From the NCBI GenBank assembly GCA_003222675.1, contig QHWT01000067.1:1-62094 (forward strand): 62,094 nt of DNA. Reading direction: 5' to 3'. The position numbers and the translations under genes are program-made. The DNA is from Acidobacteriota bacterium. Lineage in GTDB: Bacteria; Acidobacteriota; Vicinamibacteria; Vicinamibacterales; 2-12-FULL-66-21. Positions 1 to 62,094 of this stretch are shown here, piece by piece. The notes under the pieces were generated by a model that did no database searches, was not told where the DNA came from, and was given only the letters and a program-made list of their open reading frames with translations. Each line of letters starts with the position of its first letter. Position 1 is the stretch's first letter.

Positions 1-117
1 TCGATGAGCGCCAGAAACGAATTCACCGTCTTGCCGCGCTCACGACGGGGCGCTCGCCGACTCCGTCGGCTCGCGCCTGACAGAAGACCAAGAACATGTG
101 CAGAAACCACGATCAAC

Positions 118-162
118 TGTTACCCATGTCCCTGGACTAATTTGTTACCTATGTCCCCGGAC
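118..162. repeat. Pair of 20-bp direct repeats, possible mobile-element remnant
   Basis: Two 20-bp copies of TGTTACCYATGTCCCYGGAC lie at 118-137 and 143-162, differing at two positions, with a 25-bp period. From memory, similar motifs occur beside transposase genes of several IS families. No transposase is visible in the window, so an IS remnant or the flank of an element to the left is only an inference. The first 117 bases hold a GC-rich spacer with no gene I can support. Confidence 0.5.
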
Positions 163-171
163 GTTCCAGCA

Positions 172-199
172 TAAGCCCTAAGCCTTGAGCCTTAAGCCG
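172..199. repeat. AAGCC-word micro-repeat
   Basis: This is a run of near-identical words (aagccct, aagccttg, agccttaagcc) just 3' of hemE. The same word family recurs at 3220-3252, 11881-11910 and about 11968-12000. It belongs to the dispersed intergenic micro-repeats described in the findings. Confidence 0.6.
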
Positions 200-1209
200 T
201 GTACATGTTTTGCCAGCTGCTGGACGTGATCGAGCGGCGTCGTGGGCAATACTCCGTGCCCGAGATTGAAGATGTGGCCCGGACGTCCGCCTGCGCGGCG
301 CAGCACTTCGTCAGCAGCGGAGAAGACACGCTCGATCGGGCCAAGCAGCACCGTGGGATCGAGGTTGCCCTGAATGCCGTGGTCGTGACCGACCTGCGCC
401 CACGCTTCATCGAGCGGCTGGCGCCAGTCAACGCCAATCACGTCGCCTCCCGCCGTCGCGAGGTCGCGGAGGATCGCGGTGGTGCCGACGCCGAAGTGGA
501 TGAGCGGCACGCCCTTGCCTGCAAGCGCGTCGAAGATGCGCTTGGTATGGGGCAGCGCGAACTCCTGGTAGTCGACGCGCGAGAGCTGTCCTGCCCATGA
601 ATCGAAGATCTGCACCGCCTGCACGCCGGCATCGATCTGCGCCGCCAGATACTCCGCCATGATCGCGGCAAACCGGCCACAGAGGTCGTGCCACGCGTCC
701 GGCTGGGCATACATGAACGTCTTCGTCTTCGCGTAGGTCGTCGACGGCCCGCCCTCGATTGCGTACGACGCCATCGTGAACGGCGCCCCGCCAAAGCCGA
801 TGAGCGGCACGCGATTGGCGAGCTCGCGTCGCAGCAACTTGATCGTGTCCAGCACGTGCCCGAGCGCTTCCCGCGGGTCGAAGGCACGCAGGCGGCGCAC
901 ATCCGCGGCGTGACGGATCGGATTGGCGATCGACGGCCCTTCGCCTTTGACGAAATCGAAGTCGAGCCCCATGGGCGTGAACGGAAGCAGCAGATCGGAG
1001 AAGAGGATCGCCGCATCCACTTCGATCAGATCCACGGGCTGGAGTGTCACGGCGCTGGCGAGTTCGGGCTCGGCGCAGATCTGCAGCAGTGAGTACCGGT
1101 GGCGCAGCGCCCGATAGTCTTCCATGTAGCGGCCGGCCTGCCGCATGAACCAGACGGGAGTGACATCGACCGGCTCGCGGCGGCAGGCTCGGAGAAAACG
1201 ATCGTTCAC
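178..1209 (-). CDS. hemE: Uroporphyrinogen decarboxylase
   Basis: HemE decarboxylates the four acetate side chains of uroporphyrinogen III to give coproporphyrinogen III in cytosolic heme synthesis. The family signature WFMRQAGRY is at residues 20-28, and the conserved IFDSWAGQLS and NLGHGVLPTTP motifs are present. The 343 residues match the usual length. I chose the GTG at 1209 because it overlaps the stop of the upstream response regulator (GTGA), and because the residues added by longer starts are not family-like. It is therefore the second gene of a two-gene operon with the regulator. No other heme gene lies in the window. Confidence 0.95.
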   Translation of the reverse strand: MNDRFLRACRREPVDVTPVWFMRQAGRYMEDYRALRHRYSLLQICAEPELASAVTLQPVDLIEVDAAILFSDLLLPFTPMGLDFDFVKGEGPSIANPIRHAADVRRLRAFDPREALGHVLDTIKLLRRELANRVPLIGFGGAPFTMASYAIEGGPSTTYAKTKTFMYAQPDAWHDLCGRFAAIMAEYLAAQIDAGVQAVQIFDSWAGQLSRVDYQEFALPHTKRIFDALAGKGVPLIHFGVGTTAILRDLATAGGDVIGVDWRQPLDEAWAQVGHDHGIQGNLDPTVLLGPIERVFSAADEVLRRAGGRPGHIFNLGHGVLPTTPLDHVQQLAKHVHGLRLKA

Positions 1210-1610
1210 GCAGCGACCATGGTCTTGGCGAGCGCGATCAGGTCTTCGAGCCACAGCGGCTTGAAGCGCAGCGACGCGCCCAGCGCCTTCAGCTCGTTCT
1301 GAATGGGATCAGGCAGGAAGTAATCACCGGTTACGATCGCCACGGGAACGTCTACCAGGTGTGGCTTCGTACGAATGGTACGCAAAAATTGCAATCCATT
1401 CGTGATCGGCATCCGCATGTCGAGGATAATCGCGTGTGGCCGGACAGTGTCGGCGAGTTCGAGCCCGGCCTCGGCATTGAGCGCCGTGGCCACGCTGAAG
1501 CCTTCGAGCTTCAGCATCCTGGCAAACGTATCCGCTACGGATCGGTCATCATCTACTATCAGAATCGTACGAGTCGCAGACTCGGTAAAGTGGCTCTCGG
1601 CCGCAATCAC
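1206..1610 (-). CDS. CheY-like single-domain response regulator
   Basis: This is a stand-alone receiver domain of 134 residues with no output domain. The acidic pocket is D20-D22, the predicted phospho-acceptor is D64 (IILDMRMP), the switch threonine is T94 (AIVTGD) and the conserved lysine is K117 (RFKPL). No histidine kinase is nearby, so its partner is unknown. It precedes hemE with a 4-base overlap, an unusual pairing that may simply be shared transcription. The GTG start at 1610 lies 6 bases after a -10-like box, so the message may be leaderless. Confidence 0.9.
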   Translation of the reverse strand: MIAAESHFTESATRTILIVDDDRSVADTFARMLKLEGFSVATALNAEAGLELADTVRPHAIILDMRMPITNGLQFLRTIRTKPHLVDVPVAIVTGDYFLPDPIQNELKALGASLRFKPLWLEDLIALAKTMVAA

Positions 1611-1616
1611 CGCATC

Positions 1617-1645
1617 ATAATGAAGTGAAACGAGATCTCCGTCAA
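1617..1645 (-). promoter_or_regulatory. Sigma70-like promoter of the response regulator-hemE operon
   Basis: On the minus strand TTGACG (1640-1645), a 17-bp spacer and CATTAT (1617-1622) form a good sigma70-type promoter. Transcription would begin at about 1609-1611, which is the GTG start codon itself. The divergent gene begins at 1726. Confidence 0.55.
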
Positions 1646-1725
1646 GCTGTCGGGCTTGCGTTCTCTACCACCTCTATACATGAGGCGGCGATATCAGTTA
1701 GCATTAAGGGTTATTCGGAGGTCTC

Positions 1726-2397
1726 GTGAGTCCGATTTTGGTACGTCCCGTCCGCGAGCAGCTCGAGCACGACAGAGTCATCCGGCTGCTGCTGACCCGC
1801 CTCAAGCGCAAACACGAGATCGCCATCAACATCGGCGACGAACAGGCGGCAGGCGTCAAGGTCGGAATAGGGCAGATGTTCCCCGATCTCGTCCTTACAT
1901 CGACGGATCGCGGCAAGCGCCTCGAAGGGATCGTCGAAGTTGAGACCGGCGAGTCCGTGAATCATCTCGAAGCGATGGCGCAGTGGGCGCACTTCGGCCG
2001 GATGCGCGTCCCCTTCCACTTGTACGTGCCAGCTGCCGCAGTCGATATCGCCAAGCGACTCTGCGCCGAGAACCAGGTCAACGTCGCGGAGATCTGGAGC
2101 TATCACACGATTGGCGATCAAACGCGGTTTACTCTGGTCCAGCGCGACACCACGCAGAGCGCACCGCGAGAGACGACTCGCCACGACGATCACAATGGCC
2201 AGCACAAGGCTCCGAGTGGAGACGTCAGGCGCAAGGGCACCACGCCGAGGACCGCGCCTCCATCGAGGACTACCGCATCGAGTTCCGCGAGAAGCGCCGG
2301 CCGCAAGGCTGCGCCGGCCGCACGCGGCGCCAAACCGCGCGCGAGCCGCGCAAAACCCGCGGCCAGGAAAACGGCTCGAACGCAAAAGAGGAAGTAG
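1726..2397 (+). CDS. Unknown protein with PD-(D/E)XK-like core and histone-like basic tail
   Basis: I do not recognise a named family. Residues 1-140 look like a compact alpha/beta domain with F52-P53-D54 followed by E71-V-E73. That spacing resembles the PD...(D/E)XK nuclease core, with E in place of the usual K. From about residue 150 to 223 the protein is a low-complexity tail rich in Ala, Lys and Arg, like histone H1 tails, which suggests nucleic-acid binding. The start is GTG 1726, with GGAGG four bases upstream. The next gene starts 3 bases after the stop, so the two form an operon. The nuclease role is inference. Confidence 0.65.
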   Translation: MSPILVRPVREQLEHDRVIRLLLTRLKRKHEIAINIGDEQAAGVKVGIGQMFPDLVLTSTDRGKRLEGIVEVETGESVNHLEAMAQWAHFGRMRVPFHLYVPAAAVDIAKRLCAENQVNVAEIWSYHTIGDQTRFTLVQRDTTQSAPRETTRHDDHNGQHKAPSGDVRRKGTTPRTAPPSRTTASSSARSAGRKAAPAARGAKPRASRAKPAARKTARTQKRK

Positions 2398-2400
2398 GCT

Positions 2401-3234
2401 CTGCCGCACCTGCGTTTCAATCGCGATCGTCGCGGATACGAAACCACCACGCTCGTCGACAACGCGCGCCGACGCGGCAAGGGACAGTCGCGAATCCTGT
2501 ATTGGTTTCGCACCCCGCCGGGAGTGCGTGTCGGGCGTTCCGCGATCGACGAAGATGCGATCCGCCTGCTCGAGCAGCACAACCCCGACGTTCAGTTCGA
2601 CTGGACGCACATCCTCAAAGCCACGCCGCAGCCGGCGCCGATCGAGACGGTCAGGGAACGAGGATTCGAGCAGGCCCAGGGACGTGCGCAGACGAGAAAG
2701 GAGCGCCGCGCATTTCCACGTGCTGCGGGACCGACGGCGCCGATCACGCGGGCAGTGCCGGACCCTGTTCGAGAAGAACCGCTGCTGCGGCAGCCTGAGC
2801 CCGAACCATTTGATCAACCGGACCCCGCCTCAGCTGCTCTTGTCGTGATGGACGAGCCTGGCATCGGCGAGGACGTCTTCGGCGCAGCGGACGAAGAGCG
2901 GATCGTGGAGCACGGTCCCGAGGACCGCACGCCTGCCGCCTTTCAGCGCCTTGGGTCGGAAGGCCTCGCGCGCCTGCGCGCCCGGTATGCCGAGGTGATG
3001 GCCCGCATTGCCGAGCGTCCGATGGAGGATGCCGCCAGAGAAGAGCTGAAACTGCGGGCCGAGCGCCTAAACCCAGACGGCTGGGTGACAGCAGACGAAG
3101 TACAGCAGGCGCTCGAGCAGTATGAAAGCGTGTTCGAAGGCGTGCGCTCGCTCGTTGGCACGCGCCGTCGTCGCAGGCGCCGTCGAGGCCAGGCGGGCCG
3201 GCCGGAAGGAAGCGACTCGAAGCCGGAAGCCTGA
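2401..3234 (+). CDS. Conserved-looking unknown protein, probable CTG start
   Basis: The protein has 277 residues. The N-terminal ~70 residues (starting LPHLRFNRDRRGYE, then ILYWFRTPPGVRVGR) look like a compact folded domain, followed by an acidic and proline-rich middle, a helical segment (about 190-255) and a basic end with eight consecutive arginines. Between the preceding stop at 2395-2397 and GTG 2524 there is no ATG, GTG or TTG in frame. Starting at 2524 would cut the domain. CTG 2401 has AGAGGAAG six bases upstream and begins directly after the previous gene, so I chose it. Function is unknown; the operon partner is the PD-(D/E)XK-like protein. Confidence 0.6.
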   Translation: MPHLRFNRDRRGYETTTLVDNARRRGKGQSRILYWFRTPPGVRVGRSAIDEDAIRLLEQHNPDVQFDWTHILKATPQPAPIETVRERGFEQAQGRAQTRKERRAFPRAAGPTAPITRAVPDPVREEPLLRQPEPEPFDQPDPASAALVVMDEPGIGEDVFGAADEERIVEHGPEDRTPAAFQRLGSEGLARLRARYAEVMARIAERPMEDAAREELKLRAERLNPDGWVTADEVQQALEQYESVFEGVRSLVGTRRRRRRRRGQAGRPEGSDSKPEA

Positions 3235-3252
3235 AGCCGAAGCCTGGAGCCT
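3220..3252. repeat. AAGCC-word micro-repeat before a VWFA gene
   Basis: Five near copies of the word gaagcc/tggagcc run through the last codons of the upstream gene and up to the TATAAT box at 3254. It is the same word family as at 172-199 and 11881-11910. Confidence 0.6.
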
Positions 3253-3253
3253 T

Positions 3254-3259
3254 ATAATG
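3254..3259 (+). promoter_or_regulatory. TATAAT -10 box, predicted leaderless start at ATG 3266
   Basis: A perfect TATAAT hexamer ends 6 bases before ATG 3266. An in-frame ATG at 3257 lies inside the hexamer and would not be on the transcript. The -35 region falls in the micro-repeat and is poor (CTGAAG at 3231-3236). Confidence 0.5.
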
Positions 3260-3265
3260 ACCATC

Positions 3266-4699
3266 ATGACGGCACATTTGAGCCGGCGAATGCTCTCGAT
3301 CGCGCTGGCTGTGTTCGCGGCGGGCGTTGCGACGTCTACCGTGAGCGGAGTCGAACGGCCTGGCCTGAGCACAGTCGAAGCGCGAGCAGCACAGAAGCCC
3401 GCAGCACCAGCTGCAGCGCAGAACGCAACACCGCAACCTGCGGCACAAAAGCCCGCGACGCCGACGCAGCAGCCCGCGGCGCAGCAGCCGCGCGAGATCA
3501 TCCGGCGCAGCGTCGACTTGATCACGACCGACGTGATCGTACGCAACAGCGACGGACAGTTTGTCGCGGATCTCTCGAAGGGTGACTTCGACGTCTACGA
3601 AGACGGCGTCAAGCAGGACCTCGTCACGTTCGTGCTGACGCACGGCGGCCGCATTCTCAACGACGTCGCCGCGCCGCCGCCGCCCGTGCAGGAAGGCATC
3701 CTCCTGCCGCCGCCGCGCCCGACCAACGATGCGTCGGGACGTATCTTCCTGATCTTCGTCGACGATCTGCACCTCGACTTCCGCAACACGGGGCGCATTC
3801 GCGATCTGTTCAAGAAGATCGGGAAGGAGCTCATTCACGACGGCGACATGTTCGGGATCGTCTCGTCGGGTCCCTCGTCGATCGCGATCGACATGACCTA
3901 CGACCACAAGCGGATTGACGAAGCGGCGAACAAGATCGCCGGCAACGGGTTGAAGCCGTCCGACATCATCGATGTGCCGGAAGGGCAGCAGGGACCGCCT
4001 GAGGTCCGCTACCGTGCCCACGTCGCATTCTCGACGGTGTACGACACCCTCAAGAATCTCGAGCAGGTGCACAACCGCCGCAAGGCGTTCATCTACGTGA
4101 GCAACGGGTACGACTACAACCCGTTCGCGACGTCGCGCGAGAGGGCAAGCGCCGAGCGCATGGGCATGAACTGCGACAGCTCGGTTCCCGGACAGGCGAA
4201 CTGCAGCGCCCCGAACGGCGGCGGCGACAGCGGGAACTCGTCATCCTCCGACGTCAACCCGTTCGATCGCACGAGCAATGAATTCGCTGCAGCGGATCTC
4301 GCGGCGGAGCTCGCCGAGGTGACGCGCGAAGCGAACCGCGCGAACGCAACCATCTACACGATCGATCCACGCGGTCTGGTCGGTGGACCGGATCTGGACG
4401 AGAAGGTCGACATGACGGAGTGGCAGAACTACATCCGTGAGTCGCAGAACAGCCTGCGGACCCTCGCAGAGCTCACGGGCGGCATCGCCGTCATCAACCA
4501 GAACGATTTCGACAAGGCGCTGAAGCGAATCGACGCGGAGACGAGCGACTACTACGTGTTGGGTTACTACTCCACGAATCCGGATCCGCTGAAGAAAAAG
4601 CGCAACATAGAGATCCGGGTGAATCGAAAAGGGAACTACGATCTGAAATACAGAACGTCGTATACGCTCAAGCCTCCACCGCGCACGAACACGCGCTAA
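3266..4699 (+). CDS. Secreted VWFA domain protein, acidobacterial type
   Basis: This belongs to the VWFA-related family typical of Acidobacteria. An N-terminal signal peptide (about residues 5-25) is followed by a Pro/Ala/Gln-rich linker, then the family's opening strand (IIRRSVDLITTDVIVRNSDG), then the VWFA domain with IFLIFVDDLHLDF in place of a classical DxSxS MIDAS site. The C-terminal part contains YYVLGYYSTNP, also family-typical. Extracytoplasmic adhesion or assembly is likely, but the family has no defined biochemical role. The leader contains a repeat-derived insertion (3342-3384). I chose ATG 3266 because of the -10 box at 3254-3259. Confidence 0.88.
   Translation: MTAHLSRRMLSIALAVFAAGVATSTVSGVERPGLSTVEARAAQKPAAPAAAQNATPQPAAQKPATPTQQPAAQQPREIIRRSVDLITTDVIVRNSDGQFVADLSKGDFDVYEDGVKQDLVTFVLTHGGRILNDVAAPPPPVQEGILLPPPRPTNDASGRIFLIFVDDLHLDFRNTGRIRDLFKKIGKELIHDGDMFGIVSSGPSSIAIDMTYDHKRIDEAANKIAGNGLKPSDIIDVPEGQQGPPEVRYRAHVAFSTVYDTLKNLEQVHNRRKAFIYVSNGYDYNPFATSRERASAERMGMNCDSSVPGQANCSAPNGGGDSGNSSSSDVNPFDRTSNEFAAADLAAELAEVTREANRANATIYTIDPRGLVGGPDLDEKVDMTEWQNYIRESQNSLRTLAELTGGIAVINQNDFDKALKRIDAETSDYYVLGYYSTNPDPLKKKRNIEIRVNRKGNYDLKYRTSYTLKPPPRTNTR
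3342..3384. repeat. In-frame direct repeat in the VWFA protein leader
   Basis: Two copies of a TGAGCnnAGTCGAA word lie at 3342-3355 and 3366-3379 (24-bp period). They encode residues just after the signal peptide (SGVERPGLSTVEARA). The word resembles dispersed TGAGCnnAGTCGAAGG repeats I recall from other high-GC genomes. Confidence 0.5.
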
Positions 4700-4708
4700 G
4701 CGATTATT

Positions 4709-5062
4709 GGCGCTCGGGGCCGCGGCTTTGCCGCGGTTCCCTCCGGCCCCTCGCTTAAGCTCGCTGCACTCGCTCGCGCTTGGCCTGCTCGCTCCGTTCC
4801 GCTCGTTTTTGGCGCTCGGGCCGCGTCCGGCTCCTCGCTTAAGCTCGCTGCACTCGCTCGCGCTTGGCCTGCTCGCTCTGTTCCGCTCGTTTTTGGCGCT
4901 CGGGGCCGCGTCCGGCCCCTCGCTTAAGCTCGCTGCACTCGCTCGCGCTTCGCCTGCTCGCTCCGTTCCGCTCGTTTTTGGCGCTCGGGGCCGCGTCCGG
5001 CCCCTCGCTTAAGCTCGCTGCACTCGCTCGCGCTTCACCTGCTCGCTCCGTTCCGCTCGCGG
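4709..5062. repeat. About four tandem copies of an 85-bp GC-rich unit
   Basis: Units begin at about 4709, 4811, 4895 and 4980 with GGCGCTCGGG. The spacings are 102 (the first copy carries an extra CCGCGGctttgCCGCGG hairpin), 84 and 85 bp. Each unit contains TCGCTTAAGCTCGCTGCACT and TGCTCGCTCCGTTCCGCTCG. Copies are nearly identical, which implies recent duplication or homogenisation. The open frames through it are by-products of the repeat. It fills the 456-bp gap between the VWFA gene and the TonB receptor. Confidence 0.9.
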
Positions 5063-5089
5063 TTTTTGCAGCGTGGTTACAACCATCCT

Positions 5090-5098
5090 TGTTATACT
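5090..5098 (+). promoter_or_regulatory. Extended -10 promoter for the TonB receptor
   Basis: TGT-TATACT (TG at 5090-5091, hexamer 5093-5098) is an extended -10 element 57 bases before the receptor start at 5156. It sits directly after the tandem repeat array. No good -35 is seen. Confidence 0.5.
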
Positions 5099-5155
5099 TT
5101 TTCGGCACTATTCCACTCGTTCGATTCAAGCACAAGCAGTCGGGAGAAACACGAA

Positions 5156-8100
5156 ATGAGATTGCGTACCAAGGCGGTTTGGAGCCTGCCGATGGTGCTC
5201 TGTCTGCTTCTGCTCGCCGCGGTTTCAGCCGCGGCGCAGACGGTGACGACGGGCAACATTGCGGGCGCGGTGACTGACGCGCAGGGAGGCGTTCTTCCTG
5301 GCGCGACCGTAACGGCTCTGCACACACCGACCGGCACCAGCTACGAGGCGGTGACCGGCACGGACGGACGTTTCAGCATCCTGAACGTGCGCGTCGGCCC
5401 CTATACGGTCAGCGTGAACATGAATGGCTTCAAAGATCAGAAGCAGGAGAACGTCGAAGTGCAGCTCGGTCAGGAGCGCACGGTCGACTTCAAGCTGCAG
5501 CTGGCTTCCGTCACGGAAACCGTCGAAGTCGTCGCGCAGTCATCGCCGATCGATCTCTCGCGTGCGGGCACGGCCGACAACATTCCGAATACGGTCAAGG
5601 AAAGCCTCCCGACGATCAGCCGCAGCATGGCGGATATCGTCCGCATCAGCCCGCTCTTCAATTCACAGGGCGGCGGTTCGGGCGCGGACCAGTCCGTGGT
5701 CTCCGTGGCGGGCAACAGCTATCGATACAACGCGCTGCAGATCGACGGCGCGGCGAACAACGATCTGTTCGGCCTCGCGAGCTCCGCGGGCGCGCCGGGC
5801 GGCACCGCCGAAACGCAGCCGATCAGCCTCGATGCGATCCAGGAAATCCAGCTCGTGGTCTCGCCGTATGACGTCCGCCAGGGAGGATTCTCCGGCGGGG
5901 GCATCAACGCGATCACGAAGAGCGGCACGAACGCGATTCACGGCACCGCGTTTCTGTTCGGCAGGAACGAGAACTGGGTCGGCAAGGGCGTCACCAACAC
6001 CAAGATCTCCACGTTCAAGGACAAGCAGTGGGGCGGCAGCGTCGGCGGTCCGATCATGAAGAACAAGGCGTTCTACTTCGGCACCGCGGACTACGCGCGC
6101 AAGACGCGTCCGACGGGCGTGTCGGTGAACGCCGGCGGCCAGATCTTCCAGGGCGCCGCGTTATTCGACCGGTACATCGGCATCCTGCAGAACAAGTACA
6201 ATTACTCGACCGGCAACAACCCCGCCGGTGAATTCCCGAGGGAAACCGATAGCGACAAGTACTTCATCCGCGGCGACTTCAACGTCGCGCGCGGCCACCA
6301 GCTCACGGTCCGCCACAACTACGTCGACGCGCTGAACGACATCAGCCCGATCACGACGACCGCGTACCGGACGCCCGATGCCTTCTACCGTTACGTGAGC
6401 AACACGAACTCGTCGGTCGCCCAGCTGAACTCGCAGTTCGGCAAGGGCGTCAACGAGCTGCGCTTCACGTACACGCGCGTCCGCGATCACCGCCAGAGCC
6501 CGATCGGCAATCCACCATTTCCGCAGATCACCACGACGATCGCGCCCGGCGTGACCATCGTGTCCGGAACGGAGCAGTTCTCGGCGCGGAACGCGATCGA
6601 CCAGAACATCGTCGAGCTCAACGACGCGTTCACAATGTTGAAGGGGGGCCACACCTTCACGGTGGGCACCCACAATGAATTCCTCGACCTCTCGAACCTC
6701 TTCATCCGCGATAACTTCGGCACTTACGCGTTCACGAGCCTCGATAACCTGGAGGCCGGCTTCGCGCAGCGCTACGACCGCAGCTTCTCTGCGACGAGCG
6801 ATCCGCTGCAGCCCGCGGCGTTCATGGTGCGCCAATGGGGCTTCTACGCCGGCGACGCATGGCGTACCCGCTCGAACCTCACGATCACGTATGGTCTCCG
6901 GATGGACATTCCGACGTTCCCGGACAAGCCGAACGCGAACCCGGCGGCGGTGACGAATTTCGGCTTCGCGACCGACGTCGTCCCCAGCCATGTCGAGTGG
7001 TCGCCGCGCGCAGGCTTCAACTGCGATCTGAGTGGCAACGGGCGCCAGCAGATTCGCGGCGGTCTCGGCCTCTTCAGCGGCCGGCCTGCCTACGTCTGGA
7101 TCTCCAACCAGTTCGGCAATACCGGGATTGACTTCACGCGCATCGGCGCGAGCCAGAACACCGCCAATCGCATCCCGTTTGTCGCCGATCCGCTCAATCA
7201 GCCGACGACAGTCACCGGCGCGACGGCCGGTACGTTCACGAACGAGATCGACGTGATCGATCCGCACTTCAAGTACCCGTCAGTGCTGCGCGGCAACGTC
7301 GGTTACGATCACACGCTCGCATGGGGCATCATCGGCACTGCGGACGTCGTCTGGTCGAAGACGATCAAGGACATCAAGTACCAGAACCTGAACTTCGTGC
7401 CGGTAGCGGGTGCGACGGGCGTCGGCGGCCGGCCGTTCTTCGCGCGCAAGGTGACGACGCTCAGCGACGTCGTCCTGCTCGAGAACACGGACCAGGGCTA
7501 CTCGTGGAATATCGCGTACGAGGCGCGGCGTCCGTTTTCGAATGGATTCTTCGTGCAGGGCTCGTACTCTTACGGCGTGTCGAAGTCGATCATGGATGGC
7601 ACGTCGGACCAGGCGGCCTCGAACTGGGGCAACGTGTACGTGCCGGGCGATCCGAACAACGCGCCGCTCACGCGGTCGAACTTCGATCCGGGGCACCGCA
7701 TCACGTTCACGACGTCGTACGATCTGCCCTGGGCGAAGGTGATTAAGCCGTCCGTCGCGATCTTCTACTCGGGGCAGTCGGGCCGGCCGTACACGTTGAC
7801 GTACAACCAGGACGTCAACGGCGACAACCGCTTCACCAACGATCTGGTATATATCCCGACGTCGAGCGACCCGATCACCTACACGGGTGGCACGTACCAG
7901 GACTTCATCAACTGGATCAACGGCGACAGCTGCCTGACGCAGTACATCGGGCAGATTATTCCGCGCAACGCGTGCCGCGCCCCGTGGACGAACACGCTCG
8001 ACGGCCGCTTCGGGGTCCAGCTTCCGTTCAAGCGCGTGAAGACAGAGATCACGCTCGACGCGCTGAACCTCGTTAACCTCATCGATCACACGCGCGGGCT

Positions 8101-8284
8101 GGTCAAGTTCGCCTCGTTCGGCCAGATTCAGCAACCCACGCCGATCCCGACGACGGTGACGCTGGCGAACCCGCTGACCGGCTACAACATCACGACGCTG
8201 ATCTCGCCCACGTTCCAGCGGTTCCTGCGTGACGACCTCCGCTCGCGCTGGCAGCTGCAGCTGGGCGGCCGCATTAGATTCTGA
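5156..8284 (+). CDS. TonB-dependent receptor with N-terminal carboxypeptidase-regulatory domain (Oar-like)
   Basis: This 1042-residue outer-membrane protein has a signal peptide (residues 1 to about 25, ending AAAQ), a carboxypeptidase-regulatory-like Ig fold (about 28-110; GAVTDAQGGVLPGATV), a plug domain (about 140-260) and a long beta-barrel rich in Asn, Tyr and Phe. Such receptors carry large ligands across the outer membrane using TonB energy; substrates of the acidobacterial forms are mostly unknown. ATG 5156 is preceded by GGGAGA. A terminator follows at 8307-8338, so it is probably monocistronic. Confidence 0.9.
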   Translation: MRLRTKAVWSLPMVLCLLLLAAVSAAAQTVTTGNIAGAVTDAQGGVLPGATVTALHTPTGTSYEAVTGTDGRFSILNVRVGPYTVSVNMNGFKDQKQENVEVQLGQERTVDFKLQLASVTETVEVVAQSSPIDLSRAGTADNIPNTVKESLPTISRSMADIVRISPLFNSQGGGSGADQSVVSVAGNSYRYNALQIDGAANNDLFGLASSAGAPGGTAETQPISLDAIQEIQLVVSPYDVRQGGFSGGGINAITKSGTNAIHGTAFLFGRNENWVGKGVTNTKISTFKDKQWGGSVGGPIMKNKAFYFGTADYARKTRPTGVSVNAGGQIFQGAALFDRYIGILQNKYNYSTGNNPAGEFPRETDSDKYFIRGDFNVARGHQLTVRHNYVDALNDISPITTTAYRTPDAFYRYVSNTNSSVAQLNSQFGKGVNELRFTYTRVRDHRQSPIGNPPFPQITTTIAPGVTIVSGTEQFSARNAIDQNIVELNDAFTMLKGGHTFTVGTHNEFLDLSNLFIRDNFGTYAFTSLDNLEAGFAQRYDRSFSATSDPLQPAAFMVRQWGFYAGDAWRTRSNLTITYGLRMDIPTFPDKPNANPAAVTNFGFATDVVPSHVEWSPRAGFNCDLSGNGRQQIRGGLGLFSGRPAYVWISNQFGNTGIDFTRIGASQNTANRIPFVADPLNQPTTVTGATAGTFTNEIDVIDPHFKYPSVLRGNVGYDHTLAWGIIGTADVVWSKTIKDIKYQNLNFVPVAGATGVGGRPFFARKVTTLSDVVLLENTDQGYSWNIAYEARRPFSNGFFVQGSYSYGVSKSIMDGTSDQAASNWGNVYVPGDPNNAPLTRSNFDPGHRITFTTSYDLPWAKVIKPSVAIFYSGQSGRPYTLTYNQDVNGDNRFTNDLVYIPTSSDPITYTGGTYQDFINWINGDSCLTQYIGQIIPRNACRAPWTNTLDGRFGVQLPFKRVKTEITLDALNLVNLIDHTRGLVKFASFGQIQQPTPIPTTVTLANPLTGYNITTLISPTFQRFLRDDLRSRWQLQLGGRIRF

Positions 8285-8306
8285 CGCCGCCAATCGTGAA
8301 TCCCTG

Positions 8307-8338
8307 AAAAAGCCAGCCTCGCAGGAGGCCGGCTTTTT
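8307..8338 (+). terminator. Rho-independent terminator after the TonB receptor
   Basis: The stem AAAAAGCC(AG)CCTC pairs with GAGGCCGGCTTTTT around a GCAG loop and ends in a T-run. It lies 22 bases after the receptor stop and could also serve the convergent methyltransferase. Confidence 0.85.
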
Positions 8339-8348
8339 CGATCCTCGA

Positions 8349-8416
8349 GGATGTGGGATGCGCGATTACCGATTGACGATGAGGGATTCAGGATCGGGGA
8401 TCAGGGATTAACGATT
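8349..8416. repeat. GGGATT-word micro-repeat
   Basis: This is a run of degenerate copies of gggatt/cgatt/ggatc between the terminator and the 3' end of the methyltransferase. It encodes nothing recognisable. Confidence 0.5.
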
Positions 8417-9292
8417 CCGAAGCACGGCACGTGTCCGATCAATCGCTTCGGCGAGGTAGTGCTTGTCGATCTCGATGCCGATGAAATCGATCCCGAGCTC
8501 GGCTGCGGCGACGGCGCTGCTCCCCAGACCGAGGAACGGGTCCATCGCCGCCCGAACGCGATCCAGACCGTGAAGCTTCAGGCAGTACTCGGGCACACGC
8601 GGGGGAAACGTAGCCGGGTGCGGGCGATCCTTGTCGCGGCTCTGGATCGTGTCATAGGGAATGAACCAGGTATTTCCTCGGCAGCGCCGGTTCTCGGCGG
8701 CCGCCCGCCATCGGCTGATGTTCGATTCGTCCTGGTAGCGGACGCCAATCCCCTTGCGGTCGAGCGGAGTGCGTCCGCCAGGACTGAAATGAAAGATGAA
8801 CTCGTGGCAGTCGTTGACGAAGCGATCGCTGTTGATCGGCTTGTAGTGCCCGACATTCATGTCGCGATCGAGCCTCGCCGCTGCGCCGGCGGCGTCGCGA
8901 TCGATCGCGATCGACTTGATCCAGTGGATCGTGTTCTGGAGCTGCAGGTGATGGCGGGCGGTCTGGGCGACCTCGAACGCGGTCCACGGGTCGGTCGGCT
9001 TCGCGCCCACATTGAGGAACAGCGATCCGGCGGGATCCAGGGCGCGCGCCGCCGCCTTGATCCATGCGTCCGTCCAGTCCAGATACCGATTTCGCGGAAG
9101 CGTGTCGTCGTAGCTGCGATAGCGGATGCCGAGGTTATAGGGAGGTGACGTGACGATCACAGAAATCGTCCCGGCGTCCAATGCGCGAAGCACTTCAAGA
9201 CAGTCGCTGTTGTAAAAGCGCAACGTGCCGCGGCCGGTTTCAATTTGGGTATGGGGTTTTGGAAGCTGCGCCGGCTTCCACGGGAGGGGCAT
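8408..9292 (-). CDS. Orphan beta-class DNA methyltransferase (N4-cytosine or N6-adenine)
   Basis: The 294-residue protein methylates an exocyclic amino group of DNA using SAM. Catalytic motif IV, TSPPYN (48-53), precedes the SAM-binding FxGxG motif, DPFLGLGSS (251-259), which is the beta-class order. A Ser before PPY is most typical of N4-cytosine enzymes, but some N6-adenine enzymes share it. A short target-recognition region lies between (about 130-240). No restriction endonuclease gene adjoins it, so it is an orphan, perhaps regulatory or protective. Start ATG 9292. Confidence 0.85.
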   Translation of the reverse strand: MPLPWKPAQLPKPHTQIETGRGTLRFYNSDCLEVLRALDAGTISVIVTSPPYNLGIRYRSYDDTLPRNRYLDWTDAWIKAAARALDPAGSLFLNVGAKPTDPWTAFEVAQTARHHLQLQNTIHWIKSIAIDRDAAGAAARLDRDMNVGHYKPINSDRFVNDCHEFIFHFSPGGRTPLDRKGIGVRYQDESNISRWRAAAENRRCRGNTWFIPYDTIQSRDKDRPHPATFPPRVPEYCLKLHGLDRVRAAMDPFLGLGSSAVAAAELGIDFIGIEIDKHYLAEAIDRTRAVLRNR

Positions 9293-9295
9293 TAA

Positions 9296-9380
9296 AGAAA
9301 GTTACCAGTTTCCAGTCACCAGTTTCCAGTTGTCGGCTGCCAGTTCCAGCGGGGAGCGCTGGAATCTGGAAGCTCGCCAC
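9296..9380. repeat. CCAGTTTCCAGT-word micro-repeat
   Basis: Degenerate tandem copies of ccagtttccagt/ccagttccag fill the upstream flank of the methyltransferase. The same words recur inside the uracil-DNA glycosylase gene at about 59056-59115. Confidence 0.65.
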
Positions 9381-9436
9381 AGAACAACACTGGAGAACAC
9401 AGGCAGGTCAATATTCTTCTGTGTTTTTCTGTGGCC

Positions 9437-9640
9437 CTAACTGGCTTTCCGCATCGATGCGTGAGCGCCAAAGCGCGCCGGTGCGAGCGTCTGATTGCGC
9501 CGATGTCCTGAGTCGACGCAGCCGTGACCTTTCTCTTCGACGTAGATGACTTCGCGATGCGACGCGAGTTCGCGGTAGCGGCCCGTCAAGCAACCGCACG
9601 CGAGCGTCGTGAACCCGAGCAGGCGAACGAGACTCATCAT
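9437..9640 (-). CDS. Putative small lipoprotein
   Basis: This is a 67-residue frame starting MMSLVRLLGFTTLACGC. That is a short basic start, a hydrophobic stretch and a lipobox-like TLAC at residues 12-15. A purine-rich GGGGGAT lies just upstream of the start. The remainder is hydrophilic and unrecognised. It stands alone between repeats. It could be a chance frame; the signal-peptide look and ribosome-binding site are the only support. Confidence 0.4.
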   Translation of the reverse strand: MMSLVRLLGFTTLACGCLTGRYRELASHREVIYVEEKGHGCVDSGHRRNQTLAPARFGAHASMRKAS

Positions 9641-9927
9641 GGTGATCCCCCCGACGTTCCGACGCGGAGCAACTTTTGTACCGCTGAGGTAGCGAAGCTA
9701 GTCATCTGGGACGCTGAAGAATTCGACGATCTGCGTATCAATCGCGTTCAGACTCTTGGTCTGTGTTGAATCTTTGAACACGGAGAGTTGGATCGGTAAG
9801 CGAGGCGCGATGCGCGAGGTGCGAAACCGAGTCCGGGGTTCGAGGTCCGGGGGTTCGAGGTCCGAGGTGCGAGCGCGTGGATCCAAGCGCCGCCTGGCGC
9901 GCCGAAGCCCGCAGCGGCGAAGGCGGG
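9641..9927. other. Intergenic stretch with GGTCCGAGGT words
   Basis: No gene is supported here. From about 9790 to 9885 it holds degenerate copies of gaggtgcgag and ttcgaggtccg. The same word family appears inside the glycosyltransferase junction at 47210-47390. The frames across it are repeat by-products. Confidence 0.6.
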
Positions 9928-10446
9928 TCAACCGTTCTTTATCGCCGTGAATCGCTCGAGATCGAGCGATCGCTGCCGGGCGGCGCGCTGGCGCGCGGTG
10001 CCGATGTGGAGCGCCAGCACCAAGTGGAGCAGGCCAGCGACTACCAATTCCGGCAACGTCCCTCCGAGCGCCACGGGCAGGTAGTTGAGGGCGGTAGCAA
10101 TCAGGAAGATCCCGCTGAAGAGCGCGTCAGGTCCGCGGCTGGGAAAGCGCTGGCCGAAGGTCATCGCCACGTGCTCCCATCCTCCCTCCGGTTCGTGGAA
10201 AACCTGGAGGTACCGCCCGATCCGCTCTACGTTCACGTGGAGTGCGTAGATCGCTTCGAATCCCGCTGCGAGCACCAAAAGTGGAACCAGCGCCGCGATT
10301 GGCAGCGCCACGGCGGCGATGGTCGCGATGGCAGCCGCCGCCCAGAGCGCCAGCGACACCGGGAGCAGGATCATTCGCACTGTGCCGCGTTCCCGGATGG
10401 TCGCGCGGAGGGCCTCGAATTCAGCTTCGTGACGGGTCGTTTCCAT
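9928..10446 (-). CDS. Small integral membrane protein, unknown function
   Basis: The protein has 172 residues from ATG 10446. Residues 25-65 form two closely spaced hydrophobic helices (ILLPVSLALWAAAAIATIAA, then a second). After a hydrophilic segment containing HVNVERIGRYLQVFHE (about 70-85), one or two more helices lie near 115-155. I recognise no family or catalytic motif. The longer upstream extension in frame is Arg/Pro-rich and not membrane-like, so I did not include it. A TGA-TATTTT box lies upstream on the minus strand near 10482-10490. Confidence 0.65.
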   Translation of the reverse strand: METTRHEAEFEALRATIRERGTVRMILLPVSLALWAAAAIATIAAVALPIAALVPLLVLAAGFEAIYALHVNVERIGRYLQVFHEPEGGWEHVAMTFGQRFPSRGPDALFSGIFLIATALNYLPVALGGTLPELVVAGLLHLVLALHIGTARQRAARQRSLDLERFTAIKNG

Positions 10447-10814
10447 GCGGGGGGCGGGCCTGTCGTCCAGAGCGAATGGCGCCGAAAATATCACAATCAG
10501 GCCCGGGCGCCGTCGGGCCGCGGCGCGCGGGCGCGGGACGCGAAAGGCTTGCACATCGCCCCGAACCACTTCGTCGGCTCCGCATCCCGCATCCCGTGTC
10601 CCCCGCGTTCCGTGATATATACTGCCGCGCTGGCATTCATCTTGAATCTCGGCGGAATCGCGGCGACCCGGTTCAGGTGTGGTGGGACCCTCCGAAGGCT
10701 GAGTTCCTTAAGTGGTTGCAAGCGATGGAACTTGTTGCTACACTGCGAAACGTCCCACACAATACCAAACCGGTTGCTCCCAGCCGACCGTTTGGCCGAT
10801 TATTCGGAGGATTC
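10447..10814. other. Intergenic region with promoter elements
   Basis: No coding feature is supported in these 368 bases. They hold the dacA promoter (10716-10744), an additional extended -10-like TGA-TATATA at 10613-10621, and GC-rich spacer. Confidence 0.6.
10716..10744 (+). promoter_or_regulatory. Sigma70-like promoter for the D,D-carboxypeptidase
   Basis: TTGCAA (10716-10721), a 17-bp spacer and TACACT (10739-10744) closely match the consensus. The start codon is at 10815, giving a leader of about 64 bases that carries the GGAGG site. Confidence 0.7.
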
Positions 10815-11879
10815 GTGCGTTTAATGCGACCTCTGCTGGTCGTCCGTTTTCTTACGGCCCTGCTGGGCGTTGCGGTCTGTCTGCCTGCTGCCAGTGCGGA
10901 TGCCGCGACGCGGAAGTCGAGTGCTGCCCACCGTACTTCGACGGCGAAGAAGAAGCCGGCGTACTCAGCCGCAGCTTCCAACTCCCGCAAATCCCGGCTC
11001 GCACATGCGCGCGCCGCCGTACGCGCCCGCGAACAGGCGCGCCTTCGCAGCCTTCAGGCGCTGCAGGAGGCGATGACGCCGCGGTACAAGACCGACGCGA
11101 CCGGCGCGCAGGTGCCGGACGTTCGCGCGGCCGCCGCCATCATCTTCAATCCGGTCACCGGCCAGGTTCTCTATGAAGAGAACTCGCAGGACAAGCGATC
11201 GATCGCCAGCATCACCAAAGTGATGACCGCGCTCGTGTTCATGGAGGACAATCCCGACCTGAACACCGAGCTCACGATCGAGCGCAGCGACACTTACGCG
11301 GCGTCGACGACGTACCTGAAGGCGAACGACAAGATCACTGCGGGTGAGCTCCTGCACCTGCTGCTCATCGCGTCCGACAACGGCGCCGCGCGCGCGCTCG
11401 CGCGCACTTCGCACGGCGGCAGCGCGCAGTTCGTCGAGCGGATGAACGAGAAGGCGATCGAGTTGGGTCTGCAGAACACCAGCTTCGCGGATCCGTCGGG
11501 CCTCAATCCCGACAACGTCTCGTCGGCCTTCGACCTGTCGCACCTGATCACGTTCGCCGCGAGCGACGACCGCATCGCCTCGATCATGCGGACGCCGACC
11601 TACACCGTCCTCACGAACCGTCGCGCGATCCAGATCCACAGCACGAATCATCTCGTGATGAGCGGCGATGTCGACGTGATGGGTGGGAAGACCGGCTTCA
11701 TCAGCAAGGCGGGCTACTGCGTCGCCACGCTGCTGCGCCTGCCGCAGGGTAACCCCGTCGCTGTCGTCGTGCTCGGCGCGCGGTCGAACAACGGACGCTT
11801 CTGGGAGACCCGTCACCTGTTCAACTGGCTGACGGAGAAGGCTGGCAATCTGCTGGGCAAGGAAGAATTGGTGAAATAG
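10815..11879 (+). CDS. dacA: D-alanyl-D-alanine carboxypeptidase (peptidase S11)
   Basis: This periplasmic penicillin-binding protein trims the terminal D-Ala from peptidoglycan stem peptides. A signal peptide (about residues 5-30, ending ASADA) is followed by a basic, Ala-rich linker (31-90) and then the S11 domain with S132-I-T-K135 (nucleophile), S187-D-N189 and K292-T-G. The 354 residues include no clear C-terminal PBP5 beta domain, so it is a short form. GTG 10815 has GGAGG four bases upstream; the next ATG is nine bases later. A terminator follows at 11916. Confidence 0.88.
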   Translation: MRLMRPLLVVRFLTALLGVAVCLPAASADAATRKSSAAHRTSTAKKKPAYSAAASNSRKSRLAHARAAVRAREQARLRSLQALQEAMTPRYKTDATGAQVPDVRAAAAIIFNPVTGQVLYEENSQDKRSIASITKVMTALVFMEDNPDLNTELTIERSDTYAASTTYLKANDKITAGELLHLLLIASDNGAARALARTSHGGSAQFVERMNEKAIELGLQNTSFADPSGLNPDNVSSAFDLSHLITFAASDDRIASIMRTPTYTVLTNRRAIQIHSTNHLVMSGDVDVMGGKTGFISKAGYCVATLLRLPQGNPVAVVVLGARSNNGRFWETRHLFNWLTEKAGNLLGKEELVK

Positions 11880-11915
11880 GCTTCGGCCTTCGGGCCTCAG
11901 GCTTCAGGCATAGTG

Positions 11916-11943
11916 AAAAGGGCGACCTCGCGGCCGCCCTTTT
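11916..11943. terminator. Rho-independent terminator after dacA
   Basis: AAAAGGGCG pairs perfectly with CGCCCTTTT around a 10-base loop. The A-run and T-run make it potentially bidirectional. It serves dacA (+) and the convergent fdhE-like gene (-). Confidence 0.85.
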
Positions 11944-12002
11944 CGTTTCTCTAGCCCTGACCGTGCGGCCCGGCCCTGGAAGCCTGACGCCTGGAGCCTG
12001 CG

Positions 12003-12851
12003 TTATCGGTATCCTCGTTGAACCGCTGCGGCGTCGAGCGTCAGGGTGGCGATTGCGTCGACCGCGGGCATGACCGGCCGCGGCGCATGACGGCCGTCGA
12101 ACGCCTTCAGGTAGCGCTCGCACACATCGCACGCATACAACCGATACAAGCCGTCGCGTGTCGCGAAGGACGTGATCTTCGATCGGTCCGCGTTGCGGCA
12201 GAACGGACAGGCGAGCTGGTGGAACCGCCAGCGCGAGACGCATCGCGCGCAGATCAGCATCCGCTCGGCCGCCGGCGTAATGACGGAGAAGTCGGGTTCG
12301 CCGCCGCAGAGCGGGCACGTCCCTTCCGACCATCCCTGGAACACGGTCCGCGCCATGACCGCATCGGCGCAGCGCGAGAGAAACGGGCGCATCGCCTGGA
12401 GCAGCAGCGGCTCGAGCCCGGCGATCGCGGTCGCGATCTCGCCGCCGCCCGAGGAGGCGGGGCGCGCCGCCTCGTACCAGTTGCGGATGGCCGCCGGCAG
12501 GCGCTCGGCGTCGCGCGCGAGCACATCCACACGCCTGAAGTCGTCGGTCTCGATCGCATCGTGCGAGCGCATCGCTTCGGCGGTGGATCGGATCAGAAAG
12601 CGCAGATCGCTCCAGTCGATGGGCACCTGCTCGAAGACGAGGATCGGCTTGCCCGCCGCCAGCGCCTTATCGAGGTAACCACTCTCGAGATTCATCTTCG
12701 GCAACGGCACTCGCGACTGTACGCGGCGCTGCAGCAGCAGTAGCTGGATCTGGAGGTCCGCGGCCGACGCGAGATCCGGCTGATCTTCTCTCAGCCGCCG
12801 CAATTCCAGGACTTCGCGCGGTTCGGAGCGCTGGGAGGAAGGACGGTCCAC
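12003..12851 (-). CDS. fdhE: FdhE-like zinc-ribbon protein
   Basis: FdhE is a cytosolic rubredoxin-like factor needed for formate dehydrogenase maturation. The 282-residue protein has four CxxC pairs in the family arrangement: C179/C182 (CPLCGG), C201/C204, C215/C218 (CPFC) and C241/C244. A helical N-terminal half precedes them. No formate dehydrogenase, fdhD or selenocysteine gene is in the window, so it may serve a distant locus or another metalloenzyme. The start ATG 12851 is divergent from the VWFA gene at 12927. Confidence 0.8.
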   Translation of the reverse strand: MDRPSSQRSEPREVLELRRLREDQPDLASAADLQIQLLLLQRRVQSRVPLPKMNLESGYLDKALAAGKPILVFEQVPIDWSDLRFLIRSTAEAMRSHDAIETDDFRRVDVLARDAERLPAAIRNWYEAARPASSGGGEIATAIAGLEPLLLQAMRPFLSRCADAVMARTVFQGWSEGTCPLCGGEPDFSVITPAAERMLICARCVSRWRFHQLACPFCRNADRSKITSFATRDGLYRLYACDVCERYLKAFDGRHAPRPVMPAVDAIATLTLDAAAVQRGYR

Positions 12852-12852
12852 G

Positions 12853-12895
12853 GGATGATTCTAGAAGACGGAAGACGGAAGAAGGAAGAAGGAAC
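12853..12895. repeat. GGAAGA-word micro-repeat
   Basis: Copies of agacggaag/gaaggaag run between two divergent genes, immediately upstream of the TACAAT box at 12912. Confidence 0.5.
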
Positions 12896-12911
12896 TGCAA
12901 AAAAGACGCGC

Positions 12912-12917
12912 TACAAT
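12912..12917 (+). promoter_or_regulatory. TACAAT -10 box close to the start of the second VWFA gene
   Basis: TACAAT ends 9 bases before ATG 12927; other in-frame ATGs are at 12921 and 12930. No good -35 is seen because the upstream DNA is micro-repeat. A leaderless or nearly leaderless message is predicted. Confidence 0.45.
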
Positions 12918-12926
12918 CCCATGGCC

Positions 12927-14864
12927 ATGATGTCGCGCGCCACGCCGATTCGCGGTAGGGTGGCCGTTTCCGCGGTGGTCGTCTTGTCTGCAGGCACCGT
13001 GATCCGCGGCCAGCAGCCGCTGTTTCGATCGAGCGTGGACCTGGTCACCATCGATGCGACAGCGATCGATCCCTCCGGCCGCCCGGTCGTTGACCTGACC
13101 GCCGATCAGTTCGTTCTCGAAATCGATGGCCGGTCCCGTCCGGTCGTATCTGCGGCATTCGTCTCGCAGCCGGCCGCGACCAGTGCACAGGCCGTTCCGC
13201 GATCGTTCACGTCGAACGAGGACGTCAACGAAGGGCGGCTGATCCTGGTTGCCGTGGACCAGCAGAATATCCGCCGGCTCGAGGGGGCGCGCGCGTTGAA
13301 AGCGGCGTCCAACTTCATCGGGTCGCTCAACCCCGAAGATCGAGTTGCCGTGACCGGCCTCACCGAGCTCCGTCCGCTCGAGTTCCGCCGGGACCGCGCG
13401 CGCGCGCGGCGTACTCTCGAGCAACTCGTCGGGCAAGGCGATTCCGTATTCATCCAGTACAACATCGGACTGCGGGAGGCCATGCAGGCGGGCGACGGCA
13501 ACCGCACCGTTCTGACCGATCTGGTGCAGCGTGAGTGCGGGCGATTGGATCGCGCGCGTCCTTTCATCGATCCGGGACGCGTCAACGCGGAGGGAACGGC
13601 ACGCGATCCATGCCCCGAAGAAATCGAGCAGGAGGCGCGCGCCATCGCCCAGCACCTGCGAGCGACCACCGTCACCTCAATGGCCGCATTGTCGCGCCTG
13701 ATCGCGAGCCTCCAGGAACTTGATGGACCGAAGGCGCTGGTCCTGCTGTCGGAAGGTCTCGTTGCCGAACCGCAGTTGGTCGACTTCGATGAGATCGCGG
13801 AGGCGGCGCAGCGCGCGCGTGTCGTGTTGTACGTGCTGCAGCTCGACATGCCGCTCGCGGACGCGGCGGAAGCGCGCCCGTCGCCAAGCGAGTTGCCCGA
13901 TCGTCAGCTTCGCGCGGACGGCCTTTCGCGCCTGGCCGGCGCAGCGCGCGGTGAGCTGTTTACGCTCGTGGGCACGGACCCCGTCCCCTTTGCGCGTATC
14001 TTGACGGAGCTCTCTGGCTATTACCTGCTCGCGTTCGAGCCACTCGACTCCGATCGTGACGGGCGTCCGCACCGGCTGCGGGTCGCGGTCCGGCGACGAG
14101 CCGTCACCGTGCGATCGCGTCCGTCGTTCCGGATGGATCCGATCGCGGCATCGCGCAGAACCGAAGACGATCTCGTCGCGGTGCTTCGGAAGGGTGCGGT
14201 GGCAACGGAACTGCCGGTGCGCATCGCCACGTACATTTTCCGTGAGCCCCGGGGTGGGCTCGTGCGCGCGGTGATGAGCGCCGAGGCATCACCGGCGCCC
14301 GGATCACCAGCCGTCTCCCTCGCGTTCGTGCTGCGCGATCGATCCGACGTCATCGTCGCGAGCGGCACCGAACGGAGCGACTCAGGGCGATATGCCTTCA
14401 GCGTCGTCGTGCCGTCTGGAGAGTACGTTCTGAAGATTGCCGCGATCGACGGCCTTGGCCGGCGCGGGTCTGTCGAGCGGGTACTCCCCATGCCCGACGC
14501 GGCCTCCCTGACAGAAAGCGATCTGATTCTCGCGCCAGAGCCGCAGCCCGCCACCGCGCCGCTGCAGCCCATTGTCGATCGCGCTCCAGGCGATCGCCTG
14601 CTGGCGTATCTCGAGCTGTATCCGCAGCCACAGGAGCCGCTTCGACGTGTGACGATGGAGATTACGTCCGACGTGGATGCGCCGGCGCTCGTTTCAGCCC
14701 TTGCGACGCTCGACACGCGTGGACGTGGGCTCGTCGTGGCGCGCGGCGTGCTGCCGATGCAGGGATTGCCGCCCGGAACCTACTACGCTCGCGCTGTCCT
14801 CGACGGACGCCGTTCGGCCGGCCGGTGGTTCTCGATCGGAGACCGTCCGCCGGCGGTCCGGTGA
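12927..14864 (+). CDS. Secreted VWFA domain protein, acidobacterial type (second copy)
   Basis: This is a paralogue in fold of the gene at 3266. The signal-like N-terminus (about 8-30) leads to FRSSVDLVTIDATAIDPSG, the same opening strand as in the first copy, then a VWFA domain (about 90-330) containing LILVAVDQQN and VLLSEG, and the SGYYLLAFEP motif (about 365). The C-terminal third (about 420-645) is predicted beta-rich and contains a section on growth of the chain that I cannot assign. Extracytoplasmic; molecular role unknown. Of three close in-frame ATGs I took 12927 as the one best spaced from the -10 box. Confidence 0.85.
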   Translation: MMSRATPIRGRVAVSAVVVLSAGTVIRGQQPLFRSSVDLVTIDATAIDPSGRPVVDLTADQFVLEIDGRSRPVVSAAFVSQPAATSAQAVPRSFTSNEDVNEGRLILVAVDQQNIRRLEGARALKAASNFIGSLNPEDRVAVTGLTELRPLEFRRDRARARRTLEQLVGQGDSVFIQYNIGLREAMQAGDGNRTVLTDLVQRECGRLDRARPFIDPGRVNAEGTARDPCPEEIEQEARAIAQHLRATTVTSMAALSRLIASLQELDGPKALVLLSEGLVAEPQLVDFDEIAEAAQRARVVLYVLQLDMPLADAAEARPSPSELPDRQLRADGLSRLAGAARGELFTLVGTDPVPFARILTELSGYYLLAFEPLDSDRDGRPHRLRVAVRRRAVTVRSRPSFRMDPIAASRRTEDDLVAVLRKGAVATELPVRIATYIFREPRGGLVRAVMSAEASPAPGSPAVSLAFVLRDRSDVIVASGTERSDSGRYAFSVVVPSGEYVLKIAAIDGLGRRGSVERVLPMPDAASLTESDLILAPEPQPATAPLQPIVDRAPGDRLLAYLELYPQPQEPLRRVTMEITSDVDAPALVSALATLDTRGRGLVVARGVLPMQGLPPGTYYARAVLDGRRSAGRWFSIGDRPPAVR

Positions 14865-14879
14865 ACGACGCCGTCAAGG

Positions 14880-15038
14880 CCAGATGCCAAATGCGAAAGG
14901 GATTTCGGCATTCAGCATCCGGCATTCAGCATTCACACAGAGGCTGTGCTTTCTCAGCAGCCTGGTCGCCAATCTTGATCCGTGCAATCGTGCGATCCGT
15001 GTGATCCGTGTGATCCGTGCGATCCGTGTGATCCGTGG
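14880..15038. repeat. GGCATTCAGCATTC micro-repeat plus 9-bp tandem repeat
   Basis: Positions 14885-14935 hold copies of ggcattcagcattc, a family that recurs at 54190-54230. Both copies are followed by a similar ggctgt-cttt-cagcagcctg stretch. Positions 14977-15038 hold about six tandem copies of GTGYGATCC that run to the 3' end of the TonB receptor gene. Confidence 0.75.
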
Positions 15039-18857
<3,819 letters not shown>

Positions 18858-18929
18858 GACTGCACCTCCTGGAAACCGGAAGTGGGCCTCCGGACAACAC
18901 CGGAATCGCTGTCCCGCGATACGGCCGGG

Positions 18930-18935
18930 ATTCTA
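18930..18935 (-). promoter_or_regulatory. Possible -10 box for the 1272-residue receptor
   Basis: TAGAAT on the minus strand lies about 70 bases before the start codon, in an AT-richer patch (ATTATTTGTG). The -35 match is weak. Confidence 0.35.
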
Positions 18936-19055
18936 CACAAATAATGGGGTGAGTAGTGGGACGAAGTGCGGACAACCGGAGGGGGAAGACGGAGGACAGC
19001 GATGGCGGCGTTAGCCAGTCAATGTAGGCTCAATGCTGAACAACATCCGGAAAGG

Positions 19056-19088
19056 AAAAACGGGCGCTCCCTCGAACGAGAGCGCCCG
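19056..19088 (-). terminator. Rho-independent terminator after the 911-residue receptor
   Basis: Read on the minus strand, CGGGCGCTC pairs with GAGCGCCCG and is followed by a T-run (GTTTTTCC). It lies about 60 bases after the receptor stop at 19147, beyond a micro-repeat. Confidence 0.8.
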
Positions 19089-19089
19089 C

Positions 19090-19145
19090 TGACTGGTAAC
19101 CGGCAACCGGCTACTGGCAACCGGCTCCTGGTTACCGGCGACTTC
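19090..19145. repeat. CAACCGGCTACTGG-word micro-repeat
   Basis: Degenerate copies of ggcaaccggct/ggttaccggc lie between the terminator and the receptor's stop codon. Confidence 0.5.
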
Positions 19146-19146
19146 G

Positions 19147-21882
19147 CTAGAAACTCCAGCGTCCGCCGATTCGGACCTGCCGCGGCACTTGCAGCGCGCC
19201 GGGCGTTTCAAATGGCAATGTAACCGTGCCGGTGGTCGTCGTAACGTCGGTGCCGGGCACGCGAGTCAGGACGTTGGTAATGCCGCCGCGGTTGAACACG
19301 TTCTCGATATCCGCGTAGACGCCGATGCGGTTCGAGCCTGTGAGCGGGAACGTCTTCTCCAGGCGCAGGTCCAGCTGCAACTCTCTTGGCAGACGCCGTG
19401 ACCCGCGCGGCTCGAGCAGCGGCCGCCGATAGCTTGACGCTGCGTTAAGTTGCGAATTCGTATACTGCTGAAACGGCGTGTAATTCCGTCCGCTCGCGGC
19501 GAACAGGTATGCGTTCAGAGCAGTCTCGATGATCGGGATCTGATATCCGCCGAGCACCTTGAACTCGTGTCGCCGGTCGTTCGTGAGGTTGCCCTCTGTG
19601 TTCACGAGCGCGAGCGTCGGCGTCTCGAACTGCCGCGTCGCAACCTGGGCGCCGGAGGTGTTGTCCACGTTTCCGGTCGCCTTCGACAGCACGTAGGAAA
19701 CCTGCGATTGCCACCGGTGCGTGAGCCGCTTGTTCATCACGACGATCAGCGCGCGATAACGACGGAACGGATCGACGGTTCCGATCACGTTGCCGTTCGT
19801 GTCACGGTACTGGAATCCGTCGACGTTTCTAATCACGAAATTCGAATTGGACGCGGACCGATTCGCCCAGCGGTAGGCCGTGATCGTCGGCACTCCTGCG
19901 AGACCGGTCGAGAGTACGACCGGCGTCCATCGTGCGTCCGGCGCCACCGAATTGACAAAGTTCTTGTTATCGCGCCAGACACCGGTCACCGACAGCCGCA
20001 TGACGCCGGTCAATGCCCGCTCAAATCCCAGCGTCCCTTCGTCCACGCGAGGATGCTTGATGTCGTCGGCGACCTTATAGAGGACTGCCGGTGTCAGCAC
20101 CGAGAGTACCGGTCCGACGGTGCCATCGGGGTTTACCGAGTACTGGACGAAGTCCTGCAAGCCAGGCACGCCACGCGTGAACAGCTGCGTCTGCGCGCCT
20201 TCGTAATACCAGCCGTACGATCCCTTTGCAACAGAACGGTTGTCGCCCGTGATGTTCCAGGCGAATCCAAGCCGCGGCGCCCAATTACTGCTGCTGTACA
20301 CCTTGCCGACGCTTGGCGACCCGTCACCGAAGCCCTGCAGCATGTCGCCGCGGACGCCCACATTCGCGGTCAGCCGCGATGTCAGATGCCAGGCGTCCTG
20401 AGCGAAGAGCGATTCACGTGTGTTGTGCGCTGAGATGTCGTATCCATAGCTGTACGCGTAGTACGGCGCGCCGCCATAGTCGTAGAACGTGAACCCGTTG
20501 TTATAGCCGTAGCGGTCGCGCGTGCGGCTGCGCTCGAACTCCGCGCCGAACTTCAGCTCGTGACGCCCGAACATATCGGCATAGTGCGTGACCGATCCGT
20601 TCACCTGGTGGCGCCCGCGGTCGGCGTAATAGAACCAGCCTTGCGACCCGGTCACGAGGCCTTTTTCATCGGTGTGCGCGGACGCCTTCGATTCGGGATT
20701 CAGATCGTAGAATCCCCACCAGCCGGTGTATTTCACCTCGGCGAACGTGTTCGAGTTGAACAGGTGGCGGAACTGGGTGAGCCACACGTATTCGGGCGCG
20801 TCTTCCCGATTCGTCAACGTGTCGTTCGCGATGAGCGCAGAGACGCCGGCACGCCCGATGATGTTGTAGGCGTCATACTGAATATGGCCAGTGAAGTTGT
20901 TGTTCGGGTTCGGCTGCCACGTCAGCTTGAAATTGAGCCGAGGGCTGACTTCGTGGCGCTTCGTCACGCCGCCTGCCGGGTCGGTTTCCAGCAGGAAACG
21001 CTGCGCGCTCGCGAAGAAGAACAGCTTGTTTTCCTTCAGCGGCCCGCCGAACTGCGTCGTAATGTCCGCGTACTTCTTGGTTCGCGCGGGATCTGCCAGG
21101 TTCGGGTTTTTGGCCGCGATATCCTTAGACACGTTGGTCGTTCCCAGGCTCTCGGTGGTGCCGAAGAAATCGAACAGCCCGGAAAAGCGGTTGCCGCCTG
21201 ATTTCGTGACGGTGTTGATGACCGCACCCGTGAAGCCGCCGTATTCCGCTGGCGCTCCGAGACCCTGCGTCTGGACCTCTTCCACCATGTTGTAGTTGTA
21301 GAACGTCCACGCGGTCCCGCCTGACGGATCTCGTGTGTCGACGCCGTCGATAAGCAGCGAGTTCGCCGAGCTGCTTTCGCCGCCATATGCCGAGCTGTTG
21401 TTCACGCCGGGCATGTAGTTGAGCACGTTGATCGCGGTGCGTGTGATCGGCGCGCTGAACAGCAGCGACTGCGAGATCGTGTTCTCCGTCGCGCTGCTCT
21501 TGACGTCAACGACTGGTGATTCGCCTGTGACCGTCACATTCTCCGACAGGCCGCCGACCTTCAACGACAGATCAATCGTCAGTTCGCGTCCTGGAGAGAT
21601 CTGGAGGTTCTGCTGGCCGGCCTTCTGAAAGCCGGAGAGTTCTGCTGTGATCGCGTACGTGCCGACTTCCAGCGCCGGGAACCGGTACGCGCCGGTCGTA
21701 TCGGAGACCTGCGTCTGCGTGCCCTGCTTGCCGGTGAGCGTCACGGTGACGCCCGGCAGTACCGCCCCCTGCTCGTCTTTGATCGTGCCGGTGATTAATC
21801 CGGTCATGGTCTGCGCCAGGGCTGGCGCCGCGACCAGTGCCGCGAGCAGCAGCACCGCGGCCGTCCTGAACAATCTGTCCAT
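19147..21882 (-). CDS. Oar-like TonB-dependent receptor
   Basis: The 911-residue receptor has a signal peptide (about 1-24, ending APALAQ), a carboxypeptidase-regulatory-like domain (about 25-110; GTIKDEQGAVLPGVTV), a plug (about 125-240; NVTVTGESPVVDV, LLIDGVDTRDPSG) and a barrel ending RIGGRWSF. An in-frame ATG at 21891 is only one base after the AGGAGG motif, too close to be used, so I chose ATG 21882 with a 10-base spacing. The upstream small exported protein ends 21 bases before this start, so the two are probably co-transcribed. Confidence 0.9.
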   Translation of the reverse strand: MDRLFRTAAVLLLAALVAAPALAQTMTGLITGTIKDEQGAVLPGVTVTLTGKQGTQTQVSDTTGAYRFPALEVGTYAITAELSGFQKAGQQNLQISPGRELTIDLSLKVGGLSENVTVTGESPVVDVKSSATENTISQSLLFSAPITRTAINVLNYMPGVNNSSAYGGESSSANSLLIDGVDTRDPSGGTAWTFYNYNMVEEVQTQGLGAPAEYGGFTGAVINTVTKSGGNRFSGLFDFFGTTESLGTTNVSKDIAAKNPNLADPARTKKYADITTQFGGPLKENKLFFFASAQRFLLETDPAGGVTKRHEVSPRLNFKLTWQPNPNNNFTGHIQYDAYNIIGRAGVSALIANDTLTNREDAPEYVWLTQFRHLFNSNTFAEVKYTGWWGFYDLNPESKASAHTDEKGLVTGSQGWFYYADRGRHQVNGSVTHYADMFGRHELKFGAEFERSRTRDRYGYNNGFTFYDYGGAPYYAYSYGYDISAHNTRESLFAQDAWHLTSRLTANVGVRGDMLQGFGDGSPSVGKVYSSSNWAPRLGFAWNITGDNRSVAKGSYGWYYEGAQTQLFTRGVPGLQDFVQYSVNPDGTVGPVLSVLTPAVLYKVADDIKHPRVDEGTLGFERALTGVMRLSVTGVWRDNKNFVNSVAPDARWTPVVLSTGLAGVPTITAYRWANRSASNSNFVIRNVDGFQYRDTNGNVIGTVDPFRRYRALIVVMNKRLTHRWQSQVSYVLSKATGNVDNTSGAQVATRQFETPTLALVNTEGNLTNDRRHEFKVLGGYQIPIIETALNAYLFAASGRNYTPFQQYTNSQLNAASSYRRPLLEPRGSRRLPRELQLDLRLEKTFPLTGSNRIGVYADIENVFNRGGITNVLTRVPGTDVTTTTGTVTLPFETPGALQVPRQVRIGGRWSF

Positions 21883-21903
21883 GTGTGCCATTCCTCCTCA
21901 GAG

Positions 21904-22230
21904 CTAACGGATCGGAGACTTCACGGGCTTGCGATCGTGATTGATGGACCAGATCGTGAACCCGGTGCCGACGCCCATCAGAACGAGCGTGATCGCGCCG
22001 CGCTTGCTGCGGAAAAACGATCCGGTCGAGGCGCCCGGCTGATCCTGCGCGGAGCCCGGTGCTGCGCTCGCACGGCCGAGCAGTTGTTGACTCGCGGGCG
22101 ACAAGCGAGTGAGCTTCGTGGCTTGTTTTGTGCTGTCCTTCTCGGCCGCCGCACAGGGCACGACGGCAGCGCCGAGACCCAGCGTTATGCTGAGCGCCCA
22201 GGCTGCACTTCGCGTCAAGAACTCTCTCAC
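21904..22230 (-). CDS. Small exported protein, unknown, paired with the TonB receptor
   Basis: The protein has 108 residues. An N-terminal signal peptide (about 1-28; LTRSAAWALSITLGLGAAVV ends before CAAAE) is followed by a polar Ser/Gln/Ala-rich middle and one hydrophobic helix near the C-terminus (about 80-97; GAITLVLMGVGTGFTIWSI) with a basic end. GTG 22230 has AGGAGG six bases upstream. It is the first gene of the operon and directly precedes the TonB receptor, so it may be an accessory periplasmic or membrane protein of that system. No family recognised. Confidence 0.7.
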   Translation of the reverse strand: MREFLTRSAAWALSITLGLGAAVVPCAAAEKDSTKQATKLTRLSPASQQLLGRASAAPGSAQDQPGASTGSFFRSKRGAITLVLMGVGTGFTIWSINHDRKPVKSPIR

Positions 22231-22311
22231 GTAAGACCTCCTCTTTGGCGGTAACCGACTCGGACGAGCAAGCGGAATGCCGGCTGAGCGCTCTGCCGCC
22301 AATCGGCGTAA

Positions 22312-22340
22312 GTTCTAATGCTAAAATAGTTAACCGTCAA
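22312..22340 (-). promoter_or_regulatory. Promoter for the small exported protein-TonB receptor operon
   Basis: On the minus strand TTGACG (22335-22340), 17 bp, and TAGAAC (22312-22317). It overlaps the divergent promoter of the sulfatase-fold gene, so regulation of the two units may be linked. Confidence 0.5.
22319..22327 (+). promoter_or_regulatory. Extended -10 promoter for the sulfatase-fold gene
   Basis: TGC-TAAAAT (TG at 22319-22320, hexamer 22322-22327) lies 77 bases before GTG 22405. It overlaps the divergent promoter on the other strand. Confidence 0.5.
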
Positions 22341-22404
22341 GCTCGGACCGCGCTCGGCCCCGTGGATCCCGAACTTCAGACCACCGAATCCAACACGTTG
22401 AATC

Positions 22405-24801
22405 GTGGTGAAGCCCTCCGTTGCACCTGCCAGGCGACTCATCCCAGCGAAGGCGCTGCTCGTCCTGATTGCGCTGCTGTTCGTCACAGGCGCGGCGATG
22501 GGGGCCTACCGCCTCTGGCCGCGCCACGTTCGGTCGGAAGGCGCCGATTTCGGGAGGCTGCCGCGCGGTGTCAAGCGTGACGCGCTGAACCTCGTCGTCA
22601 TCACGCTCGATACGACGCGCGCAGATCGCATCGGCGCTTATGGCCGTGCGAATGCCGGTACCCCGCATCTCGATGCGCTCGCGGCTGACGGCGTGGTCTT
22701 CGATCACGCGAGCACGGCGGCGCCAATCACGCTGCCAGCGCATTCATCGCTCTTCACTGGCCGGTTCCCGCCGCAGCACGGCGTGCGCGACAACGGCGGC
22801 TACTTTCTCAACGACAACGAGCGGACGCTTGCTGAAGTTCTCAAGGCACGCGGCTACGCGACCGGCGGTTTCATCGCGGCGTACGTGCTCGATTCGAAGT
22901 GGGGTATCGCGCAGGGCTTCGATACGTACTTCGATGACTTCGATCTCTCGAAGTACAAGGTGTTTTCGATGGGCGCGATCCAGCGTCCGGGCAACGAGGT
23001 CGTGGATCACGCGCTGCCGTGGATCGATCAGCATCGCGCGTCGCCGTTCTTTGCCTGGGTGCACCTCTATGATGCGCACGCGCCCTATGCGCCGCCCGAG
23101 CCGTTCAAAGGTGAGTTTCGGAACGATCCTTACCAGGGCGAGATTTCATTTGCCGACGCGCAGGTCGGCCGCGTCGTGCAGTTCCTGCGCGACCGCGATC
23201 TGTTCGATCGCACGGTAATCATCGTCGTCGGCGATCACGGAGAGAGCCTGAACGATCACGGCGAACAGGGGCACGGATTCTTCATCTACGAGAGCGTCGT
23301 GCACGTGCCGATGATCGTTCGTGCGCCGTTCTCCGCCATGCAGCATCGGCGCGTGACGGACTCGGTGCGCTCGGTGGACGTGATGCCCACCGCGCTCGAC
23401 CTTCTCGGCATTCCGGAGCCGGCCGGTGTGACGATCGACGGACAGAGCATCGCGTCGTTGATGACCGGGTCACGGACCGATATGGGCCTCGAGGCCTACG
23501 CCGAGGCCGTCTATCCGCTGCACCATTTCGGCTGGAGCGATCTGCGCGCGCTGCGGCTGGGACGCTACAAGCTGATTGCCGCGCCGCGTCCGGAACTCTA
23601 CGACCTGCAGGACGATCCGACAGAGGAGAAGAACGTCTTCGCCGATCGCAAGGCGCTCGGCGGCAGGATGCTCGGCCGTCTCGCGGAGCTCGAGGCCCAT
23701 TTCAAGAGCTCAGGGCAGTCGAAGAGCGAAGCGGTGGAGGTCGATCCCGACGCAAAGGCGCGGCTCGCGGCGCTCGGCTACGTGGGCTCGTTCGTGGCCA
23801 GCGTGAGCGATGACGCGTCACAGGCGGGGCTGGCGGATCCGAAGGACAAGGTACGCCTCTTCAACAAAATCACGCAGGCGCGCGAGCTCGGGCGAGACGA
23901 AAACGAACTCGCGGCCGCGATGGGCATGCTCGACGAGGTGCTGAAAGAGGACCCAAAGGTGATCGACGCGTGGTTCATGCTCGGCAACATCTCGGCGCGT
24001 CGGGGACGTCATGAGGATGCCGTTGGCTACTTCAAACGGGCGCTCGCGTTGAAAGCCGATGATGAAGAAGCCGTTGTCAACCTCGCGCACGCGTATCGCA
24101 AGCTCGGTCGCGATGATGACGCGCTCGTCGGGTTCCGGCGGTTTCTCGAGCTCGATCCGAAGAACGCGCAGGTGCATTACGAGATTGCGCAGATTCTGCT
24201 CGACCGCGGCGACAACCGCGCAGCCGCCGAGGAGCTGCGCCAGGCGCTCGCGGTCGAGCCCAAGATGGCCGCCGCGCGCAACGCGCTCGGCGTCGTTGCA
24301 ATCAATGAAGGTGATCTCGTACGCGCTGACGCCGAGATCCGCCAGGCGCTCGCGCAGAAGGCGGACGTGCGGCTGGCGCATTACAACCTCGCGCTGCTCG
24401 CCGAGAAGCGCGGCGACGTGGCCGCCGCCGAGCAGGAATATCAGCGCGAGGTGGAGCTTCACCCGAGCAACTACAAAGCGGCGTTCAATCTCGGCAAGTT
24501 GTACGAAGTGGCCCGGCGTCCCGCTGAGCAGGAAGCCGCGTTTCGGAAAGCGATCGAGGGCAACCCTGAGTTCGGCGAAGGTTATTTTTACCTCGCCAAG
24601 CTCTACCTCGATCAGGGCCGGCGATTCGACGAAGCGGTCACGCTTGCGCGCAAAGGCCTCGAGGTTGCGCCGAAGTCGGAGTACGCGCCGCTTGGACATT
24701 ACGTGCTCGCCGACCTCTACAGTCGCCTGGGACGCCGCGCCGACGCGGCGGCTGAAGCAGAGCGAGGCCGAGCGCTGGAAGCACGGAGTGCGTCGCGATG
24801 A
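22405..24801 (+). CDS. Sulfatase-fold hydrolase/transferase fused to TPR repeats
   Basis: The 798-residue protein has an N-terminal membrane anchor (about 14-34), an alkaline-phosphatase/sulfatase superfamily domain (about 60-430) and TPR repeats (about 455-795). Metal ligands are recognisable: D69 in VVITLDTTRADR and VVGDHGES. The position of the sulfatase nucleophile motif C/S-x-P-x-R reads T109-L-P-A-H113, so no formylglycine can form. A Thr nucleophile, as in phosphoethanolamine or phosphoglycerol transferases, is more likely. It probably acts on the periplasmic side. Start GTG 22405, with a second GTG 3 bases later. Confidence 0.82.
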   Translation: MVKPSVAPARRLIPAKALLVLIALLFVTGAAMGAYRLWPRHVRSEGADFGRLPRGVKRDALNLVVITLDTTRADRIGAYGRANAGTPHLDALAADGVVFDHASTAAPITLPAHSSLFTGRFPPQHGVRDNGGYFLNDNERTLAEVLKARGYATGGFIAAYVLDSKWGIAQGFDTYFDDFDLSKYKVFSMGAIQRPGNEVVDHALPWIDQHRASPFFAWVHLYDAHAPYAPPEPFKGEFRNDPYQGEISFADAQVGRVVQFLRDRDLFDRTVIIVVGDHGESLNDHGEQGHGFFIYESVVHVPMIVRAPFSAMQHRRVTDSVRSVDVMPTALDLLGIPEPAGVTIDGQSIASLMTGSRTDMGLEAYAEAVYPLHHFGWSDLRALRLGRYKLIAAPRPELYDLQDDPTEEKNVFADRKALGGRMLGRLAELEAHFKSSGQSKSEAVEVDPDAKARLAALGYVGSFVASVSDDASQAGLADPKDKVRLFNKITQARELGRDENELAAAMGMLDEVLKEDPKVIDAWFMLGNISARRGRHEDAVGYFKRALALKADDEEAVVNLAHAYRKLGRDDDALVGFRRFLELDPKNAQVHYEIAQILLDRGDNRAAAEELRQALAVEPKMAAARNALGVVAINEGDLVRADAEIRQALAQKADVRLAHYNLALLAEKRGDVAAAEQEYQREVELHPSNYKAAFNLGKLYEVARRPAEQEAAFRKAIEGNPEFGEGYFYLAKLYLDQGRRFDEAVTLARKGLEVAPKSEYAPLGHYVLADLYSRLGRRADAAAEAERGRALEARSASR

Positions 24802-24870
24802 CGCCTTGGACCTTTGCAGAAGATCAGCGGAGGAGATTTTCCATCTTTACGTCCTCCTGAATGCCTGATC

Positions 24871-24879
24871 TGTTACACT
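24871..24879 (+). promoter_or_regulatory. Extended -10 promoter, predicted leaderless glgA mRNA
   Basis: TGT-TACACT (TG 24871-24872, hexamer 24874-24879) ends 8 bases before GTG 24888. There is no Shine-Dalgarno site between the box and the start. Confidence 0.5.
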
Positions 24880-24887
24880 GAGGGATT

Positions 24888-26639
24888 GTGCCAGCTACAA
24901 AAAAGCCTTCTCCAGAACCGCAGACCCTTCACATCTTCATGGTGACGCCCGAGGCGCGTCCGTTCAAGACGACCGGCGGCCTCGCGGACGTCGCCGGCGC
25001 GCTGCCGCACGCGCTCGCGCGCATGGGACATCGCGTCACGCTCGTCATGCCGCGCTATCGCGGCGTGGACGTCGCCGACGCGTCGTCGCAGTCCGCAAAC
25101 GTGCCGTTCGGACCGAATCTCTATCCCGTCACGTTCCACGTCGGAACTCCTGAGTCGCGAGCCGCGACTCCTGAGGCGCGCGGGGCGACTCGCGCGGCGA
25201 AGGTCACGACCGCCGCGTCCGGGGGCTCGACTACCCGGTCGCGCGTCGCGAGTGCGCCAGTGAAAGCTGCCACCCGCGTGAGTGCGGCGGCAAAGGCGCC
25301 CGCGCGCGCGTCGAAATCAGCGCCTGCCGGAAGTGTGACCCACGTGTTCATAGACGCGCCCGATCTCTTCGATCGCGACGGCCTGTATGGCGATGCGGCC
25401 GGAGAATACACGGACAACGCATTCCGCTTTGCCGTGCTATCGCGTGGCGCGCTCGAGTACGCGCGCCTCACGGGCGATCGTCCATCGGTGATCCACGCGC
25501 ACGATTGGCAGTCAGGGCTCGTGCCGCTGTACTTGCGCACCGTGCTCGCCGACGATCCCGTCCTCGGCGGCGTACCCTCCGTGTTCACGATCCACAACGT
25601 CGCGTTCCAGGGGTTGTTTTCACCGGACGTGCTGCGGTGGATCGATATCTCGCCGGACCTCTACGGTGCGAATGGCCTCGAGTTCTACGGCCGCGCGAGC
25701 CTGCTAAAGGCGGGCACGCTTTTCAGCGACAAAGTGACGACGGTCAGTCCGACGTATGCGCGCGAGTTGCTCAGCCCGGGCTACGCGTTCGCATTTGATT
25801 TCGAGGGCATACTTGCCAGTCGCGCGGCCGATTTCAGCGGAATTCTCAACGGCATCGATACAGACGCGTGGGATCCGGCGCGCGACAGATATGTGCCGGA
25901 GCCGTTCAACGCCGGGTCGCCGGCGGCAAAGATTGAAGCCAAGCGCGCGCTGCTGAAGGTCGCGGGCTTGCCATCCGATTCCACCGCGCTGAAGCGGCCG
26001 ACGATCGGGCTGCTCTCGCGGTTGACCTATCAGAAAGGATTCGACCTGCTGAGCGCCGCGGCGGACTCGCTCATGAAGCTCGACGCCACCTGGGTCCTGC
26101 TCGGCGACGGGGATCGGCACTACGAGGAGTTCTGGACGAGCCTGGCGCAGAAGCACCCGGACCGTGTCGCGACGCGCCTCGGCTTCGATGAGCACCTTGC
26201 TCATCTCATCCACGCTGGATCCGACCTGTTTCTCATGCCGTCCCGGTACGAACCATGCGGGTTGAACCAGATGTATGCAATGCGCTACGGCACGCTTCCC
26301 GTCGTCCGCGCGACGGGAGGGCTCGAGGATACCGTTCAGGATGCGGATGAAGCGGCTAAAGAGGCAACTGGCTTTCGTTTCCGCGACTTCACAGCCGATG
26401 CACTCGTCGGCGCCCTTCAACGCGCTCTCGACGCCTTCGGCGATAGTCGCCGATGGAAGAGCCTGCAGCGCAACGCCATGAAGCAGGACCATTCCTGGGA
26501 CGTTTCAGCCCGGGAGTATGTCAAAGTGTACAGAGGCACGGCAGAACCGAGAGGGAGACATGGCTTCCGAAAAAGTACAGACGCTGACCGACGGGAACTT
26601 CGAACAGACGATCAACGGCGGAAAAGTCGTACTCGTTGA
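24888..26639 (+). CDS. glgA: Glycogen synthase (ADP-glucose type, GT5)
   Basis: GlgA transfers glucose from ADP-glucose to the growing alpha-1,4-glucan in the cytosol. Family motifs are present: KTTGGLADV (27-35, ADP-Glc binding), VIHAHDWQS, PTIGLLSRLTYQKG and MPSRYEPCGLNQMYAMRYG. Two oddities are visible. Residues about 86-148 are a low-complexity Ala/Thr/Ser/Arg insertion before VFIDAPDLFDRDGLYG. The C-terminus continues about 35 residues beyond the usual end (REYVKVYR), and the stop codon lies 80 bases into trxA. GTG 24888 follows the -10 box at 24874. Confidence 0.92.
   Translation: MPATKKPSPEPQTLHIFMVTPEARPFKTTGGLADVAGALPHALARMGHRVTLVMPRYRGVDVADASSQSANVPFGPNLYPVTFHVGTPESRAATPEARGATRAAKVTTAASGGSTTRSRVASAPVKAATRVSAAAKAPARASKSAPAGSVTHVFIDAPDLFDRDGLYGDAAGEYTDNAFRFAVLSRGALEYARLTGDRPSVIHAHDWQSGLVPLYLRTVLADDPVLGGVPSVFTIHNVAFQGLFSPDVLRWIDISPDLYGANGLEFYGRASLLKAGTLFSDKVTTVSPTYARELLSPGYAFAFDFEGILASRAADFSGILNGIDTDAWDPARDRYVPEPFNAGSPAAKIEAKRALLKVAGLPSDSTALKRPTIGLLSRLTYQKGFDLLSAAADSLMKLDATWVLLGDGDRHYEEFWTSLAQKHPDRVATRLGFDEHLAHLIHAGSDLFLMPSRYEPCGLNQMYAMRYGTLPVVRATGGLEDTVQDADEAAKEATGFRFRDFTADALVGALQRALDAFGDSRRWKSLQRNAMKQDHSWDVSAREYVKVYRGTAEPRGRHGFRKSTDADRRELRTDDQRRKSRTR
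25146..25330. repeat. In-frame low-complexity insertion in glgA
   Basis: The insertion opens with the direct repeat actcctgagKcgcg (25146-25159 and 25167-25180) and a perfect palindrome, GAGTCGCG-agc-CGCGACTC (25152-25170). It continues as Ala/Thr/Ser/Arg codons and stays in frame. Confidence 0.6.
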
Positions 26640-26889
26640 TTTCTGGGCGGAATGGTGCGGCCCGTGCCGACGGCTGTCACCGACTGTGGACCAGCTCGCG
26701 ACGGATTACGACGGCAAGTTGGTCGTTGCGAAGATGAACGTCGACGAGAATCCATACACGCCGAATCGTTTCAGCGTGCGCGGCATCCCGACGCTCATGC
26801 TCTTCAAGGGCGGGCAGCTCGTCGACCAGTTCGTCGGCCTGACTGATAAGGATTCGTTGAAGAAGATCATCGACAAGCACGTGGCCTGA
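26560..26889 (+). CDS. trxA: Thioredoxin
   Basis: This is a canonical cytosolic thioredoxin of 109 residues with the active site W32-C33-G-P-C36 and the cis-proline motif RGIPTLMLF. ATG 26560 has GAGGGAG just upstream. It overlaps the 3' end of glgA by 80 bases, in another frame, so the two share a transcript. Its likely reductant, TrxB, is encoded next at 27042. Confidence 0.95.
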   Translation: MASEKVQTLTDGNFEQTINGGKVVLVDFWAEWCGPCRRLSPTVDQLATDYDGKLVVAKMNVDENPYTPNRFSVRGIPTLMLFKGGQLVDQFVGLTDKDSLKKIIDKHVA

Positions 26890-27035
26890 CGGTTGTCGGA
26901 GGCCGGAGGACGGATCACAGAGGACGGGTCACGGAGGTGAGTTCACAAAAGACGGTTCAGCGAGGATGGATCACAGCACGTGCATTTTCCGACCACCGAC
27001 CACCGATAACCGACCACCGACAACCCGGCCACCAA
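26889..27035. repeat. GGTTGTCGGAGG / ACCGACCACCGACAACC micro-repeat with inverted arms
   Basis: The left part has words such as ggttgtcggagg and ggacggatcacgg. The right part has accgaccaccgataac words ending in ccgacaacc, the reverse complement of the left word. The same family, in both orientations, is found at 48509-48583. Confidence 0.65.
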
Positions 27036-27041
27036 TGATGC

Positions 27042-28010
27042 ATGCCTGATAGAAACGTGATCATCATCGGGTCGGGCCCTGCGGGTCTCACTGCCGCGCT
27101 CTACACGGCGCGCGCGAACCTGAAGCCGCTCGTCATCGAGGGACTCGAGGCGGGCGGTCAGCTGATGCTCACGACCCTCGTGGAGAACTGGCCGGGGTAT
27201 CGCGACGGCATCATGGGTCCGGAGCTGATGGCGGAAATGCGCGCGCAGGCGGAGCGCTTCGGCGCCGAGATCGTTCGCGGACACGTGTCCGCCGTTGATT
27301 TGATGGCCCGGCCTCACACGGTCACCACATCGGAGGGCACGTTCTCTGCGCGATCGCTGGTGATTGCCACCGGCGCGTCAGCACGGCTTCTTGGTCTCGC
27401 TTCCGAACGGGTCCTCATCGGTCACGGGGTCTCGACGTGTGCGACCTGCGACGGATATTTCTTCCGCGGCAAACCGATCGCGGTCGTCGGCGGCGGCGAT
27501 TCAGCGATGGAAGAGGCGGTTTTCCTTACGCGGTTCGCGTCGCACGTGACGGTCGTCCACCGCCGCGATACGCTGCGCGCATCGAAGATCATGCAGGACA
27601 AGGCGTTTGCGAATCAGAAGATCTCGTTCGAATGGAACGCCGACGTGGAAGAGATCAAGGACACCGGCAAAGGCGAAGTGACATCGGTGGTGCTGCGAAA
27701 CAACGTCAGCCGCGAGCGCAAGGAGCTTCCCGTCGAGGGTGTGTTCGTCGCAATCGGGCACACGCCGAACACCGCGCTCTTCCACGGACAGTTGGAGATG
27801 GACGCCAACGGCTACATCGTGACCCAGTCGGGTTCACGAACGAGCATTCCCGGCGTCTTCGCGTGCGGCGACGTACAGGATCACGTGTATCGCCAGGCCG
27901 TCACCGCGGCCGGGTCGGGGTGCATGGCGGCGATTGACGCCGAGAAGTATCTCGAAGGGCTTCCGCAGCATCTCGGGGAAGCGACGTTGGAGAGTCGCGC
28001 AATCGGATAA
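27042..28010 (+). CDS. trxB: Thioredoxin reductase
   Basis: The NADPH-dependent flavoenzyme reduces TrxA. Of its 322 residues, [10 protein letters not shown] (7-16) binds FAD, the redox pair is C133-A-T-C136, [12 protein letters not shown] is the NADPH site and GVFACGDV is the second FAD motif. The ATG start at 27042 directly follows a micro-repeat and has no clear ribosome-binding site. It is convergent with mnmA; hairpins lie between them. Confidence 0.95.
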
Positions 28011-28039
28011 TTTTGTGGGACGCGACATCATTTATTAGT

Positions 28040-28094
28040 GCGCGTGGGGCCCCATCCCCACGCGCTCGCGCTGGGCGCCGCCGCTTCGCGGCGG
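28040..28094. terminator. Tandem hairpins between convergent trxB and mnmA
   Basis: A perfect 10-bp stem, GCGCGTGGGG/CCCCACGCGC (28040-28065, 6-base loop), is followed by CCGCCGC-TTC-GCGGCGG (28078-28094). There is no T-run, so termination is possible but unproven; they may act as 3' stabilisers. Confidence 0.5.
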
Positions 28095-28128
28095 TTCACT
28101 CCGTCGCCTCGCGCGGGCCGCAGGCGCT

Positions 28129-29187
28129 TCAGTCAATCCAGCCTCCACCGATCACATACTCTCCATCGTAGAACACCACCGCCTGTCCGGGCGTGATGGC
28201 GCTCTGCGGCTCGTCGAAGGTGACGCTGACGCGCGCGTCGTCCTCGGGTGTAATCGTCGCGGCCGCCTCGCGATGACGATAGCGAATGCGCGCCTGCGCG
28301 CGGATCGCGGCTGACGGCGTGTCGCCGCTAATCCAGTTCACTCGCGACGCGGTCAGCGTCGTCCGATCGAGGGCCTCGCGGGGACCGACCGTCACTGTCG
28401 CCGACTCCGCGTCGATGCCGACGACGTAGAGGGGGATCGTGGAGGAGACGCCGAGTCCCTTCCGCTGGCCAATCGTGAAGCGATGCACCCCCTCGTGGCG
28501 CGCGAGAACGCGACCGTCCTGATCGCGAACGACGCCCGACGGAAGTCCCGCGCGCTTCTGCACGAACTCCGCGTGCTCGCCTGCCGCGACGAAACAGATT
28601 TCCTGGCTGTCGTGCTTCTCGGCGACGGCAAGCCCGAGCCGTCGCGCCTCCTCGCGCACGCCGGGCTTGTCGAGCGCGCCCACCGGGAACCGCGCGCGCG
28701 CGAGCTGAGACTGTGTCAGCGTGAAGAGGAAATAGGACTGGTCCTTGGCCCCGTCCACGCCGCGCTTCAGCCGACAGCGGGCCGTGACAGGGTCTCGATC
28801 GACCTGCGCGTAATGTCCCGTCGCCACGGACTCGGCGCCGAATCCCTCCCCGCGCTCGACGAGCGAGGCGAACTTCAGATCGCCGTTGCAGTGCACGCAC
28901 GGAATCGGCGTGCGCCCCCGAGCGTACTCGCGCACGAAGTCCGCTACGACGTGGTCCTCGAAGCGGCGCTCGAAATTGACGATGTAGTGGGGGATGCCGA
29001 TCGTCCGGGCGACGCGCCGCGCATCGTACAGATCATCGAGCGTGCAGCAGCTTCCGAAACGGATCTCCCCCTGCTGCTGGTCATACAGCTGCATCGAGAG
29101 GCCGATCACGTCATGTCCGTCGCGCGCGAGCAGCGCAGCGGCCACCGACGAGTCGACGCCGCCCGACATCGCGACGACGATACGCAT
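28129..29187 (-). CDS. mnmA: tRNA 2-thiouridine synthase MnmA
   Basis: MnmA thiolates U34 of tRNA-Lys, -Glu and -Gln using ATP and sulfur relayed from a cysteine desulfurase. The PP-loop SGGVDSS is at residues 8-14. The catalytic cysteine is in C97-V-H-C100-N, with the partner C198 in SQEICFV. FTIGQRKG and the C-terminal beta-barrel (YDGEYVIGGGWI) are present. The 352 residues are normal. A cysteine desulfurase lies just upstream on the same strand, a functional pair separated by a micro-repeat. Confidence 0.95.
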   Translation of the reverse strand: MRIVVAMSGGVDSSVAAALLARDGHDVIGLSMQLYDQQQGEIRFGSCCTLDDLYDARRVARTIGIPHYIVNFERRFEDHVVADFVREYARGRTPIPCVHCNGDLKFASLVERGEGFGAESVATGHYAQVDRDPVTARCRLKRGVDGAKDQSYFLFTLTQSQLARARFPVGALDKPGVREEARRLGLAVAEKHDSQEICFVAAGEHAEFVQKRAGLPSGVVRDQDGRVLARHEGVHRFTIGQRKGLGVSSTIPLYVVGIDAESATVTVGPREALDRTTLTASRVNWISGDTPSAAIRAQARIRYRHREAAATITPEDDARVSVTFDEPQSAITPGQAVVFYDGEYVIGGGWID

Positions 29188-29191
29188 AAAG

Positions 29192-29300
29192 TTGATTTAG
29201 TGAATTGGTGATTCAGTGAATTGGTGATTTGGTGATTTTGCAAGCCGCGTCACCCAATCACCAAATTACCCAATCACCAGATTACGAAATCACCAAATCG
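29192..29300. repeat. GTGATTCAGTGAATTGGTGATT micro-repeat with inverted arms
   Basis: The left arm, 29192-29240, repeats gtgatt-yag-tgaattg words. The right arm, 29250-29300, repeats the reverse complement (caatcaccaaattac). Together they can form a long imperfect hairpin between the desulfurase and mnmA genes. The same family in the same arrangement is at 43409-43548. Confidence 0.75.
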
Positions 29301-29301
29301 A

Positions 29302-30453
29302 TTACCTCCGCACCAGAGAGCGAAGCTTCTCAACGACAGCCGGAAGCTTCGCGACCAGACTGTCCACCTGCGCCTCGGTGTTGCCGGCGCCGAGGCTGAA
29401 GCGGATGGAGTTCTGCGTGCGATGCGACGGCAGACCCATCGCGCGCAGCACGTGCGATGGCTCGAGCGTGCCGGATGAGCACGCGGAGCCGGTCGAGACC
29501 GCGAAACCTTCGAGATCGAGGGCGATCAATAGCGACTCCGCCTCGACTCCGTCGAAGCTGATATTCGTCGTGTTCGGCACACGCGGTGTCGGCGCGCCGT
29601 TCAGCAGCGTGCCGGGCACTTGGTCGAGGACGCCGCGTTCGAGACGATCGCGCAGTGCGCTGACGCGCACCGCTTCCGCCGTCAGTTTCTTCTGCGCCAG
29701 GCGCGCGGCGACGCCGAGGCCGGCATGGCCGGGCACGTTCTCTGTGCCGCCCCGGCGGTTGCGCTCGTGCTTGCCGCCCGTCATCGTCGCCATCAGGCGC
29801 GTGCCGCGCTTGATCCAGAGCGCGCCGGTCCCCTTCGGGCCGTTGAATTTGTGCGCCGAGAGTGATAGCAGGTCAATGCCGAGCGCGCGCACGCTCACCG
29901 GGATCTTGCCCACGGTCTGGACCGCGTCGGTGTGAAACAGCGCGCCGCGCGCGTGGGCAATCGCGGCCAGCGCCTCGATCGGCTGGATGGTGCCGATCTC
30001 ATTGTTCGCGTGCATGACCGACACGAGCGCGGTCTGATCGTCGATCGCGGCTTCGAGCGCCGCAGGGGATACCAGACCCGTTGCGTCGACCGGGAGCAGC
30101 GTCACCGACCATCCACGTCGCGACAGCGCCTTGACCGTGTTCAAGACGGCCTCGTGCTCGATGCTGCTCGTGATCAGGCGACGGCGGCCGCCCGCCTCGA
30201 GCGCTTCTGCGGCGCCACGGAGCGCGAGGTTGTCCGCCTCCGTGCCGCCACTGGTGAGCACGAGTTCCGCCGTTTCCGCGCCGATGAGATCGGCGACCGC
30301 CGATCGCGCCTCGTCCAGCACCGCCTTGGCGCGCTGGCCGAAGTGGTGCACGCTCGACGGATTGCCGAAGTCCTCCGTCAGCGCGCGCTGCATCGCATCG
30401 ACCACCGCGGGATCTGGTGGCGTCGTCGCGTTGTGATCGAAGTAGTGGCGCAT
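29302..30453 (-). CDS. Cysteine desulfurase (NifS/IscS type)
   Basis: This PLP enzyme converts cysteine to alanine and carries the sulfur as a persulfide for tRNA thiolation and Fe-S clusters. Of 383 residues, N8-A-T-T begins the family N-terminus (MRHYFDHNATTPP), K202 in SAHKFNGPKG binds PLP and C325 in GSACSSG is the persulfide site. Genes for IscU or other Fe-S assembly proteins are absent and mnmA follows, so tRNA thiolation is the likely main duty. The start ATG 30453 matches the family; longer frames run into a micro-repeat. Confidence 0.93.
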   Translation of the reverse strand: MRHYFDHNATTPPDPAVVDAMQRALTEDFGNPSSVHHFGQRAKAVLDEARSAVADLIGAETAELVLTSGGTEADNLALRGAAEALEAGGRRRLITSSIEHEAVLNTVKALSRRGWSVTLLPVDATGLVSPAALEAAIDDQTALVSVMHANNEIGTIQPIEALAAIAHARGALFHTDAVQTVGKIPVSVRALGIDLLSLSAHKFNGPKGTGALWIKRGTRLMATMTGGKHERNRRGGTENVPGHAGLGVAARLAQKKLTAEAVRVSALRDRLERGVLDQVPGTLLNGAPTPRVPNTTNISFDGVEAESLLIALDLEGFAVSTGSACSSGTLEPSHVLRAMGLPSHRTQNSIRFSLGAGNTEAQVDSLVAKLPAVVEKLRSLVRR

Positions 30454-30454
30454 A

Positions 30455-30540
30455 CGAATTGGCGATTGCGGATTCGCAGATTGCGGATTAGCGAATCGTT
30501 GATCGGCGATTTCAATCTTCAATCTGCGTTCTGCAATCGT
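30455..30540. repeat. GCGGATTAGCGAATC-word micro-repeat
   Basis: Degenerate copies of gattgcggatt/gcgaatc/caatcttcaatc separate the desulfurase start codon from its -10 box. Confidence 0.5.
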
Positions 30541-30541
30541 A

Positions 30542-30550
30542 ATTGTACCA
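30542..30550 (-). promoter_or_regulatory. Extended -10 promoter upstream of the cysteine desulfurase
   Basis: The minus strand reads TGG-TACAAT (hexamer 30542-30547), about 85 bases before ATG 30453. The leader would consist almost wholly of micro-repeat. Confidence 0.45.
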
Positions 30551-30682
30551 TTCCACCGTAACCCTCAGCAATAAAAGGACTAGACACGGTAGAGCGGGGG
30601 TGCAATACTGGCTGGACCGCTGCCCAGCGAATGATAATGAGACACCCTGCGAGGTCAACTTCGGATACGTGGAGAGTACGCC

Positions 30683-31267
30683 ATGTGGAAACGGGATGAC
30701 GCGGTAAAGCCGACACCCCCAGCCGGGAGCGGCCCCGCGACGGGCCAGAGCGGCGCGAGTACGTCTGTCACGCCGTCATCGGGAGATCCGGTGCGGACCG
30801 TCAATGAACCTCAACGTGGATTGGAGAAGACGACCGTGAACATCGGCAAATCCGTCGTGATCAAGGGTGAACTCAGCGGCAGCGAAGATCTCACCATCGA
30901 AGGGCAGGTCGAAGGGAAGATCGAGCTTCGCCAGAACATCCTGACGATTGGTCCGAATGCGCGGATCAAGGCGCAGGTGTTCGCGAAAGGGGTCGTCATC
31001 CTGGGTGAAATCACCGGCAACGTGACGGCCACGGAGAAGGTCGACATCCGCGACAACGGATCGGTGGATGGCGACATTGCGGCGCCGCGCGTCGCGATCG
31101 CGGAAGGCGCGCACTTCCGCGGCAGCATCGACATGCAGCGCACCGGCGCGAAGCCGGAAGGGAAGACCGAGGCCAAGCCGGCCGCAGCCTCGACATCCGC
31201 GCAGCAGCAGCAGCAGCAGCAGCAGCCAACCCCTACGCCGACGCCCGCAGGCGCGGGCTCACGGTAA
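30683..31267 (+). CDS. Bactofilin
   Basis: Bactofilins polymerise without nucleotide into cytoskeletal filaments. The central beta-helix (about residues 48-155) shows the regular turns of the family: GKSVVIKGELSGSEDLTIEG, then VEGKI and further turns. An N-terminal Pro/Ser/Gly-rich tail and a C-terminal tail with eight consecutive Gln followed by PTPTPTP flank it. ATG 30683 has GGAGAG upstream. The operon may continue into the methyltransferase, but a micro-repeat with inverted arms separates them. Confidence 0.93.
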   Translation: MWKRDDAVKPTPPAGSGPATGQSGASTSVTPSSGDPVRTVNEPQRGLEKTTVNIGKSVVIKGELSGSEDLTIEGQVEGKIELRQNILTIGPNARIKAQVFAKGVVILGEITGNVTATEKVDIRDNGSVDGDIAAPRVAIAEGAHFRGSIDMQRTGAKPEGKTEAKPAAASTSAQQQQQQQQPTPTPTPAGAGSR

Positions 31268-31350
31268 GCGGTTCACCGGTTCACGGTTCACGGTTCGAAG
31301 TTCAGGGTTCAGCGCGAACCATGAGCCGGTGAACTGGTGAACCGTGACCT
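31263..31350. repeat. GGTTCACGGTTCAC micro-repeat with inverted arms
   Basis: The left arm CGGTTCACCGGTTCACGG (31268-31285) and the right arm CCGGTGAACTGGTGAACCG (near 31327-31345) are near-perfect reverse complements. The element could form a hairpin between bactofilin and the methyltransferase. Confidence 0.65.
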
Positions 31351-31360
31351 GATCGAATCT

Positions 31361-32020
31361 GTGTCTATCTCCGATCTGTTGAAATTCGGCGGCAAGCGGC
31401 CAGACCAGGCGACCGGCGCGGTCAGCGACGCGCCGTCCGCCAGGGGGTCGGATGCGATCGTGCCGTCGAAAGCGCTCCCGAAATTCATCGCGGCGCTTTC
31501 GAGCCAGGAGGCGCCCGTGCTGCTGGACTTCGGCGCGGTCATCGGCAGCAACGTCGCGTTCTTCGGCGAGAACCTTGGCTGCAAGCTGTTCATCGAGGAC
31601 CTCGCGACGGATCTCGATCGGCACACACGCGCCGGCACGCGCGAGGCCTTGCCGGGCACGTTCGCCAAACGGTTCTCTCAGACCGACGGATCCGTCGACG
31701 GCGTGCTCTGCTGGGACATCTTCGATTTCCTCGAACGGCCGGCGGCGCAGGCGCTCGCGAAGGAAGTGGTGCGCGTGCTGCGGCCGGGCGGCGTGGCCAT
31801 GGGCTTTTTCTGCTCGTCACCGGTCAACCGCTCGTCTTTCACCAAGTTCGAGATCGTCGAAGAGTCATCCCTTCGGCACCGCCCGCATTCGGGAACCGGC
31901 GGGCCGAAGTACGTGCTGCAGAACCGCGACATCATCAGGATGTTCGACGGCTTGACGGTGGCGGATTCCTTTCTACTGAAGAGCAACACGCGGGAAATGC
32001 TGCTGCGCAAGCGGGCGTAA
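31361..32020 (+). CDS. SAM-dependent methyltransferase-like protein
   Basis: The 219-residue protein has a class I methyltransferase-like Rossmann pattern: VLLDFGAVIGSNVAFF (about 54-69, motif I), the acidic strand end GCKLFIED and VLCWDIFDFLE near residue 110, then VVRVLRPGGVAMGFF. The substrate is unknown. Starts are uncertain: GTG 31361 lies outside the micro-repeat, while GTG 31337 lies within it and would add eight residues. The SAM hydrolase gene begins 3 bases after the stop, so they are co-expressed. Confidence 0.7.
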   Translation: MSISDLLKFGGKRPDQATGAVSDAPSARGSDAIVPSKALPKFIAALSSQEAPVLLDFGAVIGSNVAFFGENLGCKLFIEDLATDLDRHTRAGTREALPGTFAKRFSQTDGSVDGVLCWDIFDFLERPAAQALAKEVVRVLRPGGVAMGFFCSSPVNRSSFTKFEIVEESSLRHRPHSGTGGPKYVLQNRDIIRMFDGLTVADSFLLKSNTREMLLRKRA

Positions 32021-32022
32021 CG

Positions 32023-32811
32023 GTGCGCCCCGTTCTCGCGTTCCTGACGGATTTCGGCACACGCGACCATTACGCCGGGACGATGAAGGCGGTGGCGCTC
32101 GGCATCTGTCCGGACGCGACGCTGCTCGACATCACGCACGACGTGCCGCCGCACGATGTGCTGACGGGCGCGGTGGAACTCGCGGCCGCGTTCAAGTACT
32201 TTCCCGCAGGAACCATCTTCGTGGCGGTCGTCGATCCGGGAGTCGGATCGCCGCGCCGCGGCATCGCGGTCGAGACCGCCGACTACAAGTTCGTCGCGCC
32301 CGACAACGGCGTCCTCACCGCGGTGCTCCGCGAGGCGCCGGCGAAGAAGATGGTGGAGCTCACCGAGCGACGCTACGCGCGCCCCACCGTCAGCCGGACG
32401 TTCGAAGGGCGCGATCGGTTCGCGCCCGCGGCGGCGTGGCTCGCAAAGGGCATCCAACTCTCCGCGCTCGGACGTCCCGTCGCCGAGATCCAGCGCATCG
32501 AGATTCCCGTTCCCGAGGTGTCGGCGGACGAGATCGCCGGCGTTGTGCTGCGCGTCGATCGATTTGGAAATCTCGTGACGAATATCGACAGGAAGACGAT
32601 CGAACGGCTGGCTCAGGCGAGCGCGATTGAGATCGATGCCGGCGGGCATCGCATCGAACGGCTTGTCGCGACCTACGCGGAGCTTCCCGCCGATGGTGTG
32701 GGCGCCCTGTTCGGCAGCACCGATCATCTCGAACTGGCCGCGCCCTCCTCCAGCGCCGCCGACCGCCTTGCACTCGCCCGCGGCGCGACGATTAAGATCA
32801 CCCGGCGCTAA
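32023..32811 (+). CDS. SAM hydroxide adenosyltransferase (DUF62 / SAM hydrolase)
   Basis: Enzymes of this fold split SAM to adenosine and methionine using water; relatives in some actinomycetes use chloride or fluoride. Conserved motifs are FLTDFGTRDHYAG (8-20), FVAVVDPGVGSPRRG (66-80), APDNGVL (91-97) and RVDRFGNLVTNI. The 262 residues and lack of the halogenase-specific loop favour the common hydrolase form. GTG 32023 follows the methyltransferase stop directly, placing two SAM users together. Confidence 0.88.
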   Translation: MRPVLAFLTDFGTRDHYAGTMKAVALGICPDATLLDITHDVPPHDVLTGAVELAAAFKYFPAGTIFVAVVDPGVGSPRRGIAVETADYKFVAPDNGVLTAVLREAPAKKMVELTERRYARPTVSRTFEGRDRFAPAAAWLAKGIQLSALGRPVAEIQRIEIPVPEVSADEIAGVVLRVDRFGNLVTNIDRKTIERLAQASAIEIDAGGHRIERLVATYAELPADGVGALFGSTDHLELAAPSSSAADRLALARGATIKITRR

Positions 32812-32926
32812 GCTTTTTCAATCGAAGCTCTTTCCGACTCCTCCGCTCGCCCTTCGATTCCTTCGATTTTCAAAAGCTGCCTCTCATGAAACAATAGCTG
32901 TTTTCATACTCTCAGAGGACCGCTTC

Positions 32927-34129
32927 ATGCTTGATTTCGATCTCACCGAGGAACACCGGATCCTCGAACAGACGGTCCGCGAGTGGGGCGCACGCGCGGT
33001 GGCGCCGAAAATTCACGATCTCGATCGCGAACATCGTTTCGACCGCAACTACCTCACACAGATGGCCGAGATGGGCCTGCTCGGCTGCTCGGTGCCGCAG
33101 GAATACGGCGGCGCGGGGATGGATTACATCAGCCTCGGTCTCGTCAGCGAGGAGCTCGAGTACCTCGACACGTCGCTCCGCGTGATCATGTCCGTGCATG
33201 CAGGGCTCAATTGCCTCACGCTCCTCACGTGGGGCACGGAAGATCAGAAGAAGCGCTACCTCGTGCCGCAGGCGCAGGGGAAGAAGATCGCCACCTACGG
33301 CCTGACGGAGCCCGCCGCAGGCAGCGACGTGCGCGGCATCCAGACCACAGCCATCAAGAGAGGAGACCGCTATTTCATGACGGGCGAGAAGATGTGGATT
33401 TCGCTCGCCGACGTGGCGGACAACTTCCTCGTCTTCGCGTGGACCGACGTCGAGAAGAAGAAGCAGAAGGATCCGTCGGGGATCGGCGCGTTCATCATCG
33501 AGCGCGCGTTCAAAGGGTTTTCGAGCGGCACGCTCAAGGAGAAATGGGGCATCCTCGCGGGCAACACCGGATTCTTCAAGATGGACGAGGTCGAAGTGCC
33601 CGAGTCCAATCTCGTCGGCGGACCGGGTGAGGGCTTCAAGATCGCGATGTTCGCGCTCGACCAGGGGCGCTACACGGTTGCCGCGGGCGCGACGGGATTG
33701 ATCCGCGCCTGCCGCGACGCGAGCGTCAAGTATGCGAAGGAGCGCAAGACCTTCGGCGTCGAGATCGCGCAGCACCAGCTCGTAAAGGAAATGATCGCGC
33801 AGATGGAGTCGGACTACCAGGCGTCGCGCCTCCTGTGGATGCGCGCCGGGTTCCTGAAGAACAGCGGCCGTCGCAACACGCGCGAGACCGGGCTGGCGAA
33901 ATGGTTCTCGACCGTGGCATCGGAGCGCGCCGCGGGAGACTGCGTGCAGGTGCACGGCGCAAACGGCTACTCGGACGAGTACCCGGCGGGGCGGTTCTAT
34001 CGCAATTGCAAGGGTGCGGTCATTTACGAGGGCACGCGCGAGATCCACAAGGTCATGCAGGCGGATTACGTGCTCGGCTACCGTCAGGATAAGCCGACGC
34101 GCTGCGAGTTGCCCGCGCACAAGGCGTAG
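32927..34129 (+). CDS. Acyl-CoA dehydrogenase
   Basis: This FAD enzyme introduces a trans-2,3 double bond into acyl-CoA and passes electrons to ETF. The 400 residues start [11 protein letters not shown] and contain the signatures [12 protein letters not shown] (about 124-135), the [16 protein letters not shown] strand, [12 protein letters not shown] and [10 protein letters not shown], whose Glu is the catalytic base. ATG 32927 has AGAGGA upstream; the frame extends further 5' but only through the SAM hydrolase gene. The chain may be short or branched (inference). glpX follows after 11 bases. Confidence 0.92.
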
Positions 34130-34140
34130 GTGGATCAGAC

Positions 34141-35133
34141 ATGAATTCGGATCTGTCGCTCGATTTTCTCCGCGTGGTCGAGCAGGCGGCGATTGCGTGC
34201 GCGCACACGATGGGTCAGGGGGACGGCCGCAAGTCCGACCAGGCTGCCGTAGAGGCGATGCGCAGCACGCTCGATTCGGTGCCCATCGACGGGACGATCG
34301 TGATTGGCGAAGGGGAGCGCGACGAAGCGCCGATGCTTTATATCGGCGAAAAGGTCGGCATGGGGGCGAAGCAGAAGCTGCCCTTCGGCATCGAGTTCCC
34401 ATCGGTCGACATCGCCGTCGATCCGCTCGAAGGCACGAACCTCTGCTCGACCGGCGCGCCGAATGCGATCGCGGTGCTTGCGGGGTCGAGCAAGGGCGGG
34501 CTGCTGCACGCGCCCGACCTCTATATGGAGAAGCTGGTCGTGGGGCCGAACGCGAAGCAGGCGGTCAGCCTCGACGCCACGGTTGCGGAGAACCTGCGCG
34601 CCATCGCGCGCTGTCTGGAGCGCGACGTGGTCGACCTGGTGGTGGTCGTGCTCGATCGACCGCGTCACGCGCAATTGATCGAGGACATCCGCGCGACGGG
34701 CGCACGCATTCGCCTGATCTCCGACGGCGACCTCTCAGCGGGCATCGCGGCCGCGGTCGTGGGGAGTGGCGTGCACGCGGTCATGGGGACCGGCGGAGCG
34801 CCCGAAGGGGTGCTGACAGCTGCAGCGATGCGCTGCCTGAACGGGGAGATCTTCGCGCGCCTCGTGATCAAGAAGGCGGAGGACGAGGAGCGCTGCCGCG
34901 CGATGGGGATCGCCGATCCGAAGCGCGTGTACACGTCAAAGGATCTCGCGTCTGGCAAGGGGATCGTCTTCGCAGCCACAGGGGTGACCGACGGCACGCT
35001 GATGCGCGGCGTGCGCTTCTTCGGCGACGGCACCCGCACCAGCTCCCTCGTCATGCAGAGCGATCCGCCGCGCATCCGCTTCGTCGATACCATTCACGTC
35101 GAACAGTCGCGAATGGTCAGGGTCCGCTTCTGA
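34141..35133 (+). CDS. glpX: Fructose-1,6-bisphosphatase class II
   Basis: GlpX hydrolyses fructose-1,6-bisphosphate to fructose-6-phosphate in gluconeogenesis. The 330 residues contain [17 protein letters not shown] (54-70), VDPLEGTN (93-100, metal site) and [14 protein letters not shown], all family hallmarks. It lies between an acyl-CoA dehydrogenase and an MFS transporter. That is consistent with gluconeogenic growth on fatty acids, though this is only suggestive. Its stop overlaps the probable CTG start of the next gene. Confidence 0.94.
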
Positions 35134-36383
35134 GTTATCGCCGGAACCTGTTCGCCGTCACGGCCGCCTCGTTTATCGGCTTCATGGGCTTCACGCTCGT
35201 GATGCCGTTTCTGCCGCTGTACCTCCATCAGCTCGGCGTCAGGGATCTTGGCGAGGTCGCAATGTGGTCCGGCCTCTGCCTTGGCGTCACGCCCGCGCTG
35301 ACAGCGCTCCTCGCGCCCTTCTGGGGACGCCTAGCCGATCGCTTCGGACGCAAGATCATGGTGGAGCGATCGCTCGTCAGCTTCGTGCTCGTGATGGGCG
35401 CGATGGGCTTCGTCACGCGTGCCTGGCACGTGCTCGCGCTGCGCGCGATTCAGGGACTCTTCGCCGGCTACGGTGCTCTGACGCTGACGATGGCGGCCGA
35501 TTCGGCGCCGCGGGACCGCATGGCGCAGGCGATCGGCACGGTGCAGACGGCGCAGCGGCTCGGGCCTGCCCTGGGCCCGGTCTTCGGAGGGATCGTGGCG
35601 GCCCTCGTGGGGCTTCGCCATACTTTCCTCATCGCGGCGGCCTGCTATCTCATCGCGGTGGTGCTCGTGTTCGTGATGTATCACGAACCGGGCCGCCACG
35701 CGCGCGCGGAGCGGAGTGACGACCCGAGGTCCACCGTGACCTTTCGCAACGTGCTCGCGTTCGAAAATTTCCTGCTCATGATGGCGGCGATCTTCGGATT
35801 GCAATTCGTGGATCGCAGCTTCGGCCCGATCCTGCCGCTGTATGTGGCCGAGCTCGGGATCAGCTCCGCGCGGATCCCGTTGATTTCGGGCATGCTGTTT
35901 TCGATTGCGGCGGGTGCAGGCGCCGTCGGTCATCATTATTGTGCGGCGCTGATGCGCCGGCGATCCGCGACGGGGGTCATCACGCTGGCATGCGCGGTCG
36001 CGGCGGCTGGCGCCGCCTGGATCGTGGTCGCGCGCGATGCGCGATGGCTGTTCGTCGGGGCGCCGGTGTTCGGCGTCGCAATCGGCGCCGGCATGACGGC
36101 CGCGTACACCGCTGCGGGGAGCGTGATCCCCGCCAGCGCGCGGGGCGCCGGCTTCGGCCTGCTGACCACTTCGTCGCTCATCGGTCTCGCGCTCAGCCCG
36201 ATCGTCAGCGGCTTCCTTGGCGCGACATCGATCCGCGCCGTCTTCGCGCTCGATGTGGTGGCACTCGGCGCGCTCGCGGTCGTCGTGCATCACGTCGGAG
36301 GCGATGAAAGGCCGAGGCCGTCCACACCAGGCAAAGTAGAGCCGACGATCACCGAAGAGCCTTTGCTTTCTGAAACGGTGTAG
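35130..36383 (+). CDS. MFS transporter, probable CTG start
   Basis: The protein has 417 residues with 12 predicted membrane segments. The MFS loop 2-3 signature appears as [16 protein letters not shown], and [10 protein letters not shown] and [12 protein letters not shown] lie in the second half. It resembles drug- or sugar-efflux MFS proteins; the substrate is unknown. No ATG, GTG or TTG is in frame upstream of the first membrane helix. CTG 35130 overlaps the glpX stop as CTGA, the same geometry as ATGA couplings. A start at GTG 35199 would remove half of helix 1. Confidence 0.8.
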
Positions 36384-36750
36384 CCGTTGTTCCACGACAG
36401 CCACTTGTCTACGTACGATTCACGCGGAGCGCGCCGAGATTGCAGAGCAGTCACTGGAGACGACGGAAGACACGGGACAACACGAACAACACCGAAATAA
36501 GAGGAGACGACGCCGTGTGCCGCGCGGACAATTGACGAAGCGGCCGCTTGTGCCACGTTTGCGGTGGCCGGCCTACAGGCCGGCCGCTGGAGGACACGCG
36601 AAGCCGCGAATACAAGCACCATCAACCGGCGTCTGGCTTGTATTCCCGGATTCGCGTGTTCTCAGCCGCGCGAAGCGCGGCTCCGCAATCGTGGCGAACC
36701 GGCGGCCTTCTTTGCGGCCTCTGCGCCCTTAGACAAGAATCAGCCTCTGC
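36384..36750. other. Intergenic region with a long inverted repeat
   Basis: No gene is supported in these 367 bases. The region holds the palindrome GCCGGCCTACAGGCCGGC (about 36568-36585), a 24-bp inverted repeat (36594-36659) and a CCGCGC-gaa-GCGCGG hairpin just after it. The short frames across it are not gene-like. Confidence 0.6.
36594..36659. repeat. 24-bp inverted repeat, 18-bp loop
   Basis: The left arm ACACGCGAAGCCGCGAATAC... (36594-36617) pairs with 36636-36659 at 22 of 24 positions. It could form a strong hairpin in the leader of tsaC, or be a dispersed palindromic repeat. Confidence 0.75.
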
Positions 36751-37353
36751 GTGAGATCGTCCGCGGCGAGTGCGCTTCGTGAGGCGGCGCAACTCCTGCG
36801 CGATGGTCGCGTCGTCGCATATCCGACGGACACGCTGTATGGGCTCGCGGTCGATCCCCGCAATAGCGATGCGGTCCGACGCCTGTTCGAGCTGAAAGAA
36901 CGCGCGGAGACATCCGCGCTGACGCTGATCGCTGCGGACAGCGTGCAAGCGAAGGACGCGGGGAAGTTCAACGCGCTCGCATCACGGCTCGCCGCGCGGT
37001 GGTGGCCGGGGCCCGTGACGATCGTCGTGACCGCGAGACAGATCGTCGCGCGCGAGGCGCTCGCCGGCGGCACCACGGTCGGCATCCGCGTGCCGGATCA
37101 TGCGGTCGCGCAGGCGCTGGCGCGCGAGTTTGGATTTTCGATCACCGCCACGAGCGCAAATCGCTCCGGTTCGCCCGCAGCCGTCAGCGCCGAGGATGTG
37201 CTAACGATGCTGCCCGACATCGACGCGGTGATCGATGGCGGCCCTGTCAAAGGCGGCGCGCCATCGACGCTCGTCAGCGTGCACGACGAGCGTGCGACGC
37301 TGCTGCGCGAAGGGGCGGTCGCGTGGGACCGCGTGATAAAATCGCTGCAGTGA
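36751..37353 (+). CDS. tsaC: L-threonylcarbamoyladenylate synthase
   Basis: TsaC/Sua5 makes threonylcarbamoyl-AMP from Thr, bicarbonate and ATP for the t6A37 modification of tRNAs. The 200 residues carry VVAYPTDTLYGLAVDP (21-36), RWWPGPVTIVV and ITATSANRSGSPA, typical of the YrdC domain. There is no C-terminal Sua5 domain, so it is the short TsaC form. The start is GTG 36751. The stop overlaps the hflX start as TGATG, so translation is coupled. Confidence 0.9.
   Translation: MRSSAASALREAAQLLRDGRVVAYPTDTLYGLAVDPRNSDAVRRLFELKERAETSALTLIAADSVQAKDAGKFNALASRLAARWWPGPVTIVVTARQIVAREALAGGTTVGIRVPDHAVAQALAREFGFSITATSANRSGSPAAVSAEDVLTMLPDIDAVIDGGPVKGGAPSTLVSVHDERATLLREGAVAWDRVIKSLQ
37334..37342 (+). 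promoter_or_regulatory. Extended -10 box inside tsaC, 10 bases before hflX
   Basis: TGA-TAAAAT (hexamer 37337-37342) could start a nearly leaderless hflX message in addition to the tsaC read-through transcript. Confidence 0.4.
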
Positions 37354-38615
37354 TGCGGGAAAGGGCGGCGCTCGTCGGCCTTATCAACGACTCCCAGAGA
37401 CCTTTCGACCCGGAACATTCGCTCGACGAACTGGCCGGACTCGCGGCTGCCGCGGGCGCGGACGTCGTATTACGCGTGCTGCAGGAACGGGCGAAGCCGG
37501 ATCCCGCGACGTTTCTCGGGAGCGGCAAGGTGCTGTCGCTCGCACAGTCGTGCGACGCGACGCGCGCCGATGCCGTCATCTTCGACAACGAACTCAGCCC
37601 CGCGCAATTGCGCAACCTCGAAGCGGCGCTCGATCGCAAGATAATCGATCGCACGCAGCTGATTCTCGACATCTTCGCGGCGCGCGCGCGGACGCGTGAA
37701 GGCAAGCTGCAGGTCGAGCTCGCGCAGCTCAAGTACATGATGCCGCGCCTCGTCGGCGCCGGCGCGGCGCTCTCGCGGCTGGGCGGCGGGATCGGCACGA
37801 GGGGCCCCGGGGAAACGAAGCTCGAAACCGATCGCCGGCGCATCCGGCACCGCATCAGCATCCTCTCCAAGGAGATCGATACCGTGCGGCGCCGCCGCGC
37901 GCAGTTGCGCGAGCGCCGGCACAAGTCCGCCGTGCCCACCGTCGCACTGGTCGGCTACACGAACGCGGGAAAGACCACGCTGTTCAACGCGTTGACGGGC
38001 GATCGGGCCGTTGCGTCGAACGCGCTCTTCGTCACGCTCGATCCGCTCCTCCGCAAGGTCAAGCTGCCCGATCGCCGCGAGCTGATCGTGTCCGACACGG
38101 TGGGGTTCATCGAGCGGCTGCCGCATACGCTGGTGGCCGCATTCCGCGCGACGCTCGAGGAAGTCGCGGGAGCCGATCTCCTGCTCCACGTCATCGACGC
38201 GGCGAACCCCGAGCGTGAACGTCAGGTCGACGCGGTGCGGACGGTTCTCGAGACGGTCGGGGCGGACCGCGTGCCGACGCTCGACGTCTTCAACAAATGT
38301 GACCGTCTCGATGCCAGCGAGCGCGAGCGCCTGTCCGTGGTCAGCCCGGGCGCGTTGTGCGTCTCCGCGCTCACCGGCGACGGCCGCGATGAATTGATTG
38401 CGGCGATGGAATCCCGTCTCGCGCTCGACACCGCGAAAGTCACATTCGAGTTCGACTCGCAGGACGAGAGCTGCCGCGATCAGATCTCGCAGCTCTATCG
38501 CCTCGGCCGTATTCTGACGCATGCGGTGTCGGACGGGCACGTCACCATCGAAGCCGAGATCTCTCGGCGTCTCCTCGCGCGCTTCCGCAGGGAAGGCTCG
38601 CGTGTCGGCCCGTAG
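37353..38615 (+). CDS. hflX: Ribosome-associated GTPase HflX
   Basis: HflX is a GTPase that splits stalled ribosomes, often under stress. The 420 residues show the N-terminal HflX domain with IIDRTQLILDIFAARA (97-112) and the Gly-rich GGGIGTRGPGETKLE (144-158), then the G domain: GYTNAGKTT (201-209), SDTVGF (247-252) and NKCD. The ATG at 37353 shares a base with the tsaC stop. The following lipoprotein gene begins 14 bases before the hflX stop. Confidence 0.94.
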   Translation: MRERAALVGLINDSQRPFDPEHSLDELAGLAAAAGADVVLRVLQERAKPDPATFLGSGKVLSLAQSCDATRADAVIFDNELSPAQLRNLEAALDRKIIDRTQLILDIFAARARTREGKLQVELAQLKYMMPRLVGAGAALSRLGGGIGTRGPGETKLETDRRRIRHRISILSKEIDTVRRRRAQLRERRHKSAVPTVALVGYTNAGKTTLFNALTGDRAVASNALFVTLDPLLRKVKLPDRRELIVSDTVGFIERLPHTLVAAFRATLEEVAGADLLLHVIDAANPERERQVDAVRTVLETVGADRVPTLDVFNKCDRLDASERERLSVVSPGALCVSALTGDGRDELIAAMESRLALDTAKVTFEFDSQDESCRDQISQLYRLGRILTHAVSDGHVTIEAEISRRLLARFRREGSRVGP

Positions 38616-39969
38616 TATCCGGCGGCTGGCGGCCATCGTGCTCGCCTCGATCGCGACGGCCTGCGCGCCAAAGCGCCTCCCGCCGCCGACGCCCGGCGCG
38701 CCGCGATTTCCCGAGTTCGTGTTTCCCTCGGCGCCGGACGGGCTCGCCGCTCCGGCAATCCTCGCACAGCATCAAACGGGATGGCAGTACCTTCAATCGG
38801 GCGACACGCGCAACGCCGATCGCGCGTTCGCCGCAATCGTGAAAACGGCGCCGGAGTTCTATCCGGCGGAAGCGGGAATGGGATACGCGGCGCTCGCGCG
38901 CAAGGATGCGCAGGCCGCGGTCACGCATTTCGATCGCGCCCTGGAGAAGAACACCGCGTACGCACCGGCGCTCGTGGGGAAGGGAGATGCGCTGCTCTCT
39001 GCGGGGCGGACCGAGGCGGCGCTCCAGGCGTTCGAAGCGGCCCTGAGCGCCGATCCGACGATGACGCCGCTGCGCAGCCGCGTGGACGTGCTGCGGTTCC
39101 GCAGCGCGCAGCAGCAGATCGCGTCGGCGCGCAAGGCAGCGGAGGCGGGTCAGTTCGATGAATCCCGGCGCGCGTACCTCGCCGCCATCGCCGCGTCGCC
39201 GCAGAGCGCGTTCCTCTACCGCGAGCTCGCGGGCGTCGATCGGCGGGCGGGGGACCTCGCGTCCGCGCTCGTCCACGCCGAGCAGGCGGTCTCGCTCGAT
39301 CCCTCCGACGCGCGGGCGCTGACGGCGGTCGCGGAAATTCACGAGGCCAATCACGACTGGGCGAAGGCCGCCGACGCATACGCGGCCGCGAATACGATCG
39401 AGCCGGGCGACGCGCTTGCGGCGAAGGCGGACGCGATGCGCGAGCGCGCGGCGTTCGACGCGATGCCTGAGGAGTACCGCGCGATCGAGAGCGCGGCGAC
39501 AATCACCCGCGCGCAGCTCGCGGCTCTGCTCGCCGTGCGTCTCGAGAATCTCCTGCGCCGGGCACGATCCTCGAGCGGTGTCGTCCTCACCGACACGCGA
39601 GAGAGCTGGGCGGCGCCGTGGATCCTCGCGGTCACGCGCGCCGGGGTCATGGACGCGTTTCCCAATCACACGTTCCAGCCGTCCACTGTCGTACGCCGTG
39701 GAGACCTGGCGCAGGCGGCCAGCCGCGTGCTGACATTGATTGCGGCGGAGAAGCCTCGAGTCGCCGCCAGGTGGAGCGACGCGCGCCCGCGGTTCCCTGA
39801 CGTATCCCCGGCGCACCTGAGCTATCCGGCCGCGGCCCGCGCCGTCGCGTCCGGCGTGATGACGACCGTCGAAGGAGGCGCGTTCCAGTTGAATCGTCCG
39901 GTCACCGGCGCCGAGACGCTCGCGACCGTGTCGCGTCTCGATACGCTCGCCAGGGGCACGTCGAGATGA
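38602..39969 (+). CDS. TPR lipoprotein with C-terminal SLH-like domain
   Basis: The protein has 455 residues. A lipoprotein signal with lipobox IATAC (Cys at residue 21) is followed by TPR-type helices (about 50-290) such as the repeat ending LEKNTAYAPALVGKGDALL. The last ~120 residues resemble S-layer homology repeats (WAAPWILAVTRAGVMDAFPNHTFQP, split here as two elements, and RFPDVSPAHLSYPAAARAV). The protein may link the outer membrane to the cell wall (inference). GTG 38602 has AGGGAAGG upstream and overlaps hflX by 14 bases; pgsA overlaps its stop. Confidence 0.78.
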   Translation: MSARSIRRLAAIVLASIATACAPKRLPPPTPGAPRFPEFVFPSAPDGLAAPAILAQHQTGWQYLQSGDTRNADRAFAAIVKTAPEFYPAEAGMGYAALARKDAQAAVTHFDRALEKNTAYAPALVGKGDALLSAGRTEAALQAFEAALSADPTMTPLRSRVDVLRFRSAQQQIASARKAAEAGQFDESRRAYLAAIAASPQSAFLYRELAGVDRRAGDLASALVHAEQAVSLDPSDARALTAVAEIHEANHDWAKAADAYAAANTIEPGDALAAKADAMRERAAFDAMPEEYRAIESAATITRAQLAALLAVRLENLLRRARSSSGVVLTDTRESWAAPWILAVTRAGVMDAFPNHTFQPSTVVRRGDLAQAASRVLTLIAAEKPRVAARWSDARPRFPDVSPAHLSYPAAARAVASGVMTTVEGGAFQLNRPVTGAETLATVSRLDTLARGTSR

Positions 39970-40511
39970 GCCTGACGGCGGCGAACCAGCTCACGATCAC
40001 ACGGATGCTCCTGATTCCGGCGTTCGTGATCCTGCTGATGTACGGCTATCGCGGGTGGGCGCTCGTCACGTTTTTCTCGGCGGCGCTCACGGACCTCTTC
40101 GACGGGTTCATCGCGCGGTGGACCGGCCAGAAAACGACGCTGGGCGCATGGCTCGATCCGATGGCGGACAAGCTGCTGCTGGTGACGATGTTCGTCATGC
40201 TGACGCTGCCCGATATCGGTGCTCCCAATCGGCTTCCGCTGTGGTTCACTGTTCTCGTCATCAGCCGCGACGTCTGCATCGTCGCCACCGTGGCGGTCTT
40301 CAACCTGGCAGTCGGGCGCCGGACGTTCCGCCCCTCAATGTTCGGCAAAGTCGCGACCGGTACATACATCGTCACGGGTGTCGCGGCCTTGTATTTCAAC
40401 TACCTGAATGAGCCGTCACAGCTCGTACAAGCGCTCATCTATGCCTCGCTGGCCATCACTTTCATTTCAGCGGGCGATTACGCTCTGCAAATGACGCGGA
40501 TGGGGCATTGA
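39966..40511 (+). CDS. pgsA: CDP-diacylglycerol-glycerol-3-phosphate 3-phosphatidyltransferase
   Basis: This inner-membrane enzyme makes phosphatidylglycerol phosphate. The 181 residues have several membrane helices and the complete CDP-alcohol phosphotransferase motif: D46-G47-x2-A50-R51-x8-G60-x3-D64-x3-D68. The ATG overlaps the preceding stop (ATGA), making it the last gene of the tsaC-hflX-lipoprotein-pgsA unit. The start MSLTAANQLTITR is family-typical. Confidence 0.9.
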   Translation: MSLTAANQLTITRMLLIPAFVILLMYGYRGWALVTFFSAALTDLFDGFIARWTGQKTTLGAWLDPMADKLLLVTMFVMLTLPDIGAPNRLPLWFTVLVISRDVCIVATVAVFNLAVGRRTFRPSMFGKVATGTYIVTGVAALYFNYLNEPSQLVQALIYASLAITFISAGDYALQMTRMGH

Positions 40512-40653
40512 CGCGATGCGGGAGTGCGATGCGCGAGGTTGCGATAAAAGATGCGCGGCACGGAAGATCACGACCGAAGGGCTCCGACTGTAACTGAACC
40601 TCCCGCCTGACGTCCCCGCACCTCGGCAAAATCCTAAAGTTTCCGCTGAGTTC

Positions 40654-40682
40654 TTGCGATAACTACCTGAAACGTTTATTCT
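40654..40682 (+). promoter_or_regulatory. Sigma70-like promoter for the 895-residue coiled-coil gene
   Basis: TTGCGA (40654-40659), 17 bp and TATTCT (40677-40682), in an AT-richer island, lie 37 bases before ATG 40720. Confidence 0.6.
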
Positions 40683-40719
40683 TAGCGTCCCCAGCCCAGA
40701 CATATTCAGGGAGAACGTC

Positions 40720-43407
40720 ATGCTCGACGCGTTCAAGAAGGGCGGCTCGAAATCTGCCGGTCAGCAGTCCGACGAGCTTCAGGCTCTGATTGCGGCATCC
40801 AAAGAGGAGCGGGCGGCGCTGAGCACCATGCTCACGCAGATCCAGCTTCATAGCGCGAAGCTCGCCACCGCCGGCAAGTCGCAGGCCCACAGCCGGCTCG
40901 ACGAAGTGAGTGAGCGCCTGAACAAGGCAGACGCGCGCGCCCGGGAACTCGAGGCGATCGATAGCCGCATTCGCACGCTGACCGAAGCCGTCACGCATGC
41001 GGAGCAGGAAGCCGTGCGGCTGACGGCGCCGGATGGGGAACTTCAGAAACACAAGCAGGCCCTCCAGAGCCTGTCGTCGCAGGCGCTCCAGACCCGCGCC
41101 AGCCTTGACACGCTGAAGAAAGAGCAGTCGGCTCTCGAGGAACTGCGCGAGCAGCTCCGCCATGCGCAAGGAGAAGTAAAGGAATCGGCCGAGCGCACCG
41201 ACAGCCTGAAAGGGGATTTCGATCACCTGCGCACACTCTCCGGGCAGCTCGCGCAGGACTACGCCAGGCTGAAAGAGCTCTCGCGCGAGTCGCACGACGA
41301 GGCGAACGCCACGGTGGAGATCGTGAAGGAGGTCGAGAAGAAGCTCGGTCCGCTGGCGCAGCTGCAGGAGATGAGTAAAACGACCGACGAGCGCATGACG
41401 ACCCTGAACGCGCTCGCCGAGCACGTGTCGCAGAAGATCAAGGCGCTCGACAATCAGAAGCACACGGTCGAACACGCCGTCGTGGAGGCGAACCGACTGA
41501 ACGAAATGGTCTGGAGCATGGAAGTCCAGATCAACAAGCTCAATGAGGGATCGCGCCAGGCCACGCGGACCGAGGAGATGATCGAGCGCGTCGAGAAGCT
41601 CGCGCGCGAAGTCGGCGGGCAGCTCGAGAACGGCACCAAGGCGCGCGACTCGTTTGCGGCGGACCTCGCGAAGCTGGAGAAGGATCGCGCGTCGCTGACC
41701 GACTTCGTCCGCGCTTACATGGACAAGCTGACGATCGAGCGGAAGGAGTTCGAGGCATTCGACCAGCGGGTGAAGGCGCTGCAGACCTCCGTCGCGGAGG
41801 CGGAGAAGGGAATGGAAGCGCTTGCCGCGCGCGATCGACTGGCGGCATCGATGGGCCAGCGCGTCGATCAATTGTCGAAGCAGATGCAGTCGCTGAACGC
41901 GCACGCCGACGATCTGCAGCGGAAGCAGACGGCGCTCGACACGCTGCAGGAATCGCTCGGGCACGTCGACGAGCTCGCAAAGCGGACGGCGTGGCAGTAC
42001 GACAACCTCAAACAGAGCCGGCAGGATCTCGAAGCGCTCCGGAAGGATATCCAGGACTTCTACAAGGCGCACGCGCACGCGGCGCAGCTTCGCGAGCGGC
42101 TCGCGTCCGATCGAACCGCGCTCGAGAGCTTCCTCGAGCGGACGGCAAGTTTCAGCGTCGGACTGCCGGACCTCGACGCGCGCATGGATGCCATCACGAG
42201 CAAGCTCGCGATCGTCGATGAAGGTACGCAGAAGGCGGCGAACCTCGTGTCGATTGCCGACGATTTGGATCGGCAGATGACGCGGATCGCCACCCAGCAG
42301 CAGTTCGTCGAGCGCGTCGAGTCGCGGCTCAATGGCCTGAACGCGCTCACCGCCGACGTGGATCGGAAGTTCGACGAGCAGATCGCGCGCCGGGCGGAGG
42401 TCGAGGCGCTGCGCAATCAGATTGACGGCGTCGGCATCCAGGTCACCGACGCGCAGCAGAAGCTCGAAGGCGTCAGCACCGTCCAGAGCAAGCTGCTGCC
42501 GCTGACGGCGCAGCTCTCGATGCTCAAGAGCCAGATCGAGAAGGCGCACGCGCGGTTCGTCGCCGCGCAGAAGGAGGAGGCGGAGCTCGCCGACCAGGAG
42601 AAGCGGCTGAACGAGCTGCTGAATACGAGCCGCACGGTGGCAAGCGACGCCGCGGAGCGGCTGAAGCAGGTCCAGGCGCTGGCCGAAGAGGTCGGCCGGT
42701 CCGCCGCGGTCAAGGACGAGCTCTGCCAGGAGCTCGCACGCGTCCAGGCGAGGCAGCGCGACGTGACAGCGCAGCTCGACGCGTCAGAAGACCAGTTGAA
42801 GCGGCTCGAGGCGACCTCGAAGCAGCTCGATCAGCGGCGCACCCAGCTCGCGTTCTCCGAGAAGCGCATCGCGGCGTTCGAGGCGCGCTTCAACGAGCTC
42901 GCGCAGATGACCGACGAGATCGACACCAAGATCCAGGCGCTCACGCAGCGCGAGGCGATCGTCGAGGCCGTCCGGAAGGAAGTCGCGGGCGTCCACGAGA
43001 TCAGCGCCCGCAGCAAGGCCGATCTGCAGTACGTCGAAGCGCATCGCAGCGACGTCACGGCGCTCCGCGAACGCGTCGAGGACGTCCTCGCGTGCATCAA
43101 CGAGACCGAAACGCGGCTGGCCGACATCGACGGACGCAAGAGGCTCGTCGACGAGGTGCAGCTCAAGGCCAGCGTCATCACCAACATGCTCGAGGACGTG
43201 CGGCTCAATCTCGAGACGCTCGGCGAGCAGAAGGCCGTGATCGATCACGTCATGGACAACTTCACGCGGCTGAACGAAAAGGTGCAGGAGGCGCAGACCA
43301 CGCTGCGGTCCCTGCAGGTCGAGCGCGAGATTGCGGAACGGATCGAGCGCGGGATCAAGCAGCTGCGGAAAACGGCGGCGCCTGAAGAGAGAGCGCGGCT
43401 TGCCTGA
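40720..43407 (+). CDS. Giant coiled-coil protein, unknown function
   Basis: The protein has 895 residues, almost entirely heptad-rich coiled coil from about residue 15 to the end. It is dominated by Glu, Lys, Gln, Ala, Leu and Arg, with hardly any Pro or Cys. No Walker A or B, no signal peptide, no membrane helix and no hinge-like globular insertion is visible, so it is not a complete SMC protein. The short N-terminus MLDAFKKGGSK may be an attachment point. AGGGAGA precedes ATG 40720. A cytoplasmic scaffold or intermediate-filament-like role is conceivable but not shown. It is a single gene with its own promoter. Confidence 0.8.
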   Translation: MLDAFKKGGSKSAGQQSDELQALIAASKEERAALSTMLTQIQLHSAKLATAGKSQAHSRLDEVSERLNKADARARELEAIDSRIRTLTEAVTHAEQEAVRLTAPDGELQKHKQALQSLSSQALQTRASLDTLKKEQSALEELREQLRHAQGEVKESAERTDSLKGDFDHLRTLSGQLAQDYARLKELSRESHDEANATVEIVKEVEKKLGPLAQLQEMSKTTDERMTTLNALAEHVSQKIKALDNQKHTVEHAVVEANRLNEMVWSMEVQINKLNEGSRQATRTEEMIERVEKLAREVGGQLENGTKARDSFAADLAKLEKDRASLTDFVRAYMDKLTIERKEFEAFDQRVKALQTSVAEAEKGMEALAARDRLAASMGQRVDQLSKQMQSLNAHADDLQRKQTALDTLQESLGHVDELAKRTAWQYDNLKQSRQDLEALRKDIQDFYKAHAHAAQLRERLASDRTALESFLERTASFSVGLPDLDARMDAITSKLAIVDEGTQKAANLVSIADDLDRQMTRIATQQQFVERVESRLNGLNALTADVDRKFDEQIARRAEVEALRNQIDGVGIQVTDAQQKLEGVSTVQSKLLPLTAQLSMLKSQIEKAHARFVAAQKEEAELADQEKRLNELLNTSRTVASDAAERLKQVQALAEEVGRSAAVKDELCQELARVQARQRDVTAQLDASEDQLKRLEATSKQLDQRRTQLAFSEKRIAAFEARFNELAQMTDEIDTKIQALTQREAIVEAVRKEVAGVHEISARSKADLQYVEAHRSDVTALRERVEDVLACINETETRLADIDGRKRLVDEVQLKASVITNMLEDVRLNLETLGEQKAVIDHVMDNFTRLNEKVQEAQTTLRSLQVEREIAERIERGIKQLRKTAAPEERARLA

Positions 43408-43408
43408 G

Positions 43409-43543
43409 ATTTAGTGATTGAAGTGATTCAGTGATCTGGTGATTGAGCTTGCGCGGGCTACCGCCCGCGCCATGAGGCACGCGCTGGCGCGTGCGAAGCC
43501 AAGTCACCAAATCACTGAATCACCAAATCACGAAATCACGAAA

Positions 43544-43548
<5 letters not shown>
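43409..43548. repeat. GTGATT-word micro-repeat with inverted arms
   Basis: The left arm (43409-43445) repeats tttagtgattgaagtgattcag. The right arm (43503-43548) repeats the reverse complement (aatcaccaaatcacg) and runs into the stop of the UXS gene. Between the arms are hairpins GCGCGGG-ctac-CCGCGC and GCACGCGC-tg-GCGCGTGC. The same family is at 29192-29300. Confidence 0.75.
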
Positions 43549-44473
<925 letters not shown>

Positions 44474-44566
44474 ACGGAATGGCTCATGATTTAAGCCCAG
44501 GCTCATGTTGGCTGACCGCTGACGGCTGACGATTGACTGCCTACAGCTTGCTGCCTTCGGCAAGGA

Positions 44567-46000
44567 TCAGTATGCGTGTCGGTGGAAGCCGCGAATGAGC
44601 GTGAGCCACATGATCTTGAGGTCGAGTGTGACGGACCAGTTCTCGATGTAATACAGGTCGTACTCGATGCGTTTCTCGAGCGAGGTGTTGCCGCGCCACC
44701 CGTTGACCTGTGCCCAGCCCGTGATGCCCGCCTTCACCTTGTGTCGCAGCATGTATGTCGGGATCCGGTGCTTGAACTGCTGGACGAAGTAGGGGCGCTC
44801 GGGCCGCGGACCGACGATCGACATGTCGCCGCGGAACACGTTCCAGAGCTGCGGCAGCTCGTCGACGTCGAAGCGGCGCAGCCACTTGCCGATCGGCGTG
44901 CACCGCGGGTCATCGTCGCGCGCCCACACGGGTCCGGTCTCGTCCTCCGCTCCCTGGTACATCGAGCGGAATTTGTAAACATCGAAAGCCTTGCCGTCGA
45001 GTCCCATGCGCTCCTGCGTGTAGAAGACAGGACCGCGCGACGTGCGCTTGACGATGAACGCAATCAGGGCGAAGGGAGCCGCCATGCCGGTCAGCGCGGC
45101 GCCGGAGATCGCGATGTCGATGGCGCGCTTGAGGAGGCTGTTGAAGCCGCGCAGCGGGACGTCGTTGAGGCTGATGATCGGCACGCCATCGAGGTTCTCG
45201 AGGCGGGCGCGCAGCGCGATGAACTGCAGGAGGTCGGGGACGACGTGGACGTCGACCCCTTCGCGGTTCGTCGCTTCCACGAGGCCGAGCATCTTGACGT
45301 GCTCTTCGAGCGGCAGCGCGACATACACGTGGTCGATTCGCTCGCGGCGAATGATGTCATCGGCCTCGCCGAGCATGCCGAGCAGCGGGATGCCGCGGTA
45401 GCCGATGTGATCGCCGGTCGCGCGATCGTCGATGAACCCCACGACCTTGAAGCCGAGCTCGCGATGCTCCAGCACCTTGTCGGCGACGACGCGTCCGAGG
45501 TCTCCTGCGCCGGCGATGAGCACGCGCTTCAGGCCGATGCCCGCGCGCCAGCGCCGTTCGAGCGCTTCGCGCACCAGCTCGCGCGACGCGTACGAGAACG
45601 CGACGTTGACGACGAGGAACAGCAGCCAGACGAACTGCGAGACTTCGTACTGCCCCAGGTCCTTGGCTGCTTCCGAGACGTAGTAGGTCTGGAAATACAG
45701 CGTGCCGCCGATGCCGAGCACGACCGTCAGGATGCTGCCGACGAACACGCCAAAGAAGTCGTCAACGCGCGATCGTCCGCGTCGCAGGCGATAGAGGCCC
45801 TGCATCTGGAACGCGAGCGGAACCAGCGCGCCGATGAAGGGCGCCAGGCGAAGGTAGTTGGCGAATGGCGGATACCCCTTGAACACAGGGATTCCGCTCT
45901 CGAACCGCAGCAGGTAGGCGACCAGGAAGGCCGCCATGCCGAGCAGGGCGTCGCTGACCACGAAGAAGGCAACAAGGAGGCGGTTATACCGCCGCATCAT
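44567..46000 (-). CDS. Undecaprenyl-phosphate sugar phosphotransferase (WcaJ-like)
   Basis: This polytopic membrane enzyme starts polysaccharide assembly by transferring a sugar 1-phosphate, usually Glc or Gal, from a UDP-sugar to undecaprenyl phosphate. Of 477 residues, the N-terminal part has four to five membrane helices, the middle has a CoA-binding-like Rossmann domain (GAGDLGRVVADKV, about 163-175) and the C-terminal catalytic domain has KRAIDIAISG, VYKFRSMY, DELPQLWNVFRGDMS and VGPRPERP. The start overlaps the upstream glycosyltransferase stop (ATGA). Confidence 0.93.
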   Translation of the reverse strand: MMRRYNRLLVAFFVVSDALLGMAAFLVAYLLRFESGIPVFKGYPPFANYLRLAPFIGALVPLAFQMQGLYRLRRGRSRVDDFFGVFVGSILTVVLGIGGTLYFQTYYVSEAAKDLGQYEVSQFVWLLFLVVNVAFSYASRELVREALERRWRAGIGLKRVLIAGAGDLGRVVADKVLEHRELGFKVVGFIDDRATGDHIGYRGIPLLGMLGEADDIIRRERIDHVYVALPLEEHVKMLGLVEATNREGVDVHVVPDLLQFIALRARLENLDGVPIISLNDVPLRGFNSLLKRAIDIAISGAALTGMAAPFALIAFIVKRTSRGPVFYTQERMGLDGKAFDVYKFRSMYQGAEDETGPVWARDDDPRCTPIGKWLRRFDVDELPQLWNVFRGDMSIVGPRPERPYFVQQFKHRIPTYMLRHKVKAGITGWAQVNGWRGNTSLEKRIEYDLYYIENWSVTLDLKIMWLTLIRGFHRHAY

Positions 46001-47301
46001 TTCTCGTCCTCCCGGGGGGCAGGACTGAGAGAGCGGGGGTTGTTGCCAAGGCTGTTTTGCGATCGACCGGGCCTTGCGGCGGCCGGTGCGGCCTCTCGGC
46101 GCGGCACGGCGGCGTTGCTGCGACGTGCGGCAATCAGCTCGGACACCTGCTCCTGGAATTGACGTTGAAATCGCGTGCGGCAGAAAGATTCCGCGTGGCG
46201 ACGGATGAGGGCGACGTCGAAATCACGCGAGGAGATGTCGCCGAGCGCGGCGGCGAAGGCATTCACGGACGGATCGTTTACCAGCACGCCTGTTGTTCCA
46301 TCGATCACGCTTTCGAGCGCTCCACCTTCGGCGTACGCCACAACCGGCCGGCCGCACGCCTGCGCCTCGACCGGGACCATCCCGAAGTCCTCGACGCCAG
46401 GCATCAGGACCGCCAGGCAATCCTGATAGAGCGCCCGGATCTCTTCATCGGTCCGCCAGCCGAGGAACTCCACTCCGCTGCCGCCCAGCGCGCGCAAGCG
46501 CATTTCCTCCGGACCGCGCCCGACGACCTTCAGCGCGATCCCTGCAGCCTTGCAGGCACGGATCGCGACCTCGAGCCGTTTGTAGGGCACCAGGGCCGAG
46601 ACGACCAGGAAAAACGGTTCGGGGCGCCGAGCGGGATCCGGCTGGTAAAACTCTGTATCGACAGGGGGATACACGACGGTCGCCTCGCGATTATAGTATC
46701 GGCCGATCCTACCCGCAACATATTGAGAGTTCGCGACAAAGCGATCGACGCGCGAGGCGGTGGCCGCATCCCAGCGTGCGAGCCTCGCCAGCACGGGGCG
46801 AAGCAGCCGCGAGCGGAGCGCCCCGACCTGATCAGGTCCAAAGTACGCGTCGAACTGATCCCATACGTATCGCATCGGCGAATGGCAATAGCAGAGGTGT
46901 CGCGCGCGGCCCGGCACGACGACCGACTTGGCCGCGCAGTGGCTTGTACTGATCACGAGGTCGTAGCCGTCGAAATCGAATTGCTCGATCGCGGTTGGAA
47001 ACACTGGCAGGTAGCTGCGATAGTGACGCGCCGATCCAGGCAGCCGTTGAACGAACGAGCAGCGAATCCGACGCCGTTCCAGGGCGGGAGAGACCGATCC
47101 CTTCACGTGGAGGAGCGTATAGATCGGTGCGTCCGGATACAGCTCGGCGATGGCTTCGAGGACCTTCTCGCCGCCGCGCATCCCAGTCAGCCAGTCGTGG
47201 ACGAGCGCTACGCGCGAGCCGAGGCCCGAGGCCCGAGGGGCGAGGTCCGACGTTCGAGTTTCGAAGTCCCGGGTTCGATGGTCGAGGTTCGAAGAATGCA
47301 C
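45997..47301 (-). CDS. GT4-family glycosyltransferase
   Basis: The retaining GT-B core begins [17 protein letters not shown] and includes YCHSPMRYVWDQF, LVVSALVPYKRLE and PGVEDFGMVPVEAQACGRPVVAY, whose E7 motif is the donor site. The C-terminal ~40 residues are a Pro/Ala/Arg-rich tail. The start is unclear: no ATG, GTG or TTG lies close to VALVHDW. GTG 47301 is the nearest, and its 25-30 added residues are encoded by the micro-repeat. The gene overlaps the upstream glycosyltransferase by about 94 bases. Confidence 0.85.
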   Translation of the reverse strand: MHSSNLDHRTRDFETRTSDLAPRASGLGSRVALVHDWLTGMRGGEKVLEAIAELYPDAPIYTLLHVKGSVSPALERRRIRCSFVQRLPGSARHYRSYLPVFPTAIEQFDFDGYDLVISTSHCAAKSVVVPGRARHLCYCHSPMRYVWDQFDAYFGPDQVGALRSRLLRPVLARLARWDAATASRVDRFVANSQYVAGRIGRYYNREATVVYPPVDTEFYQPDPARRPEPFFLVVSALVPYKRLEVAIRACKAAGIALKVVGRGPEEMRLRALGGSGVEFLGWRTDEEIRALYQDCLAVLMPGVEDFGMVPVEAQACGRPVVAYAEGGALESVIDGTTGVLVNDPSVNAFAAALGDISSRDFDVALIRRHAESFCRTRFQRQFQEQVSELIAARRSNAAVPRREAAPAAARPGRSQNSLGNNPRSLSPAPREDEK

Positions 47302-48497
47302 GGTATTTTCCGGGTCTCGGAGTTCGGACCCCGGGCCTCGGTCTTTGGACCTCGGTCCTCGACTGAGACTGCGCACCCCGTCATGACCTCGCTGTAGATC
47401 TGCCGCACTCGGGCGATGGACCGTTCCCACGAGAACTCGCGGGCGCGCTCGAGGCCGCGCGCGCGGAGACTGGCTCGCAGCTCGGGCTCGGTGAGCACGC
47501 GGTGCATTGCCTCGGCGATGTCTTGCGGTTCGTACGGATCGATCATCAAGGCCGCATTGCCGACGACCTCGGGCAGAGATGAGACGTTTGACGTGATGAC
47601 CGGCGTGCCGCTCGCCATCGCTTCCAGAGGCGGCAGCCCGAAGCCTTCGTAGAGCGATGGGAACACGAACACGTCCGCGAGGCGGTACAACGCCGCGAGC
47701 GTCTGGTCCGGCACGAACCCGAAGAAGCGGACGTGCTTGTGCAGCTTGTGACGATGGACGGCGCGGCGCAGCGTGGCGTACTTCGAGATCTCGTCGCCGA
47801 TGATGAGCAGCTGCACGTCCCTCAGGTCGGGACGCTCGTGCCGCAGGAGATGAAACGAATCGATCAGCCGTTCGAGATTCTTGTGGGGCTTGATATTGCC
47901 CGCGTAAAGGACGAAAGGGGCCGTGAGCTGGTAGCGCTCGCGGACGCGCTGCATGTCCTCAGCGGCCGGTGCCTGCCAGTAGCGCTCGTCGATGGCGTTA
48001 TAGATCACATCGATGCGCGACTCGGGCACGCGGAAGTAGCGCAGGATGTCGCGCTTTGAGGCCTCCGACACGGTGATCACGCGTGCCGCGCGATGGGCCG
48101 CTCCCCAGAGCGACGCGCGTGCATACGCATAAGCGAGACGGCTCGGCAGGTATTGCGGGAACCGCAGATGGATGCAGTCGTGGATCGTGACGACCGCGCG
48201 GCACGGGGTCAGCGGCGGCAGCACGTAGTGCGGCGCGTGAAACAGGTCCGCGGCTTCCCGGCGCAGATCGAGCGGCACCGAGAACTGCTCACGCACTGAA
48301 TACCCGGCGGCGCGCTCGGGCACCGCACGGAAGTTCGGCCCGAGCTCTGTTGCAATCGCGCAGTCGCGCTCGTTGCAGATCAGCAGGTACTCGGTCCCAT
48401 GGTCCTGCCTCGCGAGCTGCCGCAACAGGTTTCGAACGTAGGTGCCGATTCCGTAGTCCCGAAGCTTGCGCGCATCAATGGCGATTCGCACTGCCAC
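47208..48497 (-). CDS. GT4-family glycosyltransferase
   Basis: The 429-residue GT-B enzyme begins [20 protein letters not shown], with [35 protein letters not shown] and [21 protein letters not shown]. The natural fold seems to end at about residue 390 (QIYSEVMTG); the last ~38 residues come from the micro-repeat. A TATGAT box at 48500-48505 lies 8 bases before an alternative in-frame GTG at 48491, a possible leaderless start within the operon. Confidence 0.87.
47210..47390. repeat. Micro-repeat at the junction of two glycosyltransferase genes
   Basis: The words gaggcccgagg, gaggtccgacg, ttcgaggttcg and their reverse complement (cctcggtcctcg) fill the overlap. They are open in both gene frames, adding a tail to one protein and a possible leader to the other. 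The word family matches 9790-9885. Confidence 0.7.
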
Positions 48498-48499
48498 CT

Positions 48500-48505
48500 A
48501 TCATA
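48500..48505 (-). promoter_or_regulatory. Possible internal -10 box (TATGAT) before a GT4 gene
   Basis: TATGAT on the minus strand ends 2 bases before GTG 48497 and 8 bases before the in-frame GTG 48491. If used, it would give a leaderless message for the distal part of the operon. Confidence 0.35.
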
Positions 48506-48508
48506 GTA

Positions 48509-48583
48509 GCGGGTTGTCGGGTTGTCGGAGGACGGTTGTCGGAGAGCCGGTCGGGTTGTCCCGTACTCCGACTACCGACAACC
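48509..48583. repeat. GGTTGTCGGAGGACGG micro-repeat with inverted end
   Basis: The words gggttgtcgg and gacggttgtcggag are followed by actaccgacaacc, the reverse complement. It overlaps the last codons of the GT2 gene (stop at 48572). The same family is at 26889-27035. Confidence 0.65.
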
Positions 48584-49396
48584 ATCAACCTTGCCCCGCA
48601 CGCATAAGTACAGCTTGAGCAGCCTCGCCCAACGCGGATGATGTTTTTCGTAAAACGCAATCTGGCTGCGTCGGTACGCGGCGTTGACGGCCTCAGGCGC
48701 GGTCGCGCGCGAACGGCCGCGCAAATGAACGATCTCCGCTGACGGCGTGAACAGCACGCGATAGCCGAGCGCGCGGACGGCGTGGCAGAAGTCCACGTCC
48801 TCCGTGTAAAGAAAGAACCGTTCGTCGAGCAGCCCCGCCGACTCCGCCGCGCTCCGCCGGACCAGCAGGCAGGCGCCGCTGACCCAGTCGACGAACTGCT
48901 CGCGCCGCGTCTCGCGTTCCACGCGGCGGACGAGAGGGCCAACGCGCGCGTCATACAGCCTCCCGATCATCTTCTGGCGCGCCTCATTCAGCGGCGAGAT
49001 CATCGGCCCGAACGAGAGCTCCACGCGCCCGTCCGCATCGACGAGACGGGGCCCCGCAATGCCCACCGCGGTGTCGATCAGCAGGCGATCGACGAGCCGG
49101 TCGATCGCCCTCGGCGGCACAATCGTGTCGCTGTTCAAGAGCAACACGAGGTCGCCGGACGACCCGCGGATGCCTGCGTTGTTCGCGGCGGCGAAGCCGG
49201 CGTTCCGCGCCATCGCGATGACGCGGACGGACGGAAATTCGCGCGCCGCGTCGGCGCTGCCGTCGGTCGACGCATTGTCGACGACCACAATCGCGTGGGA
49301 CGTCGCTGGCGGCGCTGCGCGCAGCGACTCGAGACAATTCACGAGGTGCGCCCGTGCGTTGAAGCTGACGATCACGATCGAGAGGCGCGGCATCAT
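48572..49396 (-). CDS. GT2-family glycosyltransferase (rhamnosyltransferase-like)
   Basis: The 274-residue inverting GT-A enzyme shows LSIVIVSFNARAHLVNCL (5-22), VVVDNASTDGS, ARNAGFAAANNAGI and LLLNSDT (the metal-binding DxD position reads NSD). WVSGACLLVRRSA and FFLYTEDVDFC are typical of the rhamnosyltransferase-like subgroup. ATG 49396 overlaps the upstream stop (ATGA). The real C-terminus may lie just before the micro-repeat, which supplies the last codons. Confidence 0.88.
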   Translation of the reverse strand: MMPRLSIVIVSFNARAHLVNCLESLRAAPPATSHAIVVVDNASTDGSADAAREFPSVRVIAMARNAGFAAANNAGIRGSSGDLVLLLNSDTIVPPRAIDRLVDRLLIDTAVGIAGPRLVDADGRVELSFGPMISPLNEARQKMIGRLYDARVGPLVRRVERETRREQFVDWVSGACLLVRRSAAESAGLLDERFFLYTEDVDFCHAVRALGYRVLFTPSAEIVHLRGRSRATAPEAVNAAYRRSQIAFYEKHHPRWARLLKLYLCVRGKVDGCR

Positions 49397-50502
49397 GGGC
49401 CCGCGATCGTGTGAATGGCGATGAGAGTCTGCTCGGCTGCCGCGTCCCACGAATACCGGCTGAGCACTGCAGGCGCGTAGGCGAGCAGCCGCTCGGCCTC
49501 ACGCGTGTCATCGAGCAGTACCTGAATCGCACGGCTCGCGCCGCCGACCGTGTCATCGCGATCGACGTACCACGCTGCGTCGCCGTACACCTCTCGCGCG
49601 ACGGCGGTATCGAGCACGACAATCGGAACGCCCGCGGAGAGCGCTTCGAGCGGCGTGAGGCCAAAGCCCTCGTACTCCGAGAGGAACACAAAGATGGAGG
49701 CGCGCGCATACAGCGAATTGAGCTCCGCCTCGGTCACATAGTTGAGCAGTTCGACACGCGAGCTGATGCCGGCCGATCGCGTCAGCGCGTCGAAATTGAT
49801 CGGCGGATAGCTGCGGTCCGCCCCCGCGATCACGAAGCGGGCGTCAGGCCGCGACGCGGTCGCTTCCGCAAACGCCGTCAGCGCGGCGGGGAGCCGGCGG
49901 CGGTTGAAAATCGAACCGACGAAAAGGACCAGCGGTTCGCGTACGGGCGTCCCGGCGGGCGCACGCCGGGTGACGCCCGGCGGAATCACACGCAGGCGCT
50001 CCGGCGACGCGCCGAGCCGCTCGACAATCTCATGTCGCGAGAATTCCGAGTCGGTGAAGATGACGGATGCCGCGCGCGCGGCCTGCCGCGTCAGCAGCCG
50101 CCGCCGCGCTCCTTCGCGCGGCGTGAACCACTCCGGGTGCGCGGCAAATGACACATCGTGGATCGTGACCGCGAGCGGTACGCCGAGCGCGAGCGGCGCC
50201 GTATAGGCGCCGGCAAAGAACACGTCGGGCGCATCCCGGAGCACCGCGCGCCGCAGGTGCGTCTGCTCCCACCATGTGCCGCGGCCGCTGCCCGCGACGA
50301 TTTCGTGCAGCCGCACGCCCGATGGCAGCGTCTTCACGAACGGGAGCGGCTCCGGCGTGTAGAGCATCAACGTGCGCTCTGCGGCATCGTGCCGCTGGAC
50401 CCATCGGCGGAGTAGCTCGCCGAGGTACCGGCCGACGCCGGTGGTGTCGCCGAGCAACTCGCGCGCGTCGATGCCAATCCGGAGCGGACCGCCGTTGTTC
50501 AT
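49393..50502 (-). CDS. GT4-family glycosyltransferase
   Basis: The 369-residue GT-B enzyme starts LRIGIDARELLGDTTGVGRY, then VTIHDVSFAAHPEWF, VLFVGSIFNRRRLP and FLSEYEGFGLTPLEALSAGVPIV. ATG 50502 overlaps the stop of the upstream gene and its own stop overlaps the downstream start, both as ATGA. Donor and acceptor sugars cannot be read from the sequence. Confidence 0.88.
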   Translation of the reverse strand: MNNGGPLRIGIDARELLGDTTGVGRYLGELLRRWVQRHDAAERTLMLYTPEPLPFVKTLPSGVRLHEIVAGSGRGTWWEQTHLRRAVLRDAPDVFFAGAYTAPLALGVPLAVTIHDVSFAAHPEWFTPREGARRRLLTRQAARAASVIFTDSEFSRHEIVERLGASPERLRVIPPGVTRRAPAGTPVREPLVLFVGSIFNRRRLPAALTAFAEATASRPDARFVIAGADRSYPPINFDALTRSAGISSRVELLNYVTEAELNSLYARASIFVFLSEYEGFGLTPLEALSAGVPIVVLDTAVAREVYGDAAWYVDRDDTVGGASRAIQVLLDDTREAERLLAYAPAVLSRYSWDAAAEQTLIAIHTIAGP

Positions 50503-51632
50503 GCGGAACCGCCTTTGCGTCCAGCAATCGCCTGCCGGTAGACGTCCAGCAGTCTCCGGGCGCTCGCGTCCCATGAGTACGCCGGCGCTCGGCGCCATCC
50601 GCGCTCGATGGCCGCTGCCGCCGACGCCGGATCTTCGATGTACTTCCGCATGGCCGCAGCCAACCCATCGACGTCTTCAGGTTCGAATGTGACTGCCGCG
50701 TCCCCGCCCACCTCCGGCAGCGCCCCGCGTCGGCTCACGATTGTGGGGACGCCCAGGGCCATTGCCTCGAGCACGGGCAGGCCAAAGCCTTCCAGGTGCG
50801 ACGGCAACACGAGCATCGACGCGCTCGCATATAAGTCCCGCCGCCGATGCGGCTCGACATAGCCGAGATGCTCGACGCGTCCTTTGAGTGGCGGCTGCGC
50901 GATGTCGCGCAGCCATTCTTCGGCGGCCTCTGTGGCCGTCCCGGCCAGCACGAGCCGCGGCGCCGACGGCACCGCCTCGATCAATCGCGCATAGGCGCGC
51001 AGGAGCACGCCGACGTTCTTTCGCGGCTCGAGCGTGCCCATGAACAGGATAGGGCCGTCAGGACGCGGTTCTTCGCGTGGCGCCCACGCCGGCGCGCCTG
51101 GGCTCACGACCCAGATCCGATCGCGCGCGACGTCCAGCCGCCGCACGATCTCGCCGGCCGTGAACGCCGAGACGGTGATCACACCGTCTGCGCGTTGCGC
51201 GTGAGCGCGGGCCAGCTCGGCGTAGTCCCGCCGGATCTCACCTCTTGTTCGTTCCGGATGATCGAGGAAATCGAGGTCATGGATCGTGACCACGCGCGCG
51301 GCGCGCCGGCTGGGTATCAGCAGCGGGTGCATCGCATGCGCGACATCCATCGGCCCCGCGAATGATTCAACGGGCGGCCACTCGAGTCGATGCCAGGCGT
51401 AATTGAGCACTCGCACAGGCACGCGTCGGTCGACGATATGCGCCTGCGGCACGACGCCGGCATCTACACGATCCTTCCACGAGCTCGAGAATAAGGTGAG
51501 CGTGTCCGTCGCGGCGAGATGCCTCGCGAGCGCGGCCGCCAGTTCGTGGGCGTACTCCCCGACGCCGGACCGGTGGCGAAGCGCCGGCCGATAGTCCAGC
51601 AGGATGCGCAAGCGCCGGTCATCGTAACACAA
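50499..51632 (-). CDS. GT4-family glycosyltransferase, first gene of the leftward operon
   Basis: The 377-residue GT-B enzyme contains LLDYRPALRHRSGVGEYAHE, VVTIHDLDFLDHPERTRG, ILFMGTLEPRKNVG and PSHLEGFGLPVLEAMALGVPTI. The start is probably TTG 51632. It is divergent from ugd with about 100 bases between them, which must hold both promoters. The operon of seven genes runs from here to the UXS gene. Confidence 0.87.
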   Translation of the reverse strand: MCYDDRRLRILLDYRPALRHRSGVGEYAHELAAALARHLAATDTLTLFSSSWKDRVDAGVVPQAHIVDRRVPVRVLNYAWHRLEWPPVESFAGPMDVAHAMHPLLIPSRRAARVVTIHDLDFLDHPERTRGEIRRDYAELARAHAQRADGVITVSAFTAGEIVRRLDVARDRIWVVSPGAPAWAPREEPRPDGPILFMGTLEPRKNVGVLLRAYARLIEAVPSAPRLVLAGTATEAAEEWLRDIAQPPLKGRVEHLGYVEPHRRRDLYASASMLVLPSHLEGFGLPVLEAMALGVPTIVSRRGALPEVGGDAAVTFEPEDVDGLAAAMRKYIEDPASAAAAIERGWRRAPAYSWDASARRLLDVYRQAIAGRKGGSA

Positions 51633-51667
51633 CCTATTGGGGCGTAAAGTCCTTACACCTCAATTAA

Positions 51668-51696
51668 TTGACACGATTTTCGTGAACATGTTAGGT
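51668..51696 (+). promoter_or_regulatory. Possible promoter for ugd
   Basis: A perfect TTGACA (51668-51673) is followed after 17 bp by TTAGGT (51691-51696), a poor -10. The AT-rich patch separates the divergent glycosyltransferase operon from ugd. Confidence 0.4.
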
Positions 51697-51731
51697 TTAG
51701 GGGTTTGCTCGGCGGTTCGGGAGTACCACGG

Positions 51732-53030
51732 ATGAAAATCGCGGTGATTGGCAGCGGCTACGTCGGCCTGGTGGCAGGCGCGTGCCTGGCTGAGAACGGA
51801 AATGACGTCATCTGCATTGACAAGGACACTGCCAAGGTGCGGATGCTGCAGCGTGGGCGCATTCCGATCTACGAGCCGGGACTCGAAGAGATGGTCCGGC
51901 GCAACCGCAGCGAGAAGCGGCTGACCTTCACGACCAACCTCCCACGCGGCGTGCGCAGCTCGCAGATCATCTTCATCGCGGTGGGAACGCCGACCGGAGA
52001 GGACGGCTCCGCCGACCTCCGGCACGTGCTCGACGTTGCGCGCGAAATCGGACGCGCGATGAACGGCTACCGCGTGATCGTCGACAAGAGCACGGTGCCG
52101 GTCGGCACGGCCGAGAAAGTCCGCGACGTCATTCGCAAGGAGACGTCGCATCCCTTCAGCGTCGTCAGCAACCCCGAGTTCCTGAAACAGGGGGCGGCGA
52201 TCGACGATTTCATGAAGCCGGACCGCGTGGTGATTGGCGCGGAAGATTCGCGCGCCGCGGAGATCATGAAGGAGCTCTACGCGCCGTTCACGCGAACGGG
52301 CGCGCCGATCATGATGATGGACTGCGCGAGCGCCGAGCTCAGCAAATACGCGGCGAATGCCATGCTTGCGACGCGTATTTCGTTCATGAACGAGGTGGCG
52401 AACGTCTGCGAGGTGGTGGGGGCCGACGTCGACCAGGTCCGCCGCGCCGTCGCATCGGATCGCCGCATCGGCGCATCGTTCCTGTTTCCCGGCGTGGGCT
52501 ACGGCGGCAGTTGTTTTCCCAAGGACGTCAAGGCGATGCTGAAGTTCGCTTCGGCAAAGAGTTACGACTTCCAGATCCTCAAGGCAGTCGAATCAGTCAA
52601 CGAGCGGCAGAAAGTCCGGCTGCTGACAAAAATGCAGAAGCACTTTGGATCGCTGCAGGGCAAGCGCATCGCGGTCTGGGGGCTCTCGTTCAAGCCGAAG
52701 ACCGACGACATGCGTGAGGCGCCGGCCGTGCCGCTGATCCAGGGACTGATCGACGCCGGTGCGACGGTGCAGGCCTACGATCCTGAAGCCGTCAAGGTCG
52801 CCCGTTCCATCTTCGGCGCCAAAGTGCAGCTTTTCGAGAAGAGCTACGACGCGCTGAAAGGCGCCGACGCGCTCACGATCGTGACGGAGTGGAACGAGTT
52901 CCGCGAGCCGGACTTCACACGTATTCGCAAGACGATGCGGGCGCCGGTGATCTTCGACGGGCGCAACATCTACAACCCGGAACAGATCCGCAGCGTCGGC
53001 TTCACGTACTACTCGATCGGCCGGCGATGA
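51732..53030 (+). CDS. ugd: UDP-glucose 6-dehydrogenase
   Basis: Ugd oxidises UDP-glucose to UDP-glucuronate with two NAD+. The 432 residues show IAVIGSGYVGLVAGACLAE (3-21), DKSTVPVGT, NPEFLKQGAAIDDF, the catalytic C261 in GYGGSCFPKD and GLSFKPKTDDMREAP. Its product feeds the UDP-xylose synthase at 43544. ATG 51732 fits the family N-terminus exactly. Confidence 0.95.
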   Translation: MKIAVIGSGYVGLVAGACLAENGNDVICIDKDTAKVRMLQRGRIPIYEPGLEEMVRRNRSEKRLTFTTNLPRGVRSSQIIFIAVGTPTGEDGSADLRHVLDVAREIGRAMNGYRVIVDKSTVPVGTAEKVRDVIRKETSHPFSVVSNPEFLKQGAAIDDFMKPDRVVIGAEDSRAAEIMKELYAPFTRTGAPIMMMDCASAELSKYAANAMLATRISFMNEVANVCEVVGADVDQVRRAVASDRRIGASFLFPGVGYGGSCFPKDVKAMLKFASAKSYDFQILKAVESVNERQKVRLLTKMQKHFGSLQGKRIAVWGLSFKPKTDDMREAPAVPLIQGLIDAGATVQAYDPEAVKVARSIFGAKVQLFEKSYDALKGADALTIVTEWNEFREPDFTRIRKTMRAPVIFDGRNIYNPEQIRSVGFTYYSIGRR

Positions 53031-53133
53031 TGCGAGCGAGCGCAGCGAGCGAGCCACGCCACCGGAGCGGGGCTACGGCCCCCGCGAGGTGGCGTGTCGG
53101 GGGTCCGCGGGGCCAAGCCCCCGGATCTGAACG
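53031..53133. repeat. GC-rich palindromic spacer between ugd and galE
   Basis: The spacer holds cgagcgcagcgagcgag words, then CCACGCCACC and GGTGGCGTG as inverted arms around GGGGCTACGGCCCC, then a cggggccaagcccccg hairpin. It probably folds strongly as RNA. It resembles dispersed palindromic elements, but only one copy is in the window. Confidence 0.55.
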
Positions 53134-54129
53134 ATGAGCACCGTCGTTGTGACCGGCGGCGCGGGCTACATTGGCAGCCATGCGGTGAAGGCGCTGCGCG
53201 CGTCGGGGACTGTCGTCGTGATCTACGACAACCTGAGCGCGGGCCACCGTGCGGCCTCGTTGCGGACCGGCGTCCCGCTGGAAGTGGGCGACATCCATGA
53301 CGTCGAGCGGCTCTCGGAGGTGCTGCGCGCGAGCAAGGCAGATGCCGTCATGCACTTCGCCGCGTGGCTCTCGGTTGGCGACTCGGTTCGCGATCCGATC
53401 GGCTATTACCGGAACAATGTGAGCGGCGCGCTCGCGGTCCTGCAGGCGATGGTCGCATCGGACGCGCGCCATTTCATTTTTTCGTCGACGGCCGCCACCT
53501 TCGGTAATCCGATCGAGACGCCGATCACGGAGGATCATCCGCAACGGCCGATCAACGCCTACGGCGAAACGAAACTCGCCATCGAGCGCGCGCTCCCGCA
53601 TTTCGAGCGCGCCTACGGGATCAAGTGGACGGCGCTCCGCTATTTCAACGCGGCTGGCGCAGATCCCGATGGAGCGCTCGGAGAAGATCACGATCCGGAG
53701 ATCCACGTGATCCCGCGCGCGATCGACGCTGCGCTCGGCCGGAACTCGTTCGCGATCTTCGGCGACGATTACGACACGGCCGATGGCACATGTCTGCGCG
53801 ACTACATTCACGTGATGGATCTCGCATCCGCCCATATCGCGGCGCTCGACGCGCTGCGCGCGGGGGGCGCCTCGACGTCCTACAACCTCGGCAACGGCCG
53901 GCCCACGTCCGTCCGCGAGGTCGTCGACGCCGTCGAGCGGGTCACGTCGCGGGTGGTGCCGCTGACGATCGGACCGCGTCGCCCGGGCGATCCCGGCGTG
54001 CTGTTTGCGTCGAGCGAAAAGATCAAGCGGGAGCTGGGCTGGCGGCCGCGGTTGGAGGAAATCGATGTCATCGTCGAGACCGCCTACCGGTGGCGGCAAT
54101 CGCATCCGGATGGGTATCCCGAGCGTTAG
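53134..54129 (+). CDS. galE: UDP-glucose 4-epimerase
   Basis: GalE interconverts UDP-glucose and UDP-galactose. The 331 residues show TGGAGYIGSHAV (7-18), SSTAATFGNP (117-126) and the catalytic Y143-x3-K147 in NAYGETK, plus LRYFNAAGADPDG and LRDYIHVMDLA, both GalE-specific. It belongs to the rightward half of the polysaccharide locus. Confidence 0.93.
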   Translation: MSTVVVTGGAGYIGSHAVKALRASGTVVVIYDNLSAGHRAASLRTGVPLEVGDIHDVERLSEVLRASKADAVMHFAAWLSVGDSVRDPIGYYRNNVSGALAVLQAMVASDARHFIFSSTAATFGNPIETPITEDHPQRPINAYGETKLAIERALPHFERAYGIKWTALRYFNAAGADPDGALGEDHDPEIHVIPRAIDAALGRNSFAIFGDDYDTADGTCLRDYIHVMDLASAHIAALDALRAGGASTSYNLGNGRPTSVREVVDAVERVTSRVVPLTIGPRRPGDPGVLFASSEKIKRELGWRPRLEEIDVIVETAYRWRQSHPDGYPER

Positions 54130-54139
54130 GTTAGCAGGT

Positions 54140-54250
54140 TGTTTGAAAGCCAAAGTCAATCGCCAATGCTAAATGCCAAACGTCACGATGGATGAAATTC
54201 GGCATTCGGCATTCGGCGTTCACATTTGGCAACCGGGCTGTCCTTTTCAG
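54140..54250. repeat. GGCATTCGGCATTCGG micro-repeat
   Basis: Words such as caatgctaaatgccaa and ggcattcggcattcgg are followed by ggctgtccttttcagcagcctg, which closely matches the end of the element at 14885-14975. The two loci therefore share a longer element, not just a short word. Confidence 0.7.
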
Positions 54251-54255
54251 CAGCC

Positions 54256-54264
54256 TGTTAGAAT
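54256..54264 (+). promoter_or_regulatory. Extended -10 promoter for the ABC transporter gene
   Basis: TGT-TAGAAT (hexamer 54259-54264) ends 12 bases before GTG 54277. It abuts the end of the micro-repeat. Confidence 0.5.
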
Positions 54265-54276
54265 TCTCTCTACTGA

Positions 54277-56064
54277 GTGAGCGAGTACCAGCATCCCCTT
54301 CCACGCCTGTATCGCTACTCGCAGCCCTACCGAGGGCGGTTCGCCGCGGCCCTCGCTGCGATGCTGGCGTATGCCGGCGCGTCCGCCTACGTGGCATACC
54401 TCATCAAGCCGATCATTAACAAGGTGCTCCCCGACGCGGACGGGATGGCGTTCTCGTTCTGGGCAGGCGCGATCATCGCGGCGTATCTCATAAAGGGCCT
54501 GGGATCGTACTTCTCGACGTACCTGATGACCGACATCGGGCAACGCGTCGTCCGCGATCTTCGGAATCAACTCTTCCGGCACATCCTCAATCAGTCGGCC
54601 GCGTTCTTCAGCCGCCGGACCACCGGCGCGTTGATGTCGCGGATCACGAACGACGTCAACCAGGTGCAGCAGGCCGTGTCCGAAACCATCGGCGATCTGC
54701 TGCGCGAAGGGTTGTCGGTCATCGGCTATGCGTTCCTGATGTTCTACTTCGACTGGCGGCTGGCGCTCGTGGCGTTCACCGGGGCGCCGCTCGTCGTGTA
54801 CCCGCTCGTGCGGCTCGGGCAACGCGTGCGCCGGTCGACCCGACGGAGCCAGGAACAACTCGAGCACCTCTCGCATCTGACGGCCGAAGCGTTCACCGGG
54901 CATCGCATCGTCAAGGCGTTCAGCGCGGAGCAGCAGGAGGCGGATCGATTTTCGACGGCCTCGCATCGGCTGTATCGCACGAACCTCAAGGTGACGAGCA
55001 CGGTCTCGCTGCTGCCGCCGATTATGGAGTTTCTCGGCGGCATCGCCATCGTCGGCCTGCTCGCGTACGGCCGCCACAAAATCAGCGCGGGGGCGCTCAC
55101 CTCGGGGGATTTCCTCGCATTCATCTTCGCCGCGTTCATGCTGTACACGCCGATCAAGCGCCTGAGCCGGGTTAATGCGAACCTGCAGCAGGCGACCGCG
55201 GCGGCGCAGCGGATTTTCGAAATGCTCGACACGCACTCGGAGGTGATAGAGCGCGCGCACGCGCAGCCGCTGCCGAAGGTCGCGCGCGGGATCGAGTTCC
55301 GCGACGTCAGCTTTGCGTACGACGATGGCGCGGGGAAGGTGGTGCTGCGGAACGTCTCGTTCAGCGCGGCCGCCGGGCAGGTGACCGCCATCGTGGGACT
55401 GAGCGGGGCGGGCAAGACGACGCTCGTAAACCTGCTGCCGCGGTTTTACGACGTCACGGGCGGCGCGATTCTGATCGACGGCGTCGATATCCGTGACGTC
55501 ACGCTGGCGTCGCTCCGCGATCAGATTGGCATCGTCACGCAGGAGACCGTGCTGTTCGACGATACGATCGCGCGCAATATCGCGTACGGCGCGCCGGGCG
55601 CCACGCGGGAGGCGATCGAAGATGCGTCGCGCGCCGCCCACGCGCACGAGTTCATCCAGACGCTGCCCGACACCTACGACACACGCATAGGAGAACGCGG
55701 ACAGCGGCTGTCAGGGGGCCAGCGACAGCGCCTCGCGATCGCGCGGGCGCTGTTGAAGAACTCGCCGATCCTGATCCTGGACGAAGCCACGTCTTCGCTC
55801 GATGCGGAGTCGGAGCTGCTCGTGCAGGATGCGCTCGCGAACCTGATGCGCAACCGGACAGCCTTCGTGATCGCGCACCGGCTGTCAACCGTGCGTCGTG
55901 CGGACGCGATCATCGCACTCGAACGCGGCCGGGTGGCAGAGAAAGGACGCCACGACGAGTTGCTCGCGCGCGCCGGCGGCGTCTATGCGAAGCTGTACGC
56001 GCTGCAGCTGTTCGACCAGCGACGCGAGCCCGCGCAGACGGTGGGCACGGGGCACGATGATTAA
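54277..56064 (+). CDS. MsbA-like ABC exporter (fused membrane and ATPase domains)
   Basis: The 595-residue half-transporter has six membrane helices (about 20-300) and a nucleotide-binding domain: Walker A GLSGAGKTT (374-382), LSGGQ (478-482), Walker B ILILDEATSSLD (498-509) and the H-loop AHRLS. It resembles MsbA, which flips lipid-linked glycans or lipid A. Beside a polysaccharide locus without visible Wzx, it may export a lipid-linked saccharide; this is inference. Start GTG 54277. It overlaps the next gene by 8 bases. Confidence 0.9.
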   Translation: MSEYQHPLPRLYRYSQPYRGRFAAALAAMLAYAGASAYVAYLIKPIINKVLPDADGMAFSFWAGAIIAAYLIKGLGSYFSTYLMTDIGQRVVRDLRNQLFRHILNQSAAFFSRRTTGALMSRITNDVNQVQQAVSETIGDLLREGLSVIGYAFLMFYFDWRLALVAFTGAPLVVYPLVRLGQRVRRSTRRSQEQLEHLSHLTAEAFTGHRIVKAFSAEQQEADRFSTASHRLYRTNLKVTSTVSLLPPIMEFLGGIAIVGLLAYGRHKISAGALTSGDFLAFIFAAFMLYTPIKRLSRVNANLQQATAAAQRIFEMLDTHSEVIERAHAQPLPKVARGIEFRDVSFAYDDGAGKVVLRNVSFSAAAGQVTAIVGLSGAGKTTLVNLLPRFYDVTGGAILIDGVDIRDVTLASLRDQIGIVTQETVLFDDTIARNIAYGAPGATREAIEDASRAAHAHEFIQTLPDTYDTRIGERGQRLSGGQRQRLAIARALLKNSPILILDEATSSLDAESELLVQDALANLMRNRTAFVIAHRLSTVRRADAIIALERGRVAEKGRHDELLARAGGVYAKLYALQLFDQRREPAQTVGTGHDD

Positions 56065-56944
56065 GTCGATGACGGGGTTCGCGTCTCTCACGCGCGATGA
56101 GGAGTCGGTGACGCTCAGTGTCACGATTCGCGCCGTCAATCACCGGTATCTGGACGTGCAGCTGCGGACTCCCTCGGCGCTCGCGTCGATCGAGCCGAGG
56201 TTGCGGGCGATCGTGCAGCAGCGGGTCTCGCGCGGCCGCGTGGAAGTCTCGCTCTCCCTGCAATCGCGCAGGCCTCCCGCCGTCGACGTCGACGTGAACG
56301 AGGCGGTGATTGAAGGGCTGGCAGCGGCGCTCGAGCGCGCACGGGAGCGCGGCCTCGTGAACGGCGCGCTGACACCAGGCGACGTGCTCAGGTTTCCACA
56401 GGCCGTGACGGTCCGCGATCGGCAAGAGGGGTCCGACACCGATGCGGAACTGGCGTCCGCGGCGGAAGGGGCGCTCACGGACGCCGTCGAGCAGCTCGAT
56501 GGCATGCGCACGAGTGAGGGGCAGCACCTGCGCGCCGAGCTCGATCGGCGACGGACGCAGCTTGCGGATCTCTTCGAACGGGCCGCCAACGCGGCTGCGG
56601 CCGGGTCGACCGCGCTCCGTGCGCGGCTCGCGGACAAGGTTCGCGAGCTGCAGGCCGACGCGAGCGTCGAGGAGGCGGTCATTGCGCAGGAGATCGTGCG
56701 CTTCGCAAACCGATCGGATATCACCGAAGAGACCGTCCGGTTCCGCGCGCACATCGAGCACTGGCGGGCGCTTTCGGACGCGCCGGAGCCGTGCGGCCGC
56801 AAGCTCGACTTCCTGCTACAGGAGATGAACCGGGAGATCAACACCCTGGGATCGAAGGCGGAAGGACCCGGCGTGCCGGAGCTCGTCGTCTCGCTGAAAG
56901 CGGAGCTCGAGAAGATGCGCGAGCAGGTGCAGAATGTCGAATGA
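56057..56944 (+). CDS. yicC: YicC-family protein (putative endoribonuclease)
   Basis: The 295 residues begin with the family N-terminus MIKSMTGFAS and end with the conserved DUF1732 region (GRKLDFLLQEMNREINTLGSK). E. coli YicC has been linked to RNA turnover. The protein is cytosolic. ATG 56057 overlaps the ABC transporter stop and its 3' end overlaps gmk, the usual genomic neighbour. Confidence 0.92.
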   Translation: MIKSMTGFASLTRDEESVTLSVTIRAVNHRYLDVQLRTPSALASIEPRLRAIVQQRVSRGRVEVSLSLQSRRPPAVDVDVNEAVIEGLAAALERARERGLVNGALTPGDVLRFPQAVTVRDRQEGSDTDAELASAAEGALTDAVEQLDGMRTSEGQHLRAELDRRRTQLADLFERAANAAAAGSTALRARLADKVRELQADASVEEAVIAQEIVRFANRSDITEETVRFRAHIEHWRALSDAPEPCGRKLDFLLQEMNREINTLGSKAEGPGVPELVVSLKAELEKMREQVQNVE

Positions 56945-57572
56945 GGCGCGGCGGGGGCGGCTATTCGTCGTCTCGGCCCCGTCCGGCACCGGCAAGACCA
57001 CCGTCGTCGAACGGCTGGTCCAGGTCGTTCCCGATCTCGTGATGTCCCGCTCCTATACCTCCCGGGCAGTTCGCGAGGGAGAATGCGACGGGATAGACTA
57101 TAATTTCATTACACGCGCACGGTTCGAGCAGATGGTCGCGGGGAATGCCTTCCTCGAATGGGCCGACGTGTTTGGCAACCTCTACGGGACGTGCGGGGAG
57201 GACGCTGAGCGCGAGTTGGCCGCCGGCCGGGATCTGGTGCTCGTGATCGATGTCCAGGGAGCGCGCAAGGTGCGAAGCCGCGGGCTCGAAACCGTAGCCA
57301 TCTTCGTGCTGCCACCCACCTTCGAGACGCTCGAGCGGCGGCTGCGCGGGCGCAGTAAGGACAGTGAAGATGCCATTCGGCGGCGCCTTGCGACGGCGCG
57401 CGCCGAGATCGACGCCGTCGTCGACTACGACTATGTAGTGGTGAACGACGAGCTCGAAGCATGCGTCGATCGCATCCGCGCGATCGTGCTCGCAGAGCGG
57501 GCGCGGCCCCGCGCGATGGCGCCCGTCGTGGATCGCATAGTCAATTCGTTCAATCGAAAGGAAGTCGTGTGA
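56934..57572 (+). CDS. gmk: Guanylate kinase
   Basis: Gmk phosphorylates GMP to GDP. The 212 residues contain FVVSAPSGTGKTT (11-23, P-loop), SRSYTSRAVREGECDGIDY (GMP-binding loop) and FLEWADVFGNLYGT. ATG 56934 overlaps yicC by 11 bases, and the stop overlaps the rpoZ start as GTGA. Confidence 0.95.
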   Translation: MSNEARRGRLFVVSAPSGTGKTTVVERLVQVVPDLVMSRSYTSRAVREGECDGIDYNFITRARFEQMVAGNAFLEWADVFGNLYGTCGEDAERELAAGRDLVLVIDVQGARKVRSRGLETVAIFVLPPTFETLERRLRGRSKDSEDAIRRRLATARAEIDAVVDYDYVVVNDELEACVDRIRAIVLAERARPRAMAPVVDRIVNSFNRKEVV

Positions 57573-57733
57573 ACAAGTTCGAGTTCGTGATTTTGTCGAG
57601 CGCACGGGCGAAGCAGTTGCTGAAGGGCTGCACGCCGAAGACCACAACTGCTATCGGCAGCGAGAAGCTGGTGCGCCTGGCAATGAAGGAAGTCAAAGAA
57701 CACAAGGTCGAGGCGGTCAAGCAAGTCGAGTAG
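57569..57733 (+). CDS. rpoZ: RNA polymerase omega subunit, short form
   Basis: Omega supports assembly of the RNA polymerase beta' subunit. The 54 residues contain FEFVILSSARAKQLLKG and KLVRLAMKEVKEHKV, the two conserved helices. It is shorter than the roughly 70-90 residues common elsewhere, lacking most of the N-terminal arm and the C-terminal tail. GTG 57569 overlaps the gmk stop. The position between gmk and coaBC is the classical one. Confidence 0.85.
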   Translation: MNKFEFVILSSARAKQLLKGCTPKTTTAIGSEKLVRLAMKEVKEHKVEAVKQVE

Positions 57734-57738
57734 CGGCC

Positions 57739-58953
57739 ATGGTGATTGCTCTCGGGGTCACCGGCGGTATCGGCGCCTACAAGGCGGTCGAGGTCGCGCG
57801 CGGGCTTCAGAAGCGCGGCCACGATGTCGTCGCGATCATGACGCACTCGGCGCGTCGGTTCGTCGGCGAGGTGACGTTCGAAGCGATCACGCGGCGGCCG
57901 GTCATCACGGATCAGTTCGCGCGCGGCGCGAACGCCGACATCGAGCACATCGCGCTCGCGACGGATGCGTCGCTCCTGCTTGTCGCGCCGGCGACGGCCA
58001 ACGTCATCGGCAAGTTCGCCAACGGCATCGCCGACGACTTCCTGACGTCGCTGTATCTCGCGACGCGCGCACCGGTGCTGATGGCCCCGGCCATGAATAC
58101 CAACATGCTCGAGCACGCGGCGGTACAGCGCAATCTGCAGACGCTCGCGTCGCGTGGAGTGCGGTTCGTCGATCCAGGCGAGGGGTTCCTCGCATGCGGC
58201 TGGATCGGGAAAGGACGGCTGGCCGAGCCTGACGCCATCGTCGCGGCCGCCGAACGCATCCTGCATCCCTCGGGGTCGCTGCTCGGTCGACGGATCGTGA
58301 TATCAGCCGGGCCGACGTTCGAAGATCTCGATCCGGTCCGCTTCATCGGCAATCGATCCAGCGGGCGCATGGGATATGCGATCGCGGCGGAGAGCGCACG
58401 GCGCGGCGCGCACGTCGTGCTCGTGTCCGGGCCCACGAAGCTCGATGCTCCGGCCGGCGCCCTCGTCGAACGCGTCAGAAGCGCCGCTGAAATGGCGCAG
58501 GCGATGGGCACGCACGCCGCTGGGGCCGATGCGGTGGTCATGGCGGCAGCGGTGGCGGACTACACGCCTGCGCACGCGCTCGATTCGAAAATGCCGAAAG
58601 GCGACGGGCCGCTGCAGATCACGCTTGTCCGCACGCAAGATATCCTCGCGGAGCTCGGGCGCCGGCGCGGCGACGCGCCGCTGCCGCTCCTGGTGGGTTT
58701 CGCCGCAGAGACTGGCGATCCGCGCGCGCGCGCGCGGCAGAAGCTGCAGGCAAAACACGTCGACTTAATCGTGGCCAACGATGTCTCGCGCTCCGATGCG
58801 GGCTTCGACGTCGAGACCAACGCCGCGATCCTGATTTCGGCGGATGGCGAGGTCGACACGCCCCTGCAACTCAAAAGCGAGCTTGCATCGACGATCATCG
58901 ACCGCATCGAGCAGATGCTCTCCACACGCGCGGCGGCGGCAAAGCAATCGTGA
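57739..58953 (+). CDS. coaBC: Bifunctional phosphopantothenoylcysteine decarboxylase/synthetase
   Basis: The N-terminal CoaC domain (about 1-180) decarboxylates phosphopantothenoylcysteine with FMN; the C-terminal CoaB domain makes that substrate from phosphopantothenate, Cys and [18 protein letters not shown] (8-22), APAMNTNML (115-123) and [10 protein letters not shown] mark Coa[18 protein letters not shown] and SSGRMGYA mark CoaB. The 404 residues are normal. Its stop overlaps the uracil-DNA glycosylase start (GTGA). Confidence 0.94.
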
Positions 58954-59762
58954 CCGACATCAGACACCAGGTCGCCGATCACCTGCGCTTCTTCGACGAG
59001 CTCGGCGTCACGGGTATCAGCCGTGACGCGGCATGGAGAAAGCGAGCCGCTCAGTCAGTTGCCGGTTTCCAGTCTCAAGCGGCCAGTTCCCAGTCACCGG
59101 TTTCAACGAACGAGTTGCCAGCGCCTGGCAATCAGGAACCGCCGCGTCCCGCGCCCCGGATCCCGCGCCCCGACGTGATTCACATCGCCCGCTCCTCCCA
59201 GGAAGTCCTCGACGCGATTCGCGCGGAGATTGGTCCGGACTGCTCACGCTGTAAGTTGCACACGCTCGGACGCCGGCAGATCGTCTTCGGCGTCGGCAAC
59301 CCGGACGCCGGCCTGATGTTCGTCGGCGAGGCGCCCGGCGGCGATGAGGACATCCAAGGCATCCCGTTCGTCGGCCGGGCGGGGCAGCTGCTGACGAAGA
59401 TGATCAACGCGATTCAGATCGAGCGCGACGATGTGTATATCGCGAACGTGATCAAGTGCCGCCCGCCGCAGAACCGGAACCCGGATCCCGACGAGGTCGA
59501 GACGTGCGAGCCGTTCCTGTTTCAGCAGATTGATGCGGTCCGGCCGAAAGTGATCGTGGCGCTCGGGTCCTTCGCGGCAAAGACGCTGCTGCGGACGCAG
59601 GATCCGATCTCTCGTCTGCGCGGCCGCGTCTACGACTTCCGCGGCGCGAAGCTGATCCCGACGTTCCATCCGGCGTTTCTCCTGCGCAGCCCCGACCGCA
59701 AGCGCGACGCGTGGGAAGACCTGAAGAAGGCGCGCGCGATCCTGCAGGACCGCGACGAGTAG
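58950..59762 (+). CDS. Type 4 uracil-DNA glycosylase with repeat-derived linker
   Basis: The 4Fe-4S glycosylase removes uracil from DNA. C98, C101, C170 and C186 are the expected cluster ligands. [20 protein letters not shown] (123-142) is the active-site region and [10 protein letters not shown] (His 240) the second motif. Residues about 34-70, between an N-terminal helix and the catalytic domain, form a Ser/Gln/Pro-rich linker encoded by a micro-repeat (59056-59115). GTG 58950 overlaps the coaBC stop. Confidence 0.92.
59056..59130. repeat. In-frame CCAGTTTCCAGT-word repeat in the glycosylase gene
   Basis: The words agttgccggtttccagt, ggccagttcccagtcacc and gagttgccagcgcc match the family at 9296-9380. 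They encode the linker of the glycosylase without breaking the frame. Confidence 0.65.
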
Positions 59763-59766
59763 CGCC

Positions 59767-62094
59767 ATGCGCGCGATCGCTGTCGGTGTTGCCGTACCTG
59801 GGCTCGGGCCGCTGACCTATGCCGTGCCGGACGCCATCTCCGATCCCCCAATCGGTGCGCGTGTGCTGGTTCCGCTGGGCAACCGCACCGTGACCGGCAT
59901 CTGCCTGGGGACAGACACCAGTCGTCCAGCTGCCAGGTGGGTAAACGAGCCGCCGGGGTCTGACCCCAGTCGGCCGGTTGCCGAGTGGGTAAACGGGCAA
60001 CCGGGGTCTGACCCCAGCGTCGTGACGCCCCGGGCCGTGGTCGACGTTCTCGACGACACGCCGTTCCTGCCGCTTGACGTGGTCGAGCTCGCCGCGTGGG
60101 TAGCGGACTACTACGCGTGCGGCGTCGGGGAGGCCATCGCGACGGCCATGCCGCCCCGCGCGTGGCTCGAGACCGAACGCCATGCGCGCGTCACGGATCT
60201 TGGTGAGGCGCGCATGCTCACCGAGCGCGGGCTGCGACGCGACGTCCTCGAGAAGCTCGCGGGAGGACGCGTCGTATCCGTCGAGGCGCTCGCGAAGAAA
60301 TCGCGCGGCACGCACGGTGCGCTGCTGGCGCTCGCGCAGGACGGGCTGATCACGCTGACGCGTCCGCTGCGAGGGCGCGCCGATGCCTCGCGCAGGGTCC
60401 GCGTGGCGATGCTGACGGCGCAGGGGAACGAGAAGACCGAAGGCGGCCCACGTCTCGGCCCTCGCCAGCAGGCGGCGCTCGATCTGCTGCGCGGCGCACC
60501 CGACGGTATCCGCGTCAGCGATCTCGCGGATCAGGACATCCCCAGCGCGTCAGTCGCCGGACTCGTTCGACTCGGGTTCGTCACGATCGAACGCCGCCGC
60601 GTCGAACGCGATCCCTTCGACAACAACTTGCACGAGCCAGCGACGCCGCCGGCCGTCTTCGACTTGACGGCAGAACAACAGGCGGCGCTCGAGCGGCTGC
60701 GCAACCTGGCGTCGAGACGCCGTTTCGAGACGGCGCTGCTGCACGGCGTGACCGGCAGTGGAAAGACCGAGATCTATCTGCGGCTCGCCAGAGACATGCA
60801 GGCGAGTGGGCGCGGCGTTCTGCTGATGGTGCCCGAGATTGCGCTCACGCCGGCGGCAGCCGCGATCTTCCGCGCCGCGTTCGGGGCCCGCGTGGCAATC
60901 CAGCACAGCGGCCTCTCCGACGGCGAACGCTACGATCAATGGCAGCGCATCAGACGCGGCGAGGTCGACGTGGTGGTCGGTACGCGCAGCGCGGTTTTCA
61001 CACCGCTTGCCAACCTCGGGCTGATCGTCGTGGACGAGGAACACGATGGCTCGTACAAGCAGGAGGAGAGTCCCCGTTATCACGGCCGCGACGTCGCGGT
61101 CGTGCGGGCGCGATCCGCAGACGCGCTCGTCGTGCTCGGCTCGGCGACGCCGTCACTGGAGACCTACTACAACGCGCAGAGCGGCCGTTACGCGCTGATC
61201 ACGCTCGAGCGGCGCGTGCTCGATCGTCCGCTTGCCAACGTCATCATCGTCGACATGCGCGCGGAGTACGTGACGGAAGGGCCCGACGTGGTGTTGAGCC
61301 GCGCATTGCGCGACGGGCTGGCCACCCGGCTCGAGCGCCGCGAGCAATCGATCGTGTTGCTGAACCGGCGTGGGTTTGCGACGGCCGTGTTCTGCCGTCA
61401 ATGCGGAGACACGCTCGAGTGCCCGAACTGCAGCGTGTCGCTGACGGTGCACAAGGCGGCCGGGCGCGCGCGGTGCCATTACTGCAACTACTCGCTGGCG
61501 CTGCCGAAGGTCTGCGCGAAATGCGCGGGGCCGTATCTCGAACAGCTCGGATTCGGGACGGAGCGGATCGAACAGGAGATTCGAGAGCATTTTCCGGGCG
61601 CCCGTGTCGGACGCGTGGACCGCGACACGATCCGCCGCCGTGGCGCCATCGCCGAATTGCTCGCGCGATTCGCGGGGGGCGAGCTCGACGTGCTGGTCGG
61701 CACGCAGATGATCGCAAAGGGGCACGACTTTCCGCGCGTCACCCTCGTCGGGGTCGTCAGCGCGGACGTGGGCCTGGGGCTCGCGGACTTCCGGGCGGCC
61801 GAGCGAACCTTCCAGCTTCTGACGCAGGTCGCCGGGCGCGCGGGGCGGGGTGAAGTCGCCGGAGAAGCGATCGTCCAGACGCTCTATCCGAACCATTACA
61901 GCATCCGTCACGCGTGCCGGCAGGACTACGCGTCGTTCTACGCCGACGAGCTACACTTCCGGCAGTCGATGCGCTATCCGCCCGCGGTCGCCCTGATCAA
62001 CGTTATCGTCAAGGGGAAGACGCGGCCGGAGGCCACGGAAGATGCCGGGACGATCGCGCGCGCGCTGCGGATTCCAGGGCTCGATGCTTACAGG
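59767..62094 (+). CDS. priA: Primosomal replication helicase PriA, 3' end beyond the window
   Basis: PriA restarts stalled replication forks. 776 codons are present and the frame is open at the right edge. Walker A GVTGSGKT is at 327-334, DEEH at 423-426 with YKQEESPRYHGRD after it, and the zinc-binding cysteines start at C543 (CRQCGDTLECPNC, then CHYCNYS and CAKC). Helicase motifs TQMIAKGHDF and QVAGRAGRG follow. An insertion of about 35 residues (49-83) in the N-terminal DNA-binding domain consists of two 16-residue repeats. ATG 59767 follows the glycosylase stop by 4 bases. Confidence 0.95.
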   Translation, partial: MRAIAVGVAVPGLGPLTYAVPDAISDPPIGARVLVPLGNRTVTGICLGTDTSRPAARWVNEPPGSDPSRPVAEWVNGQPGSDPSVVTPRAVVDVLDDTPFLPLDVVELAAWVADYYACGVGEAIATAMPPRAWLETERHARVTDLGEARMLTERGLRRDVLEKLAGGRVVSVEALAKKSRGTHGALLALAQDGLITLTRPLRGRADASRRVRVAMLTAQGNEKTEGGPRLGPRQQAALDLLRGAPDGIRVSDLADQDIPSASVAGLVRLGFVTIERRRVERDPFDNNLHEPATPPAVFDLTAEQQAALERLRNLASRRRFETALLHGVTGSGKTEIYLRLARDMQASGRGVLLMVPEIALTPAAAAIFRAAFGARVAIQHSGLSDGERYDQWQRIRRGEVDVVVGTRSAVFTPLANLGLIVVDEEHDGSYKQEESPRYHGRDVAVVRARSADALVVLGSATPSLETYYNAQSGRYALITLERRVLDRPLANVIIVDMRAEYVTEGPDVVLSRALRDGLATRLERREQSIVLLNRRGFATAVFCRQCGDTLECPNCSVSLTVHKAAGRARCHYCNYSLALPKVCAKCAGPYLEQLGFGTERIEQEIREHFPGARVGRVDRDTIRRRGAIAELLARFAGGELDVLVGTQMIAKGHDFPRVTLVGVVSADVGLGLADFRAAERTFQLLTQVAGRAGRGEVAGEAIVQTLYPNHYSIRHACRQDYASFYADELHFRQSMRYPPAVALINVIVKGKTRPEATEDAGTIARALRIPGLDAYR
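59920..60015. repeat. Two 48-bp direct repeats inside priA, each with a GGGGTCTGACCCC palindrome
   Basis: The copies at 59920-59967 and 59968-60015 encode SRPAARWVNEPPGSDP and SRPVAEWVNGQPGSDP. Each ends with the 13-base palindrome GGGGTC-t-GACCCC. A degenerate third version (GGGGACAGACACC) lies just before. The lengths keep the reading frame. Confidence 0.9.

Follow-up and report, generated by a model that had tools for sequence, protein, structure and literature searches.

How does part of a DNA repair enzyme come to be encoded by the seven-nucleotide words that fill the spacers between genes? The question is raised by a uracil-DNA glycosylase (UDG) gene in the window, as the whole stretch of 62,094 nt of an Acidobacteriota genome analysed here is called. 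A preliminary description of this DNA had reported that residues 34-70 or so of the enzyme are encoded by words matching an intergenic family at 9296-9380, and had proposed that a repeat had become, in frame, the linker between a helix and the catalytic domain. The coordinates of the features concerned are given in Table 1. Judged by its sequence, the gene product is a family-4 uracil-DNA glycosylase: it scores above the cut-off of TIGR00758 UDG_fam4 (E 1.1e-63, 214 bits against a cut-off of 125.3), and residues 113-259 match the Pfam UDG domain (E 7.9e-40). C98, C101, C170 and C186 occupy invariant columns in a structure alignment of 19 sequences (the window protein and 18 of 36 named loci); we take them to be the cysteines that bind the iron-sulphur cluster in family-4 UDG, and a cluster is predicted here. 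The alignment to the solved relatives 1ui0, 1vk2 and 4zbx begins at residues 91, 83 and 87, respectively, and among the 30 solved sequences matched it begins at residues 83-94 in 28 and at residues 112 and 116 in the other two. Since these sequences align only from residue 83 on, the N-terminal segment and the linker have no counterpart in those matches.

Table 1. Positions in the window of the UDG gene, its parts and the related intergenic arrays.
Feature	Position	Strand	Basis or remark
Intergenic array, same word family as the UDG array	9298..9346	+	49.3 bits
Second intergenic array, same word family	19090..19138	-	48.6 bits
Family-4 uracil-DNA glycosylase (UDG) gene, judged by sequence	58950..59762	+	270 aa, GTG start
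Conserved N-terminal segment, UDG residues 9-31	58974..59042	+	60% mean identity, 47 orthologues
In-frame ten-heptad array, CC(A/G)GT(T/C)N, UDG residues 36-58	59055..59124	+	Profile score, period-7 test
Small inverted repeat TTGCCAG-CGC-CTGGCAA, at array end	59115..59131	+	Sequence
Helix and catalytic domain, UDG residues 77-262	59178..59735	+	Identity, invariant cysteines, solved relatives

The linker is predicted to be disordered. In the AlphaFold2 model of the protein (19 sequences, mean pLDDT 74.1), 39 of residues 33-77 lie in stretches with pLDDT below 50, and no secondary structure appears from residue 37 until a helix at residue 83. Confidence is modest to low for the helices modelled at residues 4-17 and 27-37, where the pLDDT averaged over blocks of ten residues is 64, 63, 46 and 44. 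Mean identity to 47 orthologues is 60% over residues 9-31, 7% over residues 34-75 (gaps being counted as differences in this linker figure) and 77% over residues 97-262, and the nearest orthologue, from genome G003, shows 70%, 2% and 87% over the same parts. Measured from a conserved Trp-Arg, the linkers of 48 sequences are between 16 and 83 aa long, that of the window having 56, and between residues 33 and 84 there is no column in which one residue is found in half of these 48. No sign of a conserved linker sequence was thus found among the 48 sequences, a set to which the last four linkers do not belong. All orthologues with an alignable N-terminal segment have some linker at this place, indicating that the repeat lengthened or took the place of a linker that was already present and did not create it. 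The same-genus genome included in the search (88% complete) gave only a distant match to the UDG.

The linker array consists of ten heptads in register, TCAGTTG, CCGGTTT, CCAGTCT, CAAGCGG, CCAGTTC, CCAGTCA, CCGGTTT, CAACGAA, CGAGTTG and CCAGCGC. Eight of them differ from CC(A/G)GT(T/C)N at no more than two positions, five being exact, and the fourth and eighth are degenerate (3 and 4 mismatches). Self-identity over 59053-59140 is 0.47, 0.46 and 0.48 at lags 7, 14 and 21 and stays between 0.11 and 0.33 at all other lags in the range 2-24; the spacer at 9296-9380 reaches 0.55 at lag 7. The peptide encoded by the array has no regular amino-acid repeat unit. Beyond the array, residues 62-74 form a distinct proline-rich stretch, and a separate CCGCGCC array was reported by TRF at 59142-59172.

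A CCAGTTN profile built from 29 sites, all of them outside the window, gives 40.6 bits at position 59055, beside 49.3 and 48.6 bits at the spacer arrays of 9298 and 19090. Codon-shuffling 409 kb of genes 20 times gave at most 2.8 bits, with 19 of the 20 at or below -14.9, and among the eight sites scoring above 12 bits in 462 kb scanned, the UDG site alone falls in a called gene. With a profile made earlier, to which the spacer of the window itself had contributed, the score was 34.4 bits, and 20 Markov-simulated windows gave at most -0.2. Moreover, the linker has period 7 at p = 0.0002 against codon shuffles (periods 5, 8, 10 and 11 all have p >= 0.05). The UDG array therefore shares its heptad words with spacers, as the preliminary description had it, although the span of residues 34-70 given there was too wide, the array being confined to residues 36-58 and the proline-rich stretch lying apart from it.

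The same word occurs at many places in the genome, as in dispersed heptad families. Matches to the exact pattern CCAGTTNCCAGTNNCCAGT, overlapping ones included, number 52 in 7.16 Mb, against none for the pattern written backwards; the UDG array itself is too degenerate to be among them. Among 60 genomes, 10 contain any match to CCAGTTNCCAGTNNCCAGT, and only four, all from a single family, contain more than four (52, 28, 26 and 54). A sample of 462 kb, made up of the window and twenty 20-kb stretches (6.5% of the genome), holds 58 intergenic period-7 arrays with identity of at least 0.6, another 24 situated at the edges of genes and 19 inside them, genes having been called by a simple codon-usage script that missed the true start of priA and may misassign arrays near gene starts. 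Lag-7 arrays of this identity have a density of 109 per 100 kb in intergenic DNA and 5.2 in gene interiors, where lags 4, 5, 8, 10, 11 and 13 give 0.8-1.9 per 100 kb; in intergenic DNA, lag 8 comes next after 7 among the lags tested, with 30 per 100 kb. Many heptad words are present in this genome (for example AACCGTG, CCAGYTN, GAAGCCC and CCCGCAC), and some coding arrays belong to otherwise recognisable proteins, among them a UvrD-type helicase and an ABC-transporter ATPase, the latter in its tail. This C-terminal tail (locus L118, 9362-10438) repeats a five-residue unit, in most cases GSSVH, 11 times, and the array behind it is related to the AACCGTG family. Also in L118, the N and C domains of a thiolase (gene at 2054-3313) are separated by additional sequence in which a GSDPG-type repeat occurs. 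Inverted pairing was rejected as a defining feature of the arrays: perfect arms of at least 12 nt were found near 7 of 41 intergenic arrays and near none of the 41 controls with shuffled bases. However, each of two inverted repeats was counted for two arrays and one match was an ambiguous-base artefact, so pairing concerns a minority only.

A search of the 60 genomes for the UDG gave a match at E <= 0.001 in 58 and a strong one (E <= 1.3e-79) in 54, and these 54 were examined; matches in G001, G030, G041 and G045 were weak or distant, and there was none in G011 and G056. Two loci (L035 and L038) were excluded from the linker statistics because their N-terminal segment could not be aligned, leaving 52 linkers including that of the window. 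In the codon-shuffle test, period 7 is significant at p<0.001 in five of these, namely the window (G000), G027, G052, G018 and G032, and at p<0.01 in six, the sixth being G003. None of the 52 linkers shows period 5, 8, 10 or 11 at p<0.01, and 45 have no period-7 signal (p >= 0.05), for example that of G026 (p = 0.998). The peptides vary from word to word, and alanine and proline are abundant in many of the orthologous linkers.

For each heptadic linker one pattern was written for its word and searched in all 60 genomes, with the reversed pattern as a control. The window's word, CCAGTTN, has 52 matches in its own genome and none reversed, a count reached by one of the 59 other genomes. The corresponding figures are 32 and none for CCAGCTN in G003 (count reached by three others), 51, two of them in the linker, and none for AGCACNN in G032 (two others), 80, again with two in the linker, and none for GGACNCC in G052 (no other), and 8 and none for GGGCACC in G027 (no other). 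GRAGYCC, the word of G018, has 10 matches, two of them in the linker, and three reversed, a count reached by three others; eight matches outside the linker against three reversed give this word slight support from its own genome. The reversed pattern is not clean everywhere, being abundant for AGCACNN in G008 and for GRAGYCC in G000 and G020. The six genomes span five families (f1, f4, f8, f11 and f12), or four without G018. G000 and G003 share family f1 and similar words, and their linkers may descend from one ancestral array; as these two possibly represent one event and G018 is weakly supported, four to five separate lineages are counted. Within the genus of G032, G042 has a weakly heptadic linker (p = 0.0155) and no exact AGCACNN match in its genome, and G059 has 235 AGCACNN matches, yet no array in its UDG linker.

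Other kinds of repeat occupy the same place in further genomes. In G048 (L030) the linker is encoded in frame by an inverted-repeat element. Its arm is found again, each time with two mismatches, at 13 positions spread over eight other contigs, and is absent from the three other genomes searched. The arms are dispersed in the G048 genome, often paired 40-51 nt apart. A palindrome in the G016 linker occurs at only one other place and was not counted as a dispersed family. Periods of 9 nt and 21 nt were seen in the linkers of G033 and G050, respectively, and palindrome-like stretches in those of G014, G037 and G020.

The comparison of orthologues proposed in the preliminary description thus revealed a linker free of conserved sequence, and relatives with another word family and relatives with none are both found. 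As for the proposal that a repeat became an in-frame linker, part of the linker is indeed read in frame from the array, but it enlarged or replaced one already there, and the direction, from dispersed array to gene, is one that we infer. A repeat-derived origin of this coding stretch is nevertheless supported by the sequence comparisons.

We consider it likely that genome-private heptad arrays colonise an existing, tolerant UDG linker and that different lineages refill it with their private words. The genome holds many families of short, degenerate heptanucleotide arrays, chiefly intergenic, and a CCAGTTN array would have moved from among them into the linker, where it now lies in a coding stretch of predicted disorder. 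Arrays probably lengthen and shorten by replication slippage, and their spread would be due to template switching or to like arrays being copied ectopically into one another. A word in its stop-free orientation would stay open wherever the array lands, and selection would purge arrays from folded parts while sparing tolerant linkers, tails and loops, so that the UDG linker comes to be refilled by differing private words in each lineage. The pattern of lineage-private words in the linker is evident from the genomes compared; the selection behind it, and the neutrality of the linker, are presumed.

The frame-freedom invoked here follows partly from arithmetic. Since 7 and 3 have no common factor, three heptads make 21 nt and all frames read the same seven codons; in a perfect heptad array of at least three units, the three frames are accordingly either all open or all closed. 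A stop-free word is open in every frame, so that only the total length of the array must be a multiple of three, which by this arithmetic would be the sole frame constraint on open arrays. Within the UDG array (59055-59103), the three sense frames are free of stops, and there are stops in two antisense frames. Among 18 distinct CCAGT arrays, all sense frames are open in 10 and all antisense frames in 4, and frame-freedom therefore holds for some arrays and not for the whole family.

The next gene, priA (from 59767), offers a second site of this kind. A loop in its product measures 16-46 residues across 51 sequences, the window being one of two with 46. In the window this loop contains the palindrome GGGGTCTGACCCC twice, as part of a 48-nt tandem repeat that lies in frame at 59907-60017; the palindrome is found at 42 places in the window's genome. 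Two of the 51 PriA loops (G002 and G008) have period 7 at p<0.001; none reaches this level at the control periods 5, 8, 10 and 11, with one each at about 0.01 for periods 10 and 11. In G003 (L002) the PriA loop, with the peptide PPEGGSHE...VASAFRRT, is read from a long inverted repeat that is almost perfect. The presence of repeats in the PriA loop as well supports the tolerance of such sites and points to nothing peculiar to UDG. A stronger reading of both sites, which we regard as doubtful, is that active heptad words are rewritten repeatedly into the same permissive loops of replication and repair proteins by directed copying, not local slippage, so that in this order the loops would record the word family active in each lineage.

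The array could instead have grown in situ by slippage from a short seed, the spacer words being common because the replication machinery favours them, with no copying from spacers. The best other copy of the UDG array in its own genome has just 76% identity over 68 bp, shorter stretches matching better, so no recent donor is visible and none was found in that genome, which is in line with local growth. Furthermore, a survey cited in a study of Beggiatoaceae is described as having found heptads to be the most abundant class of long simple repeats in the majority of its genomes, with polymerase slippage proposed (PMC4679880). However, linker and spacer words agree at five fixed positions and have the degenerate last two in common, and every heptadic linker word recurs elsewhere in its own genome, weakly so for G018; growth in place without spacer copying thus has a modest probability at most. 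Alternatively, the sequence or length of the linker might be adaptive, for example in setting the distance between N-terminal segment and catalytic domain, the repeat having been recruited for a working peptide. The flanking segment and the domain are indeed conserved, and for other DNA glycosylases an influence of disordered tails and loops on search and turnover has been described (PMC9266487), but a selected peptide is difficult to reconcile with the range of linker lengths, the lack of any half-shared column in the 48 sequences and the different peptides specified by the different words, and we hold it to be improbable.

An array that works as a nucleic-acid structure, such as a hairpin or a binding site, and is merely located in the gene would have a precedent in the two spacer arrays (at 9298 and 19090), whose folds are more stable than those of shuffled sequences (z -2.12 and -2.86). 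An RNA structure of the UDG array was rejected, with z -0.04 and 97 of 200 shuffles equally or more stable, the small inverted repeat of Table 1 (7-bp stem) being the sole pairing in its centroid fold, and such a role is very improbable. Finally, the alanine and proline richness of many orthologous linkers could suggest that a GC-rich, low-complexity coding sequence looks like spacer by chance; set against the gap between the profile score and the codon-shuffled maximum, and against the period-7 test, this has a negligible probability. Colonisation of a tolerant linker by private heptad arrays remains the explanation that we favour.

Heptad arrays and intragenic repeats are already known from other bacteria. 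The GGGAATC and GGGGA(C/T)T heptads described in Xanthomonas and Nostoc (PMC4692102) are likewise degenerate, dispersed and over-represented in intergenic DNA, with some intragenic copies, but are characterised there as G-rich, capable of forming G-quadruplexes and biased to four units, whereas many words per genome are found here. The TAACTGA heptads of marine Beggiatoaceae, as presented in PMC4679880, are also intergenic, with few intragenic sets, mainly at protein edges; in the forward orientation they have stops in all three frames, unlike the CCAGTTN array of UDG, which is open in three sense frames. Intragenic REPs and Rickettsia palindromic elements resemble the UDG array in being dispersed and in frame, many of them in genes for DNA synthesis and repair, and recB of two Xanthomonas species is reported to carry different REPs at about the same site (PMC3733652). 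According to the same source, these elements are palindromic and the GTAG class often lies near tyrosine transposase genes, whereas the UDG arrays are heptadic; UDG is not named among the genes in its section on intragenic REPs. The UDG array is not itself a palindromic unit of the REP or Rickettsia type, its only stem being one of 7 bp at one end. The tandem repeats of Borgs described in PMC9879509 are similarly fast-evolving in DNA and yield disordered protein segments, but are perfect at the amino-acid level and reportedly under strong selection, whereas the UDG array is made of degenerate 7-nt units and shows no perfect or near-perfect amino-acid repeat. Among the open-licence papers listed in our searches, none dealt with heptad arrays in Acidobacteriota or with repeats in a UDG linker, which is not proof of their absence, and parallel refilling of one linker appears, to our knowledge, to be new.

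The UDG linker may thus be regarded as a natural experiment in how noncoding repeats become protein: conserved flanks bracket a linker that is heptadic in 6 of 52 genomes, with words that recur within each genome. It also gives a reason why genes can take up a unit whose length, 7 nt, is not divisible by three, namely that a stop-free word is open in all frames, and UDG linker sequences could serve to read out repeat turnover across the order.

Further repeats were observed elsewhere in the window. The top-scoring tandem repeat (4742-5059) has an 85-nt unit in 3.8 copies with 97% matches and sits just before a gene called at 5156. Two arrays have period 8, one at 29193-29298, in which TGATTTGG faces its complement, and one of CCAAATCA at 43499-43547.
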